A stretch of 64,000 nt of DNA from Magnolia sinica (Eukaryota > Streptophyta > Magnoliopsida > Magnoliales > Magnoliaceae), in assembly GCF_029962835.1 (NCBI RefSeq), contig NC_080586.1:70929001-70993000 (forward strand), read 5' to 3'. Positions within the stretch are counted from its first letter, which is position 1; each line of letters begins with the position of its first letter. The position numbers were made by a program, and so were the translations under genes. Shown piece after piece: positions 1 through 64,000 of this stretch. The notes beneath the pieces were generated by a model. That model was not told the DNA's origin and searched no databases. It worked only from the letters and a program-made list of their open reading frames with translations.

Positions 1-230
1 GCCAGGCAGATGGAAGTTCGAAACTGAGCTAGACTTCAGATTACATGAATTATATTATAAAATATATTATATTGTAATTCAAATATTGGTCTGATTGCAT
101 TCTCATCACTGCACCATCCTATTCTGGAATAGGACAAGAATCCTGTTGATACTTCCTCCTTTCATAATTTGAGCCTTCTCATGTTGTAGGAAGATGTTGC
201 CCATGAAGCTCAGATGGGCAAAACATTGAC

Positions 231-440
231 TTTTAAGGTTATATTCTCTATGGTGTCCTAATGCTTTGTTTCTTTCTTCTTCTTTTTTTTTTTTTTTTTG
301 TTTTGCTTTATTTATTTATTTTTGCATTAGGTATGAAGAAGAAAGTTGATAAAGTAATAGTACTTGTGGGGAAAAGAGAGGAGAAAATGACCATAGACTT
401 ATGGCTACGGATTATAACCGTAGCGATAGATTGTCGATAA
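231..440 (+). repeat. Dispersed direct repeat, copy 1 (T-rich tract plus conserved block)
   Basis: This block has a TTTTAAGGTTA start, a long T tract, a GAAGAAAGTTGATAAAGTAA segment and a GAGAGGAGAAAATGACCATAG segment. It matches 5735-5960 nearly base for base in the same orientation. It leads directly into TCGATA-rich DNA, as the second copy does. No coding potential was recognised. Confidence 0.75.
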
Positions 441-935
441 TATCGACCATTGTTCGATAATATTGTCGATATTATCGATGACTTACGTCGATAATATCGA
501 TGATATGTAGATGATATCGATGACTTATGTCAATCATATCGACGATATGTCGATAAAATCGACTTTACATTTCTGATTGTTTTATACGTAGATATCATCG
601 ACATGTCGTCGATGTATCCATCGACATAATCGATATTATTGATAACTTGTCGATATATCAAGTCAATATGAAATATTTCCTTATTACTTGCTGGACACTT
701 GCAGCCCTAATTCGATATTATCTACAACATGTCGATATATCGATATATTTCTACTATTGATATATCGAGAGTTGTCGATATATCAATAAAATATGAAAAT
801 GCACCAAACCTTGCTGGATAATGTCATCCACATTCGATAGTATCGACATATTGTCAATATTATCGATGACTTACGTCGATAATATCGATGATATGTAGAT
901 GATATCGACGATTGCATCTTTTGCAAAAAAAATTT
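418..935. repeat. TCGATA-rich palindromic repeat tract
   Basis: The tract is dominated by degenerate words built from TCGATA, ATCGAT and GATATCGAC. Many are their own reverse complement, so the DNA can fold on itself throughout. A run of about 50 bases near 470-530 (TTATCGATGACTTACGTCG and onward) recurs near 857-915. The tract is preceded by the near-palindrome CTACGGATTATAACCGTAG at about 402. No open frame in it looks real. It may be a subterminal region of a DNA transposon or a local satellite; this is not resolved. Confidence 0.65.
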
Positions 936-1325
936 TGAGTTTTTTTTTTTTTCTTGGGTTTGATTGTTGTACACACCCATGTCAGTACACTCCCTCCATG
1001 TTAGCCATCCCCACTAGGGAACGATACGAAGATGAATAAATTCCATCCTCGTTGGGAGTATTTGAAATTTTGCATTTGTGTGAGAACTTTGGGTTATGTG
1101 TTCTTGAATTTGCTGTGTGAATAATAGTACAGTACCTTGTTTGCTTTTAGTGCTTGTATTTTTTAGCAACCAGCCAAGGAAAACGTACCTAAATAAGACT
1201 TTATCATGCTCATCTATAACAGAAACTGAGCTGTTGGTCCTTCATTATTTAATTGAGTTGGGTCATATGGTAAGGTTCTATTGATTTACGATTCACTGAT
1301 AACGTGTGACAGTATTGGTTTTTAG

Positions 1326-1763
1326 ATAATGGAGACATAGATGAATTTCTTGCGTTGAGAATGATTCTCTGTGGAATTCTTTCTGATGAACCCTAATTGA
1401 AAGCGCATTTGTCAGTGCTAATGAGAGAAGAATTGAAAAGTCTCAAGGGAGAAAGGCTTCATGCCAGTGAGTGCTACTATTTGCTGGGAACTGCAGAACC
1501 GACTGGAATGCCAAAAGCTAATGAAGTTTGTGTTATTCTGTATGTAATTTTGTTGCTATATTACTCTGTTTATGTGATTCCTCTGATTGTTTTAGAGTAA
1601 TGTGATATGTTTGCATTTGTTACCTACTCAACATTTTCATGCTTTATTTCTCACTAAAATACAAAGACAATGGGCAAATCTTGGGAAATATATTAGTATA
1701 CAAGGCTCCTGGACTACACTTTGGAGATATCCATGTTGTCACTATGAAGATGTATAAATGACC
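1326..1763 (+). pseudogene. RNA-dependent RNA polymerase (RDR3/4/5-like) exon fragments, copy 1
   Basis: The first exon (1326-1539) lies between a TTTTTAG acceptor and a GTATGT donor. It reads in one frame with the features DNGDIDEFLALRMILCG, a position equivalent to LDEPYLKAHLS, then ASECYYLLGTAEPTG and NEVCVIL. This is the pattern just before the catalytic DxDGD loop in plant RDR proteins, closest to the RDR3/4/5 group as I recall the family. The frame is broken by TAA at 1394-1396, where copy 2 has a sense codon for Tyr. A second exon-like block (about 1690-1759) reads ILVYKAPGLHFGDIHVV and then stops. The catalytic loop itself is absent. The RDR assignment is recognition of the motif pattern; pseudogene status is seen directly. 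Confidence 0.65.
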
Positions 1764-2049
1764 CGTTTCATGTGGTGCCGTTGATTGCATCAGCCACAGC
1801 AGCACCAAACATCCAACCTTTTATGATTCAAATCCTTACGGATGGCAAAATCAGAAAAATTTGGGATACTCCTTTATGAACCAACCCTATTGGTTCAACC
1901 CGCTAAATCCGTGACCACATCTTTGTTATTTGTGTAGTGAATTGGTTGTGGCATCGCCCGTGGAGGATTATTTTATATACATTGACGATCTCCCATGTTT
2001 GCTTTTACTGCTTGTATGTAACGGTTATTTGTTATCTGTAAAGGTGATG

Positions 2050-2995
2050 TGAAGAGTTGATCCAAATGATTCTCCGTGGAATTCCTCTTGATGAACCGTA
2101 TTTGAAAGCTCACTTGTCAGCGCTAATGAAATGCAGAATTTGGAAATTCTAAATATGCACAAGTTGTTCTCAATATCATTGATTTTGGCACTTGATTTTC
2201 ACATGAATTGAGCGGGGCAAACTGAAAATTCAGCGGGGGAAACTTGCATTTGAGCGGGGCAAACATGAAGTTCAGCAGGGCAAACTGGAACTTGAGCGGG
2301 GCAAGCATGAAATTGAGCAATGCAAACTGGAAATTGAGCGGGGCAAACATGAAATTGAGCGGGGCAAACTGGAACTTGAGCGGGGCAAGCATGAAATTGA
2401 GCGGGGCAAACTGCAAATTCAGCGGGGCAAACATGAAATTCACCGGGGCAAGCATGAAATTGAGCGGGACAAACTAGGAATTGAGTGGGGCAAGCATGAA
2501 AATGAGCGGGACAAACTAGGAATTGAGCGGGGCAAACATGATATTCAAGATCTAGAGCAATTGCCAAGTATTGAGGTCCATGTGCATTGAATGATGCTTT
2601 GAATTATGCTCAAAATGTTCGTTCCAATAAGCACATTACGTTGCATTGAGATGTGTTATTGAAAGTGATTTAAATGCACATGCAATCGGCATAAGTTTCT
2701 ATCATCATAGATTTCTTAAAAATTTACATGTTCTGTATAAATCTAATGTAGTTTTTTCATATTGCTTCAACATGTTGTCATCCACTTGTTCCAGGTGAAT
2801 AACCTAAAAAGGTGTTCCTTGGGCAATTTGTTATTTTAAAACATATTTGTTCCATGCATTATTTCTCACTAAAATACAGAGAGAATGAGCAAATCTCGGG
2901 AGATATCCATGTTGTCGCTGCAACTTACATTGGGGATTTGGAGAATGTTGTTGAAAATTATAAATATGCTATTTTCTTTTCAAATTGATCTAGTT
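2050..2995 (+). pseudogene. RNA-dependent RNA polymerase-like fragments, copy 2, split by a minisatellite
   Basis: This is a second, rearranged copy of the same gene segment. Around 2068-2140 it reads MILRGIPLDEPYLKAHLSALM and then loses the frame. Around 2905-2990 it reads GDIHVVAATYIGDLENVVEN, then KYAIFF, then stops. The second block carries the residues that follow GLHFGDIHVV in the family, so it extends past the end of copy 1. The intron-like bases before it (TTATTTCTCACTAAAATACA) match those before exon 2 of copy 1 at about 1645. A 336-bp minisatellite array (2210-2545) sits where the rest of the first exon should be. It is not functional. Confidence 0.6.
2210..2545 (+). repeat. 21-bp minisatellite, array 1 (16 units, no indels)
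   Basis: Sixteen consecutive units of exactly 21 bases follow the pattern GAGCGGGGCAAACATGAAATT. The first unit starts at 2210 and the sixteenth at 2525, so the phase never slips. Many units alternate between an ACATGAAATT type and an ACTGGAACTT type, giving a partial 42-bp higher-order period. Because 21 is a multiple of three, several frames stay open and give artificial repeats of seven residues; these are not genes. Confidence 0.9.
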
Positions 2996-3190
2996 CTTAT
3001 TGCAGTGCACTAATTATTGTTGTTAGTTTCACAAGTAAAGAAAGTATTTCTTTACCTTGGATTTCATCTTGGAATAACAATGAGTTAAGCAAGGATTCAA
3101 GTCCTTGAGAAACATGTCATCTGGGCTACCACCCGGCGTCATAGGATCCCTCGAACTGAACTCCTAGACATCACAAAGAGAGAGAAATAT

Positions 3191-3651
3191 CTTGCCCCGC
3201 TCAATTTCATGCTTGCCCCGCTTAATTTCAGTTTGCCCCGCTCAATTCATGCTTGCCCAGCTGAATTTTATGTTTGCCCCGCTCAATTTCCAATTTGCCC
3301 CGCTCGATAAATTTCATGCAAGGATCGCTCAATTTAATGTTTGTCTAGCTTAATTTCATGGTAGATAATGTCAATTTAATGTTTGCCTCCATAAATTTCA
3401 TGCTAGGATTGCTTAATTTAATGTTTGCCTAGCTCAATATTATCCTATGCTTGCTCAATCTGCAGTTTGCCCATTCAATATTCATGCAATGGTCGCTCAA
3501 TTTAATGTTTGCCCCGCTCAATATCATGCTATGCTCGCTCGAAAAAATGTTTGCCCAACTCAATATTATGCTATGCTTGCTTGAAATATCGTTTGCCCAC
3601 ATCAATATCATGATATGCTCGCTCAATTTATCGTTTGCCCAACTCAATACC
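3191..3651 (-). repeat. 21-bp minisatellite, array 2 (inverted and degenerate)
   Basis: The same 21-bp unit appears here as its reverse complement (TTGCCCCGCTCAATTTCATG). It is more degenerate than array 1 and mixes in variants such as TATGCTCGCTCAATTTAATG. It is inverted relative to array 1 (2210-2545), with about 650 bases between them that hold the second RDR exon fragment. A transcript through both could fold into a long stem. Confidence 0.8.
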
Positions 3652-3744
3652 ACTTGAAACCATTCGTTAACAACGAAGGCCTGATCTGTATAAGATCTTG
3701 TTGTTTTTTTGAAGTATAAACGCGTAGCTTACTGTTCATTTCCT

Positions 3745-3880
3745 TAAGCTCTTTATCATCCTCATCTATCATAGAAACTGAGCTATCGGTCCTTCATTAT
3801 TTAATTGAGTTTTGTCATATGGCAAGGTTCCATTGATTTATGATTCACTGATAATGTGTCATTGTATTGGTTTTCAGATA
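3745..3880 (+). repeat. Copy of the RDR-like upstream intron
   Basis: This stretch (from about GCTCTTTATCATCCTCATC to TTTTCAGATAATG) matches 1195-1331 closely, including GGTCCTTCATTATTTAATTG and the acceptor. In the first copy it precedes an RDR-like exon. Here it precedes a MULE transposase exon instead. The junction falls at or just after the splice acceptor, so the locus is chimeric. Confidence 0.75.
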
Positions 3881-4216
3881 ATGACTGCAAGAATCATGTG
3901 CTTTTTTGGCGGGGAGTTAGAATTTGAAAACAAGCAATACTCGTACACGGGTGGAACATCAAAACAAATGACGCTACATCTGGAGACTACGTACGAGGAG
4001 CTTCGATCTAGAATTTACAAGATTTTTAAGAGTAGACCAGAAGATTGTGATATTATGATGAAAGTATTGAATCCTTGCACTAACGAATCAATGCCTCCAA
4101 TCGAAATTGAAGACGACGATGACGTCAGAGAGTCCTTGTCTTACCAATTTGAGCATTCAGAAAAATTCACCTCGTTAGTCATCGAAACAATGCAACACAT
4201 CAATACCACAAAATGA
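3881..4216 (+). pseudogene. MULE (Mutator-like) transposase N-terminal domain, truncated
   Basis: The frame from the ATG at 3881 to the TGA at 4214 encodes about 111 residues. Seen features are a start MTARIMCFFGGE, then SKQMTLHLETTYEELRSRIY, then MPPIEIEDDDDVRESL. This matches the PB1-like N-terminal domain that many plant MuDR-type transposases carry ahead of the zinc-binding and DDE parts. Nothing of the MULE core, SWIM zinc finger or terminus follows; after the stop comes purine-rich DNA (4217-4345). Without those parts it cannot catalyse transposition. The upstream intron is shared with the RDR-like copy, so it may be a gene-capture (Pack-MULE-like) product or an insertion into an RDR gene. 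Family call is by motif recognition. Confidence 0.65.
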
Positions 4217-4342
4217 GTTTTGCTGGTCCTTCTCGTGGAAACGGAGTGAGGAAAAGGGGTGAAAACAATGGCGGTGAAAGCAGCAGTGGAAAGGGAGATG
4301 AAAAGCAAACAGTGGAAAGGGAGAGGAAAAGCCACAACAGTG

Positions 4343-4464
4343 AAAAGGAGGGGTATTTTCATCCTGAAATTCGGTCTCCGCACATGCAGGTCTAAGTTGT
4401 AAAAGAAAGTATTTTCATCCTAAAAAGGAGGGGTATTTTCATCTTGAAAAGGAGGGGTATTTTC
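4343..4464 (+). repeat. Short repeats of an AAGGAGGGGTATTTTCATC unit
   Basis: The word AGGAGGGGTATTTTCATC occurs three times (about 4345, 4422 and 4450). The first copy continues into GAAATTCGGTCTCCGCAC and a TCTAAGTTGTAAAA tail. A diverged copy of that longer block (about 55 bases) lies at 6838-6893. GGGTATTTTCGTC-like words are common at plant Mutator-type termini, so this may be a MULE end, but no paired end was found. Confidence 0.5.
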
Positions 4465-5010
4465 ATGTTTGCCCCACTCAATTTCATGTTTGCCCCGCTG
4501 AATTTCTAGTTTGCCCCACTCAATTTCATGTTTGCCCCGCTCAATTTCTAGTTTGCCCCGCTCAATTTCTAGTTTGCTCCGCTGAAATTCGTGTTTGTCC
4601 CGCTCAATTTCTTGTATGCCCCATTGAAATTTATGTTTGCCCCGCTCAATTTCTAGTTTGCCCTGCTCAATTTCTAGTTTAGCCTGCTGAAATTCGTGTT
4701 TCCCCTGCTCAATTTCATGCTAGGATCGCTCAATTTAATGTTTGTCCAGCTTAATTTCATGGTAGATAAGGTTAATTAAATGTTTGCCTCAATAAATATA
4801 ATGCTAGGATCGCTGAATTTAATGTTTGGCTAACTCAATATTATCCTATGCTCGCTCAATTTACAGTTTGCCCATTCAATATCCATGCAATGCTTGCTCG
4901 ATTTAATGTTTGCTCCTATAAATTTCATGTTTGCCCTGCTCAATTTCCAGTTTGCCCCACTCATTTTCCAGGTTGCCCCGCTGAATTTCCAGTTTGCCCC
5001 GCTCATTTTA
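4465..5010 (-). repeat. 21-bp minisatellite, array 3
   Basis: This is the same 21-bp family in the orientation of array 2 (TTTGCCCCGCTCAATTTC type). The first part is well preserved, the middle degenerate (4715-4900), and the last 100 bases preserved again. Arrays 2 and 3 lie on either side of the MULE exon in the same orientation. Confidence 0.85.
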
Positions 5011-5349
5011 GGCACAAACAATGAAATTGTATTAAAATTTACCCAATTCTAACAAAGACTTGATTGACAAGACAAGAATAATGGAATTGTTCTAGACATT
5101 ATAAAATGAAAAACCATTGTTGTCAAATGCGATCACATATGCGCATACTATGGATCAGATCTCAAATACCATCATGGCATATGCAATCTCAGCAAGTACG
5201 CCATGACATACTTTGATATGCAACTAATATGCAATCACATATGTGAGTACGTGATGGCATATTGCATATGCAATTACATATTTGTCAACAGTCAGAAATA
5301 TGACCATTGGGAGCAATCTTTTTTATTTTTTTTGCAATGTGGGACACTT

Positions 5350-5366
5350 TTGCCTATAAATAGGCA
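5350..5366 (+). promoter_or_regulatory. TATA-box promoter-like site
   Basis: GCCTATAAATAGGCACTC is a strong plant TATA box. It is followed by a CT-rich leader (5400-5480) and long AAGATTCAAG-type sequence without an open frame, as in an LTR or a short retroelement. No transcript start can be seen, and no gene follows before the repeat at 5735. Confidence 0.4.
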
Positions 5367-5734
5367 CTCATATCCCCTCCATTTTCATTATTCTTGACTC
5401 TAAAGCTCTCATTCTTTCTCTCTTACTCTAATCTCTCTACAACTATTTCAAGTTTCTCCCTATTACTTTTCATTTCCCATTTACAAATTTGAACATTTCC
5501 AAGACCATTCAAGATTCAAGAATACCATCCAAGATGAAGATTCATCATTCGAGTATCCAAGATCGAGTTTCAAATTTAAAGTTTAAAGTTGAAGCGTTCA
5601 ACCATCGAAGCTCAAGATTCAACAATTAAGATCATTTCATTTCTTTCCTTTTCTTTTATAGTTTTATTTCTCATTCACTCATTCAGAGGCAAGTCTTCCC
5701 TTATTTTTTAGATTTTTTTAAAGGTTACATTGCC

Positions 5735-5960
5735 TTTTAAGGTTACATTCTCTATGGTGTCTTAATGTTTTGTTTCTTTGTTTCTTTCTTTTTTTCTTTT
5801 TTCTTTTTTTTGTTTTGTTTTGCTTTATTTATTTATTTATTTTTGCATCAGGTGTGAAGAAGAAAGTTGATAAAGTAATAGTACTTGTGGGGAAAAGAGA
5901 GGAGAAAATGACCATAGACCTATGGCAACGGATTATAACTGTAGCCATAGATTGTCGATA
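5735..5960 (+). repeat. Dispersed direct repeat, copy 2
   Basis: This is the second copy of 231-440: the same T tract, GAAGAAAGTTGATAAAGTAA and ATGACCATAG blocks, with scattered substitutions. It again runs into TCGATA-rich DNA. The two copies bracket the RDR/MULE/minisatellite locus in direct orientation. Confidence 0.75.
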
Positions 5961-6300
5961 ATATTGACTGTAATTCGATAATATCGAAGATGAATGCCAA
6001 ATTGGCCAGCAACAAAACTCGAAAAATGGATAAATTTTTGATATTATCGAGATATGTTTGATAGTATCGAGCATAAGTCATCGATAATATCGAGACATGA
6101 TCGATAGTATCGATAACTAATATCAAGTAATTACCGTAGACTTATAGCTACGGATTATAACCGTAGCAATAGGTAGCATCGATATCTCAAAGACCCATCG
6201 ATATTATCGAAAAAGACATTAACTGTCCAGCGAGTTTGCCTAATAATCCTGCAATTTTTGATACACTATAGCTACGGATTATAACCGTAGCCAGACTGCA
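5955..6300. repeat. TCGATA-rich tract with CTACGGATTATAACCGTAG palindromes
   Basis: Words such as TCGATAATATCGA fill 5955-6215. The near-palindrome AGCTACGGATTATAACCGTAG occurs at about 6147 and 6269, and a mutated form at about 5923. The same word lies beside the tract at 418-935. The repeated pairing suggests the palindrome and the TCGATA tract belong to one element family. Confidence 0.6.
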
Positions 6301-6341
6301 CACCAGCACTGCGCTTTTTTTTTTTTTGCCGTGTTGCTTTT

Positions 6342-6777
6342 GTGGGTCCCATCATGAGGTCTGTATTATATCCAAACCATCCATCTATTTGGACAGATCA
6401 TATTAAGGCTTGAGACGAAAAATAAGATAGATCTAAATATTAAGTGGACCACACTGTAAAAGGCAGTGGGGAATTGAACGTCTACCATTGAAACCCTTTT
6501 AGGGGTTACAGAAGTTTTGGATCATTATGAAATTTTTTTTCCTCTTCATCCAGGTCTTTGTGACCCTATGAAGGAACTTAGACGGGGAGGATTTCTCACA
6601 AACATCACAATGGGCCCCCTAAAAGTTTTTAATGGTCGACGTTCATTCAACACTGTTTCGTGTAATGTGGTACATTTGAGATGTGGATATAACTAATTTT
6701 TCGTCTCTAATCATAAAATGATCTGGAAAAATATATGGACGGCATGGATGAAAATCATACATCATGGTGGGGCCTAC
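6342..6777. mobile_element. Mutator-type MITE, GTGGG family, copy A
   Basis: The stretch begins GTGGGTCCCATCATGAGG and ends with the inverted counterpart CATACATCATGGTGGGGCC. The interior has the shared family landmarks: GTGGACCACAC, GAAGTTTTGGATCA, TTCATCCAGGTCT and AACATCACAATGGGCC, with AATGATCTGG near the end. Copies at 7595, 28965, 39109 and 39779 share this order. It has no coding capacity. Its target duplication is not clear. Confidence 0.7.
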
Positions 6778-6894
6778 AGACCAGCGACCATCTGCCATTG
6801 GCTGGTGGCAGGCGGAGTACCCAATCCGTTTCCGTGAAAGGTAGGGCATTTTCGTCCCGAAATTCAGTATCCGCACGTGGAGTTCTAAGTTGCA

Positions 6895-7586
6895 AAACAA
6901 GGTTTGTCTTATTTCATAAAAACAGCTGGATAAAAGGTGGGGTCCACAGTCCTAAATTTCTCAATGGGATGCTTCCAAAAGTAGAAAAGCTTAAATACTC
7001 TGGCAGAAGCAATGAATGATACGCAGGCAGATAAAAGATCGTGGAAGTTATATTTGTGGCATACAGATAATTGACGGTCACGATTATGGGTCCCATATTA
7101 GGTGTATCGTCAACCAAAAAATAAGAAATTTTATCATCTGACTCCGAATTGGATGAAACTTATTGGACGGTTGAAAATGAAAAATAACCAATGTCCTATT
7201 ATAACAAACATGTATCAACGAATCTAAGGCCAGGATTGTTCTATAAATCTGATTTTTGAGTTTCTTAATTTGTTACTGTGTTATCCACAATTTAGTCAGT
7301 TTATTTGAGTTATTGTGTGCCACATATATAGCTACTGAGTGCCTGAGTATCAAGCGTCAGACGCTGCCAGAGTATCATGTAACTCCTCTTTCCAGAGAAG
7401 GGCAGCTATCTTGCGATGCGGGCAAACCAATTGAATCTTGTTCCAGTGACCGGGTGGGCCACATCAGGGATAGGGACGTGGGAAAAGTGCTCTGAACTGT
7501 AAGTAATCCTAACCATTGGATTAACGGATTTGATTGCACGTTGGCCTTTTGTTTTTCAACTTTCCTTCTCAAATGATTAGTAACTG
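6895..7586. other. No gene recognised
   Basis: No exon pattern, family motif or repeat with a second copy in the window was recognised here. The short open frames have no recognisable composition. The first bases overlap the tail of the block shared with 4343-4464. Confidence 0.4.
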
Positions 7587-7594
7587 AAGATTTT

Positions 7595-8129
7595 GGCCGT
7601 GGCTTCAGTGGATACCCGGATCCACCGAGATCGGTGGATCCCTGACTGTATAGCCCGCTTTGATTTATTTATTTATTTATATTAAATCCACACCGTCCAT
7701 ACGTTTTTTAGATCATTTTAAGGATATGATCTCAAAAATATAGCAGATCCAAATCTCAGGTGGACCACACCACAGGAAACAGTGGTGAATGACCGTTAAA
7801 GATTTTTGTGGGCCACAAAAGTTTTGGATCAAGCTGATATTTGTGTAGTCCCTTCATCCATGTCTGTGTGACCTTATCAACAGGATGGATGTTAAAAAAA
7901 ATAATAACAATAAATTCTGGTGGCCCCCCAATAAATTTTAATGGTGAGCATTCAATCACAACTGTTTCCAGTGATACGGTCCACCTGAGATTTAAATCTA
8001 TCTCATTTTTGGCCTCATCTCATAAAATGATATGGAAAATCGTATGGACGGTGTGGATATGAGATACTTACATCATGGTCGGCGCCACAGTCAGAGATCC
8101 ACCGAGCTAAGCCACGGAAGCTGCGTCCC
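7595..8129. mobile_element. Mutator-type MITE, GTGGG family, copy B
   Basis: The ends are inverted: CCGTGGCTT at 7597-7605 pairs with AAGCCACGG at 8109-8117, and GATCGGTGGATCCCTGACTG pairs with CAGTCAGAGATCCACCGAGC. The interior repeats the landmarks of copy A (GTGGACCACACCAC, AAGTTTTGGATCAAG, GGTCCACCTGAGATT). An 8-bp match AAGATTTT flanks it (7587-7594 and 8130-8137), consistent with a worn 8-9 bp Mutator target duplication. The duplication requires one arm to have lost about 10 bases, so it is tentative. Confidence 0.65.
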
Positions 8130-8254
8130 AAGATTTTTCGTATGCGGTCTGTTTCCATGATTATTACAGTGGGCCAGCCCATTTTATCCTTTGATCGATT
8201 GTACACATGGCTAATCAGAGTCATCACATCAGACCACAGCCGGAACGGGTACAC

Positions 8255-9048
8255 CTGCCTTTCTGACGCGGATTTCCTGCAGTGGAAACCTAGGTGGGCC
8301 CGCCGTGATATTCGTGGCCGTTGATCTTTTTTTTACCTCATTTTAAGATTTTAGACCAAAAGTAAGAAGGATCCAAGTTCAAATGGGCCACACTAAAAGA
8401 AAAGGTGGGCAGGGAAATTCCTACCTTGAAACTTCCCTGGCTCAACAGTGATGTTTACATCCCACCCCTACCGTTCATAACGTCATTCCCACTGGAGTGA
8501 AATTACAAATATTAGCCGGATTCAAGACTTTTCTGCCCAGTGAATATTGGGTGAACTGAAATTATATACATTAGCCTCAAAACTTTTGTGGACTGGGGAA
8601 TATTTCAACCGTAGACTTTTAATCTTCATATTTTTCGGCCTACTTGAGTCTTTCGTACGTCTCTTGCTCCGGTGGTAGACTCTGGGGAGTTTTAACACCG
8701 GTCAAGGGTTCGAGTACCCATAGGTGGTGAAATTCCACTACGCGTGAGTGTGTGGGGTGTGTGTGCGTGCGCGAAAAAAATAAAAAATAAAAACTCAAAA
8801 GCACGAAAAGTTCTCGTAAAAAGTTCCTGCGCAGAGGAATCGTAGGCGGAGCCACCATGATAATTTACGAGAAATCTATCTTTATTCTCTATGGATTAGG
8901 ATCTTTTTGGCCCCATGTTCTAAAATGACTTCAAAATACGGACGGACGGGGTGGATTTCTCACAAACATCACGGCCGGCTCCACCTATGTTTTTAGTGCA
9001 GAACTTCCTATAGAAGGCTTTCCCAGGAAATCCGCGTCACTGCCTTTC
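8255..9048. mobile_element. Mutator-type MITE with perfect 9-bp target duplication, copy C
   Basis: The element spans 8264-9039. Its ends are a perfect 16-bp inverted repeat, TGACGCGGATTTCCTG at 8264-8279 and its complement at 9024-9039. Less perfect pairing continues inward (GTGGGCCCGCCGTGAT against ATCACGGCCGGCTCCAC). It is flanked by identical 9-bp copies of CTGCCTTTC at 8255-8263 and 9040-9048. A 9-bp duplication with long inverted ends is the signature of the Mutator superfamily. It has no transposase, so it is a non-autonomous MITE. It carries a SINE at about 8656-8794. Confidence 0.85.
8656..8794 (+). mobile_element. tRNA-derived SINE, copy 1 (nested in a MITE)
   Basis: An A-box-like segment CTTGCTCCGGTGGTAGACT is followed by a B-box segment CAAGGGTTCGAGTACCC, then ATAGGTGGTGAAATTCC, GTGAGTGTGTGG and an A-rich tail. 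Two other copies share this layout (37747-37895 and 42103-42642). The SINE would be transcribed by RNA polymerase III from its internal boxes and copied by LINE machinery; this is family knowledge. No clear target duplication was found for this copy. Confidence 0.75.
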
Positions 9049-9735
9049 CCATTTGGATGCGTAAGTTGTGTTGCATGGACACCCAAAACAGTGTTCCACC
9101 CTATCTTAACCATATATATGATCTGAACGAATCATCTAATGGCCCCATCTAGGATTTGGACGGTAAATGATTGACTAAAAGCAAAAGCGGCGCAATCGGA
9201 CAGTTAAGAGTAATTGAAACCGTAAATTTTTTGGGTTGTGACACTTCTATGTTGCGTCCCGCTAAGTGGAAGGTCTGGATCACCGTTCGACTGTAGAATT
9301 GGGCATGTCATCTGATTCTGTTCTTTGTATGGTGTTGGGGGCAGGACTGGTGGCTACGGGTCGGCTCCGGCCAGGTCAACTCACCTTACCCAATTTCAAC
9401 AGGTGTTGGTCGAGTAAAAATGGCCAGGGCTTGTGCTCTTAAACTTGGCTTGAGGGGTGGGCTTGGGATTGAAATCCAGGCTCACTGCCCGAGGCAAGCT
9501 AGGGTCAATCATGTATAGCCCAACCTAGCCAATTAGACCGATTCAACCCTCGAGTGGATTACTATTATACTATACAAAGGAATGGACAATATAAAAATAC
9601 TTGGGAGTGGTAGCCCATGTTTAGATCACAAGGAGTTTTACTCCAGCTACTTATGCTTTGAGTAGCTTATCTTAGTTTCTTCTATTAAGGATATAAATAT
9701 ATTTGATTAACAATATACCTACCAACCAAAAAAGT
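9049..9735. other. No gene recognised
   Basis: No exon or family motif was recognised. The part at 9330-9540 is rich in GGTC/GGGCTTG/CCAACC words like those near the hAT-like element at 46662, but ends could not be matched. Confidence 0.35.
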
Positions 9736-10062
9736 GTTAGGGGACCGTAGAAGCACATAGAGGCGAAACTAAGAAGAATCACATCCCATACGAAAAAGGA
9801 AACATAAAACTTAATTAAAAACATTAAATACAATAATCTCCATCATGTTTTCATTCATCGAATGTGTAGCTTCTTGTCCTCTTATCTTATCTCTGACTTC
9901 CATCATAACTCCATCAACATTTCTCGTGCACACTCCATCTTCCTTTTACGCCATCTCCAAGCCTAGAAAAGTCGCACAAAACATGAACTTCTCTGTAGGA
10001 ACCATATTGGTGAGCATGTCTATCGAATTAACGCTAGTGTGAATCTTCTCTAGAATTAACCT

Positions 10063-10617
10063 TCATTCCTGAAGCTCCTGTTGGATAAAATGGTGACGAA
10101 CATCAACGTGTTTAGTACATGAGTAATAAACAGAATTTTTAGCCAAATTAATAGTGTTCTCGCTGTCACAGTTAACCGACACGGCCTCCTGCTGAAGCCC
10201 CCACTGATTTATCATGCCTCTTAACCAAACACATTCTTTAAACGCGTTCGTCACTGTCATGTACTCTGTTTCGGTTGTGGAAAGAGCCACCACAGACTGA
10301 AGCTTCGACATCTAACTAATTGCTCCACCCACTAATATAAACAAGTAACCTGAAGTCAACTTTCTGGAATCCACACTGCATGCATAGGTTGAATCCACAA
10401 ACCTAACCAACTTTGCCCATGTCTTCTCAAAAGTTAAGACGTAGTCTTTTATACCTCGAATGTATCGAAGTAACCATTTCACTGCTTTCCAATGTTGCTT
10501 GCAAGGGTTTGACATATATCTGCTCATAACACCGACTGCTTGTAAAATATCCAGTCTCATACAGACCATGACATACATTAAACTGCCAACCAAATTCAAA
10601 TAAAGCACATGAGACAT
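10063..10617 (-). pseudogene. Copia-1 RT C-terminus and RNase H
   Basis: The upstream part (10312-10617) reads LVGSLMYVMVCMRLDILQAV, then HWKAVKWLLRYIRG, then KLTSGYLFILVGGAIS, the usual link between Copia RT and RNase H. The downstream part (10063-10311) has ALSTTETEYM, ECVWLRGM, VNCDSENTINLAKN and KHVDVRHHFIQ, which are RNase H landmarks (Glu in TETEY, Asp in CDSENT). A stop separates the two, where a Trp would be usual. Family recognition is firm and function is lost. Confidence 0.85.
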
Positions 10618-10620
10618 ATC

Positions 10621-11562
10621 CTACTTTTCCACATCTATTTTAGGACATTGTTCTGAGGAAAGCTTGAAGTGAGCCGCGTGGGGAACGCTCACCGGATTTG
10701 CCTGGTCCATCCTATACTTGATTAACATATTTTCAAGGTATTCTGTCTGTGATAACCAAAGCCTTCTCATCTTCTTTTCTTTATGAATATCTATGCCAAG
10801 AACTCTCTTTGTAGCCTCCAGATCTTTCATCCTGAATGTCCTTGATAAATAAGTCTTCAATACATAGATTTCAGACATATCATGACTGGCGATCAACATA
10901 TCATCAACATACAATATTAGGATGATGAATTTAATTTTCATCACTTAGTGTCTCATAATAAACATAGTGATCGTATTCGCTGCTAGTAAATTTCTGACTC
11001 AATATGAAAAATTATTTTTTTTATACCATTGCTTAGGCGACTATTTCGAGCCGTACAACGACCTCAATAACATGCAAACTTTGTTCTCTGCCCCTTTAAC
11101 TTCGTAGCTTTCTTGTTGCTTCATGTATATTTGCTCTTCAAATTCCCTGTGTAGGAATGCAGTATTCGCATCCATCTATTCCAGCTCAATATCGTATTGG
11201 GCAATCATCGCCAACATCAATATGATAGACACCTGTTTAACCATTGATGCAAATATTTCTATGAAGTCAATTCCTTTTCTTTGAGCATAACCCTTCACCA
11301 CCAGCCTCGTTTTATATTTATCATGTTTCCTTTTGAATAACCACTTGCATCCGATCACTCTTCGGCCCACTGAAAGCTCCACTAGCTCCCATGTGTGATT
11401 CTTGTACAAAGAGTCCATCTCATCATCTATAGTCGTCTTCCACTTTTCTGCATCAGGCTCATCAAGAGCCTCTTGAATAGTAGACAGGTCCTCTTCATCT
11501 GTAACAAGGGCATATGCGATATTAGAGTTGTCTTGTATTTTTCCGGTAACCTGCGATCTCAC
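10621..11562 (-). pseudogene. Copia-1 reverse transcriptase (fragments)
   Basis: The N-terminal piece (11176-11562) shows WKTTIDDEMDSLYKNHTWEL, GCKWLFKRK and RLVVKGYAQRKGIDF, the standard start of Copia RT. The C-terminal piece (10621-10944) has the catalytic LYVDDMLIAS motif intact and the TKRVLGIDIHKEK and LWLSQTEYLENML landmarks. The central palm between 10945 and 11175 is out of frame. RT would copy element RNA into cDNA inside virus-like particles, but this copy cannot make a full protein. Confidence 0.85.
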
Positions 11563-11900
11563 GGTGGGTTTCTTCTCACTGGTGGCTGCTCCACGTGCTC
11601 TTGCACCTATATTTACATATTTGTCTCTGCCTGAGTATCATTTATGTCAATCTGGATGTCCACGATCAACCTTTCTGGTTCCTCTTACTCATATTGATAA
11701 TTTTTGCAGAATAGTGAGCTTTCATCGAATCTAACGTCATAACGAGTGATGACCTTGCATGTGACCTTGTCGTATAACCTGTAACTTTTCACACCAACAC
11801 CATAGCCTACAAAGATATACTTTTTGGGTCTATGGTCAAGTTTATCTCTCTCAATTGATGGTACATGAGATTAAGCCTTACAACCAAATATGCACAAATC

Positions 11901-12506
11901 TTAGTAGTCCATTTTATAACCACTCCATACTTCATCTGGGATCTTACATTCAACTGCTTTAAAAGGAGACCGGTTCACTAAATAACAAGCTGTGTTAACG
12001 GCCTCGATCCATAGGTTCTTGCACAACCCACCATTACTTAACATGCATTGGGCTCTCTCCAAGAAAGTCTGATTCATCCGCTCAGCCACATCGTTTTGTT
12101 TGGGCATGTGGCGCACCGTGTTATGCTTAATGATCCCTTCATATTTGCAATATTCATTAAATTCAGTGGAAGTAAATTCTCCACCATTGTCAGTCCTTAA
12201 AAAATTTATTTTTCGCCCTTCTTGTTTTTCTACCATTGTCTTTCATTGTCTGAATATGGTGAAAACTTCGGATTTACATTTCATAAAGTAAACCCAAACT
12301 TTCTGGGAGTAGTCGTCAATGAATGAGACAAACCATGACGACCCTCCAATGGAAACCTCTGACAATGGCCCCCATACATCAGAGTGCACATAATCAAGCA
12401 CTCCCTTACATACATGTTTTTTAGATTTAAAAGATAATATTAATTGTTTACCATATATATAATGCTTGCATATATCTAAATCGAAATTTTTAAAAGCTAG
12501 AATCAA
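11901..12506 (-). pseudogene. Copia-1 integrase core (two frames)
   Basis: The first half (12243-12506) includes DYVHSDVWGPLSEVSIGGS and FVSFIDDYSQKVWVY, carrying the first catalytic Asp. The second (11901-12236) has FLRTDNGGEFTSTEFNEYC with the second Asp and NDVAERMNQTFLERAQCML with the Glu. The DDE triad is therefore readable but split by a frameshift near 12240. It is normally used to join cDNA ends to target DNA. Confidence 0.85.
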
Positions 12507-12563
12507 ACAACAATTAGAAAGTACTTACATGCCTCGCTTGCTCATGTGGCCCAGACGAGCATA

Positions 12564-13220
12564 TCATATACATGCAGACGTAGAATCCACCACAGCAGCT
12601 ATCGCTCCACCTATTAAAGTCCTTTCGATCAACCTGTAAAGGTTTCCGTGCCTCTGAGTTCTCATAACCATGAGTGCCCCCTTTGTTACTTTAAAGACAC
12701 CATTGACGTCGGTGAACTTGCACTCTATTGCCTCGAGTGCACAGAGAGAAACCAAGTTCTTCATGTCAGGAACGTGCCTAACCTCAGTCAAGGTACGCTC
12801 CATCCCATCGAACATCTTGATGTGCCCACAGTCACAACCTTACAGGCATTTTCATTGCCCATAAAGACCTGTCCACCATCGCGTTTTTTGTAACTGTCGA
12901 ACCAACTCCGATGAGGAGTTATGTGATATGATGCTCCTGTGTTAAGGATCCACTCGTCTCTGCGATCATCATACAAATGTTCGATCATAGACACTGACAA
13001 CACATCACGTATGCTTGTCTCTTCATCAAACGTAGCAATGTTGGCCTCCATGAAAGAGGCCTCTAAGTTTTCTTTCTTCGCTTTAGGATTTGTGCAATCC
13101 TTCTTCATGTGTCTAGTCATCCCACAGTTCCAGCACTTTAATTTGCTTAGCCCTTGGATTTGGATCTAGACTTTTAAGATATTGTACATCGCTCAGTATT
13201 CTTGTCCTTTGTAAGTAGTG
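12564..13220 (-). pseudogene. Copia-1 gag zinc knuckle, protease and pre-integrase region
   Basis: On the minus strand a CCHC knuckle reads CWNCGMTRHMKKDC, about 13070-13130. The protease active site follows as WILNTGASYHITPHRSWF (12788-13120), with NTGAS where DSGAS or DTGAS is usual, so the catalytic Asp appears changed to Asn. The pre-integrase part (12564-12815) has VRHVPDMKNLVSL. The gag frame upstream is broken and then cut by the 61-bp repeat at 13220 and the Athila insertion. Confidence 0.75.
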
Positions 13221-13280
13221 CATCAGAAGAAGTCCTACACTACCGTTTTTCTTTCCCATAGCTTTCCCCTGAAGGGATGA
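13220..13280 (-). repeat. 61-bp direct repeat, left copy
   Basis: This 61-base stretch (GCATCAGAAGAAG to AAGGGATGA) belongs to the Copia-1 gag gene. It is repeated without a single difference at 24621-24681, immediately beyond the other end of the Athila-type element. It therefore acts as the flanking duplication of that insertion. Ty3/Gypsy insertions normally duplicate 5 bases. Confidence 0.95.
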
Positions 13281-15312
13281 AAAACTTGTTCACTCCCCAA
13301 GTATAGGGTTGTGATGTAGTAATAAACACGGTGAGACCGAGATCGAATCCCAAGGGACTGATACTTGTACGTTACCTGAAACTAGGTAGAAATAGAACTA
13401 GCCTAAGATGAAATCTAAATCCAATGAATTTGAGGGAATAATGGTGAAATACTAGGCTAAAACTTAATGAATTTAGAGAAAGAAAACTAGGGATTCAGAG
13501 GATCCACTTGTAGAGATCAGGGAGATCTTATGCCTGCATCAAAAATTATGGAATTTAAACTGAACTTCCGTTGATATAGTTATCAAGAGGTGAAAGGTAT
13601 ATGAATTAGAATGGATTCCATCACCAAACCATGCCCAGGAAACAAAGTTAACAACAGAATTAAACTAATCACCAACCAATCAACATGCTATGAAGGTTAG
13701 GAAGGGTACCATCATCCTACCATGCCCAGGAGACGATGGTGAACAACAGGGCTTCCTGACGTCATAAACATCAAAAGGGAAAAGGAAATATTTAAAGCCA
13801 TTGCAGACCCATTGTAATTTCAGTCACAACAGACCATTAAAGACTAAAAAAAGAAACATTCCTTTCATAATCAACTAAAAACAAATTCAGTTCATGAATT
13901 TACATTAAGAGCATAAAATAGAGTCTCTCATCTCGCTACAAGCTTCACCTCTTAGCCTTAGATAAGAGGTTTAGCCAATCACGGGCATGATTAGGCTGAA
14001 TTCAAAATAAACAAAGGAAGAAGAAGAAAAGAAAGAGAAAAACCAGGCCCAACCCAAGCCAGCCCACTTCTATCTCTGCCTCTCCTCACGTCCAGCTTCT
14101 CCTTGTCTTCACGTTCCAGCCGACCCCCAAGCTCTCCCGATCCCCCTCTGTTCTCTCTCTCTTCCTTCTTATAAGCCAAGGACCCCTGGAGAAAGAGTTC
14201 CGCACTCCTCTTTACGCCGGAACAGACGTCAGTTTCCTACATAAAAACCACACAAAGCAGCTGCGTATGGCCCGAGTTTGGGAGAAATATCCACCCGCTT
14301 CATTCATTTTGACTCCATAGGAAGGGTTGTGGTCCCCTTCTCCAACGTCTGGATGGTTTGGATCGAAGATCCAATCACGTTCTAGGCCACGCAATTCCAT
14401 GGAAAATATGAAATTTTCGGACGCGCGTAAAGCCTACGCGGACTTGCTGACGTGCTCGGTGGGCCCCGTAGTGATATTTTTAATGAAATCCACCCCGTCC
14501 ATCAGATTCCTCTCGATTTTTCGGTCGGAATGGACTAGTTTTTGTCGAGTTTTGGTGTGGTCCACATGATTTTCCATATTGCCGTTCAACCCGCATTTGA
14601 ACGGTATTCTCTTGTGTATGCGAGCATAGATTAGGACAAACCTCATGTGTACGGTCGGTTTGACCTTCTGAAACAAATGGACGGTCCAGATCATCCTGTT
14701 GGTGGCCCACACTGAGATGACGGACGAACAGTTCGTCCATCTGTTGTAAACAGAGGCGGACTCTGTTGCGTTGCGGGCGGAACTTGCGGTCAAATGCAAG
14801 TTTGACTTTTTCCTTTGCTCGGTGTACTGCGAGTGCACATCCCATGTGCACTCCCACGTACGCACGGTGGGTCCCAGCTTGATGTATATGTGAAATCCGA
14901 TCCGTCCATCTGTTGTCCTATCTCATTTAAACTGTCAAGACTAACTTTGAAGCATATCCCGATAACAGGTGGGTCCCATTTCACTGTTTTGGTAGGTGAT
15001 CTGTCAGTTGGGCCACTTTCACAGTGATCCAGGAGCTGAAATATGATGTGTACGGTTCATTTACGGTCCTCAGGGCACGTATGGAGTTTCAAGCCAATCT
15101 AATGGTGGGAACCCTGTGATCTTGCATTCTAGACGTCTTCTAGGCCTGTTTAAGATGAGTGGCTGAAATTTCTCTGATTTTTGGCTTGTAAATTCTTCAA
15201 GTTTGGTCCTCTGGAATCCGTCCTTTGCCTTTAGTGTCATCAGAGCGTTAAATCCATGCTTTAAGCTCCCTTTTCAGTCCATGCTCCTAAAGTCACCTTG
15301 CAACACAAAAAC
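13281..15312 (-). repeat. Athila-type 3' LTR
   Basis: This matches 22646-24620 over its full length with scattered substitutions and small indels. Its outer edge is CAAGTTTTT (minus strand) and its inner edge GTTTTTGTGTTGC. Open frames of 60-145 codons inside it are chance frames that recur only because the LTR is duplicated. Confidence 0.9.
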
Positions 15313-16781
15313 GATTAAAATAGTTTGTTAAATAGCATCATGTTCATAAATGCAGGCAATAACTGGGTCTAATATGTAATATTTGACCCTCAACACAACC
15401 CTTAACCAGCATTTTGCTAGTCCCGAGCAAAGCATGCCAAAAATAAGTTGAGAGTTATAGGACAATCTCTAAAAACTTGACTGATTTTATTTATTTTTTT
15501 ATTTTTTTATTTTTTTAAACAATCAAGATACTAGAAGTCTAAGATTCATGAATGTTGGATTTTACATTCCCTATACTTAAGCAATCTGTAGATTTCATAA
15601 CCAAGATCAAAGAATTAATCCAACAATCAGAAAATTCTAAACATTGAGTTCTATGGGTGTATCGTGTAATCTCGACTTATCATTAAGGTTCACTTCTTAA
15701 TTTCATGATATTATCGGTAAACACCAAGATAATTCATAATAACTAAAACTTTCCTCACGGATCATCTTTTCATTAATCGACCTTTGATATATATATTTTT
15801 TTCATTAAAATACCGCCAAGGAAAGGAATCAAATCTTCACCTATAGGGAGCAAACCTATGATGAAGACCATTGCCCATCCCTTTTCGACGGCTACTTTGA
15901 GAAATTGAACCTTCACCTATAGGGAGCAAACCTATGGTGAAGATTATTCACCCAATCCTTTCAATTTTCTCAGGCTGGTTCCTTTCATGCTTAGTGAGTA
16001 CCAAGTAAATCCTTCAATATCAAACTGAAACCTTAATGTGAAAGCGAGATGTGACATGTGAGATCATAACTCAATCAATGTTTACAACTTCTAATTCTGG
16101 ATTAACAATTCAAACTTAATTATGCAATCCAACAGATACTGAATCCAAGCGTCTTAAATTTCCAACATCATGTATCTTGAAATTCCAAGTGCCCTAGATG
16201 GCTGTCAAAATCCCTTCGAATTCACAAGAAAGTCCAGAAAAATTAAAAATTTTCACAATTTTTGTTCAAGACCAAGAAAATGCTGATTAGGTCACCTAAT
16301 CTCCCACCCCCAACCTAAAATCTACATTGTCCTCAATGTAAAAGATATGAGCATGCAATGCACTTGGGACAACGAAAAGTAAATATGAAGTGATGGGAAG
16401 ATAGTACCTGGATGATGAATCGAGAGACACTTTCCAAGAGATTGCGGCGTCGGTCAGTATGAGAGAGAAGGTAACACAAAAATAACAAAAATACAATCCT
16501 ACCTATATCACTTTCGTAAGTGCTCTCGATTGCATTTAGCGTATGCAACAAGCCTTTAAACCCCTAGGTTGCCCCTAGTGGACGAGTTGTAGTCTCGTGA
16601 GGGTTTGTAGTAATGTTACCCACAAACATTGAACTAACTAACTAGGAAAATGAAACAGAAAGAAAAGCTGGAGTTGCCTCTAAGGAGCGCTAAGTTTACC
16701 GTCTTCAGCCAGACAAATAAAGCAACTACCCTAGTCCTATGAAAGCGATAAACCTACCTATACCTCCATCAGACTAGGAGA
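15313..16781 (-). other. Non-coding spacer between integrase and 3' LTR
   Basis: In Athila elements this position often holds an env-like gene. Here I see no long frame, signal peptide or membrane segment. A 35-base block (CACCTATAGGGAGCAAACC) occurs twice, at about 15840 and 15912. A T/A-rich run lies at 15487-15517. Confidence 0.6.
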
Positions 16782-17747
16782 TCAATCCTGGTAAACAGGA
16801 GCAGTCAGGGGCATGGACATGTCCTCTGAATCAAATTTCTCGACAAATGGTTTCAATCGATGTCCATTGACTTTAAACTCCTTGCCGTTGTCAGGATCTC
16901 TTATCTCAACGGCCTCATAGGAAAAAATAGTAACAACAATGTAAGGGCCGGTCCAACGAGATCGAAGCTTACCCGGAAAGAGATGTAATCGAGAATTGTA
17001 CAAAAGGACCTTCTGACCAGGCGTGAATGATTTTCGCAAAATGTGTTGGTCATGAAATGCTTTCATCTTATCCTTGTAAATTCTCGAATTATCGTACGCA
17101 TCATTCCGGATTTCCTCAAGTTCATTCAATTGAAGTTTGCGTAGCGAGCCAGCGTTGTCCAGATTGAAATTAAGATTTTTGATCGCCCAGTACGCTTTAT
17201 GTTCCAGCTCCACAGGCAAGTGACAAGCTTTCCCATAGACAAGTCTAAAGGGAGACATTCCAATAGGGGTTTTAAAGGCAGTACGGTATGCCCATAAGGC
17301 ATCGGTCAATCGGATTGACCAATCCTTACGATTAGGGTTAACCGTTTTCTCCAAAATGTGTTTAATTTCCCTATTAGAAATCTCAGCTTGCCCACTTGTC
17401 TGTGGGTGGTACGGGGTGCTCACCCTATGAGAGATACCGTATTTCTTCATTAAGCTCTCAAATGGTTTATTACAAAAGTGTGAGCCCCCATCACTAATGA
17501 TGGCTCGAGGCGTTCCGAATCGAGAAAGGATGTTTTCTTTTAGGAATTTAATGACCGTGCGATGGTCATTAGTTCGACACGGAATCGCTTCGACCCATTT
17601 AGTGACATAATCCACGGCGAGCAAAATATACAGATTTCCAAACGATTGGGGGAATGGTCCCATGAAATCGATGCCCCAGCAATCAAATGCTTCAATGATA
17701 AAGATGAGATTCAAAGGCATCATATTTCGACGGGACAATGCTCCCAA
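16782..17747 (-). CDS. Athila-type integrase (largest intact frame of the element)
   Basis: A 321-residue frame is open from 17747 to 16782. Catalytic landmarks are [12 protein letters not shown] (first Asp), [14 protein letters not shown] (second Asp) and [20 protein letters not shown] (Glu), so the DDE triad is complete. After it come [22 protein letters not shown] and the C-terminal [21 protein letters not shown] and RSRWTGPY motifs (GPY/F module). No chromodomain follows. The frame is cut off from RT by frameshifts near 17750-18750, where the HHCC zinc finger should be. The start is simply the first ATG after a stop, so the real polyprotein would begin far upstream. The enzyme acts on element cDNA in the nucleus; it probably is not expressed today. 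Confidence 0.85.
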
Positions 17748-17749
17748 TT

Positions 17750-18748
17750 TCTAACAACGCTCACAAGCTTTGCAAAACTCATGAGTGTCCCTAAACATAG
17801 TGGGCCAGTAAAAGCCACACTGCAGAATCTTGGCCGTGGTCTTTTTAGCGAAAAAGTGACCACCACAGGCCTGTGAGTGACAGAAGGAGATGCGCCCGAT
17901 GCTCATCGTCTGGTACACATCTCCTTAGGATTTGGTCCGCAATATTTAAATAAATAAGGATCATCCGAGAAAAAGTTACACACCTCGGTGAAGAATTTTT
18001 CTTATCTTCTGCAATCCACTATGTCGGTATGGCACTGTAGCAAGATAATTAGCAATATCAGAACCAAGGTGAATGGGAGACTCGAATAGTTGTTCATCGG
18101 GGAACATGTCGTTGATATGGGTCGTCTCAAGGGAATCGAGGTATTAAGGCGAGAAAGGTGATCGGCCACAACGTTTTCTACTCCCTTTTTATCTTTAATT
18201 TCTAAATCAAATTCTTGGAATAGAAGAATCCATCGTATCAGCGGGGCTTAGAATCATTCTTAGAAAGAAGATACTTGTGCGCTGATTCGTATAGATAATG
18301 ATCTTGGATCCAATCGGTAGGACCTAAATTTGTCCAAGGCGAACACTACGACTAAGAGTTCTTTTCCGTAGTTGAGTAGTTTACTTGGGTCGGATTTAAA
18401 GTCCTACTCGCGTAATGGGTGACGTAGGGCTTCTTGTCTTTTTTTCTGGCCTAGGACTGCCCCAAGAGCATAGTCAGACGCGTCGCACATAAGTTCAAAA
18501 GGAAGGCTCCAGTCGAGTGGCTGCATGATAGGTGTAGTGGTTAACATGCCCTTAAGCTTAGTAAAAGCTTCCTGGCATTGCTCAGTCCACTCATATGGTG
18601 CATCCTTCTGAAGTAGATTATATAAAGGATGAGAGAGGAGACTAAAGTCCTTTATGAATCTTTTTTAAAAACCGGCGTGTCCTAAGAAGGATCGCACATC
18701 TCGTATGTTCTTGGGTGGAGGTAGGTTAGAGATAAGATCAATTTTTAT
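17750..18748 (-). pseudogene. Athila-type RNase H and integrase zinc-finger region (frameshifted)
   Basis: Reading the minus strand across frames gives LLCDASDYALGAVLGQ, a KPYVTHYASRTLNP-like run, YSTTEKELLVVVFALDKFRSYLL and [11 protein letters not shown]. These are the standard Ty3/Gypsy RNase H landmarks. Several single-base frameshifts and stops break it. The region leading into integrase is also out of frame. Confidence 0.7.
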
Positions 18749-18749
18749 C

Positions 18750-20378
18750 TTATCTACCTCGATTCCTTTGGATGAGATGATATATATATATATATATATA
18801 TATATGTCTAAGGACAATTCCCTTACGAACCATGAAATGACACTTCTCCCAATTGAGTACCAAATTCTTTTCTTCACATCTTTTCAGCACACATGTAAGA
18901 TTCTTTAAGCAATCGCTGAAAGATGGATCGAAGACAGAGAAATCGTCCATGAAGACCTCTAAATATTGCCCCACCATATCAGAAAAGATACTAAGCATAC
19001 ATCGCTGAAAGGTGGCAGGGGCATTACATAGTTCGAATAGCATCCTTCGGTAGGCAAAGGTGCCGTAGGGACATGTAAATGTGGTCTTTTCCTGGTCTTC
19101 AGGGGCTATCTCTATCTGGTTGTAGCCCGAATACCCGTCAAGGAAACTGTAATAAGAATGACCAGCTAACATTTTCAGGATCTGATCAATGAATGGTAAA
19201 GGAAAGTGGTCTTTCCTTATAACGGTATTCAACTTCCTGTAGTCAATGCACATTCTCCAACCAGTAGTGACTCTAGTTGGCACGAGTTCATTATTAGCAT
19301 TGGCTACGATGGTGATTCCGGACTTCTTAGGGACCACTTGAGTTGGACTCACCCATTGACTATCAGATATAGGGTATATGATACCCACGTCCAATAGTTT
19401 AAGAACCTCGGCCTTAACCACTTTCTTCATGTTTGGATTTAGTCGACGTTGTGGTTGCCGAGTGGTTTTTGCATTATCCTCAAGATATATGCGGTGAGTA
19501 CAAATCGAGGGATCGATTCTCTTGAGGTCCGCTATTGTCCATCTCAGAGCTCCTTTATGCTCAATGAGAGTAGATATGAGCATACTCTCCTGTCCTTTCT
19601 CCAGGTGGGCAGAGATCACCACCGGGTATGTCTCATCTTGACCTAAATAGGCATATTTCAAATCAGATGGCAAAGGTTTTAGGTCAAGCTTCGGCGGCTT
19701 GAGGTTAGACGGTAGAGACATTACATTAGTTTGTGGCAATTCCTCAAATTGTGGCCTCCACCGGTTAACTTCAAGTATTGGTGCAGTATCAAGCAAGGCA
19801 CACGTCTCCCTAATCATGTCATCATCAAAATCATGGGAGTGGGCCAGGCACGTCTCTAGAGAGTCAGAGGATAAGGTTAGAGGTGTCGTATCTTCCACTA
19901 AAGAGTCAATCATGTTAATGTCGTGGAAATCGTCATCCTCCTCTAAGTTTCTGCCGTTATTGAAAAAGATGTTTGACTCCAATGTCATATTCCCAAAAGA
20001 CATAGTCATGACACCATTCCTGCAATTGATAATTGCATTTGAAGTGGCAAGGACTGGGCGGCCTGGCATGACGGGGCTCTGAGTGCTTATGTTATTGATG
20101 GGTTCGGTGTCCAGGATGATAAAATCTACAGGGTAGTAAAATTTATCAACTTGGACCAACACATCCTCAATTATCCCTCTTGGTACACGAACAGAGCGAT
20201 CAGCAAGTTGCAGTGTAGTTAGGGTGGGTTTTAATTCACCCAAACCTAATTGTTTGTATACCGCGTAGGGAATCAGATTGACGCTCGCTCCTAAGTCAAG
20301 AAGTGCATGATCAATTCGATGGTCCCCGATTACACATGATATGGTTGGGCTACCGGGATCCTTGAATTTCTGTGGCAC
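18750..20378 (-). CDS. Athila-type protease and reverse transcriptase (truncated by a TA repeat)
   Basis: The frame is 542 residues long. The protease active site reads HALLDLGASVNLIP (DLGAS is usual for this lineage) near residue 31. RT begins about residue 290, with WVSPTQVVPKKSG, then WRMCIDYRKLN and DHFPLPFIDQIL. Next come SYYSFLDGYSGYNQI and FAYRRMLFELCNAPATFQRCM, and the catalytic YLEVFMDDFSVF (FMDD). After GIVLRH the frame runs into an Ile-Tyr repeat from the (TA)n tract at 18780-18804. The lost continuation ISSKGIEVDKIKIDL is visible in another frame just after it. Protease would mature the polyprotein and RT would make cDNA; the frame break removes RNase H from this frame. Confidence 0.85.
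   Translation of the reverse strand: MPQKFKDPGSPTISCVIGDHRIDHALLDLGASVNLIPYAVYKQLGLGELKPTLTTLQLADRSVRVPRGIIEDVLVQVDKFYYPVDFIILDTEPINNISTQSPVMPGRPVLATSNAIINCRNGVMTMSFGNMTLESNIFFNNGRNLEEDDDFHDINMIDSLVEDTTPLTLSSDSLETCLAHSHDFDDDMIRETCALLDTAPILEVNRWRPQFEELPQTNVMSLPSNLKPPKLDLKPLPSDLKYAYLGQDETYPVVISAHLEKGQESMLISTLIEHKGALRWTIADLKRIDPSICTHRIYLEDNAKTTRQPQRRLNPNMKKVVKAEVLKLLDVGIIYPISDSQWVSPTQVVPKKSGITIVANANNELVPTRVTTGWRMCIDYRKLNTVIRKDHFPLPFIDQILKMLAGHSYYSFLDGYSGYNQIEIAPEDQEKTTFTCPYGTFAYRRMLFELCNAPATFQRCMLSIFSDMVGQYLEVFMDDFSVFDPSFSDCLKNLTCVLKRCEEKNLVLNWEKCHFMVRKGIVLRHIYIYIYIYHLIQRNRGR
18780..18805. repeat. (TA)n microsatellite inside the RT gene
   Basis: About 13 TA dinucleotides lie exactly between codons for GIVLRH and the expected ISSKGIEVD continuation. 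Related elements have no repeat at this point, as far as the family pattern shows. The tract shifts the frame. Confidence 0.9.
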
Positions 20379-20381
20379 GTC

Positions 20382-21907
20382 TTACTTTAGGATGGCACTC
20401 ACTTTCTCGGTCAAGAAGATCTTCTTTTGAATACTCTGCCGTCGTTTGGTCGTGCATAAGTCTTTCAGGAATTTGGCATATGAAGGTATCTGTTTCACGA
20501 CATCAAGTAGAGGAATGTTGACTTTCACTTGTTTCAACACCTCTAGGATATCCTGAGAGTTAGAGAGAGGTTTTGGTGAAACCAACCGTTGGGGGAACGG
20601 AGCAACTGGCTTCTCTAGAAGTTCCGGTTCTAATTTTTGTGGGGCATCACTAGATCCATCATTGTTGTCCTCTTCTGGTTCTTGAGGCTTTTCGGGCCTA
20701 ACCGGAAGAGTTTTATCAATGATCTTTCCACTCCTAAGAGTGGTGATGGATTTAGCGTGCCCCATCTGATTTGAAGAGCTGGGATCATTAATCTCGTACT
20801 GCGGTTTAGGATTGGGGAGAGGTTGTGCAGGAAGCATCCCCTTTTCTATAACCGTCATATGAGAATCTATCTTTTGCATAAAATTTGTAATTCTCCGCAT
20901 TGCCTGAGCCAGTTCTTGTATGAAATTTTGAACCGGTTCCTCTTAAGGTTTTACTTGATTTGGATTTTGATTGAAGAAACCTTGAGGGGTAGCCGTTTGT
21001 CCATTTCTCCAACTAAAGTTTGGATGATTTTTCCAACTAGGATTGTACGTATTGGAGTTAGGTCCAATAAAAGGTCTTTGATAGTTGTTTACGGCATTGG
21101 CTTGTTCATTTAACACTCCTCGAAAGGCGGGTATTGTAGGATAATTTTTAGTTGTATGGATGTTGCAATCACAGATGCCGTAAACAATTTCATTAACCTT
21201 ATCCTTCTTTCCTTCCATGGCCTCAACTTTCCTTATGAGCGTGTCACTTTATACTTGAGATCATCCTCTTCTTTCAAGAGATATAATCTACCTTTCTCCT
21301 TTAATTGAGTCGGCCTAGATGTGGTGTTCGCCATTGGGTAATAGTCCCATGATTGTGTTTTTTCAGCAAGACTATCGAGATAATCCCATACCTCGTCAAC
21401 ATCTTTATTAATGAAATCTCCATTACACATTGTCTCAACCATTTGGCGCATGGAAGATGTCAGTCCATCATAGAAAAAAATTGTAATGCGCCACATTTCA
21501 AATCCATGTTGTGGGCATGAACTGACCAAATCTTTGAACCTTTCCCAACATTGGAAGAATGTTTTATCTTCCTTTTGGGCAAAGTTCATGATTGCTTTTC
21601 GAGGGTAATCGTTTTATGATGTGGGAATAATTTTTTTATGAATTCCCTCCGCATGTCGTTCCATGTGCCAATGGATGGAGGACGTAGTAAATGTAACCAC
21701 GTCTTAGCTTTCTCTTTTAAGGAAAAAGGAAAGAGTTTCACTGATTGTATCCTCGGATACATTAGGAAAATATGATGTGGCTATAATCTCATCGAACTCT
21801 TTCAAATGTAAATATGGACTTTCTGATTCAAGTCCATGGAATTTGGGAAGGAGTTGAATAACTCCTGGGTTGATGTCCATTTGTCCTGTGTTTTCAGGAA
21901 AAATCAT
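20382..21907 (-). pseudogene. Athila-type gag (frameshifted)
   Basis: The capsid part begins near 21907 with MDINPGVIQLLPKFHGLESE and LHLKEFDEIIATSY. It continues in another frame with ERFKDLVSSCPQHGFEMWRI and FYDGLTSSMRQMVETMCNGDF, landmarks of Athila gag. A degenerate cysteine/histidine part (20943-21218) has ICDCNIHTTKNYP, where a CCHC knuckle is expected but not complete. The linker 20382-20900 has SITTLRSGKIIDK and then the KVNIPLLDVVKQIPSYAKFL stretch that leads into protease. Stops and shifts separate the pieces. Confidence 0.8.
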
Positions 21908-22627
21908 GCATGAGGCATACTCACTCCCGCCGGTTGTAGATAATCTCGTAAAGTACGAGGCGGGGGTGCCTGTTGCACCTCATTCTCATCTTGGGTATCC
22001 TTGAAACACTTGCAGCCCTCAATCAAATTCGAACAAAAAGAAAATCTAGAAAGAAAGAGAGAGTTGGAAAGAAATTACCAACTTGAAGTCCCTAAGTTAA
22101 AGACCTGCAAAAGAAAACAAACAAGTCAGTTTCTAAAAGAAGAAAAGTCTAAACTAGAAAGTAAATTACTAAAAGAGATATGAAAAATAGAAAGAGAGAG
22201 AGAAAGAACTTACCGAATTAGAGAGTTTCTAAAAATGAAGGAAAGATGAGTTAGTTTCTAAAATTAGAAAGAATCTCTAAAGAGGGAAATAACTAACCTA
22301 GTTTCTAGAAACAAAAGAGGAAAGTTTCTAAAAATAAACTAGTTCCTAAAAATAGAAAAATACTAGAAAATAGAAAATTTCTAAAATTAAAAGAAAGCTT
22401 AGAATAAGAAAATTTCTAAAACTCAAACAATAATTCTAAAAATAGAAAAAGTAGAGGAATTAGAAAGGGATTACCAATTTAGAAGTTATTTCAGGATCCT
22501 ACAAAACAGGAAAACAGGTTAGTTTCTAAAAATAAAATAAAATAAAAACATTTAACCTAAAGTTAGTAAAATCCTAATCTTAACCTAATTCTAAAACTAA
22601 TTAATTTCAGAAAAACATAGCCGTCAA
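21908..22627 (-). other. Athila-type 5' leader
   Basis: Between the primer site and gag lies A/G-rich DNA with repeated TTTCTAAAA-type words (TAGAAA on the plus strand). No open frame of interest was seen. Such leaders carry packaging signals in retroelements; none can be named here. Confidence 0.6.
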
Positions 22628-22645
22628 TCCCCGGCAACGGCGCCA
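22628..22645 (-). promoter_or_regulatory. Primer-binding site for tRNA-Asp
   Basis: On the minus strand TGGCGCCGTTGCCGGGGA lies directly after the 5' LTR. It is the exact complement of the 3' end of plant tRNA-Asp including CCA. The 18-base match supports the 5' LTR boundary and the Athila assignment. Confidence 0.9.
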
Positions 22646-24620
22646 AAAACTTGTTCACTCCCCAAGTATAGGGTTGTGATGTAGTAATAAACTCGGTGAG
22701 ACCGAGGTCGAATCCCAAGGGACTGATACCTGTACGTTATCTGAAACTAAGTAGAAGGAGAACCAGATTAAGATGAAATCTAAATCGAATGATTTTTGAG
22801 GAATAATAGTGAAATACTAAGCTAAAACTTAATGAATTTAGAGGAAGGAAACTAGGGATTCGGATGATCCACTTGTAGAGATCGGGAGATCTTATGCCTA
22901 CATCAGAAACTCAAATTTAACTGAACTTACTTGATCCGGTTTTCAAGAGATGAAAGGTATATGAATTATAATGGATTCCATCACCAAACTATGCCCTGGA
23001 GACAATGGCTAACAACAGAATTAAACTAATCACCAACCAATCAACATGCTATGAAGGTTAGGAAGGGTACCATCATCCTATCATGCCTCGGAGACGATGG
23101 TGAACAATAGGGCTTCCCGACGTCATAACATCATAAGGGAAAATGAAATATTCAAAGCCATTGCAGAACCATTGTAATTTCACCACAACAGACCATTAAA
23201 GACTAGAAAAACATTCCTTTCATAATCAACTAAAAAAACAAATTCTTCATGAATTTATATTAAAAGCATAAAATAGAGTCTCCCATCTCGCTACAGCTTT
23301 CACCTCTTAGCCCTAGCCTTAGGAGTCATCAGGAAAAAAAGAAAAACAAAACAACAGCAAAGAAAAATAAGGAAAAGAAAATAAGGAACAGAAAAGAATT
23401 CCCTTTTCTCTCCCTGTCTTCACGTTCCAGCCGACCCCCAAGCTCTCCCGATCCCCCTCTGTTCTCTCTCTCTTCCTTCTTATAAGCCAAGTACCCCTGG
23501 AGAAAGAGTTCTGCACTCCTCTTTACGCCGGAACAGACGTCAGTTTCATGCATAAAAATCGCACAAAGCAGCTGCGTATGGCCCGAGTTTGGGGAAAATA
23601 TCCGCCCGCTTCATTCATTCTGACTCCATAGGAAGGGTTGTGGTCCCCTTCTCCAACGTCTGGACGGTTTGGATCAAAGATCAGATCACGTTCTGGGCCA
23701 CGCAATTCCACGGAAAATCTGAAATTTCCGGACACGCGTAAAGCATACGCGGACTTGCTGACGTGCTCGGTGGGCCCCGTAGTGATATTTTTAATGAAAT
23801 CTATCCCGTCCAGATTCCTCTCGATTTTTCGGTCGGAATGGACTAGTTTTTGTCGAGTTTTGGTGTGGTCCATATGATTTTCCATATTGCCGTTCATCCT
23901 GCGTTTGAACGGTATTCTCCTGTGTATGCGAGCATAGATCAGGACAAACCTCATGTGTACGGTCGGTTTGACCTTCTGAAACAAATGGACGGTCCAGATC
24001 ATCCTGTTGGTGGCCCACACTGAGATGACAGACGGACAGTTCGTCCGTCCGTTGTAAACAAAGGCGGACTCTGTTGCGTTGCGGGCGAAACTTGTGGTCA
24101 AACGCAAGTTTGACTTTTTCCCTTGCTTGGTGCACTGCGAGTGCACATCCCATGTACACTCCCACGTACGCACGGTGGGTCCCAGCTTGATGTATATGTG
24201 AAATCCGATCCGTCCATCTGTTGTCCCATCTCATTTAAACCGTCAAGACTAACTTTGAAGCATATCCCGATAACAGGTGGGTCCCATTTCACTGTTTTGG
24301 TGGCTGATCTGTTAGTTGGGAGACTTTCACAGTGATCCAGGAGTTGAAATTTGATGTGTACGGTTCATTTATGGTCCTTAGGGTACGTATGGAGTTTCAA
24401 GCTGATCTAATGGTGGGAACCCTGTGATCTTGCATTCTAGACATCTTCTAGGCCTGTTTAAGATGAGTGGCTAGAATTTCTCTGATTTCTAGCTTGTAAA
24501 TTCTTCAAGCTTGGTCCTCTGGAGTCCGTCCTTTGCCTTCAGTGTCATCAGAGCGTTAAATCCATGCTTTAAGCTCCCTTTTCAGTCCATGCTCCTAAAG
24601 TCACCTTGCAACACAAAAAC
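22646..24620 (-). repeat. Athila-type 5' LTR
   Basis: This is the partner of 13281-15312. It is slightly shorter. The two copies differ by many substitutions, for example around 22740-22930 against 13375-13560. The outer edge adjoins the right 61-bp repeat. Confidence 0.9.
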
Positions 24621-24681
24621 GCATCAGAAGAAGTCCTACACTACCGTTTTTCTTTCCCATAGCTTTCCCCTGAAGGGATGA
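24621..24681 (-). repeat. 61-bp direct repeat, right copy
   Basis: This is identical to 13220-13280. It codes for part of Copia-1 gag (KAMGKKNGSVGLLLM). Removing one copy together with the Athila element restores a continuous Copia-1 gag region, which shows that this was the insertion site. Confidence 0.95.
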
Positions 24682-25240
24682 GATAACAGTGTCCACACTC
24701 AGGGATGATTTACAGGTGCACAATGAGTCCTTGAATGGCTTATACGAAGCCGGAAGAGAATTCAACAAAATACATATCTGATCTTTATCTTTAACCACTT
24801 CCTTCATATCCAGTAACTTGCAAATCAACTTATTAAAACTACTGATGTGGGCCTCCACATCTCCACCTTCTACCATCTTAAAGTTGAACAACTACAACTT
24901 TAAGTGTAGGCGATCTTAAGGGACTTTTTAGCATAAAAGTCTTCTAACTTCACACACAAACTTGCTATGGTTTTCTCCCTCAAAACATTGTAGAAAACCT
25001 CATCTATGAGACACAATCGGATACAGGATAAGGCATTCTTATCAAATGTATTCCAATCATCATCACTCATAGATAGTCGACGTTCCTCAAGAGCCCCATT
25101 TTCGCCTTGCTTAGTTAATAGGCTAATCATCTTAACATTCCATAACTCAAAATTATTTTTTCTTGAGTACCTCTTAACATCATACTTAGTGTTTCCCATT
25201 GATACTAATTTTTCAGATTCAAGCCTACGCCCCAACGTTA

Positions 25241-25252
25241 GCTCTGATACCA
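25241..25252 (-). promoter_or_regulatory. Copia-1 primer-binding site (tRNA-iMet type)
   Basis: TGGTATCAGAGC on the minus strand is the standard Copia primer site. It lies two bases inside the LTR end at 25255. Confidence 0.9.
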
Positions 25253-25254
25253 CT

Positions 25255-25527
25255 TGTTGGCAGACTACGGAAGCACATAGAGGCGGATCTATGATGGCAA
25301 CCTAACGGGACCAAGCGAAAAGGAGAAGCATACAAATATTTTAACATGGAAAAACCCTTGAGGGAAAAAACCACAGCATAAAGCGACAGATGAACACTAT
25401 GAAAGCAAAATTACAAAGATAAAGAGCTTACCCGATTCAAACAACCTCGAATCTCACCCTTTGAGCCCCTTGGATGAATTCGAAAACCTCTAGGAATATA
25501 TTATAATCCTGTTTACACACACACACA
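25255..25527 (-). repeat. Copia-1 5' LTR
   Basis: About 273 bp, minus strand, beginning TGTGTGTG at 25527 and ending CCAACA at 25255. It is matched in reverse orientation by 25579-25856. Confidence 0.8.
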
Positions 25528-25578
25528 CAGAGCCTTGGGAAGAATCCCAAACGGAAAAGGAAACTAGGAATAATCGCA

Positions 25579-25856
25579 TGTGTAAATAGGATTAGAAAAA
25601 AATTCTTAGGGGTTTTCGAATTCATCTAAGGGGCTCAAAGGGTGTAGCAAGGGTGAGATTCAAGGTTGTTCGAATCGGGTAAGCTCTTTCTCTTTGTAAT
25701 TTTTCTTTCATAGTGTTCATCTGTCGCTTTGTGCCATGGTTTTTTTCCTGCAAGGGTTTTTCTACGTTAAAATCTTTGTATACTTCTCCATTTTGTTTGG
25801 TCTCATTGTGTTGCCATCCTAAATCAGCCTCTATATGCTTTCGCGACCCCCCAACA
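25579..25856 (+). repeat. Second Copia-1-type LTR in inverted orientation
   Basis: About 278 bp from TGTGTAAATAGG to CCCCAACA, the reverse complement of 25255-25527 with scattered differences. For instance GATGAATTCGAAAACC in one arm faces GGTTTTCGAATTCATC in the other. The two LTRs stand head to head with about 51 bases between. No primer site or coding region follows this LTR on the plus strand, so it is a solo or rearranged LTR. Confidence 0.8.
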
Positions 25857-26012
25857 AAAGGAAAATACAACCTAAATCAAAATGCGAACTTAATTAAAAA
25901 GCCCTAAATCATTGCAATTGTAACCATTCAATCATCCCCTTTGTTCGATCGAAATTACCAAAAACATGAAAAAACTATGTAACTAAGGTAAGAGTGAGAG
26001 GAAGACAAAAAG

Positions 26013-26013
<1 letters not shown>

Positions 26014-26056
<43 letters not shown>
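26014..26056 (+). repeat. (GA)n microsatellite
   Basis: An uninterrupted run of about 20 GA units. No gene is near it. Confidence 0.95.
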
Positions 26057-26060
<4 letters not shown>

Positions 26061-26169
26061 TGAAATTTTTAGTTTAAAAAATAAATAAAACATTTAAAAA
26101 TTTCATTTTCCCTCCAAAATGGTTTTGAAATTTTCAAAAGAAAATTGTGTTTTCTTTATAGGAAAGGGT

Positions 26170-27470
26170 TATGCTGGTAATAGGATGAATCTAATAAGTT
26201 GATCTTGTCTAATAATAGGAAATTTGTGGAAAAAGGTTATGCTTGTAATGGAATAATAAAGTTTTCACTGAATGAAAAGAATTCTTGTGTTTATATGGTT
26301 GAGTTTGTAACCTTATGACATGGTAGATTAGTACATATTGGTTATAATAACATAATGCTCATGGCTAAGAATTTCTTAATCTTATACAATGATAGTGAGA
26401 ATGATAAATGTAAAGTATGCATACAATTTAAAATAAGAAATCATTCTCTAGTATTGAGAGATCGTCTTAGATATTAGACCTGGTGTATACTGATATATGT
26501 GAGTTAAATGACATTCTTACTTGAGAAGGTAATATATACTTTATAACGTTCATAGATGATTGATATAGATATGTGTATGTGTACCTGCTAAAATATAAAG
26601 ATGATGCATTTAATGCATTCAAGGTCTATAAATTCGAAATAGAAAATCATTACTTAAAATTATTAAAATTCTCTGTAGTAACAGATGAGGAAAATATTTT
26701 TCTAATGAATTTTCTAGCTATTGTAAAGAACACAGCATAATATACTAATACACTATAACAAAATGGTGTGACCGAGAGAAAATATAGGACTTTAGTTAAA
26801 ATGGTCAACTCAATGCTAATGCAAGCAAAGTTGCCATTAAGCCTATGGTAAGAAGCACTATTAGCTGTGCGCCGCGTTCTGAATGGAATCTCATCTAAGA
26901 AAACCAATTCCTCTTCATATGAAATATGAAAAGGAAAAAAACCTAACATAGTATATCTTAAACTATGTGGGTGTCTCATGTATTATAGAACTCCTGAATC
27001 TAAAAGAACCAAGTTGGGACCTAAAGCTATCAAGTGCATTTTTGTAGAATATACACAAAATAGTAAGGCCTATAGAATTTTGGACTTAGAGTCTAATGTG
27101 ATCATAAAATCTAGATATGTAGAGTTCTTTGAGGACTCTTTATCCATGGAAAAAAAGGATACCGAGATTTAATCTCATAATAAAACTATAGAGAGAACTC
27201 AACAAGAAGTTGAAACTCCCAGCGAACCTCGTAGGAGTCAAAGAACAATATTAGAAAAGAATATTGATTCTGAATAAATACACTCTCAACGTTTCTCTTT
27301 TCATTTAGTAGAGGGTTATAGAGAGAAGGTCATATGAAAATACTAATGGTTTTGATTGTAGAAGATGAATTTAAAACCTTTAGTGAAGTTATGTCGTCAA
27401 AATACTCATATTTTTGGAAAGAAGCCATTTTGACTTAGATGAACTTTTATTGTTGTTGGAAAAAAATACT
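26170..27470 (+). pseudogene. Copia integrase to RT-linker, heavily decayed (Copia-3)
   Basis: Plus-strand translation across stops gives RLVHIGYNNIMLMAKN and a CKVCIQFKIRNH finger. Next are ITFIDD with YVYVYLLKYKDDAFNAF, then QNGVTERKYRTLVKMVNSML with the catalytic Glu region. An open piece follows (26978-27172) with RTKLGPKAIKCIFVEY and VIIKSRYVEFFEDS. The order matches Copia integrase and the region after it. It has many stops and no LTR was found. Just downstream an RT start is suggested by YFWKEAI, then the strand of the next fragment flips. Confidence 0.75.
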
Positions 27471-27559
27471 GCTGTAGTGTTATTACAATAAATTCTCAAA
27501 GGCTTCGGAACTGAATCCATAACCTGAAGCCCTAAGATAAAGTTATATAACCAGATCAT

Positions 27560-27960
27560 TTGACACGTAGTTTCGTAACAGATAATAAATTATGCTTTCA
27601 TGGTGGATAAAGCCGTAAGTGTCTATTTTGCACTCTTCCACGAAACAACTTTATGGGCCATCATGAAAACATATCCTACTCCCAACAAAGTTTGAGTTTG
27701 TATACCCAATCAGCTCCAATCGATCAGTCCTTCTGTATGCGAGCATGAAATCCTCTATCCTTTGTAAGTACAACATCACTTTATTCATGACACTTCAATG
27801 ATCCATTTGTGTATCTGACACATATCTGTAAGCATCTCAAATGCAAAAGCTATGTCAAGTCGGGTACAGACCCGCGCATATATAATGCTTCCCCCTATAA
27901 ATGCATATGGGATATCCTTCAGTCCTTTGTTAGTACACTTATATATACATCTATTTTATC
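27560..27960 (-). pseudogene. Copia RT/RNase H fragment on the opposite strand
   Basis: The minus strand across frames reads GSIIYARVCTRLDIAFAFEML, then a run like LIDWS and GYTNSNF, then VSWKSAK and LTALSTMKA. These are the Copia RT/RNase H junction landmarks. It is opposite in strand to the Copia fragment at 26170-27470, so either two elements or an inversion are involved. Confidence 0.65.
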
Positions 27961-28960
27961 AATCACATGAGTTCGTGAGTCATGTAGTTGGTTGAGCCCT
28001 GGAAAGCTGAAGACCGAAGACACAAGAGGATATGGAACATCAAGTAGTGAAGAGTAGGTAAATGAGGTCCCTTGGTGACCTTAACATTAACCTCTAAATG
28101 ATCTCATAATTTATAGGTAAACCCTAATTGATCATCAAATAGCCTCATGAGCCTTAATAGAACATAATAAGTAAGGCTAAAAGAGGTGTTAAGCTGAGTA
28201 AAATACATATCCCAAAACAACAACTTTCGGTCATCGATCCCATCGACAGTCTATCGATGGGTCTCAATGAGATCAAAGAAACAGTCCAACAATCATATGA
28301 AAAAATCTTGAATCTTTTCGATGGGATCAACGGACAGTTCAATCCCATTGAAGGACCTTCGATCCCATTGAAGGGCTTTTCAAACCTATTGACAAAGTCG
28401 TTAACTAGTCATTTTATATCCCTTGCAACACAAACTTTTTAAAATGGGCATTCCATTCTTGGACATTTATATGAGTTTTTGGTGCAATTAGACGCTAGTT
28501 GTTTTTCTATTCATACCAAATATCCTAGACTTCATTCCAAAGAGTTTCATGTCAATCTTCTTGTGATTATTCACTCTAATGAGCATTTCATGCTCCTATT
28601 CAAAGTATTGAAGGAACTTTAAAATTTCTAGAGATTAGACACTATGTGTATAGTTAAATCATTGTCTAAAGTCTCTATATTACTCAGTTAGGTGAATCCG
28701 CTAGGATTACAATATTCATATAAGTTGTAAGGGATTCAACCAACCTCCTATCACCTGGGTCACATGTTGGAGTATCGTATACAAGGCAATTGATCGTAGG
28801 AGCTGAAGCATCGGTGTCAACGATCAGGGGAGCAATTGATATACTAAATATATTTTACACGTCATGGTGCTGCCTACCTTTTCCACTAATTGAATATACT
28901 ACATATTTTACACGTCAACAGGAAACAAATGGTTGTAGATGGAATTCATAACATCTGTTG
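27961..28960. other. No gene recognised; GATCCCATCGA-rich stretch
   Basis: Between 28220 and 28400 words such as TCGATCCCATCGA and GATCCCATTGAAGG recur, as in some LTR ends, but no partner LTR was found. The rest has no recognisable feature. Confidence 0.35.
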
Positions 28961-28964
28961 TGTG

Positions 28965-29383
28965 AGATATACTGCATCCCAGAACCATCCATGTATCCAG
29001 GCCTTTTTCCATCTTATTTTAAGGGATGGTCTAACAAATGAAGTGTCTACAAATTTTAAGTGGATCACACAATAGTAATGATGGTCATTGAATGTCTACC
29101 ATTAAAAGCTACATAGGGCCCACTGTAATGTTTATTGACCATCCAACCTGTTGATAAGACAAACAGACTTGTATTAAAGGGAAAAAAAATAAATATTAGT
29201 GATACATAACTTTTGTGACCCACAAAAGGTTTTTCAAGGTTAATAATCATTGTTTCCAGTGGTGTGGTCCACCTAAAATTTGTATTTACTTCTTTTTTAG
29301 GATTATGCCCTAAAATAAGCTGAAAATAGATGAACCGCATGGATATACAATTCATACATCGAGGTGGGCCCTACGGTAAGGGT
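28965..29383. mobile_element. Mutator-type MITE, GTGGG family, copy D
   Basis: Family landmarks appear in order: AACCATCCATGTATCC, TTTTAAGTGGATCACACA, CCCACTGTAATGTTTATTG, GGTGTGGTCCACC and ATACATCGAGGTGGGCCC. The left end is worn. It has no coding capacity, and no clear target duplication was found. Confidence 0.65.
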
Positions 29384-30480
29384 ACCACCCATATAGCTGG
29401 TTCCGGGTAGTAGCTAAGTTGCGCTCCTAAATGTCGAGGAGAGACTTTCTAATTGCACTCACTCAAGTGTACTTCGAAAGTGCACTCGCCTCACACGTGG
29501 GAACTAGAAACACATGTGTGAGATCAAAGCTTCTTATTAGGGAATCCACACCAGAAATGTGATATCTGAAAGATTATGATAATACCGATGTGTTCATCTT
29601 TATTGTCGCCATTTCTCATGGGGACCAATCAGAGCAAGTTACGTGTGATTTGGATGTTTTTGAATATCAGCAGAGATACACAAAGAGAATTTAATGGTAA
29701 TATAGCTGGAGCGCATTAAACAATGTCACATCATTGCTTAAGCAGTCCATGAAAGAACAATCGTGAAGAACTAGTTATAAGACAAATGGCGAAAGAAAAA
29801 ACAGAGTAGGCCATGGAGTGTCAAACAGTTATAGCAACCGTCAAAATGTAGGAATGATCTAGATAGCCAGGGTAAAGCTATAAATAAAAGAGGAATTCAA
29901 CGAAAGAGGAAGAAGAGGTCTCATACCAACCCAATCAAACCCAAACATAATCTTTTAATTATCCTTTCAATTACCCGTCATTTACATTCCTTAATGTAAT
30001 CACTCTACTTTTCCTACAAGTCAATTACATTCTTAGTGTAATCATTTACTTTTCTGCCTACTGTTTACATTCCGTTGTGTAATCTGTATCGTTAATCAAG
30101 TAGCTGGTGGCTTTAGCTGTAATTTGAATATACGTTCATACGTTGGATTCAGTTCTTCACTTAGAAAGGTATTGCGCTAGCCATTCTCCGCGACCGACTG
30201 TAAGAATCCCTTTCTTATTTACTTTTATTTTTACTAAAAAGTCCTTTCGTACGGAAGTCAAAGGTATAACCCATCATCAGAAGATGAACCCTACCCTATG
30301 AATATTGCCTAACCCTATTTTACACATTGAGCGAGTGGTTGAACAGGCGACCGATCTCGGTTATATACTGCATATTTTCTTATCTCGGCGCTTAGGGTCA
30401 TAGTTGTTCGATTTGAATTGAGCTACAAATTCAATTATGGCACGTCCGCATTCCAATCATTGAAAACCAGTACCAACAAG
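29384..30480 (+). other. Possible Gypsy LTR or leader
   Basis: The stretch has repeated TTACATTCCTTAATGTAATC-type words at 29975-30080 and ends at GTTTTTTTGGCACGCCTGGTGGGACC (about 30480-30505). That ending is typical of the DNA just inside the 5' LTR of several plant Gypsy elements. No matching second LTR was found in the window. Assignment is by that junction only. Confidence 0.4.
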
Positions 30481-30545
30481 TTTTTTTGGCACGCCTGGTG
30501 GGACCATGTCTCTAATTTACCGGTGTAACTCTACCAATTAGAATT

Positions 30546-30789
30546 ATGAATAGAAGAAGAAATTGAATTGCTAAGGCTGAACCCTCTAACTAGTCACACT
30601 GCCTTTTAATCGAGGATGTGTTGGTTCAAGCGGCCCCTGAAGCGTTGAATTTAAACAATAGCCCGACACTCGGCATCGGAAACCAAAAAGGGACATCAAC
30701 CTCTCAGACCATTTCTCTGGAAGAAATAATGATAATACTCGGAGATGAGCAACTAAGTACTCAACATGTCCAGTTTCTTGCCGATTGAA
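30546..30789 (+). pseudogene. Gypsy gag start, truncated
   Basis: The plus strand after the junction at 30505 reads, from the ATG near 30546, LIEDVLVQAAPEALNLNN and LEEIMIILGDEQLSTQHVQ after two stops. The position just inside a GGCACGCCTGG junction suggests gag. It ends abruptly against minus-strand Copia DNA at about 30790. Confidence 0.35.
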
Positions 30790-31681
30790 AGCTCTTCGTT
30801 ACTCTTGAACAAGCGACAATCATGACACACGTGCGTGCTGGCACCCGTGTCGATCCACCACACTATTCCACATGGACCGTATTAATATTTATAACTACAA
30901 CCATAATTTAAGGTTCTTCAGTTAGGTTTGCTTGAGGCACGGGAGCATTTTTCTTACAATGATGACACTCTCACAAAGTGTTAAGACTTTCCCCAAACAT
31001 AGCAACTTGCTGATTTATCTTAGTTACCGGATTTTATTTTTTATTTTTTTGCTTCTTTTTTAACTAAGGTTTTTGGTTTGAATTTCGATTATTGGGCTTA
31101 TGAAATGCTTGATTTTGATTCTTATGGTTTACCATATACACTTTAGGAGCTTCTTCCTTCTCGTCTTCATTCTTTTCCCACGGTCTAACTTCCTCTTAGA
31201 TCTGCATATGCATAATGAGTTGTTACATTGATAACTCCTTAATTTTATACCTAAGAAAAAGATTTAAATTTTTTTCAAGAATGCTATAATTTTTCAATAA
31301 TTGCTCCCACTTGGAAAAGCTCGCATATCTTGATTCCCTAAAACAAAATTTTATGCGCAACACATTTACATGTTACATGACTGACTTTTCATCTTCCATC
31401 TGGAATTTGAAATATCTGTTGATTGCATACTTTTTTACGCCATCCCTTTGGTTTTGTATTTTTTCTCTAGGACATTTCATATGTCGACGGAAGTGGCAGA
31501 ATCATGGAAAACATTGTATAATTGATTCAACATCACGCTAAGAATGTAGTTTTTGTAGAGGTAGTAATCCTCATCTCACTTTCCGTAGGCAGCTGCCAAT
31601 TCTTGTAGAATTTTAGACTTCAGCTGACTCAAGATATACACCACTCTAAAAGTTGTGAGGTAGAACCGTAGAAGTGCATCT
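30790..31681 (-). pseudogene. Copia gag and protease remnant (host of Copia-2)
   Basis: On the minus strand the capsid part reads QLKSKILQELAAAYGK and NQLYNVFHDSATSVDIWNV-like, then LEKKYKTKGMA, the usual UBN2-type Copia gag. Near 30950 is a CHHCKKNAP knuckle half, and near 30830-30860 the protease site WWIDTGASTHVCHDCRLF. Many stops are present. The start of this gene continues beyond the Copia-2 insertion at 36609. Confidence 0.7.
31677..31681. repeat. Copia-2 target-site duplication, left (CATCT)
   Basis: CATCT here and at 36609-36613 flank the LTRs exactly. Five bases is the normal Copia duplication, which confirms both outer ends. Confidence 0.9.
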
Positions 31682-32469
31682 TGCTGGGGGCTATTGCACA
31701 AAACCTTATGATCTAGCCTCCCAAATAACACCAGAATTATGGGATAATAAATCAATGAAATAAATCAAAGCACAAACCACACGACATAAAAGATTTTTAT
31801 GTGGAAAACCCTCAAAGAGGTAAAAAACCACGGGACCTAGTCCAGAGCAACAATCCACTATGAAGTAGAACGTTACAACCGATCACAAGCACACACAGCT
31901 TGGATCAAACCTTCTTCACTCACACAGGAGTGGATGAAGAATAAGAGAATAATGAAAAATGGAGAGATCACACCGATTACGAGGATGTAGAAGCATTGAG
32001 ACATTGACTGCGAAGTAGATCACCTCTACGAGCAAAACCTCCCTTCCACAAACTTCTTCTTTCTCTTTTTCTCTTTCTCACACCCTTTGATAGCCCTAAA
32101 CCCTTTAGCAAATCTTTGTAAAGCTTTAGGAAACTCTCTTGCATTGCCCTAGAATAGCCCTAGGACCCCTATTTATAGTTTATAAAACTCCCTTCCGCAC
32201 CTCTTGCGAAACCGCCTCAAATTTACGCAGTTCACACCAAATCCAGACTAGAATCTGCATAACCTCGACTAGTTGAGTAGGGTCCTCGACTGGTCGAGCC
32301 GACCCTCGACTGGTCCAACAAACTCCTCGATTGATCGAGCAGTGCAGAAGAATTAACACAATTAGTCGCTTGACTTTGAGTCGAGCCAAGCCTCGACCGG
32401 TCGAGTACCACCCTTGACCGGTCGAGCGAGGCACTCAACTGGTCGAGCCTGAGGAGAAAATTCCCATCA
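31682..32469 (-). repeat. Copia-2 3' LTR
   Basis: It matches 35858-36608 closely but is about 37 bases longer. The upstream third holds a cluster of CTCGACTGGTCGAG-type palindromic words (32260-32450). The other LTR has fewer of them, which explains the length difference. Confidence 0.92.
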
Positions 32470-33114
32470 AATCTCTCCCTTTTCGACTCGGGAGAAATTC
32501 GTCATCTTCAAGCCAGCCAGATTTTTACAAACCTCAAACTTGCCCTTGAGCAATGCCTTCATCATCATGTCTGACCCATTATCCTCCGTGTGGACCTTCT
32601 TAAGCTGTAACACCTTCTGTTCCAAAGTATCCCTGATCCAGTGATACCGAATCTCTATGTGCTTTGACTTGGAGTGCTGACTTGGATTCTTGCTCAAGTG
32701 TATAGCACTTTGACTATCGTAATAGACCACGTGCTGCTCCTACTTCATGCTAAGTTCTTGTAGAAACCTCTTCATCCAAAGCATCTCATTACATGCCTAT
32801 GTGACTGCAATGTACTCGGCATCTATCGTCGACAATGTTACGACCTTTTGTAGCCTGCTCTGCTAAGAGAACGCTCCCCCTACAAATGTGAATATGAACC
32901 CCGATGTAGACTTCTTGGAGTCTATGCCACCTGCCATATCTGCATCTGTGTAGCCCTCTAACACAAGTTTTCCGTCACCATAGCATTGGCTCAACCTCAA
33001 TGAGCCCTTAGATATCGCAGTATCCATTTCATCGCTGCCCAATGTTCTTTGCCAAGATTGACAAGATACCGGCTGACAACACCAACTGCATATGCTATGT
33101 CCGGGCGTGTACAC
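32467..33114 (-). pseudogene. Copia-2 RNase H
   Basis: The part at 32863-33114 reads LVLEGYTDADMAGGIDSKKS and TSGFIFTFVGGAFS, the start of Copia RNase H. The part at 32467-32730 has VYYDSQSAIHLSKNPSQHSK, KHIEIRYHWIRDTLEQKVLQ and TEDNGSDMMMKAL. The middle (32731-32862) is broken. The C-terminus reaches the purine tract and LTR, as is normal. Confidence 0.85.
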
Positions 33115-33197
33115 ACCATAACATACATCAAAATTCGTACTGCTAACGCGTAGGGTATTTTTAGCATCTCATCTACCTTTGACTTTGTCTTGGGACA

Positions 33198-34080
33198 CTA
33201 CATGTCGCTCAATTTGAAGTGACCATCTAGTGGAGTACTGACTGTCTTTTCTGCATTCATATTTAACTGCTTTAGGACTTTCTCAATATACTGTTCTTGT
33301 GACAACCAAAGCTTTTTGTTACTTCTGTCATGAGTTATCTCCATTCCTAGGATTTGTTTAGCCGGGCCCAAGTCTTTCATAGCAAACGACTTGCCCAACT
33401 CCTGTTTCAGCCTATCAATCTTTTTTATGTCTTTACCCATGATGAGCATGTTGTCAACGTATAATAGCAAAACTAAGAAATCACCATTTGAGAACTTATG
33501 CATGAACACACAGTGGTCCGACTCCGTTCTGTCATATCCATGCTTTAACATAAACCAGTCGAACTTCTTGTACTATTGTCATGGAGCTTGTTTCAACCCA
33601 TACAAGATCTTCCTCAGCCTACACACCATATGCTCTTTGCCCTTGACTTCGAACCCCTTTAGTTAGTGCATATAGATCTCTTATTCCAGGTCACCATGAA
33701 GAAAGATAGTTTTAACATCTAACTACTCTATCTCTAAATCCATGCTAGCCATCAACCCAAGCAACACCTGTATGGATGTCATCTTCACCACTGGTGAGAA
33801 TATCTCCTCGAAGTCTATACCTTTCCTCTGACCAAACCCTTTCACCACAAGTCTGGCATTGATCCTCGTTTGTGAATTCTTCTACTGAGTCTTCTTTCTA
33901 AACACCCACTTGTTGCTCAGAGTTTTCTTGCCCTTAAGTAATTTCATCATATTATAGGTGTGGTTCTTATGCAAGAATTCAATCTCCTCTAGCATAGCTT
34001 TCAACCACTCCCCCTTATGCTCATCGGCTAGGGCCTCAAAATAATCTTCCGACTCTCCCCCATAGTGAGCATAATGTACT
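33198..34080 (-). pseudogene. Copia-2 reverse transcriptase
   Basis: The open part (33198-33551) has GYDRTESDHCVF, then LLLYVDNMLIMGKD, then PAKQILGMEITHDRSNKKLW and EKVLKQLNMNAEKTVSTPL. The catalytic YVDD has become YVDN, so one metal-binding Asp is lost. The N-terminal palm (33552-34080) is readable only across stops, for example LVVKGFGQRKGIDFEEIFSPVV-like codons around 33790-33850. Confidence 0.8.
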
Positions 34081-34210
34081 CATGCGGCGAGTACCTCTTG
34101 GACGGCTGTCTGTCCCTAGATAACCTCCTCACCTGTGGCTCAACAGGTGGATGAGGTGGGGGCTGCTCTCCCGGTCCATCTTCTGTAGGAACTCCCTCGT
34201 CCTCTGCACC

Positions 34211-34498
34211 TTACTGTACTCCCCCATCATCAGGCACCACGGGAGGAATAACCGGATTCATATCTTCTAGCTCTCCTGAACTAGGCTGCGTCTTTTCTGG
34301 CTTACAAACGTCTTCAATACTTTGGTCTTCAAAGAAAACCACATATCTGCTCCTGACAAGCTTCTTCTCAGTCGGATCCCACAATCTGTAGCCAAACTTT
34401 TCATCACCGTACCCCAAGAACACACATTGTTTGATCTTCATATCGAGCTTGGACCTTTCGTCCTTTGGTATATGAACAGATGCCCTGCATCCAAACAC
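34211..34498 (-). pseudogene. Copia-2 integrase C-terminal region
   Basis: MFGCRASVHIPKDERSKLDM and KQCVFLGYGDEKFGYRLWDP, then KLVRSRYVVFFEDQSIEDV, are the conserved stretch after the Copia integrase core. A stop and shift separate it from the core at 34681. Confidence 0.85.
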
Positions 34499-34680
34499 CT
34501 TAAGATGACTGTATGATGGATCTAGTCAAGTCCACACCTTCTTGGGTACTTTTCCATTCAACGGGGCTGATGGAGACCTGTTTATCAAATACACTACCGT
34601 GTGCATTGCTTCTCCCCAGAACGTCTTGGGCAACTTCGCATGCGATAACATGCATCTAATTCTCTCTATAATAATGCGAT

Positions 34681-35553
34681 TTATTCGCTCAACCACACCA
34701 TTATGTTAGGGGTCTTGGGAACCGTCTGTTCATGCCGTATACTCAGGGACTTACAAAACTCATAAAAGTCATCGATGTATTCACCACCATTGTTAGTGCG
34801 GATGCACTTCAATGATCTAATTGTCTCTCTAGCATGAAACAATTTAAACACACCAAAGACCTCGTCCTTAGATTTCAAAGCATAAACCCAAACTCTCCTA
34901 GATGCATCATCTATAAAAGTGACATAATACAATGCCCCACCCAAGGTTTTTGTCCTCATAGGATTACAAACATCAGAATAAACCAAATCTAATACATGCA
35001 CTTTATTAACATGAGAAGCAGATTTAACAAATGAAACTCTATGCTGTTTCCCTGATAAATAATCATTACAGGTTTTAAGAGGTATACCTGTCACGTCTGG
35101 AAGGAGCCGCTTCTTTGCTAGTAGCTGAAGCCCTTTTTCACTCATGTGGCTTAGACATCTGTGCCACATGTCGATAGCTGAATCTTCCGCTGCGTTCAAC
35201 CCACCCTTGTACACACTGACACTTGCCTTGTAAAGGGTGCAACACTTCTTTTCTCTGGCTGCGATCAACGAACCCTTTATGAGCTTCCAGCACCCATCAA
35301 CAAATAGGCTTTCATAGCCATTGTCATCCAACCTTCCTGTCGACATCAAGTTAAGGCGAAGATCTGGAATGTGCCTCACATCCCTAAGAACCAATGTGCA
35401 GCCCACATTGGTCTTCACACAAATATCACCGACCCCTACGATCTTCGATATGCCAGAATTTCTCATCTTCACGGTCCCAAAGTCACCTGACCTGTAGCTT
35501 GTGAAGAAATCCTTGCTTGTAGTTGCATTAAACGAGGCTCCCGAGTCTATCAC
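34681..35553 (-). CDS. Copia-2 protease, pre-integrase and integrase core
   Basis: The frame is 290 residues. It opens with MIDSGASFNATT, the protease active site. Then come RDVRHIPDLRLNLMSTGRLD, the MWHRCLSHMSEKGLQLLAKK zinc-finger half and CNDYLSGKQHRVSF. The integrase core has LDLVYSDVCNPM (first Asp), YVTFIDDASRRVWVYALKSK and IRTNNGGEY. In that last motif the usual DNGGEY has become NNGGEY, so the second catalytic Asp is lost. It ends soon after the position of the second Asp, before the Glu. A stop directly upstream of MIDSGAS (QDTN then stop) replaces an expected Trp. The activity is therefore lost. Confidence 0.85.
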   Translation of the reverse strand: MIDSGASFNATTSKDFFTSYRSGDFGTVKMRNSGISKIVGVGDICVKTNVGCTLVLRDVRHIPDLRLNLMSTGRLDDNGYESLFVDGCWKLIKGSLIAAREKKCCTLYKASVSVYKGGLNAAEDSAIDMWHRCLSHMSEKGLQLLAKKRLLPDVTGIPLKTCNDYLSGKQHRVSFVKSASHVNKVHVLDLVYSDVCNPMRTKTLGGALYYVTFIDDASRRVWVYALKSKDEVFGVFKLFHARETIRSLKCIRTNNGGEYIDDFYEFCKSLSIRHEQTVPKTPNIMVWLSE

Positions 35554-35559
35554 TCAATT

Positions 35560-35857
35560 GGTGTCCTGCTCGTAGCCGTGAAACAAATATCAGAAAAAAT
35601 TTATTATCGGTTGTCTTCTTCTCATACAGCCCTTACAGTGTCATCCATAGGCTAGCGGATGAGGTCTCTGTAGACACATGGTGAAATATAAAATCGTCCA
35701 GCCATTATCCAATAAACCCCACAAGTAAGTTCTCCATCTTAGCCTTCTATATGGTCCAATTAGAACCATGGAGACTGATCATGCTTGATGAGCCACCTTC
35801 CATAATTCAGAACCGATCCCACTCTATTCAACCAACCTGAACTCTTTGATACCACTT
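35560..35857 (-). pseudogene. Copia-2 gag remnant (internally deleted) and primer site
   Basis: Minus-strand DNA just inside the 5' LTR has the primer site (35842-35854). It then reads MEGGSSSMISLHGSNWTI, a stop, and KAMENLLVGFIG-like codons of a gag start. A short piece like LYEKKTTDNKFFL follows and leads straight to the protease. The capsid and zinc-knuckle parts, normally about 200 codons, are missing. This implies that any late transposition needed gag in trans. Confidence 0.65.
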
Positions 35858-36608
35858 TGTTGAGGGTCGTTGCACAAAACCTTAGGATCTAGCCTCCCAA
35901 ATAACACCAGAATTATGGGATAATAAAGCAATGAAATAAATCAAATCACAAACCACATGACATAAGAGATTTTTATGTGGAAAACCCTCAAAAAGGTAAA
36001 AAACCACGGAACCTAGTCCAAAGCAACAATCCACTATGAAGTAAAACGTTACAACCGATCACAAGCACACACCGCTTGGATCAAACCTTCTTCACTCACA
36101 CAGGAGTGGATGAACAATAAGAGAATAATGAAAAATGGAGAGATCTCACCGATTACGAGGACGTAGAAGCGCTCAGACGTCGACTGCGAAGTAGATTACC
36201 TCTACGAGCAGAACCTCCCTGCCACAAGCTTCATCTCTCTCTTTTTCTCTTTCTCTCACCCTTTGATAGCCCTAAACTTTTTAGCAAACCCTTGTAAAGC
36301 TTTAGGAAACCCTCTTGCATTGACCTAGAATAACCGTAAGACCTTTATTTATAGTTTAAACAACTCCCTTCCGCACCTCTTGCGAAACTGCCTCAAATTT
36401 ACGTAATCCGCATCAAATCCAGACTAAAATCTACGTAACCTTGATTAGTCGAGCAAGGTTCTTGACCGGTCAAGGCGACAAACTCCTCGACTGGTTAAGC
36501 AAAGCAGAAAAATTAACACAATCGGTCGCTGGACTTTGATTTGAGTCAGGCCTCGACTGGTCGAACACCATCTTCGACCGGTCAAGCTTGAGGAAAAAAT
36601 CTCCATCA
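35858..36608 (-). repeat. Copia-2 5' LTR
   Basis: The LTR of 751 bp carries the same 5' and 3' ends as 31682-32469. It is followed outward by the CATCT target duplication at 36609-36613. Confidence 0.92.
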
Positions 36609-36828
36609 CATCTTCTATTTTCACCTCTTAAAGTACCATTTATCGTATTTCTATACACCACTCAAGAATATAGAATAATGAGGCAATTCAATTAAAATTT
36701 AAGAATCTTGAATTATGCCAAGGAACAACCGGTTCCATGTTCTTCCAAAATTACTGCTCTCATCCCTATGCGTGGGAAATGATCACATATATTTTAACTT
36801 ATGATAACTACTCTAAATTCGAGCAGTG

Positions 36829-37105
36829 TGGGGTCCATCATGATGTGTATGCTAAATCCAAACCATGAATCCCATGATGCTCTTCATGATCCTAGTTAAG
36901 TTTTCTTAATTAATGAGTTGAATGGCATATAAATAGCACAATGGACCCCACATTCCCTCTAAAAGTTTCATGATGGGTCACCCTCCCAAGTGCTCCCCAT
37001 TGTTCCTTTTGGTGGGCCCCACCTGAGTTACAAATCAATGTGGGTTTTAGGAAACAAGCTGAACATTGGTGGGCACATCTAATGGACAGTTTGGATGACA
37101 CTCAC
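36829..37105. mobile_element. MITE-like repeat with GTGGGGTCCATC end
   Basis: The left end TGTGGGGTCCATCATGATG and right part GGACAGTTTGGATGACACTC resemble the ends of the GTGGG families. Interior words GGTGGGCCCCACCTGAGTT and TAATGGACAG recur at 37270-37400 and 40330-40560. The ends are not well enough paired to set exact limits. Confidence 0.45.
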
Positions 37106-37155
37106 ATATCAAAGTGTGTGTGTGTCTATATATATGTGTGTGTGTGTGTGTGTGT

Positions 37156-37665
37156 GGAAATGGTACTATGAGGTTGACCTCATGGGAAGTCGTGTTGTGT
37201 GGGCCCCATGTTTATCAAACATCAACACAGTGCAGTTATGGGACATCCCAAAAATCAGACGTACACGGAACTCAGGTGGGCCATATCATCTAAAGCTATA
37301 TGAAAACATGCCTAAAACATATAAAAGCACTTGGTGGGGCCTACCTGAGTTTTGGATGCTGCTGAAACTTGGTCTGACCCCTCATCCAAGTAGGATACAT
37401 ACAATGGATGGGCTGGATTTGTGAACCACATCTTGGTGGCCCAATAAATGATTATGAATGTTTTAATGGGAGGGTAACCCCTCTCAACTGTTGTATGTGG
37501 TGTGGCCCACCCAAGTCATGGATTGACTTGATTTTCAAGCCCGTGTACCACCATGGAATGGTGCATCTAACTGATGGGGTAGATTTTCAATACACATCAC
37601 GGTGGGTCCCATACAACTCTACCTCATGAGAAGTTACCATGAGGTAGACCTCATAGTACCGTTTC

Positions 37666-37667
<2 letters not shown>
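37156..37667. mobile_element. MITE with long inverted ends (GGAAAYGGTACTATGAGG)
   Basis: A terminal inverted repeat of about 33 bases: GGAAATGGTACTATGAGG at 37156 pairs with the complement of CCTCATAGTACCGTTTCC at 37667. The 512-bp element is bounded by a (TG)n/(TA)n tract on the left (37114-37155) and a (TA)n tract on the right (37668-37697). It may have inserted into a dinucleotide repeat, which would hide the target duplication. It has no coding capacity. Confidence 0.7.

Positions 37668-37697
<30 letters not shown>
37668..37697. repeat. (TA)n microsatellite
   Basis: About 15 TA units adjoin the right end of the MITE at 37156-37667. Confidence 0.9.
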
Positions 37698-37701
<4 letters not shown>

Positions 37702-37729
37702 CTAATCATTTCCTTAAAAGATGGAAATT

Positions 37730-37912
37730 AAGGTCAAAATACTTCTGGGTCCTTACTCTTGCTCTGCTCTGGTGCTATACTCTATTGATTTTCAACACCT
37801 GATCAAGGGTTCGAGCACCCATAGGTGGTGAAATCCCACTACGGCGTGAGTGTGTGGGGGTGTGTGTGCGCGTGTGTAAAAATTAAAAAAAAAAAAAGGT
37901 CAAAATAGTTCT
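37730..37912 (+). mobile_element. tRNA-derived SINE, copy 2, with 17-bp target duplication
   Basis: The SINE is 37747-37895. It starts GGGTCCTTACTCTTGCTC and has a B box in CAAGGGTTCGAGCACCC. The shared ATAGGTGGTGAAATCCC and GTGAGTGTGTGG blocks follow, and it ends in an A tail. Flanking repeats AAGGTCAAAATACTTCT (37730-37746) and AAGGTCAAAATAGTTCT (37896-37912) differ at one base. Such duplications of 7-20 bases are the mark of LINE-driven insertion. The A box region is mutated in this copy. Confidence 0.88.
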
Positions 37913-39100
37913 CCAAGAATGATGATGGTGTATATTCTCAGTAGTCCTGCAGACTATCACGTTGTGATTTTTCATTTTTATATATTTTTACACTATAAAT
38001 GAAGGAAATGAAATTAAAATTCACCCAAAATTTCTATTATTTCTTCAGGTGAAAATCATGTTAAGCAAGTACTAATCCTACCAACTCATTAGGTAAAAAT
38101 CATCCATTGCTACTGAAAATGACATTTCTCCGTGATCGGTAACGGTCCAACCGCCGCACTAAATGGATTATTAGCCGTATATATGGGTTTTTTTAACCTT
38201 ATCTAGACCGTAGGTTGTCCCCCACTAGATGAGTTGGTGGGTGGTGGACCCCACACCTAGAATCTAAGAAAATTATGGGAGACAAACCGTTTGCTGAAAG
38301 GATGAATTTCAGGCTTAATCCATAAAATGGGCCCATCGAAGCACAAGTATATGATTGATCAGGTAAGAGCTGGGCCATAATATCAGACCTGATTAACAGA
38401 ATGGGGTATTTGATACTCAGGCCCACTTAATAAACGGTTTGATTATGTCCTGGCCTAACATGTCCTTGATCCAGCATAGACTAGCCCATTTGGCCATGTT
38501 TGGGTGCACAATTGAATTGAATTGTAATATTTATAAATTCAATACTGAAGAAATGACAATGGAAAGTCATTCTAGGTTTAGGGTTTTAATCTTTTCTTAT
38601 CAAGAGGGCCCACAACACTTATTGGACGGTCTAGATTACGAGTATGATTCACCAGCATCCATTTAAGTCGTGGTGTATCATCCATTGTGGATTGAATTTT
38701 AGGTTGATCCAACGGTCTTAATCAATTGATTCCATTTGATTTTAATTTGGACCACTAATTATTTAAAATTTACAATCAATTGGAAGGATAGAATCATTAG
38801 GTGAAGTGTGCCAATCATAGTGTGATACTCAGGATGAATGGCCTGGATCTATTACAATTGTGCCATGTGTGGCCCACCAAAGTCCTCCATCTTGGGAGCG
38901 AGTATACTTGCAATGGAGTGTATGCGTGAGAGTCGTTGGTTGGTGGGTTGGTAGATAGGATAGGATAGGATAGGATAACATGGGGACATGTCTAACCGAT
39001 TTGGTGAGGTGGAAGTAGTGAGGAAGTTGGGGGGTTTTGGTAGGTGGGATGGCCTCTCACTTTCACTTTTTTTTGTTGATTTTGGTGGACCACCAAACTG
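37913..39100. other. No gene recognised
   Basis: Low-complexity and plain intergenic DNA. A short (ATAGG)n run of about five units lies at 38955-38978. No exon pattern was recognised. Confidence 0.4.
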
Positions 39101-39108
39101 CTAAAAGC

Positions 39109-39572
39109 GACTCGGTCCACGTAAGTGGCTATGTGGGTCCCACCGTGATGTATGGGTTTTATCCACGCCGTTTATCCTTTTTGGAAGATTTTTTTTAAAA
39201 TAGGGGTTTAAAACGAAGCAGATCCAAAGCTCAAGTGGACCACACCACTGGAAATAATGGGACAATGAGATTTACCGTTGAAACTTTCTTAGAGCCCACC
39301 GTGATGTTTATTGGCCATCTAAGCTGTTGATAAAGGTCACATAGATCTGGATGGAGGGAAAATAGAAATATTAGCTTTATCCAGAACTTTTGTGGGCCTG
39401 AGAAGATTTTTAATGGTGGCCGTTCAATCCTCACTGTGTGGTTCAGTTGAGATTTGGAATTGTACCATTTTTTAAATTGTACACTAAAATGATATGGAAA
39501 AATGGATGGACGGCTTGGATAAAAACACATACATCATGGTGGACCCCACAGAGCCCCTGACTAGACCGAGTC
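39109..39572. mobile_element. Mutator-type MITE, GTGGG family, copy E
   Basis: The outer ends pair as GACTCGGTC (39109) against GACCGAGTC (about 39564). Further in, GTGGGTCCCACCGTGATG pairs with CATCATGGTGGACCCCAC, and TTTTATCCACGCCGTTTATCC with GGATGGACGGCTTGGATAAAA. The interior has the standard landmarks (AAGTGGACCACACCAC, CACCGTGATGTTTATTGG). This is the best-paired member of the family here. The flanking 9 bases do not match clearly. Confidence 0.8.
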
Positions 39573-39772
39573 TGTACAGCGGTGGATGGACGCAATTGCC
39601 TGATCCCTGTGGGGCCCACTTGGAGATATCCACGGAGAAATCTGATTTTCAATTTGTTTTATGCTCGGAAATGATCACATGGGGTCGAGTCGACTTCAAT
39701 AGAACTTCTGGCGGAGACGCAATAGAAAATGGGCCCCACGTGATGTGTACATGACGGACGCGGATTGGGTAC

Positions 39773-40270
39773 AACCCTAGCTAGAGACGGACGGTCCTAA
39801 TAGGGGATGTGTGGGGCCCACTGTGATGTAGTATCTACACTGTTCATCCGTTTTGACTGATCATTTTAGCGTATGATCCCAAAAATGAGGTAGATCTGAG
39901 GCTCAAGTGGACCACACCACAGGAAGCATTGGCGATTGAACACGCAACGTTGAAAACTTCTCGAGGGCTACGAGTTTTGAATCAAAATAATATTTTATGT
40001 TTTCCATTCATCCAAGTCTATTTGAGCCTAGAAATAGGTTGGATGGCAAATAAACATCACGATGGGCCCTAGGAATGTTTCAACGGTGGACGTCATTGTC
40101 ACCACTGGTTTCTGTGTTGCGGTCTACCTAAGCCTTAGATCTACCTACTTTATGGGATCATGACCTAAAATGATCTTTCAAAATGGATGGACGGAGTGGA
40201 TAAAACACATACATCACGGTTGAGCCCCACAAATCCCCTTCTAGGACCGTCCTTCTCTAGCTGGGTCCTG
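39773..40270. mobile_element. Mutator-type MITE, GTGGG family, copy F
   Basis: The ends CCCTAGCTAGAGACGGACGG and CCGTCCTTCTCTAGCTGGG are inverted, followed inward by GTGGGGCCCACTGTGATG against CATCACGGTTGAGCCCCAC. Inner landmarks match copy E. About 500 bp. It has no clear target duplication. Confidence 0.8.
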
Positions 40271-41760
40271 GTGGTGTAGGACCCTTCCGCTTCCGTACAT
40301 GACATCCCATCCGTCCATCGGACGCACCCCAAAACTCAGGTGGGTCACACCATCTTATGTATCCCACCAGGATGAAGGCACCCTTAAAATATATAAGGCC
40401 ATTATCAAAACTCAGGTGGGCGTCAGCGAACCCAAGGGTGGTGCCCCGCTCCCAACTATTTTCAATTAGCGTGGCCCACCTGACTCATGGGTCTACATGA
40501 ATTTTGGGCCATGTGAAAACACAATGAGGAGATGTCTAATGGACGGCTTGGATGTTATGTACACATCACATGGGTTGCAGTTTAGCTCAACTCCACCAGA
40601 GCTGACTCTACTCTTTTTCTCGCATCACTTCACAAGTGGGTCCCATCTTGGGAACCAGGGATTAGGTGGCCAACTAAATTAATGGCATTTTGGGCTGCCT
40701 TCCTTTTCACCCTTTTCATCTTTCGCTTTCTTTTGTGGTTGTTGTGTGGGCCCCACTCATGAACAATCAATCGCGGCTCTCACCTCTGCTCACTTTTTGT
40801 TCATTGATTATTGACTGAACCATTTTAGCCGTTAATTTAAATACCTCCGATCAGAGCATTAGAATCATGTAATCATTGTGGTTTTCGAGTTATAAAACAT
40901 CCAAAGAAAGTCCCACTAGATGGACGGCCCCGATCCACCTTCCATCGACTTCATGTACTGCGAGAGGTGGGTTGCATGGGAATATATACAACAGATATTG
41001 TACAATTTTATTTGGTGTGGAGGTCAATGGTAGAGCATATCCCCAACTCCACTACGCAGGGTGATGAAGTAATGGCAACCGTCCATCCAGTATACTCTAA
41101 CATGGATGGCCCATAATAGGAAGACTCACCTATCAGGCAATATCCAGTCGTCAATTTTCTTGCCACTGATCGGGAAGATGGGGTTATATGGTCCACATGC
41201 ATTTTGAACCATTTACCATTCTCGGTAGTGGCCACTAAATGGACGGTCAAAAATGATAGTTAACCCTGCCACGTGTGCTCTGGAGAGATGGATCCAGCAA
41301 ATCATCTGCCTCACCACCGCATTGAAATAAAATTATAAAACAGCAGATGTCCACCTCGACAATGACCATTTTCCTTTTAAAATATTCATATTTTGTTGGT
41401 GGATGTAACTTTTTCTTTGAGTTACATGCAAGTGGACGGTAGGGAAAGTAGTGTAATGGTGGGCCCCACGTGAGTTTTCTTATTATTGTTTTTTCCGGTA
41501 TGACGCAACTGATGGGATGGTTGGTGGAACACAGTTCCGGATGGTTCCTCAGTATCTTCGAACGCGGAATCTGTGTGGTGGTACTTCGCCCCAGGACATG
41601 CATATTATACTCGGGTCCTGAGTTTGAAAAAGGTGGGGATGTCAATGGGTTCTATCCTAGGGTACCCGTTTCCCGGTTAACCGGGTCGGGTCTTGCTTGG
41701 TCCAGGTCTTTCCAGGGAAAGCTCCTTTCATTTGTATGATTTGAATATGTCCGACAACCC
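40271..41760. other. Intergenic DNA with MITE remnants; no gene recognised
   Basis: The part at 40300-40600 has ACTCAGGTGGG, GTGGCCCACCTGACTCATGG and CTAATGGACGGCTTGGATG words shared with 36829-37620, so it is a worn member of that family. No exon pattern was seen. The open frame at 41470-41739 has no recognisable features. Confidence 0.45.
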
Positions 41761-42092
41761 AACCCCCTCAGCATAGTACACTTTATCTTTGATCATGTGA
41801 GATGACCTGTGAGTTCCTAAAACATTATATTTTTATCACATGAGATGATCACTTGTGAATTTAAAAAAGTCTTTAAAATGTATCCAATTCAACCCATAAC
41901 CATTAAAAACTATAATAAGGTCGACTAGGCTCAATTAGGCCAATGATTTTCGTGCACAATTTAAAATACAAACCATGATGTGGGTGACCCATGTTGCCCT
42001 TAGGCCACTCAAGGCGAACAATGGCCTATGAAAGCCCGTCGGGCCACTCATTCATTCGAACAGGACCACACAAGAGAGGAGGCCTCAAGGTC

Positions 42093-42652
42093 TGCTATGA
42101 CCTGGGTCCTTACTCTTGCTCCAGTGGTAGACTATTAGAGGGTGTTTGGACGGACGGATTGGAAGGGATAGAATGGTAAAATCACAAGATATGCCAAACG
42201 TGCCAAACAGACCCGGTGAACTTGTCCCAGGATATAGCAAACTCATGGATCTTAAACCAATCCACTAACATCACTATCATTACCTTAAAATTGATCCCAT
42301 CCCTCCTACCCGTTTGATCGAGCCTAGGGAGTGTTTGGATGGACAAATTGGAAGGTAAAATCTTAAGATATGCCAAATGTGCCAAACAGACCCGGTGAAC
42401 TTGTCCTAGGATATAGCAAACCCATGGATCTTAAACCAATCCACTGATATCACCATCATTACCTTAAAATTGATCCCATCCATCCTAATCCCGTTCAATC
42501 CGGCCGACCAAACAGGCCCTTAGGAGTTTCAACACCTGGTCAAGGGTTCTAGTACCCATAGGTGGTGAAATTCCACTAAGGCGTGAGTGTGTGGGGGTAT
42601 GTGTGCGTGTGTAAAAGATAATAATAATAATAATAAGGGGTATGCTATGACC
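42093..42652 (+). mobile_element. tRNA-derived SINE, copy 3, interrupted by a Harbinger-type MITE
   Basis: The SINE spans 42103-42642 and is flanked by identical 10-bp repeats TGCTATGACC (42093-42102 and 42643-42652). The left part has the best preserved A box (CTTGCTCCAGTGGTAGACT). After TAGACTATTA the sequence breaks into an insertion. The SINE resumes at TTAGGAGTTTCAACACC with the B box CAAGGGTTCTAGTACCC and a (TAA)n tail. The nested element is 42149-42522. Confidence 0.88.
42149..42522. mobile_element. Harbinger/Tourist-type MITE, tandem dimer
   Basis: The ends GAGGGTGTTTGG and CCAAACAGGCCC are inverted, and TTA flanks both sides, a 3-bp duplication typical of PIF/Harbinger. The interior is a direct duplication: about 180 bases from GTGTTTGGACGGAC to TAAAATTGATCCCATCC are followed by a second copy starting at GTGTTTGGATGGAC (about 42332). 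The two units share ATGCCAAACGTGCCAAACAG-like and GGATCTTAAACCAATCCACT stretches. Confidence 0.75.
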
Positions 42653-44010
42653 AAATGTGCAGAAGCTGAAAATAGGTGGGTATAAGATGGCCACCTAAAT
42701 CTTTGTAAATCTGAACAGATCTCTCTCAAGATGTTCTCGGGGAAAACGGTTTGGAAAAACCAACAATTGAATAGTATTACAATCCCTACTACTAAAATCA
42801 TTCATTTCAACCCTTACCTATTCAACCAATTATCAAAGTGGATCTATGGTTCTACACTTCTACTTGTTATCTAACGGTTTAGATATATCATGTGCCTACG
42901 TTTGCCTTTCAAGTTGCTAGAATTTACCAAATTACCAAACTAATTCTTTATAAATAAAGGCTCATCCTCTCATTTCAAGAGGAAGTGATTTGGTGCAAAA
43001 GGGGACAACTAAGAGAGAGTAAGAGTGAGTGTAAAGTGAAGAAGTGAGAGCTCATCTAAACCATCAATCCAAACCTACCACTTCATCCAAGCCATTTAAC
43101 GTAGTCTATACAAGTGCCCCAGCCATCTCAACCGTCCAAGATCAAGGGAGTATGGTTGGGATCCGAGTTCTACGGCTAGATCCTCTAGGAGGAGTGCTTA
43201 GCTCTCCCTTCCTCCTCCCACATCTTCAAGTGCATTGAAGATGATCCAACCGTCCATCTTTAATTTTCAGTTGGCATCATACATCTCCTTGCTTATAGTT
43301 GAGTGAATCTTGGTCGTATGCTCTATATCTTGCCAATCTTTCTAAATCTTGGTATACCAAAAGCCAAGTTTGCTTGGATTATTTTCTCCCTTTTACCATT
43401 TGCATAATGTAGTTATCTACCTTACTATGTAGTTACCAAGTCCTTGAGTTCACTATAGGTTGAGGCATTGCGATGCCCTTAGTAGCTTGTAACTTGAGTA
43501 GCTTGTAACTTGAGTTATCGATGTATAATTTGTTTTTTCTATTGTGGTATTTTTCATTTCATTGCATTTTCGCATTGTTGATTCTTTCTTCGGTGTTACT
43601 ATCTTCCCCAAATATGCCATGGGGCTGAGAGGGTGTAGTCTTCTTAGTGGAAGTTTGAGGAAGTAGTGGGCTGCTGGTTGATTTCTAACTTTTCAGTGAC
43701 TAAGTTAACCCTTCAATATAAGGCCTTCTTGGAACCTCAGAAACCCCTAAAAAAGTCATAAATCCTGTAAAGTAGAGACGGCGCATAAGCGCAATCTGTT
43801 GAGGGTGCCTAACCTATTCTCTCATTGTCATCAAAGTCCTTACCCAGTCGCAAACCCTATTATCTCAGGTAGTGGAATCTTCAATTCTCTAGCTCAAGAC
43901 TTTATAGGTCTAGATTCTAAGCTTTTCTTGGCTAGTGGTGACTCCAACTCTTTCAAACACATTGTTTTGAGTCTACATCATATCCATCCATAACTAATCA
44001 CCACAATATT
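42653..44010 (+). repeat. Gypsy LTR-like region
   Basis: A TATA box TATAAATAAAGG lies at 42949, followed by a CTCATCCTCTCATTTC leader. Near 43798-43970 the DNA has GAGGGTGCCTAACC, TAGTGGTGACTCCAACTC and TTTCAAACACATTGTTTTGA, which are typical of the 3' part of LTRs from one group of plant Gypsy elements. A partner LTR was not found and the limits are not set. Confidence 0.4.
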
Positions 44011-44089
44011 GCATAAAAATATTTGAGTGTGCGGTATCCATCCAAAACCAATCACCATAACATCGTGCAAAAGCATTTGAGTGCACGGG
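43981..44089 (+). repeat. Two-copy tandem repeat of 54 bp
   Basis: TATCCATCCATAACTAATCACC starts unit 1 and TATCCATCCAAAACCAATCACC starts unit 2 at 44035. Both end in CATTTGAGTGCACGG-like DNA. Confidence 0.7.
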
Positions 44090-44249
44090 CCCCTGGGACA
44101 ACATTCAGAAAGTCACTCGATGGGTGGAATAGATAGCACACGTGCCTACTACTTGTATTGCATATGTGATGCGTAAATGAGCCCTCGTGTGAGGGTAAGC
44201 TCCATGACTTGGTAGTAGATAGCATCTGTTTCAACACTTGTGTGGATGT

Positions 44250-45063
44250 TGTTGAATATCAATGGTTTTTAAAATAATAAAAATAAAAATTTAAATTTTT
44301 CAAAATTTTGGAATTTTTCCGTCAAAAAAGCTTTTTGAATTTTTTTGAATTTAAAAGTGCGGTGTATGTGCTTTGTCCCACATCAGAAATGAGAAAAAAA
44401 CTTTTGTGGTTTATATGTAAACTTGTGAAGAGTATTCTTACTTGGAGTTTTTTGGAGGAGGTGATGCTCGGGTTGGCACTGAAACAAGCGCGCGCGAGCT
44501 CGTGCTCGAGCAGTGAGGCAATGTGGCTGAATGGCACACTTTGCACTTGGGTTGAGTTTTATAGAAAACTGAGAACGGTTAGATCATAAATCCGAAACAT
44601 TCAGCAGTTTCTAAAAACGGTTCTCCACCTTAAAAGCCACAATGGTCCGAAAACGGACGGGCCAGGATGATCTAACGATCAGATCTTCTGATCTAACGAC
44701 CAGAAACGTCTGAGATTAATGGACAAAGGTTAGAAACGTTTTTCAAACGTTCTAAACCATTGAATACCACACAGCAATAGTACTATACCTGATGCCTATA
44801 TAAACTGGACCATTCCAGTCCGATTTCATCATCTCAACACACTATCTCTCCCATCAAATCAGATACGATCTATAGCTCCATTCTATCCAGATGAGGCTTG
44901 TCTTATCCTTGAAGCAATTCACCTGTAACCCATTAGCAGTTGATAAAGGGGCAAATCATGTTTTAAAGACAACGTATTTTATACGTGATTCAGCCTGGTG
45001 AAATATTTTATTTTCAATTTATTTTTTTATATTTTCGGTGTATCCAATCCTTTATTCCCAACA
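44250..45063 (+). mobile_element. Candidate solo LTR
   Basis: The stretch starts TGTTGAATATC and ends TTCCCAACA, so the ends are TG/CA and inverted (TGTTG/CAACA). The flanks are GATGT and CATGT, a 5-bp duplication with one mismatch. Inside are TGTCCCACATCAGAAATGAG, a common plant LTR promoter element, and a TATA box CTATATAAACTGG at 44796. No internal region follows, so it is probably a solo LTR left by recombination. The open frame at 44308-44589 lies inside it and is not a gene. Confidence 0.55.
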
Positions 45064-45074
45064 CATGTGTGTAA

Positions 45075-45076
<2 letters not shown>

Positions 45077-45108
<32 letters not shown>

Positions 45109-45110
45109 TA
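45077..45110. repeat. (TTA)n microsatellite
   Basis: About 11 TTA units just after the candidate solo LTR. Confidence 0.9.
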
Positions 45111-46653
45111 AAGCCCATGTATGCCCATGTATGTGTGGTTTACCCTCACTGTCCCTAGCTAGGAACAAACTGAGAGGCCCTGTAATGCATTGATTTTATC
45201 CACATGATCCGTCCATTTTGCCATATCATTTTTAGGGTATAGGCTCAAAAGTAAGGCAGATCCACTTGAGCCTTCTAATAAGGCATCCTTAGCACAATTT
45301 CAATTATATCTTGAAAAGATTTTCTTTTAGACCAGATCTTCTGCTTGCCCTAAAATGCGTTTGCCGTGTGAAGTGCTTCGCTCGAGCTTCTTTTGTCCGG
45401 AAGCTCTATCCTCATGAACATTGGCAGCATGGTGTAAAAAAGGTTTCCTTAGGAGGGGAACAACAACTGAAAATGACTACTGATTCCTATAAGCCAAAGA
45501 GCAAAAAAGGAGGAATCCGTTTAAGGAGGGTCTCACTTCTGATTAGCTAGTTAGTGAGGCAACGTAGCCTTTATTCAGTCCAACACATGGAAACCAACTG
45601 GGCCCAATCTTTAATCGGGTCCAAAACGTGAGAGCCAAACCTAATCCAATATCTTAACAGACCCGGACCTATTAAAATTGGGTTGGGTCCATCTCTACCG
45701 TTGGATCCGGGTCCTCATTGTCAACCTAGCATATGACCCTTGACTGAGGACAAACGAGACCCAGGTTTCAGTGATCCATACCATTGAGCTAACATTTCCA
45801 ACGGTGGATATGTCTTGAAAATCCCAGACTGAAAGTCAAAGACCACGGACACCCTTCGGCTCTTTTTCGTTAAATGTGGACCGTTGTTGTATTTTTCTTC
45901 TTCAGCGTCTATTTGGATACGGCAATTGAACGGCTATGATCAACCGATCAATGTTTTCTTTCTTAAATAGGAACCGTTGAGTTACGATGATCATAAATGC
46001 CTCACCTATTTTCAATGTGGACCGTTGATTTACATTTTTTAACCATCCATTTGCTGGTCACCAATCAAGGGTTTTAGAATTATTCCATCAGGGAAAATTT
46101 GTGCACTACAGCACATCCATGTCTGGGCCATCAGATCAATGGTCCAGATCACCAAATCATGGTCCTTACCTGTCAAGGACACAAGCATCCTTGTTTACCA
46201 CTGGGTGGGCCCCCTATCATGTGCTTTGTTTAATTACTCCTCCTTAGATTCTATCCTATTTGAGTCACTTGACTAAGCAGAAGGAGAATTATTGTTTCTA
46301 ATAAAGGAAAAATTACAATCAACCCCCCATATTTATATTATAATTATAATCATCCACCTATGAATTATTTAATTATATTTAGACCCTTCTAATTTTAAAA
46401 CAATTTCTTTTATATTCTTAGTCAAAGATTCACCAAAATAATTTTATTTTACTACTTAAAATACATCTTTTCATAAAATAAAATAAAATAAATTTGAAAA
46501 GGTTGCACTTGTTTTACCCACCCCATAAATGCCAAAAATCTATGGACCGACAGACAGAGATTAGTGGGCCTAAAATATTAAGATGGATAAATAAAATTAT
46601 GACTAAAATATCTAAGTTCATCCATTTTGGCCCACCCATGTGTTGGAGCAGAT
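45111..46653. other. Intergenic DNA with MITE fragments; no gene recognised
   Basis: A half copy of the GTGGG family lies at about 45178-45290 (TTTTATCCACATGATCCGTCC, AGGCAGATCCACTTGAGCC). The part at 45760-46230 shares GATCCATACCATTGAG, TGTGGACCGTTG and GGTCCAGATCACCAAATCATG words with 55140-55310 and 56752-56989. No exon pattern was seen. Confidence 0.45.
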
Positions 46654-46661
46654 TGTAGTAC

Positions 46662-47322
46662 TAGGGCTGAAAGTCGGGCAGGTTCCACCGGACTGACCCA
46701 TGACTGATCGACATTGGGTTGGCCTTGGGCAGGATGTACCGGGTTTAGTCTCAACCTTGGGTTATATAAACACCAACCCGATAAAGGTTGGATTGGGCTT
46801 GGGTTGAGGTCTCGGGTTGCTTGACCCAATCCGAACCCAATCAATATGTAAGTGATAAATGATAATTGAGTGTGGATTGCCTATGTTGAAGGCATAGGAA
46901 ATTCAAGTGCCGTCGGGGGTCATTGCTCCACGCCATTTCCGATTACTCAAGCTAATAAGATATGCTGGATTTCTCTCTCAAATAGATTGCGTACTACATA
47001 ACATGACTTTTAAAAGAGTAGTCGTATATTTTAGCTGGTTTATTTAGAAAAAAATAAAAATAAAGTTCTTTACCATAAATAACTACATATATAGTTAATA
47101 AAATCATAAGTACAAATTATAAGAAGTGTATTAAAATATAATAAATTAATGTAATAATAAAAATATTAGCATGTATCTACCGACCAACTGACCAAGCTCA
47201 CTTAGGTTGAGAATTTCCGACCCAAGGTTGGGTTGGGTTGGGATAGGTTTGAGGTATAGGAACCTTATCTTGGGCTAGGGTTGAGCACTGATCCAACCCA
47301 ACCCACCCGACTTTCAGCCCTA
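46662..47322. mobile_element. hAT-like non-autonomous element
   Basis: The ends TAGGGCTGAAAGTCGGG and CCCGACTTTCAGCCCTA are a perfect 17-bp inverted repeat. Flanks TGTAGTAC and GGTAGGAC agree at 6 of 8 bases, which would fit a worn 8-bp hAT duplication. Subterminal DNA is rich in GGGTTGGG and CCAACCC words. It has no transposase. Confidence 0.72.
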
Positions 47323-47579
47323 GGTAGGACCCAATCCGCACCCCAAATATAAGCACCACCATGGTGGTCCCACATAGGAACCTATAGTTGTCGACTTGCT
47401 CCATTTTTACATGTGGTATGGCCCACTCTAGTTGCAGTTCCAGCTGATATTTTTCCCCCAGGTCCTAGAATCAAGGGCCGCACCTGATGAACGGAGTGGA
47501 TCCAACACGGTGGGCCCCAAACAGCTTATGTGTTTTATGCGCTTGTGGATAGTGCGTTGAACCATGCTCACGTCATTAC

Positions 47580-48070
47580 ACAAAGGCATAAGGGGCGTGC
47601 CTACTACTAACATAGCGGCACGTGGGGTAGCATCTGCATGAGATCCACGCCGTCCATCAGGTGCATCGCCTCATGTTCAATCTAGATCATGTCCTAACAT
47701 GAGCTGGCAAAATGAACGGATGGGGTGGATTTCTCACAAACATCACGGTGGGCCCACCTAGGTTCCGATGAAGGAGGGTCATAGGCAATCCACGTCCCAC
47801 AATCATACTTCAAGATAAGTATCTTGCGGTGGCCATGATGGCACAGGGCTGACAACATGGTTGGTTTGGATCATCTGGCCACTCAGCATTTGGGCTCAAA
47901 TGGTTGGTGATGGACGGTGGATCTTGAGTTGTAAGACATCCACTCCGTCCATAAGGTAGCCCCCTCAAAGATAGGTCACGTGGCCTAAAAACCAACCGGA
48001 TCCAAACACAAGTGGGCCACACCACAGGAAACAATGGTGTGTGATGCCCATCATAGGTTTGTGTGTGGGC
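47580..48070. mobile_element. Worn GTGGG-type MITE pieces
   Basis: The piece ending ATCACGGTGGGCCCACCTAGG with GGTGGATTTCTCACAAAC matches the right end of copy C (about 8955-8995). A left-end counterpart ATCCACGCCGTCCATC is at 47645. A second fragment at 47810-48070 has AAGTGGGCCACACCACAGG. Limits are approximate. Confidence 0.5.
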
Positions 48071-48254
48071 CCACTTTCATGGTGTGGCTGTTTCACCAAA
48101 CCTGCTCATTAGGTGTGACCCATCATGATGAAAGTCAAATTTAAAAATAAAAAATAAAAAATCAACCTAATCTAAGACCCAGTCTTTCGGATGTACGGTG
48201 AACATTTAGGGTTGTAAGATGATGTATGTATTGCATGTGGTGGGGCCCACACAA

Positions 48255-49350
48255 TTTTGGGGGAGGATTCTAGATGCAAAATGTCATTAGATAAGGTATT
48301 TTAATTATTTAAAAATAATTTTTGGGAGTATTCTATACGCAAAATGGTATTAGATAAGGGTATTTTAATTTCCTTTATTGACTTTTGAGCTGTCTATTAT
48401 TTGAAAGTATTATAATTTTCTTAGGGTGAGAATGTGTAAGAAGGTTTTAAGTAAAAAAGATAACTTTTAACTTGAAGTGATGGGACATCCAACCCATTCA
48501 ATAGATTGGCCCTAGTATGAGGATTACCTAATTTAAAAATCAATCTACCCACTTATTAGGTGGACCACACTTGTATTTTGCTATTTATCAATGGTTATAC
48601 ACTTTTTTCTATGGTGTGAATCATCTGATTAGTGAATAGGGCTGATTTTCATATTAGGTCATCCTAATGTTGGGGTCAAGCTATTAGGAGGATTGGATGT
48701 CACAAGCACTTGACAAGATGGAAGTTATCGACTGGGTGGACTGTTCTAAGAGCCAAGTGCATAGAACATCCAACCCATTCAATTTATAGGTCCACCATAA
48801 TAATCACCTAATGCAAAAATCAACTCTATCCACTGATCAAGTGGAGTATGATTGTATTTTTCTATTTATCAATGGCAATACACTGTTTTCTCACTTGATG
48901 AGTGGATAGGGCTGATTTTTTGCACTAAGTGATGTGGTGGGCTCCTCACAACATTGGGGGAGGATGGTAGATGCAAAATGTAATGGATAAGGGTATTTTA
49001 ATTATTTGAAACCAATTTAGGAAGGATTCTAGAAGCAAAAATGGTATTAGATAAGGTTATTTTAATTATTTAAATTAATTTCTTTAATATAATTTTGATT
49101 TTTGAGCGTCTATTTGAAAGTATTATAAAAATCCAACCCGGTGTACCCAACAGATAGCTTGTAACTTGCTAAGATCATGGTATATACAACCCATTCCCAC
49201 CATAAGTATCAAATTGTGCAAAAATCAACCCTAACTACTCATCAAGTGTGGCCCACTGATTAGGTATACCACACTTGTATTTTGTTATTTATCCATGCTT
49301 GCTTACTTTTTCTATGGTGTGGCTGACTCGATGAGTGGATGGTGCTGATT
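48255..49350. repeat. Tandem segmental duplication (two to three degenerate units)
   Basis: GGGGGAGGATTCTAGATGCAAAATG with TTAGATAAGG at 48260 recurs at 48955. Its follow-up GTCTATTATTTGAAAGTATTATAA recurs at 49115. A second segment (ACATCCAACCCATTCAAT, TTTATCAATGG, GAGTGGATAGGGCTGATTTT) occurs around 48485, 48765 and, more diverged, 49185-49350. The pieces repeat in the same order, so a block of 300-700 bp was duplicated in tandem. Confidence 0.65.
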
Positions 49351-49507
49351 TTGTGGAAGAACTGGTTACAAGTATTTTTGGAATGCCATTCATAAGGTGA
49401 GCCTTTTGGGATGGGGTTTTTGAACCTACCTGAAATACAGACCACAGCTGGCTGGGCATCACATGTTGCATTACATCTGAGTTTATGCATCATTGATGGG
49501 TCATATA

Positions 49508-49653
49508 CAGCTCCAATTCATCTAATAATTTCTTGTTTTGACACATAATCTACCCCATCCAGCTCCAATTCATCTAATAATTTCTTGTTTTGACACATAA
49601 TCTACCCCATCCAGCTCCAATTCATCTAATAATTTCTTGTTTTGACACATAAT
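49508..49653 (+). repeat. 52-bp tandem repeat, 2.8 units
   Basis: Unit CAGCTCCAATTCATCTAATA plus 32 bases starts at 49508, 49560 and 49612. The copies are nearly identical, so the expansion is recent. Confidence 0.95.
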
Positions 49654-49741
49654 CTATTGATCATGCCCCATCGTTTAGATGGTGGAGAAACCATGAGGCA
49701 TACAAATTGATTGTTTTTATTTTTTTTTCACATTAGCTAAG

Positions 49742-49876
49742 TCCCTGTTTGGCAGACACCTAAAAATGAGTTCATCTCGTTGTAGTTAACCGCAATGATA
49801 TATTATCAAGATCATTGATAACTAAAATGAGATGGAACTCGTTGCATTTTCAGACGTCCACCAAATAGGGCCTAAG
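49742..49876. mobile_element. Short Tourist/Harbinger-type MITE
   Basis: GTCCCTGTTTGGCAGACACC at the left pairs with GACGTCCACCAAATAGGGCC at the right, with more pairing inward (ATGAGTTCATCTCGTT against AACTCGTTGCATTTTC). A 3-bp TAA flanks both ends. About 135 bp, no coding capacity. Confidence 0.7.
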
Positions 49877-49951
49877 AGAATCAGTTTTAATCCAGTGGCT
49901 GACAACAATATTTGTTATGTGCTTAAACCAACTTATCCCCATAAGTTTTCT

Positions 49952-49954
<3 letters not shown>

Positions 49955-49986
<32 letters not shown>
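49955..49986. repeat. (TA)n microsatellite
   Basis: About 15 TA units, directly beside the left arm of the large hairpin. Confidence 0.9.
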
Positions 49987-49987
<1 letters not shown>

Positions 49988-49989
<2 letters not shown>

Positions 49990-50795
49990 GTCTCTCTCTC
50001 CATATCAAAGGAGGGCCCACACATTGTTTGGTCCACATCTAAGGTGGGCCTCACATGATGGATCACCCAGAATAATATGGGCCAACATAATGAATAGTCC
50101 ACATCAAAGGTTAGCCCCTAATAACAAACACCCTGCATCCAAAATGGGTGGGTACAATGGATGAACTACTTCAAAGGTGGGGTCCACATGATGGGCAATG
50201 GACATTGATGCTGGGCCCCACATGATGGATGGCCCATATCAAGGTGGGCACACATGATGGATGGTCCACATCAAAGGTTGGCTCCTAATGATGAATGGCC
50301 CACATCCAAGGAGAGCCCTGCCTGATGGGCAACCCACATTGAAGGTGGCGCTCACATGATAAACAATCCACATCAAAGGCAGGCTCCACACTGTGGGCAA
50401 TTAATAATGGTCGGCCCCAACCCCACATGACGGATGAGCCATGGTAAAGGTCCCCCTAATGATGAGTGGCCCTTATCCAAGGCAGGTCCTGAATGATGGA
50501 CAGTTCACATCAAAGGTGGGCCCCACATGATGGACAATAACATTGATGGTGGGCTCCATAAGATGGACGACCAACATCAAAGCTGACCCTGCATAATCGA
50601 CCGTGCACATTAAAGGTCAGCCCCTAGTGATAAATGGCACACATCCAAGGTGGCCCCCACATGATGGACAGGTCACATCAAAAGTGAGGCCCACACAATG
50701 AATGGTCCACATCTGAAGTGTGTCATCCATCATACCAGGTCACATGATAGATGGTGGATGTGAGGGAGACCACATGATGTTAGAAACCAAACATG
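49988..50795. repeat. Left arm of large hairpin: 34-bp tandem repeats
   Basis: Degenerate 34-base units of the form ATGATGGACAATCCACATCA plus AAGGTGGGCCCCAC run for about 700 bases (about 20 units). The arm begins with GGTCTCTCTCTCCATATCAA and ends GATGTTAGAAACCAAACATG. The right arm repeats these in reverse complement and in mirrored order. Confidence 0.8.
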
Positions 50796-50859
50796 CTTTT
50801 CTACTTTTTGGCGCAAGCATATTTATCTATTGAACAAGTAAAAACTAAGAGGACGTTTG

Positions 50860-52170
50860 GATCTTAAGCTACTTTGAATACGCTACTAATGACACAAGTA
50901 GATTATCTTGAATTTTACTTATTCTAGGTATGTTTGGTAACCAACATAATTATCAACCAAAAAGTTGAAAAGGATGTTTGGTTTCCAACATCATAAGCAA
51001 TTATCCCTTAAGTCTGTTTGGTCAGCTCACATCCACCATCCATCTTGTGGGGCCAACCTTTGATGTGGATCATTCATTGTGTAGGCCCACCTTTGATGTG
51101 GGTCATCCATCATACAGGGCCCACCTTGAATGTGGGCTATTCATCACTATGGGCTGAACTTTAATGTGCACCATTTATTATGTAGGGCCTACCTTTGATG
51201 TTGGTCATCCATCAAATGGGGCCCACCATCAATGTTATTGTCCATCATGTGGGGGCCCACCTTCAATATCCATTGCCCATCATATGGAGCCCACCTTCGA
51301 TGTTGACCGTCCATCATGTGAGCCCCACCTCTGATGTCGGTCATCCATCATTACAGGGCCTGCCTTAGATATGGGCGACTCATCATTAGGGCTGCCTTTG
51401 ATGTGGACCGTCCTTCATGTAGGGCCCACCTTGATGTGGATCATCCATCATGTGGGGCCCACCATTATTTATTGCCATTATGTGGGCCCCACCTTCAATT
51501 TGGGTTGCCCGTTTGCAAGGTTCACCTTGGATATGGGTCATTCATCATTAGGGGCCGACCTTTGATGTGGAACATCCATCATGTGGGGCCACCTCAATAT
51601 GGGCCATATTTATGTGGGGCCTAAATACAATGTTCACTGTCCATCATGTGGAGCCTACTTTTGATGTGGACCATCCATTATGTAGGCCCCACCTCTGAAG
51701 TGTGTCATCCATCATACCAGCCCGCAGGCTTTTTATCATTATGGGCCAACGTTTGAAGTGGACCATCCATACATGGGCCCACATTAATATGGGATCATCC
51801 ATCATGTGGGGCCCACCTTTTATGTAGACCGTCCACCATGTTAGCCCCACCTTGAATATGGACAGCCCACCACATGGGGTCCCCTTTGATATGGACAATG
51901 AAAGAGCCTCCTTTGACATTGACAGTGAGAGAGAGAAGTAGAAAACTCCCATAAAGTTAAAAAGCTAAAAAGAAAAACTTATCAAGATAAAGAAGCTTTT
52001 TAACAATGATACTTTACCAAACTAAGTTAAAGTGAAAAAAGTAAACTTAATTAATTAACATAAATTAAAAAGTAACTTATTTGGTGGTGTATCCAAACGG
52101 GCCCTAAGATAAGCTACTTGTGGGATAAGTAGCTAATCTAAAGTAAATTGCAATCCAAATGCCCCCAAAG
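50860..52170. mobile_element. Harbinger-type element enclosing the right arm of the hairpin, with a second nested one
   Basis: Outer ends GAGGACGTTTGGATCTTAAG (about 50860) and the complement of its partner at about 52165 pair over about 60 bases (ACAAGTAGATTATCTT against AAGATAAGCTACTTGT). Inside, a second pair GTCTGTTTGG (51012) and CCAAACGGGCCC (to 52104) is flanked on both sides by TAA (51009-51011 and 52105-52107), the 3-bp Harbinger duplication. The 34-bp repeat array fills the inner element. No transposase is present. Confidence 0.6.
50973..51938. repeat. Right arm of large hairpin: inverted 34-bp repeats
   Basis: The arm begins GATGTTTGGTTTCCAACATC, then CTCACATCCACCATCCATC, and continues with units of GGGCCCACCTTTGATGTGG plus ATCATCCATCATGTG. 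It closes with CCTTTGATATGG and GAGAGAGAGAAG, the mirror of the left-arm start. The open frames at 51334-51624 and 51644-51952 are products of the repeat and are not genes. Confidence 0.8.
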
Positions 52171-52304
52171 TTTGATAAAAAGTTCAGATTTTTTAAAAGA
52201 ACACATGGCGCATATGAACACATGAGCTTAGAGACAGCTAATCTCTGCTTCCCAAACCTCTGTTGTTGTTTTTTCTTTCCAAATGGGGAATCAAGTCTGT
52301 AGAT

Positions 52305-52606
52305 AACTTGTTTGGATTATGGGAAAAGAAAAGAGGAGTGTAATAATCATCAAACAATCCCATGGATTCCTTGAGCACTGTTGAAACTTGGATTCCCATG
52401 GAATTCATTTCTGGATAGCTTGTGGAAATCTTATATTCATCTCACAATGGTCACGTTAAGTCTGGTGCACCATGGAAAAGGCTAATGATTATTACATGGA
52501 ATCGACTATTTGCTTTGTTATCCAAACAACACAAAAGGTCTAAACAACAGAAAAACCCATTTCTTTTCTTTTATTTCCTTCTCTCTTCCCACAATCCAAA
52601 CAGGCC
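52305..52606. mobile_element. MITE with CTTGTTTGGATTATGGGAA ends
   Basis: ACTTGTTTGGATTATGGGAA at the left pairs with TTCCCACAATCCAAACAGG at the right, with A/G-rich against T/C-rich DNA just inside. About 300 bp. Harbinger-like by its GTTTGGAT ends; the target duplication is not clear. Confidence 0.6.
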
Positions 52607-53247
52607 CAATGAAAAATGATTGTCATCCAAACACACCCCAAGTTTCCAATTTTTGCCTTTTTATATGGTATAGATGTATAGATATATAAATATCGAGAAG
52701 GGCTCAGAGGATTGTTGTCTCTGAAAAATGTTGGGTTACAACAGCAAATGGTGAGGAATGAAAACAAGGGAAATTCCTCAAAATAAATACAAAATTTGGA
52801 TGCTTTTGCATATCATCCATCAATAGCTTTAAGGAGTTTGCTAGCCCTGCATGCACTTTCATACCCATACTTCTTTTTTTTTCATAACCATACTTGGCAT
52901 GCATGTAGGACATCTGAGCCATTTATCAAGTGGGACAGTGCGTAGATCATCGGTTGAAAACCCAGCCCTGTCAACTGTCAACAAGGCCATGCGTGTATGA
53001 AAGAAATGGTTAGCCATAAAAAAAAAAAATGCTTGCAAATTTTTATGCATCACCCACTGATTTCTGACGTTTGTGGCCTACCTGATAGTAAACAACACAA
53101 GCTCTCAGCCAGAAAATCTTATCCGTGGATCCTACATGATACAGGATCAGATGTGCGATGTAAGTGCCAGGTTGGCAGTTGTGTCCGCAGGTAAGAAGTG
53201 CATGCTGATCTAGCTAAACCTCCATAGTGTCTTGAAATACCTGTGAG
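52607..53247. other. Downstream flank and 3' UTR of the R2 gene
   Basis: This lies just after the stop codon of the minus-strand gene at 53248. Some of it must be the 3' UTR, but no poly(A) signal could be chosen with confidence. No other gene was recognised. Confidence 0.4.
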
Positions 53248-53362
53248 CTAGAAATCTTCATCCAGCTTGAACACATAATTCTGGGTCCCATCCTGCAAGC
53301 TAGACATAACCGAAGCCTTCTGATATTCGCCCACCCTTCTCTCAAAAAAGTTGGCTTTTCCT
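53248..53362 (-). other. RNR2: R2 last exon (C-terminus)
   Basis: The exon starts after TTTGAGCAG with an A that completes the Gln codon begun in the previous exon, then [17 protein letters not shown]. It ends with TAG at 53248-53250. The long T-rich tract before it (A-rich on the plus strand, 53385-53412) serves as the polypyrimidine tract. Confidence 0.9.
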
Positions 53363-56300
53363 CTGCTCAAACGCACAAACAAAAACAAAACAAAACAAAA
53401 AAAAAAAAAAAGGAAAAAAAGAAGAATAAGCAATTGTTATAGTTGTTTAAATAACATTGTGCAAACACTTCCGATTGGTCTATGTAGGACGTGGGACCCA
53501 TATATGGCGGCCCTTTCTGGAGAAATCTGCTTATGTGGACCAATCAGAGAGTATGGTCAAGCACCTCTTTTCTTTTTTTCTTTTTTAAAATTTATTTTTT
53601 ATTTTAAACACAAGATTGGGATCGGAATGAAAGATGTATGCAAAACTTATATTTGCATATGCATACACAAATATGTAGAGGTAATGCATATTAAAAAATA
53701 AAAAATCCCATCTGGCAGTGGAGAGCTGTTTTTGTTCAGAATAACAGCACTGTGTTAGAAATGATGGATGCAGTTCCAAAACAAAACAAGGTCAACCAAT
53801 GAGGATGAGATGCAACGAGCAACTGAAAACAAGTTTCACCAGTTTCTATATGATTAAGAAGGGAAACTATACAGTCCCAATGCATCAGAACGCAAATAGT
53901 TACATGCCGTGCCCATCTGTGCAGGCGGAGCTCATGGTTGGGTGATCTGGGTCATCATCTGAAGCACCCCATTGTGAATTGGGGATATCCAGACCAAGAC
54001 CTTTTGATGAGTGGCCTACAAATAGACAGTTTAAAAAAATATTGCAAGGGACCAGGAAAAAACAAAAAGAAAAAGAAAAAAAAAAAGGCCAAATATTTGA
54101 TGGCTAGGATCTTCCAATGTGAAATGTGAAAGTTTTTGGTCCATCCACATTACCGGTGCAGTGATTAGGAACAAAGAAACATGGACCCTTTGCATGAACT
54201 GGACCCAGCAGGACACTTTTGACAATCCAATGCATCAAGATCAAGAGCCTATAATATCTCAATAAAGAAAATGTCATCTATAGACCTACCTACCATTTTG
54301 AACTTAGACAAAAGCAGAATTAACATAGGTTTTCTTTTTCTTTTTTTCTTTTTTTTTCTTTTTTTTTTTTGTGAAGGGTAACGCAAATTGTATTAAGAGA
54401 AGAAGGAAAAAACAAGAGAAATGGGAAAAACAAAAACATTGGGCTAGGGCGGCTGAGGTAGCAGACCAACTAGATGCCAAGAAACAGAAGATTACATCCT
54501 ATAAGCTTGTCTACACTAGTCGCCCATTCAACAATGCACTGTTTGACTCTATGCACTAGGGACGTAGCTGAATGCGAGTCGTTTCTAAAACATCTGCTGT
54601 TTCTCTCTTCCCAAACAGTCCACCAAACAGCCAGAAGGGCTAATCTCCAGAATTAACATTGTTATCATATATCATTTGGAAGGTCACATCACCAGGAACT
54701 TACAATGATGAATTAGTCAATCCATGCATTTCATGGACGTTAACATAACCAATAATACATACATGCATGCCCCAGATAGGAACTACTCAACCAAAGGCAA
54801 TAATGCCATAGCATCTTTCCCACCAACATGCCACTTGTGGAGGATATCCATACCATAAAAAACAGTAGGACCCACCAAGAAGATCATCTGGCATAAAAAG
54901 TAAAGCTGGTGCAATCATCATATGGACCACACTGTTGGAATCAATGGATAAATGACAGTGTGACCCACCGTACAGATCTGGCCGCCTAGTGTATTGATCA
55001 GCCTGATTTTCAAGATAGGTGATCTTCATGGTGGGGGCTATGGTTTTCATGGTATAGATGTCCTACACAAGTGGCGTGTTATAGGGAAAGATGGTATGGC
55101 ACCACTACTTGGTGTTGTTGCTTGTAAGTTATCAGTTCTCGCCCCCAAAATCTGCCAAATTGGAAGATCCTAGCCATTCCATCCTCTGCCCTTTTCAGTT
55201 CAATGTGGACCATTGCTTTATTTCTTTTCTTAACCGTCTATTTTCAGACCACAAATAAGGGTTGGGGAATATTAGCAGTCTGGACTCTGGATCATCCAAT
55301 CATGGGCCCCACTTTTACAAACTGGGGGCCCTAGGATATTTTGCATATCTCCAAATTGAGGATCATATAATGCCTCCAAAACCATAACAACCATGCATTT
55401 GATTTCTACACTTACTGCAAGGAAATGAATTCCATCCAGTCAAATGGGTTCTCCACATTATACTTCTTCGGGCACCCCAAAGCAACCTGGAAAAAAAACA
55501 ATAGGCAGCTTCAGCTAATGCCATCTGAAAATTTTGAGTTAGAAGCTAAACAGAAGAAAATGAATTTACCAGCAGACGATCTGCAACAAACTTTATGTAC
55601 TGGCTCATAAGAGCTGAATTCATGCCGATCAATGCGCATGAAAGAGCTTCACAAACGAACTCAATTTCTATTTCTACAGCGTCGTGCATGATTTGGTGCA
55701 CCCTTTGCCAGTTCAACGGCTGCTGTAACAAGCTGTAAATGAAAATAATTAGAGACCCATCCAAGGTTTTACAATTTGGTTTCAGAATGCAACCAGCCTG
55801 GGGGCTAGAACCACTACGAGTTGTTGGGTGTATGACTCATCCAGAGCATATAAATATTTTGGGTAGTATGACAAATACCACTGAGATTTTAAAAATATCC
55901 CAATAATGTCGTGAAAATTACATTAAACAATAAAATCGCAAGATTTCCAAAATATCGGCAGATGTTAAAATATTGCGTTTTTTATCATGATATTAATTCG
56001 AAAAAAAAAAAAAAAAAAATCTTAAGGAATTTGATATAAATAAATACATTTGTAATAAAATAAAAAATAAAAATTCGGCAGGATTTCCCAATAGTATCCG
56101 AGAAAACCCTCAAATTTTGAATATCACCCGAGAAATTTCCAGGTTGAGTGATTGCAGAGAACAAGATTTGTGACTGTGGTTTTAGGGAGGCAACTCAGTT
56201 TGTCCTCGAGCAAAACAAAGTTGACTTTAGTTTTGGCGAGTTTTAATTCCAAGCACTCCTCACAGAGAAACACATGGCTGCAGAAGAGGTAACGGTCGAT

Positions 56301-56588
56301 GGAAGAAACAACAGTTCACCTGTACAAAAGGCAAGCGAAATCGCAATGGAGGCCCTCGTCTCTTGAAATTAATTCATTTGAATATGTCAATCCCGGCATT
56401 AGACCCCTCTTTTTCAGCCAAAAAATGGCACAGAAGCTGAGAAGAACAGAACAAACTGTGGAATGAGAAATGCTGATATTGTACAAGGGAACAGATTGTG
56501 AAGGCTAGAAAGAAGCTACTACCTTCCAGAGAAAAAGATTCCCTCGACACAAGAGAAGGCCACTAGTCTCTCTGCAAATGAAGTAGAA
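53248..56588 (-). CDS. RNR2: Ribonucleoside-diphosphate reductase small subunit (R2), C-terminal half, five exons
   Basis: R2 holds the di-iron/tyrosyl radical that lets the R1-R2 complex reduce ribonucleotides for DNA synthesis, in the cytosol. Exons on the minus strand: 56523-56588, 56320-56436, 55570-55732, 55416-55486 and 53248-53362. All use GT-AG borders and join in frame. The product has [20 protein letters not shown], then [11 protein letters not shown] and [19 protein letters not shown]. Next are [12 protein letters not shown] and [18 protein letters not shown], then [31 protein letters not shown] and the R1-docking tail FKLDEDF. Three iron ligands are present: Glu in VEGIFF, and Glu and His in EGLH. 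The N-terminal half, with the radical Tyr and three ligands, is not in the window. Codons are intact, so the gene is probably live, with its start beyond 64000 behind a long intron. Confidence 0.9.
53363..55415 (-). other. R2 intron of about 2.05 kb with a LINE fragment
   Basis: The intron lies between donor GTAAGT at 55410-55415 and acceptor CAG at 53363-53365. It is much longer than the other introns seen (83-587 bases). It holds an L1 tail at 54330-54660 and repeat-like DNA at 54780-55330. Confidence 0.8.
54330..54660 (-). mobile_element. L1 LINE 3' end, truncated
   Basis: A T-rich run (54330-54372, the poly(A) tail on the minus strand) is followed by GTAACGCAAATTGTATTAAGAG and AAACAGAAGATTACATCC. 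The stretch ends with CCCAAACAGTCCACCAAACAGCC. The same series of blocks occurs at 63000-63260 beside the L1 frame (CGAAACAGAAGATTACAGCC, CCAGACAGTCCACCAAATAG). It is therefore a short 5'-truncated L1 copy inside the R2 intron. Confidence 0.7.
55416..55486 (-). other. RNR2: R2 exon ([19 protein letters not shown] part)
   Basis: Seventy-one bases between a TTTTTTTTCCAG acceptor and a GTAAGT donor. The exon is in frame with both neighbours. Confidence 0.9.
55570..55732 (-). other. RNR2: R2 exon ([17 protein letters not shown] part)
   Basis: One hundred and sixty-three bases. The acceptor is TTTCATTTACAG and the donor GTAAAT. The exon covers the helix with EFVCEAL and the [13 protein letters not shown] stretch. 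Confidence 0.9.
56320..56436 (-). other. RNR2: R2 exon (iron ligands EGLH)
   Basis: One hundred and seventeen bases between TGTTCTTCTCAG and GTGAAC. It carries [20 protein letters not shown] with two metal ligands. Confidence 0.9.
56523..56588 (-). other. RNR2: R2 exon (VEGIFFSG part), first exon seen
   Basis: Sixty-six bases between TTCCAATATGCAG and GTAGTA. The first base completes a codon from an upstream exon that is not in the next 7.4 kb, as far as I could read. Confidence 0.85.
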
Positions 56589-56751
56589 CTGCATATTGGA
56601 AAACTTGGAGGAATGAGAATCATCAAAAAGCACAAAATTCTATGCTTCCAGTACAAATCGGCAGCCGAAAGACAGTACATAAAGCTGTTATAGCATATCA
56701 GAATTCAACATACAGGGACTGTACAGCAGCCAGTTGCACTCTATTTGCACA

Positions 56752-56989
56752 AGTGGGTCCAAGGTTCGGTGATCCATGAGGTTGACCTCACTGTGGATGA
56801 GAGATGTCCAAAAACCTACCAGACTGGAAGATCCTAACCATTGAATTTTTGGACATTTTGGTATCATTGCTTTTTTCTTCTATTTCAGGGGTAGTATGTT
56901 TCAATCTGGGAGATTTTTGGAGGATCTCCCATCCAGATTGAGGCCCATCAGATCAACAATCTGGATCACCAAACCACATGCCCACTTCC
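56752..56989. mobile_element. MITE-like inverted repeat
   Basis: GTGGGTCCAAGGTTCGGTGATCC at the left pairs with GGATCACCAAACCACATGCCCAC at the right. Inside, AGATCCTAACCATTGAAT and TGGGAGATTTTTGGAGGATC recur in other MITE remnants (45800, 55160). About 240 bp. Confidence 0.55.
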
Positions 56990-57035
56990 ACAGACTTGGC
57001 TTATCAGGAAACTATACATGTCCTAATGCACAAGG

Positions 57036-57146
57036 AAATCCAATAGTTCCCCTGCAATATAAACTAAAACACAAGTCTGATACATCCGACACAACTTTTG
57101 AATGCACTTTACTTTTCAGGAGGAATGCACAGAATTTTCACAAATG
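57036..57146 (+). repeat. 111-bp direct repeat, left copy
   Basis: From AAATCCAATAGTTCCCC to TTTTCACAAATG, identical to 58278-58388. The two copies flank an insertion of 1131 bases. This is far longer than any transposase or integrase duplication. Confidence 0.95.
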
Positions 57147-58277
57147 GCGAATTAATCCCTTTATCTCATAGCCCAGGCCCCACATCTCATGGGTTAGGAC
57201 CTCGGCCGAACTCCCTTCGTGAGCCCCAAATCACATAGGCCGCCCACCCCGAGTGTGTCCCCGCATCTCACGGGCTACCCCACTTGAGCCCGGTGTGAAA
57301 TGCGCATTAACCACCCCTAGTAAGGAGTCTCGAACACGAGACCTCTCCCGTGGGCCCCAAATCACATGGGTCACCCACCTCGAGTGTGCCCCTGCATCTA
57401 ACAGGCGACCCCACTCGAGCCCAGTGTGAAATGCCCCTGCATTAATCCTCTCATAGCCGTTTTTTCATGAATCCTAACCCTATATTACATGATCCCTAAT
57501 TAATTTGCCCCTTTTTATCACCTTAGGGTTCCTTGAATTGAAATATGGAATACCTTTGGTTAGGGACTGGTTTTTTTGCATGGGTAGTTAATTTTAATTA
57601 CCTTTTAACTTGTTTGGTTTATAATTTTTTTAGTCCAGTCCTAACCTGTGTCGGCTTGGACCCGCATAGATTCCCCTTTAATTGAATGTTTGGATTTTCA
57701 TGTGGGATGTGGAATTTGTGTGATTGTTTCTGAATTGGTGTGATCTAAGCCTGCAATCTTGCATATCATATTTAATTTTCCATGTCCTGCATCAAATTTG
57801 GTATCAAAGCCTAGGGTTCTTATAGGGGAATTCACCACATATTTAGGGTTTAGTTTGTTTGAGTCCTTCATGCATTCAGTCCATCATATATAGCTGAATT
57901 TTAGTTACAGTGTGTAGTCTCCTTCATATAGAGTCTCGTAGGGTCATTTAGTTTTTAGACGCATATAGTTGTCATGCAGGTCCTTAGGTTGAGCAAGTCA
58001 GTGTATGCCCACACGTACGGGTCGCGGTTTCGGTTTGCACCCTACACTAAACATGGACCAATTGCAAGATGGGAGGTCTCGTGTTCGAGACTCCTCACTG
58101 GGGGTGATTAATGCAGGGACATTTTCACACCGGGCTCGAGTGGGGTCGCTTGTTTGATGCAGGGGCACACTTGGATTGGGTGCGGCTCACGGAGGAGGTC
58201 TCGTGTCTCTTCACCGGGGGTGATTAATCCGCATTTCACATCAGGCTTGAGTGGGGTAGCCTGTGGGATGCGGGGAC
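57147..58277. mobile_element. Compound insertion with inverted SINE-like ends between 111-bp repeats
   Basis: The left part (57170-57440) has two tandem units with CTACCCCACTTGAGCCCGGTG and GAGTCTCGAACACGAGACC. The right part (58060-58277) has the same units in reverse (GGTCTCGTGTTCGAGACTCC, CTCGAGTGGGGTCGC, GGGGGTGATTAATGC). GTTCGAGACTCC resembles a Pol III B box, so the units may be SINE-derived. The centre holds LTR-like DNA ending in a primer-site-like TGGTATCAAAGC at 57799-57810, followed by CTAGGGTT, as inside the 5' LTR of many LTR elements. Confidence 0.6.
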
Positions 58278-58388
58278 AAATCCAATAGTTCCCCTGCAAT
58301 ATAAACTAAAACACAAGTCTGATACATCCGACACAACTTTTGAATGCACTTTACTTTTCAGGAGGAATGCACAGAATTTTCACAAATG
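58278..58388 (+). repeat. 111-bp direct repeat, right copy
   Basis: Identical to 57036-57146. Beyond it the original DNA continues with ACCCATTATAATC. Confidence 0.95.
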
Positions 58389-58722
58389 ACCCATTATAAT
58401 CTATTATGGATAGTGTAAGTTAATAAGTCCTAAAAGACGGAAAAATCCATGGAGAGGGCACTAACTAAAGGGGGCAGTGGACAACACATGGAAAGCAGCA
58501 TTTTATGATTGATTTCTGTTTGTTGAGAATGCAAGAAGAATACGTGGCTCAAATGTCTTCACTAAGTCTCTCATATTCCTCAAAACTGTCGCTAGGGAAT
58601 TCATGCTTCAAAGAGATGCACTTCAAGATAGAATTTTCTGTTCTTTAAAACAAGTAACAATAAGAAAAAAGTTTGGGATTCAACCCGAATAAATGTTTCT
58701 CAAAAGACAACCCCAACAACTC

Positions 58723-58885
58723 CTAAGCATCATCACTATCTAAGCCTTATCCCAACTAATTGGGGTTGGCTACATGGATCGTGTTCCGTTATTCAGATTC
58801 ACGATGGAAGAAATGGCATAAGTTTGACACCGGCTGCCAACTTGACACAACCCTCCTCCTTTATCCGGGCCTGGGACCAGCAAGG
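58723..58885 (-). mobile_element. RTE-type LINE 3' end
   Basis: Plus-strand CTAAGCCTTATCCCAACTAA and TTGGGGTTGGCTACATGGAT are the complement of the well-known end GTTGGGATAAGGCTTAG of plant RTE LINEs, here preceded by a GATGATG-like tail (CATCATCACT). Upstream on the minus strand, GAGGAGGGTTGTGTCAAG and TTGGCAGCCGGTGTCAAAC also fit that family. Only the last 160 bases remain. Confidence 0.7.
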
Positions 58886-59029
58886 AGAGCACAAAACTCC
58901 CATAGACACAGTGTAGTAGACTATTACATAGGTTAATTACAATCAATCGCTATCTAATAGTCTATCACATAAGTTGATTACAATCAACGAGTTCAACAGC
59001 TCCTAAGTGTATTAGAAAAAAGCTTTTCT

Positions 59030-59530
59030 TTGAGAGGTTTCTAGAAAAAGGGCATGAGTTTTTGCGTGTTGTTATTATAATTTATTACAGTTTTTGCGTG
59101 TTGTAAATTCAGTCATACTGTAGACTCCTCCAAGATATTCTAGAGATCTCCTATGTAGTCTTGAGATTGTAATCTTGTAGATATAGGAAGATTATAGAAT
59201 CCTCATAGATAGACTTGAGAAGCCTATCATGTACTCATTCTAGTCAAGTAATACAAGTCTTCTCTTCCTTTTCTCTATTCTCCTCCTCTTTCACTAAATC
59301 TCTGGTTTCACTTGTTACATGATGTTGTATATAAGGGTTAGTCTTGTCATAGTGTAATGTACTTGTTATGTATATACAAGGTCATTAAGGGAAGTTTATT
59401 GATTGATATCTGTATTTGCCTAATATATGTCTTAATGCTCTTGTCAGTGAAGATAGATTATTCGCTCAACCTTTTATCACGAGTTTCATGATATCATAGA
59501 CACTTTCAGATCTAAGCATTTTCCACTGCT
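59030..59530 (+). repeat. Copia LTR-like remnant
   Basis: The stretch CTCATTCTAGTCAAGTAATAC with CTTCTCTTCCTTTTCTC resembles the 3' part of small Copia LTRs. A primer-site-like TGATATCATAGAC (about 59488) has two or more changes from TGGTATCAGAGC. Limits are unknown. Confidence 0.35.
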
Positions 59531-60600
59531 TTTGGACATCAAACAAGGTTATCTTTTCATTTTGTTTGTTCATCCGCATTCTGGGTTTTGAATACACTCG
59601 CTCACATGAGGCCGTATGCCGATGTCAGCAACCATACGGGTGACAAACTTAGATCTAGTCAAATTTAGATTATCGACAACTGGTTCAGGGCTGTGTCCAG
59701 GTGAACCTAAGCCCAACCTGCAAAGTTAAACCTTGAATTGGGCCAGGCCCTGGTTCATGGATGATTTTGCCAGCCTGAGCTCAAATGTCCACTTCTGTGC
59801 AAGAACCAGGCCTTTCATTAGGTGTTCCCACCATGCATGTACTGTGGCCTAAAACCAAGTCAGTCCAATCATCAGCACGGCTACAGCAGTTACGAAGGAA
59901 CAAATTATGGTGAAAAATATAAAATGTGTAATATACTACAAAAATGCCCTTGAGAAACCTACTACACGGCTACGAATGAACAGACTATGTGAAGAATATA
60001 ATATATTTTTATATTACGAAAATGCCCTTGAAAAACCTAGGCTAGGTGGACCAGCCTTGGGTTGGACTGACAAGCTTTTAGACATAAAGCACAATCTGAG
60101 TACTAAATTGGCTTGAATTTTAAGCCCAGGCCCGGCTGTTGGGCCTGATAATCCAGCCTATGCCCGAAAGCCTGACAAACCAACCTTGTCCATTGACTGT
60201 GGTAGAAAGTAGTCCCTCTCTATGGATCTCAATCTTTATTTGGTGATGATTTTTCAAATACATTTGGGGCCTGTTTGATTTCCAATTTCATATGAAATGC
60301 AAAGTAAATGAGCCATCATTGTCATTTTCAGGTGTTGTTTAAACATAAATGATGGCTCATAAATTGAGAGTCAATTACACTTGTAAAGGAATGAGTTGAA
60401 GTAAAATGTAATCATTGCATTTTCACACTATAAAACCCCCATTTTCAAAGTAATTATTGTGTAAAACAAACAATGTAATAAGATAATCATCACAGTCAAA
60501 TGCAAGTGATGTTGATGAGGACATCTGAGCACCTTTTAGAGTTTATCAGAGGAGGAGGAGAGCTGCCCTAGTTTCTTTATGGTCAGGTGATCATTACATA
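59531..60600. other. No gene recognised
   Basis: A 50-base segment with ATATACTACAAAAATGCCCTTGAG is imperfectly repeated at about 59930 and 60015. GGGGCCTGTTTGATTTCC at 60267 looks like a Harbinger end without a partner. No exon was seen. Confidence 0.4.
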
Positions 60601-60619
60601 GAGCCTATTGGGCCCAATT

Positions 60620-61010
60620 TAAACATTCGAATACGTGTTCATTTATCCATGAAGGTAAGAGGATAAAGCTAAATCCTCTTCCGCCCAAAAGAAACCCGGA
60701 GAAGGAGGACGTCAAGAAGGGTGACCCAAAAGATGTGCAGAAGTCGTGCCCTAAGTCTCTCCACATAATCAATGCCAAAGAGTTTGAAAGAAAGATAAAA
60801 TATGATTTGATGGTGTATGCCCTCGTGGCAAGAGAGGTTACACCCAAGGTTAGTATAGAGTTGCCACCTAAAGTCATTCTAGTGTTGGAGGAGTTAAGTG
60901 ATGTTTTCCCAGAGGCCCTACCGGAGAAGCTTCCACCCATGCAGGACATCAGCATGCTATCGATTTTGTCTCCAGGTCGACTCTACCAAACCATTCTCAT
61001 TACTGAATGA
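60620..61010 (+). pseudogene. Chromovirus protease-RT linker fragment, inverted copy
   Basis: The plus-strand frame (60735-61010) has KYDLMVYALVAREVTPKVS, then PPKVILVLEELSDVFPEALP and KLPPMQDISMLSI. This is the stretch just before RT in chromodomain Gypsy elements. The same stretch is on the minus strand at 61840-62160, so two copies stand in opposite orientation about 0.9 kb apart. Confidence 0.75.
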
Positions 61011-61084
61011 ACCCCACGAAGCATGCAGAATTGAAGAAGCACGTGGATGAACCCCACGAAGCATGCGGATTTCACCTCTAGCGA

Positions 61085-61194
61085 AATAAAGCTGCAATGA
61101 TGCACAAGGAGATCCGGGTCTCATCGCTGAAGCTCTGCCTCTGTGATCAACGTACTGTCAACTCTGGTCTGCCCTTCCACTTGACAAGGTACTC
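61085..61194 (-). pseudogene. Chromodomain of a Ty3/Gypsy chromovirus
   Basis: Directly after a TAG at the end of the larger frame, the minus strand reads EYLVKWKGRPE, then, with shifts, codons for TEAELQ and DLL-like residues. Together with DILDEEAVSTRHGGY before the stop this is the chromodomain found at the integrase C-terminus of chromoviruses, which targets insertion to modified chromatin. Confidence 0.7.
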
Positions 61195-61842
61195 CTAGTA
61201 ACCTCCATGTCGTGTGGAAACCGCTTCTTCATCTAAGATATCCTCCATCTCCTCTCTTCTCGTAAGTATGGATGGTACGAGTGGTAAAGGTTGAGAAGAA
61301 GGGTCAGGTAATGGCCATGGGTTATGGGACAAGTCAGGGGCATCATCATCAAAGTTCATGTGAGGGTTTGGGGAAGGTCCATGAAACGGTACAAGATCTT
61401 CCACATTAAATGTGGAACTGATGCTCATGTTAGGTGGAAAATCTATCAAGTAAGCATTCAAGCCCAGTCTTTTTAAGATTTTATATGGTCCAGCGCTACG
61501 AGCTTGTAATTTTTTAATGGTTCCATGTGGAAACCTTTTTAGACATATTCTAATCATGACTTCATCACCCATAACAAACTCTTTAAACCTATGGTGTGAG
61601 TCAACAATCATTTTGCATGTTTCATTACTTATATTGACTCTTTTTCTAATCTCCACATGCAAGTCATGCATATGTGGTGTAGATGCATGTGCAAACTCTA
61701 AATTCCTATGGAACACTAACATGGGTATGCAATCTATAGGGGTTAGAGGCTCATCTACTTGTCTTTTCATATCCACTTCCTCCCCGGGACTAATTTGATC
61801 ATGACGAAGGTTTGGTAGAGTCAACGCGTGAATGTCCCGCAC
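61195..61842 (-). CDS. Chromovirus deletion product: RT start fused in frame to integrase C-terminus
   Basis: The frame is 215 residues. The first 30 or so (MRDIHALTLPNLRHDQISPG, EEVDMKRQVDEPL) are the conserved DLVPGASLPNLPHYRMSP-type entrance of RT. At about residue 34 it changes without a stop to integrase C-terminal sequence: LTPIDCIPMLVFHR, HDLHVEIRKRVNISNETCKM, FKEFVMGDEVMIRICLKRFP, KLQARSAGPYKILKRLGLNA (GPY/F module) and ISSTFNVEDLVPFHGP. The whole RT palm, RNase H and integrase catalytic core are missing, about 2.5 kb in a complete element. It ends at the chromodomain (EEMEDILDEE). No catalytic activity is possible. Whether it is expressed is unknown. Confidence 0.8.
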   Translation of the reverse strand: MRDIHALTLPNLRHDQISPGEEVDMKRQVDEPLTPIDCIPMLVFHRNLEFAHASTPHMHDLHVEIRKRVNISNETCKMIVDSHHRFKEFVMGDEVMIRICLKRFPHGTIKKLQARSAGPYKILKRLGLNAYLIDFPPNMSISSTFNVEDLVPFHGPSPNPHMNFDDDAPDLSHNPWPLPDPSSQPLPLVPSILTRREEMEDILDEEAVSTRHGGY

Positions 61843-62840
61843 GGGTGTAGGGTCAACCGATATATCTTTTGGAATAACATAAACTCATCCAATACCGGAC
61901 TCACCTCGGGTGATAACTCTACACTACCCTTGAGTGTAACATCAGGTGGCATCTTCATAATAACCTTAAGTGTAAGCTCACTTGCCACATGGGCATACAT
62001 CGTCAAATCAATTTTAGTCTCTTTCAGATTCTTCGGCATTAACTATAGGATGAGACTCAAGCTAGAGTTTCGTCACATCTTCAGTACCACATTGCTTTTG
62101 GGCGAGAGAGGCTTCAAGCAAAAAGATTTGCCTTCAAACAGAAACGAACATGTATTTGAGTGACCGAATAGTGTTGCATCCCTGTCATACAACCAAGGCC
62201 TGCCCAAAATGATGTGGCCTATATCCATAGGCAAAACATCACATCACAACGTATCCGTATAAGAACCAAACCGAATGGGAATAGGACAACGCTGAGAAAC
62301 CGAAATCGAAGATGCATCAACCCATGAGACTCAATAAGGCTGAGGGTGAGGAACGACTAGCATAAGTTAGCAACCCACGATTCTAGCAGAGATCACATTA
62401 ATGCAACTACTACTATCAATAATCACCTTGCAGTTTTTGCCACCACACTTGTTACAAGTGTCGAAAATTGAATTCCTACACCAATCATCACTTTCTAGAA
62501 TCTAGCTCAAGGCACGGCTAACAATTGCAAGTGGCACAGTCTCAACTTCTTCAATTTCCCATATACGAAATTCATTTTCCAAAAAAAAAAAAAAAACTTC
62601 TTCAATTTGATCCCCGACTTGTGATTGAACATCTTCCCTAGTGTCGAGGTTTGCCTGAAAAGAGGCTTCAAGCTGATCGACATGCACATTGGTCACGGTC
62701 AATTGAGTCACAGTGGTCCTATTGTGTGCTTCAATGGCCGTCAGACGGTGGTTGATAGCATTAAGGGACTCAACAATCTGCTCTAGATTCATAGTGGGAT
62801 GTAGACCAAAGTCACGTCCAAAACGAGTAGGCATACACAA
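61843..62840 (-). pseudogene. Chromovirus gag start and protease, decayed
   Basis: The gag start (62502-62840) has MNLEQIVESLNAINHRLTAI, then a coiled-coil-like run, then VQSQVGDQIEEV interrupted by a poly-Phe run from an A tract at 62580-62596. A protease follows across frames: CNKCGGKNCKVIIDSSSCIN (the active site is normally DGGSC or DSGSC), then LPMDIGHIILGRPWLYDRDA. The linker 61840-62039 has KIDLTMYAHVASELTLKV. Most of the gag capsid is missing between the start and the protease. Confidence 0.7.
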
Positions 62841-63000
62841 GGCAACTCTAAGGGGAAAGCCTAAATCCTAGGGTAATGTTATGACAAACACAAAACCAAC
62901 CTAGAGATAAAATTGGACACACTAGAGACACTAATATGAAAATTCAGCAAGCTGTTATCCTGAAATACTACCCTGAAATTTCAGCAAAATGGCAATTATT

Positions 63001-64000
63001 TTTTTTTTTAAAGTAACGATTTATTAAAAGGAGAAAAGAAAAAGAAAAGGCTCTGCTGAGAAGGCATGGCCATAGTTACACGCCTCGAAACAGAAGATTA
63101 CAGCCCTTTAGAGAGGGGACGTTAACGACCCATTTGAAAAGAAGATTTTTGGCCTGAGATCCAACAGCCTGCACCGACGATTGGATATTATTAAAACATC
63201 GACCATTCCTTTCTGTCCAGACAGTCCACCAAATAGTGAGGATTGCCATTCTCCAAATCCGCGATTTGATCTTCCCAAGAGCAAACCCATGCCAGTACAG
63301 TAATAAGGAAGAGGCGGTTTGAGGAGTACACCCACCGATGCTGAATCGATGGAAGAAATCCCTCAATATGGAAGAGATGAGAGGGCAGTGGACCAGCAAA
63401 TGATCGACCATGTCTTCAGCATTCATGCAACAGAGGCAAATATTGGGGAGTTGCATGCCTCTTTTCTTCAGATTGTCAATTGTTAGAATCTTGTTCCTAC
63501 CAACCAACCAACTGAAACAGATGAACTTGGGAGGAGCGTGATAATTCCAGATAAAAGAATGCGAGGTGGAAGGAGGGGCAGCGGAGGGAGAAAGAAGATA
63601 GTAGAGCGATCTGACCGAAAAGAGAGAGGATTTGTCCCCCTTCCACACTATTTTGTCGGGTTCGCCTATGGTTGGCGAGACTATGGAGAGACAATTGAGG
63701 AGGGCAGCATATTCCTCCAGCTCCCAATCGTGCAAATTCCTGTTGCAATTGATTTCCCAAACTAAGCCCGATCCAAGACGAGAGAAAAAACAACGTATCG
63801 GGCTATCTTTAAGGACGGCGATTTGATAAATGCTGTTGAATCTGCTTTTAAGGGTCGTTTCACCAAGCCAGGGATCCTCCCAGAATCTGATGGCTGCCCC
63901 GTTTCCAAGCTGATACCTAATGTTCTGGACGACAGGTTTTTTGGCACGCAGAATTCCTTTCCACAAGTATGACGCTCTGTACTGCGAAGAGTCTTTCGTC
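63001..64000 (-). mobile_element. L1-type LINE, 3' part (runs off the window)
   Basis: The element is on the minus strand and ends in a poly(A) tail (T run at 62999-63010). The coding part runs to the window edge. A shorter copy of its 3' end is at 54330-54660. Confidence 0.85.
63076..63999 (-). CDS. L1 LINE ORF2 C-terminal region with zf-RVT domain (partial)
   Basis: The frame is open from the window edge to 63076, at least 300 residues. It starts with ASYLWKGILRAKK, then YQLGNGAAIRFWEDPWLGET, the usual stretch after the L1 RT. The zinc-binding domain reads WNYHAPPKFICFSWLVGRNK, ILTIDNLKKRGMQLP and ICLCCMNAEDMVDHLLVHC, with its Cys/His set complete. The tail has IWWTVWTERNGRCFNN. ORF2 encodes the endonuclease and RT that nick DNA and copy the RNA in place. 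The RT catalytic part lies beyond the window. No internal stop is seen here, so this copy is fairly young. Confidence 0.88.
   Translation of the reverse strand, partial: TKDSSQYRASYLWKGILRAKKPVVQNIRYQLGNGAAIRFWEDPWLGETTLKSRFNSIYQIAVLKDSPIRCFFSRLGSGLVWEINCNRNLHDWELEEYAALLNCLSIVSPTIGEPDKIVWKGDKSSLFSVRSLYYLLSPSAAPPSTSHSFIWNYHAPPKFICFSWLVGRNKILTIDNLKKRGMQLPNICLCCMNAEDMVDHLLVHCPLISSILRDFFHRFSIGGCTPQTASSLLLYWHGFALGKIKSRIWRMAILTIWWTVWTERNGRCFNNIQSSVQAVGSQAKNLLFKWVVNVPSLKGCNLLFRGV

What the first reader, a model, noticed from the sequence alone, without database searches (positions are those of the whole stretch)
13220..24681. Diverged Athila element flanked by a perfect 61-bp direct repeat
Seen: bases 13220-13280 and 24621-24681 are identical and flank the element exactly. 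Ty3/Gypsy integrase makes about 5 bp. The two LTRs are well diverged (about one difference in ten over the first 290 bases aligned by eye), yet 61 bases of flank show none. If the repeat dated from an ordinary insertion it should carry several changes. Inference: the element arrived as ready-made DNA during break repair (staggered nicks filled in around a copied donor), more recently than the LTRs diverged, or the flanks were homogenised by gene conversion. Paired nicks are known to give tandem duplications in plants.
Basis: partly seen in the sequence, partly recalled or inferred. Interest (0 to 1): 0.75.

Follow-up and report, generated by a model that had tools for sequence, protein, structure and literature searches.

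The report
Retrotransposon DNA captured in broken chromosome
An incomplete DNA copy of a plant jumping gene, with two end repeats of mixed ancestry, appears to have been pasted into a broken chromosome by DNA repair instead of by its own integration enzyme, leaving a 61-letter duplication and showing why end-repeat differences can mislead as a clock.

Summary
The 61-bp perfect repeat is real. It lies in a Ty1/copia element; 5 of 5 sibling copies fetched have the uninterrupted site, so it is a target-site duplication. The inserted Ty3/gypsy (Athila-like) DNA lacks normal ends: the left (U5) end keeps the 6-nt LTR-to-PBS spacer, as an untrimmed cDNA would; the right (U3) end lacks 82 bp. Of 13 relatives with both ends read, 9 have a perfect 5-bp duplication and none keeps the spacer. 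A break-repair origin is well supported. No donor was found: among places scored, the two U3 segments are each other's closest relatives and both chimeric junctions occur only here. Best reading: an incomplete cDNA, recombinant through inter-RNA strand transfer, was end-joined into a roughly 61-nt staggered break. Against it, a tree test does not reject sister R-U5 regions, and one copy keeps the spacer beside a 5-bp duplication. New variant of a known kind.

The parts
13220..13280 (.). left copy of the 61-bp target duplication (copia sequence between the gag and Pol_BBD matches)
24621..24681 (.). right copy of the 61-bp target duplication, contiguous with copia gag to the right
   Evidence: (39 of 39 other scored places begin at query 56-75, i.e. 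window 24615-24634)
13281..13286 (-). retained LTR-PBS spacer AAAACT at the U5 end (untrimmed cDNA end)
   Evidence: the same 6 nt lie between the 5' LTR and the PBS at 22646-22651
13287..15395 (-). 3' LTR (left copy), full length; R-U5 of subfamily A up to about 14096, then B/C-type U3
14096..14098 (.). A/B recombination junction of the 3' LTR, with about 7 nt of microhomology to the closest A row L013 (read by eye)
15396..22628 (-). internal region, degenerate, gag-PR-RT-RH-INT order (integrase 16785-17750, RH 18407-18664, PR/RT 18753-20381, gag 21236-21613)
22629..22645 (-). primer-binding site (reads TGGCGCCGTTGCCGGGG on the minus strand)
   Evidence: tRNA-Asp assignment recalled
22652..24620 (-). 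5' LTR (right copy), lacking the first 82 bp of U3; A/B switch at about 23314-23317
12791..13165 (-). host Ty1/copia pol (Pol_BBD), left of the insert
24903..25301 (-). host Ty1/copia gag (weak Retrotran_gag_2 match, below Pfam cut-off), right of the insert

Best explanation
A linear but incomplete reverse-transcription product of a Ty3/gypsy (Athila-like) element was joined by end-joining into a staggered break, with about 61 nt between the two nicks, in a resident copia element. Filling in the overhangs gave the 61-bp repeats. Shown: the U5 end keeps the spacer, the U3 end is 82 bp short, the empty site is intact in siblings, a block of R (about 13960-14097) has different ancestry in the two LTRs, and their U3 segments are closest relatives among the places scored. 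Inferred: two different RNAs shared a particle; first-strand transfer put the R-U5 of one RNA on the 3' LTR while the 5' LTR kept the R-U5 of the other; synthesis of the 5' LTR stopped short, so integrase had no proper U3 end and repair enzymes used the cDNA instead. U3 differences (5.2%) then accumulated after insertion; 61 unchanged bases are mildly lucky.
For: Repeat and ends. Empty site in 5 of 5 copia siblings fetched; the 61 bp, alike in both copies, differs from all five at shared positions (one base fewer, one T for A). Normal family ends: 9 of 13 with a perfect 5-bp TSD, 2 more with 4 of 5, 0 of 13 with the spacer. Spacer kept without a recognisable PBS: 9 of 4709 exact U5 ends, this locus included, by a strict pattern. 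LTR mosaics: A to B switch at 14096/14098 in the left LTR and at 23314-23317 in the right; neither combination seen elsewhere among the 40 places scored per search. U3 nearest neighbours. R-U5 9.7% against U3 5.2%, Fisher P = 0.0003. At 19 differing sites of R-U5 each variant is present in at least 17% of 35 other family rows.
Against: The tree test on R-U5 (13287-13962) does not reject the two LTRs as sisters (p-AU 0.69 careful, 0.70 quick; the free searches had missed a better tree, by about 12 log units, with them together), so different R-U5 ancestry rests on the 13960-14097 block, the excess divergence and the shared-variant sites. One other copy (L062) keeps the spacer yet has a 5-bp CATAA duplication, so an untrimmed U5 end alone does not exclude integrase. 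Of 3 other spacer-keeping copies with both ends read, none has a long duplication. 0 of 61 remains mildly unexpected. A transcription start near 14140 is only guessed from a TATA-like site at 14169. One A-type pair (L027/L028) shares about 16 bp with B just past the left junction, so homology-driven recombination there is not excluded.
Confidence: 0.52

Rival explanations
1. The insert was copied from an existing genomic copy or tandem array (or a circular form) during break repair, carrying LTRs that had already diverged. A slice of an LTR-internal-LTR-internal array would also end in LTR plus spacer.
For: Tandem arrays exist in this genome (L054 and L066 run on past a further LTR into more internal sequence). 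It explains diverged LTRs beside identical flanks and a truncated LTR end.
Against: No donor among the places scored: the U3 copies are each other's best match and both LTR junctions were seen only here (40 places scored each out of 2592, 7532 and 2460 candidates). The left end stops within 0-1 nt of the PBS boundary, the expected cDNA end, which a random slice would hit only by chance. The clock argument that motivated it is weak.
Confidence: 0.2
2. An ordinary integrase insertion with a 5-bp duplication was altered later: repair at the right junction replaced the U3 end with 56 bp copied from an unoccupied allele or sister, and ectopic conversion by a subfamily-A element changed the left LTR including the spacer.
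For: It explains a young 61-bp copy and A-type R-U5 on one side only. Resident A-type 5' LTRs carry the spacer. One A-type pair (L027/L028) shares about 16 bp with B just past the junction, which could seed recombination.
Against: Needs two independent events, each ending at a junction. Four A rows compared there are only 42-44% identical to our LTR at 14122-14208, so long homology is lacking. The conversion would have to stop exactly at the PBS boundary.
Confidence: 0.2
3. Assembly artefact or chimeric join at one or both junctions.
For: No reads were available; ends of this family are abundant (4709 exact U5 ends).
Against: The locus lies in an 82.6-Mb contig; both junctions join to the same interrupted copia element in consistent order and orientation; a mis-join would not be expected to make an exact duplication of local sequence with private variants.
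Confidence: 0.05

Closest known systems
Integrase-independent retrotransposition of LTR elements (Tf1 in fission yeast; Li et al. 2022, known here only through passages of the review PMC12786077)
   Same: cDNA enters the genome without the integrase reaction
   Different: per the review, Tf1 events go mostly into sequences homologous to the element (PBS, PPT, resident copies) through Rad52; here the target is an unrelated copia element and carries a 61-bp duplication
Template-switch complex LTR elements of Triticeae (Sabot and Schulman 2007, PMC1950507, part 1 of 2 of the text read)
   Same: inter-RNA template switching in reverse transcription makes composite elements with flanking duplications
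   Different: those have three LTRs, highly similar outer LTRs and 5-bp duplications; here two LTRs differ from each other and the duplication is 61 bp
Inter-molecular strand transfer and U3/R breakpoints in HIV-1 recombinants (Cappy et al. 2017, PMC5651808, abstract and part 1 of the Discussion read)
   Same: breakpoints near the U3/R border; a model of intermolecular second-strand transfer
   Different: retroviral population data with normal integration; here a plant element whose cDNA end is incomplete
Repair of paired single-strand nicks giving tandem duplications in plants (Schiml et al. 2016, recalled, not read)
   Same: overhang fill-in of tens of bp as source of a direct repeat
   Different: here a retrotransposon cDNA lies between the two copies

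Membership tests
Ty3/gypsy LTR retrotransposon | gag-PR-RT-RH-INT order between LTRs, with a tRNA-type PBS | tested here: met
   (gag and protease matches below the Pfam cut-off; frames interrupted)
Athila lineage | lineage-specific RT clade or Athila ORF | tested here: inconclusive
   ORF pieces scanned gave no Athila-named Pfam match; the RT search listed relatives without lineage names, those named being plant; the name rests on PBS type and size, recalled
canonical integrase insertion | about 5-bp target duplication | tested here: not met
   61 bp; family norm 5 bp, perfect in 9 of 13
canonical integrase insertion | both ends trimmed to the LTR termini | tested here: not met
   spacer kept at left, 82 bp of LTR missing at right
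integrase-independent cDNA insertion | an end at the PBS boundary expected of untrimmed cDNA | tested here: met
   left end equals the spacer boundary within 0-1 nt; not exclusive, since L062 has it with a 5-bp duplication
integrase-independent cDNA insertion | insertion occurs without integrase activity | not testable with these tools
   needs experiment
copy of a resident donor by break repair | a donor with the same LTR differences elsewhere in the genome | tested here: inconclusive
   none seen, but only 40 places were scored per search, so absence is not proven

The most novel reading that the evidence does not exclude
A single heterozygous particle produced a cDNA whose two LTRs differed from birth in R-U5 but not in U3, and host end-joining placed this unfinished cDNA into a break with a roughly 61-nt stagger. 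If general, a minority of plant LTR elements have LTR pairs that were never identical, and their LTR ages are wrong by construction; spacer-retaining ends would be a searchable footprint of such cDNA capture.
Probability: 0.33. Interest if true: 0.6.

Novelty: new variant of a known kind. Interest (0 to 1): 0.42.

Why it matters
LTR divergence is the standard clock for plant retrotransposons and assumes that both LTRs were identical at insertion. This locus gives a concrete way to see when that fails (U3 closest relatives, part of R-U5 not) and a sequence footprint, the untrimmed LTR-PBS spacer without a PBS, by which break-captured retrotransposon cDNA could be counted genome-wide. It is also a natural example of a long target duplication at an LTR-element insertion in a plant, at a non-homologous site.

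Tried and rejected
A second case at C1:19527700-19530700 (L013/L041) first looked parallel: spacer kept and a 108-bp direct repeat at 94%. In the wider view the right copy lies inside what looks like one continuous LTR, in a heavily rearranged Athila-like cluster, so it was dropped as a target duplication.

The 17 spacer-pattern places, judged by eye: 8 are 5' LTRs beside a mutated PBS (L055, L056, L058, L059, L060, L067, L069, L070); 9 are not (L054, L057, L061, L062, L063, L064, L065 = this locus, L066, L068). Six of the 8 others were followed outward: L054 and L066 run on as tandem arrays with the far end not reached; L063 far LTR not found; L061 normal U3 end, no duplication seen; L062 5-bp CATAA duplication with the spacer kept; L068 keeps the spacer and a PPT remnant, no long repeat. 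L057 (palindrome) and L064 (rearranged) were not followed. The pattern asks for no C in the two bases before the spacer, so it misses some.

The 13 relatives of the duplication control are those with both outer ends in view (solo LTRs L012, L015, L024, L031, L032, L035; pairs L010/L011, L016/L017, L018/L025, L019/L037, L020/L021, L027/L028, L050/L051), read by eye. Rows with only one end in view were dropped, among them L013 and L038, whose U5 end is preceded by the spacer (L038 perhaps beside a diverged PBS).

The R-U5 sister test did not reject sisterhood; reported as evidence against. The RT protein search gave no lineage name. Paper searches (listings only, apart from the papers named) showed no title or abstract that I recognised as a plant LTR element with a long duplication plus an untrimmed end. 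The Tf1 paper PMC11042837 is not held.

The species was not identified. Absolute age was not computed, since no rate was tested.
Full report
What is there. The window lies in a 1.84-Gb genome in 127 contigs (contig C14). Bases 13220-13280 and 24621-24681 are identical and border 11,340 bp of Ty3/gypsy DNA on the minus strand. Pieces of gag, protease, RT, RNase H and integrase occur in the gypsy order; the gag and protease matches are below the Pfam cut-off. The flanks are one Ty1/copia element on the minus strand, with pol pieces to the left and a weak gag match to the right; the 61 bp lie between the two. A search with the right junction and flank scored 40 of 4502 candidate places; the 39 others all begin at query 56-75, around 24621, and none shares the LTR-copia join. 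Five siblings were fetched and all five run uninterrupted through the site with one copy of the 61 bp. Our two copies share states that all five siblings lack (one base fewer, one T for A). So the repeat is a duplication of the local target, not an import from one of these siblings.

The ends. In this family an integrated LTR runs (window view) from TGTTCAC to CAACA. Between the 5' LTR and the PBS lie six bases, AAAACT, as at 22646-22651. In a search with the left LTR end, 23 of the 39 other scored places begin at query 61, one at 62 and 15 at 67-68. These are the two classes expected: PBS side and outer end. Of 13 relatives whose two outer ends could be read, 9 have a perfect 5-bp duplication, 2 have 4 of 5, and 2 have none in register (L015, with a 4-bp overlap, and L027/L028); none of the 13 keeps the spacer (duplications read by eye; rows with one end in view were left out, among them L013 and L038, which have the spacer). 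At our locus the left end keeps exactly AAAACT and then meets the 61 bp; the right LTR stops 82 bp before the U3 terminus. In LTR-element reverse transcription (general knowledge) the minus strand starts at the tRNA, so the untrimmed U5 end of a cDNA includes this spacer, and the U3 end of the 5' LTR is made last.

How unusual. Exact U5 ends number 4709 in the genome. A strict pattern for the spacer without PBS-like bases found 17; 8 are beside a mutated PBS and 9 are not, ours included. Of the eight others, both ends were read in three; none has a long duplication, and one (L062) has a 5-bp duplication with the spacer kept. So an untrimmed U5 end can occur with an integrase-like footprint; the case here rests on the spacer, the 82-bp loss and the 61-bp duplication together.

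The LTRs. Both are mosaics. The left LTR follows subfamily A to 14096 and, from 14098, subfamily B, with 100% identity over 133 bp to one LTR of the C11 element. Of 36 A-type rows in that search, 31 end at query 154-175 and 5 run on to 208-247 at 81-93% identity; one of these pairs (L027/L028) shares about 16 bp with B just past the junction. The right LTR switches at about 23314-23317, equivalent to about 13960 in the left copy. The block between is A-type on one side and B-type on the other. A second change at about 14880, from B to another U3 type, is shared by both LTRs. In that U3 segment the two LTRs are each other's best match at 95%; the next full-length match is 90%, and one partial match is 92% over 297 bp. 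In the B segment 14110-14880, 9 sites unite our two LTRs against the C11 pair, while 19 and 16 are private to the right and left copy. R-U5 differs at 9.7% and U3 at 5.2% (Fisher P = 0.0003). In R-U5, 19 differing sites carry variants that each occur in at least 17% of 35 family rows. Against this, a tree test on R-U5 does not reject the two LTRs as sisters (p-AU 0.69, and the constrained tree was better than the free one).

Dating. With 5.2% divergence, zero changes in 61 bp has P = 0.039, or 0.067 after allowing for cytosine context (60 of 62 differences have C or G in one copy). Of 61-column windows in the U3 alignment 72 of 1151 have no difference, and perfect runs of 60-89 bp occur. The identity of the flanks is therefore weak evidence for a recent arrival. 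The 9% figure should not be used as an age, because part of it is mosaic ancestry.

Mechanism. The single explanation that covers the three oddities is an unfinished cDNA. First-strand transfer between two packaged RNAs would give the 3' LTR the R-U5 of one RNA; if the minus strand then read on through the still intact R-U5 of the other RNA, the 5' LTR would keep that one, with U3 the same in both. An intermolecular second transfer, proposed for HIV-1 (PMC5651808, abstract and part 1 of the Discussion read), might do likewise. Synthesis that stopped 82 bp short would leave no proper U3 end for integrase, and end-joining into a break with a 61-nt stagger gives the duplication. The junction facts are shown; the particle, the order of transfers and the repair pathway are inferred.

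Known kinds. Integrase-independent entry of Tf1 cDNA, mostly into homologous sites, is described in PMC12786077 (passages). Tandem plant LTR elements, some with 4-5-bp duplications, are in PMC11899658 (passages), and template-switch composites in PMC1950507 (part 1 read). I did not recognise this combination in the listings of searches. I call it a new variant of a known kind.

Noticed in passing
L062 (C11:37238306), L088: Copy keeping the spacer at U5 yet flanked by a 5-bp CATAA duplication: possible integrase insertion with one untrimmed end.
   Followed up: partly
L057 (C6:18982884): Two LTRs head to head in a palindrome of about 3 kb (96%), joined at U5 ends that both keep the spacer, as if two cDNA ends had been ligated.
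   Followed up: no
L068/L082 (C16:5717785): Copy keeping the spacer at one end and a PPT-like remnant at the other, lying inside an inverted relative.
   Followed up: partly
L013/L041 (C1:19527700-19530700): Spacer-keeping LTR next to a 108-bp direct repeat (94%) in a rearranged cluster of related elements.
   Followed up: partly
L054/L077 and L066/L081: LTR-internal-LTR-internal tandem arrays whose U5 end in view keeps the spacer without a PBS.
   Followed up: partly
window 2206-2545, 3191-3649, 4461-5009: Arrays of a 21-bp unit (with GCCCCGCTCAA) in opposite orientations within about 3 kb.
   Followed up: no
window 31681-31980 and 35857-36156: Direct repeats, 94% over 300 bp, 4.2 kb apart, perhaps LTRs of another element.
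   Followed up: no
window 25254-25857: Inverted repeats (arms 112-117 bp, 79-89%) close to the right flank of the insertion.
   Followed up: no
window 49508-49656: 52-bp unit repeated 2.9 times at 100% matches.
   Followed up: no
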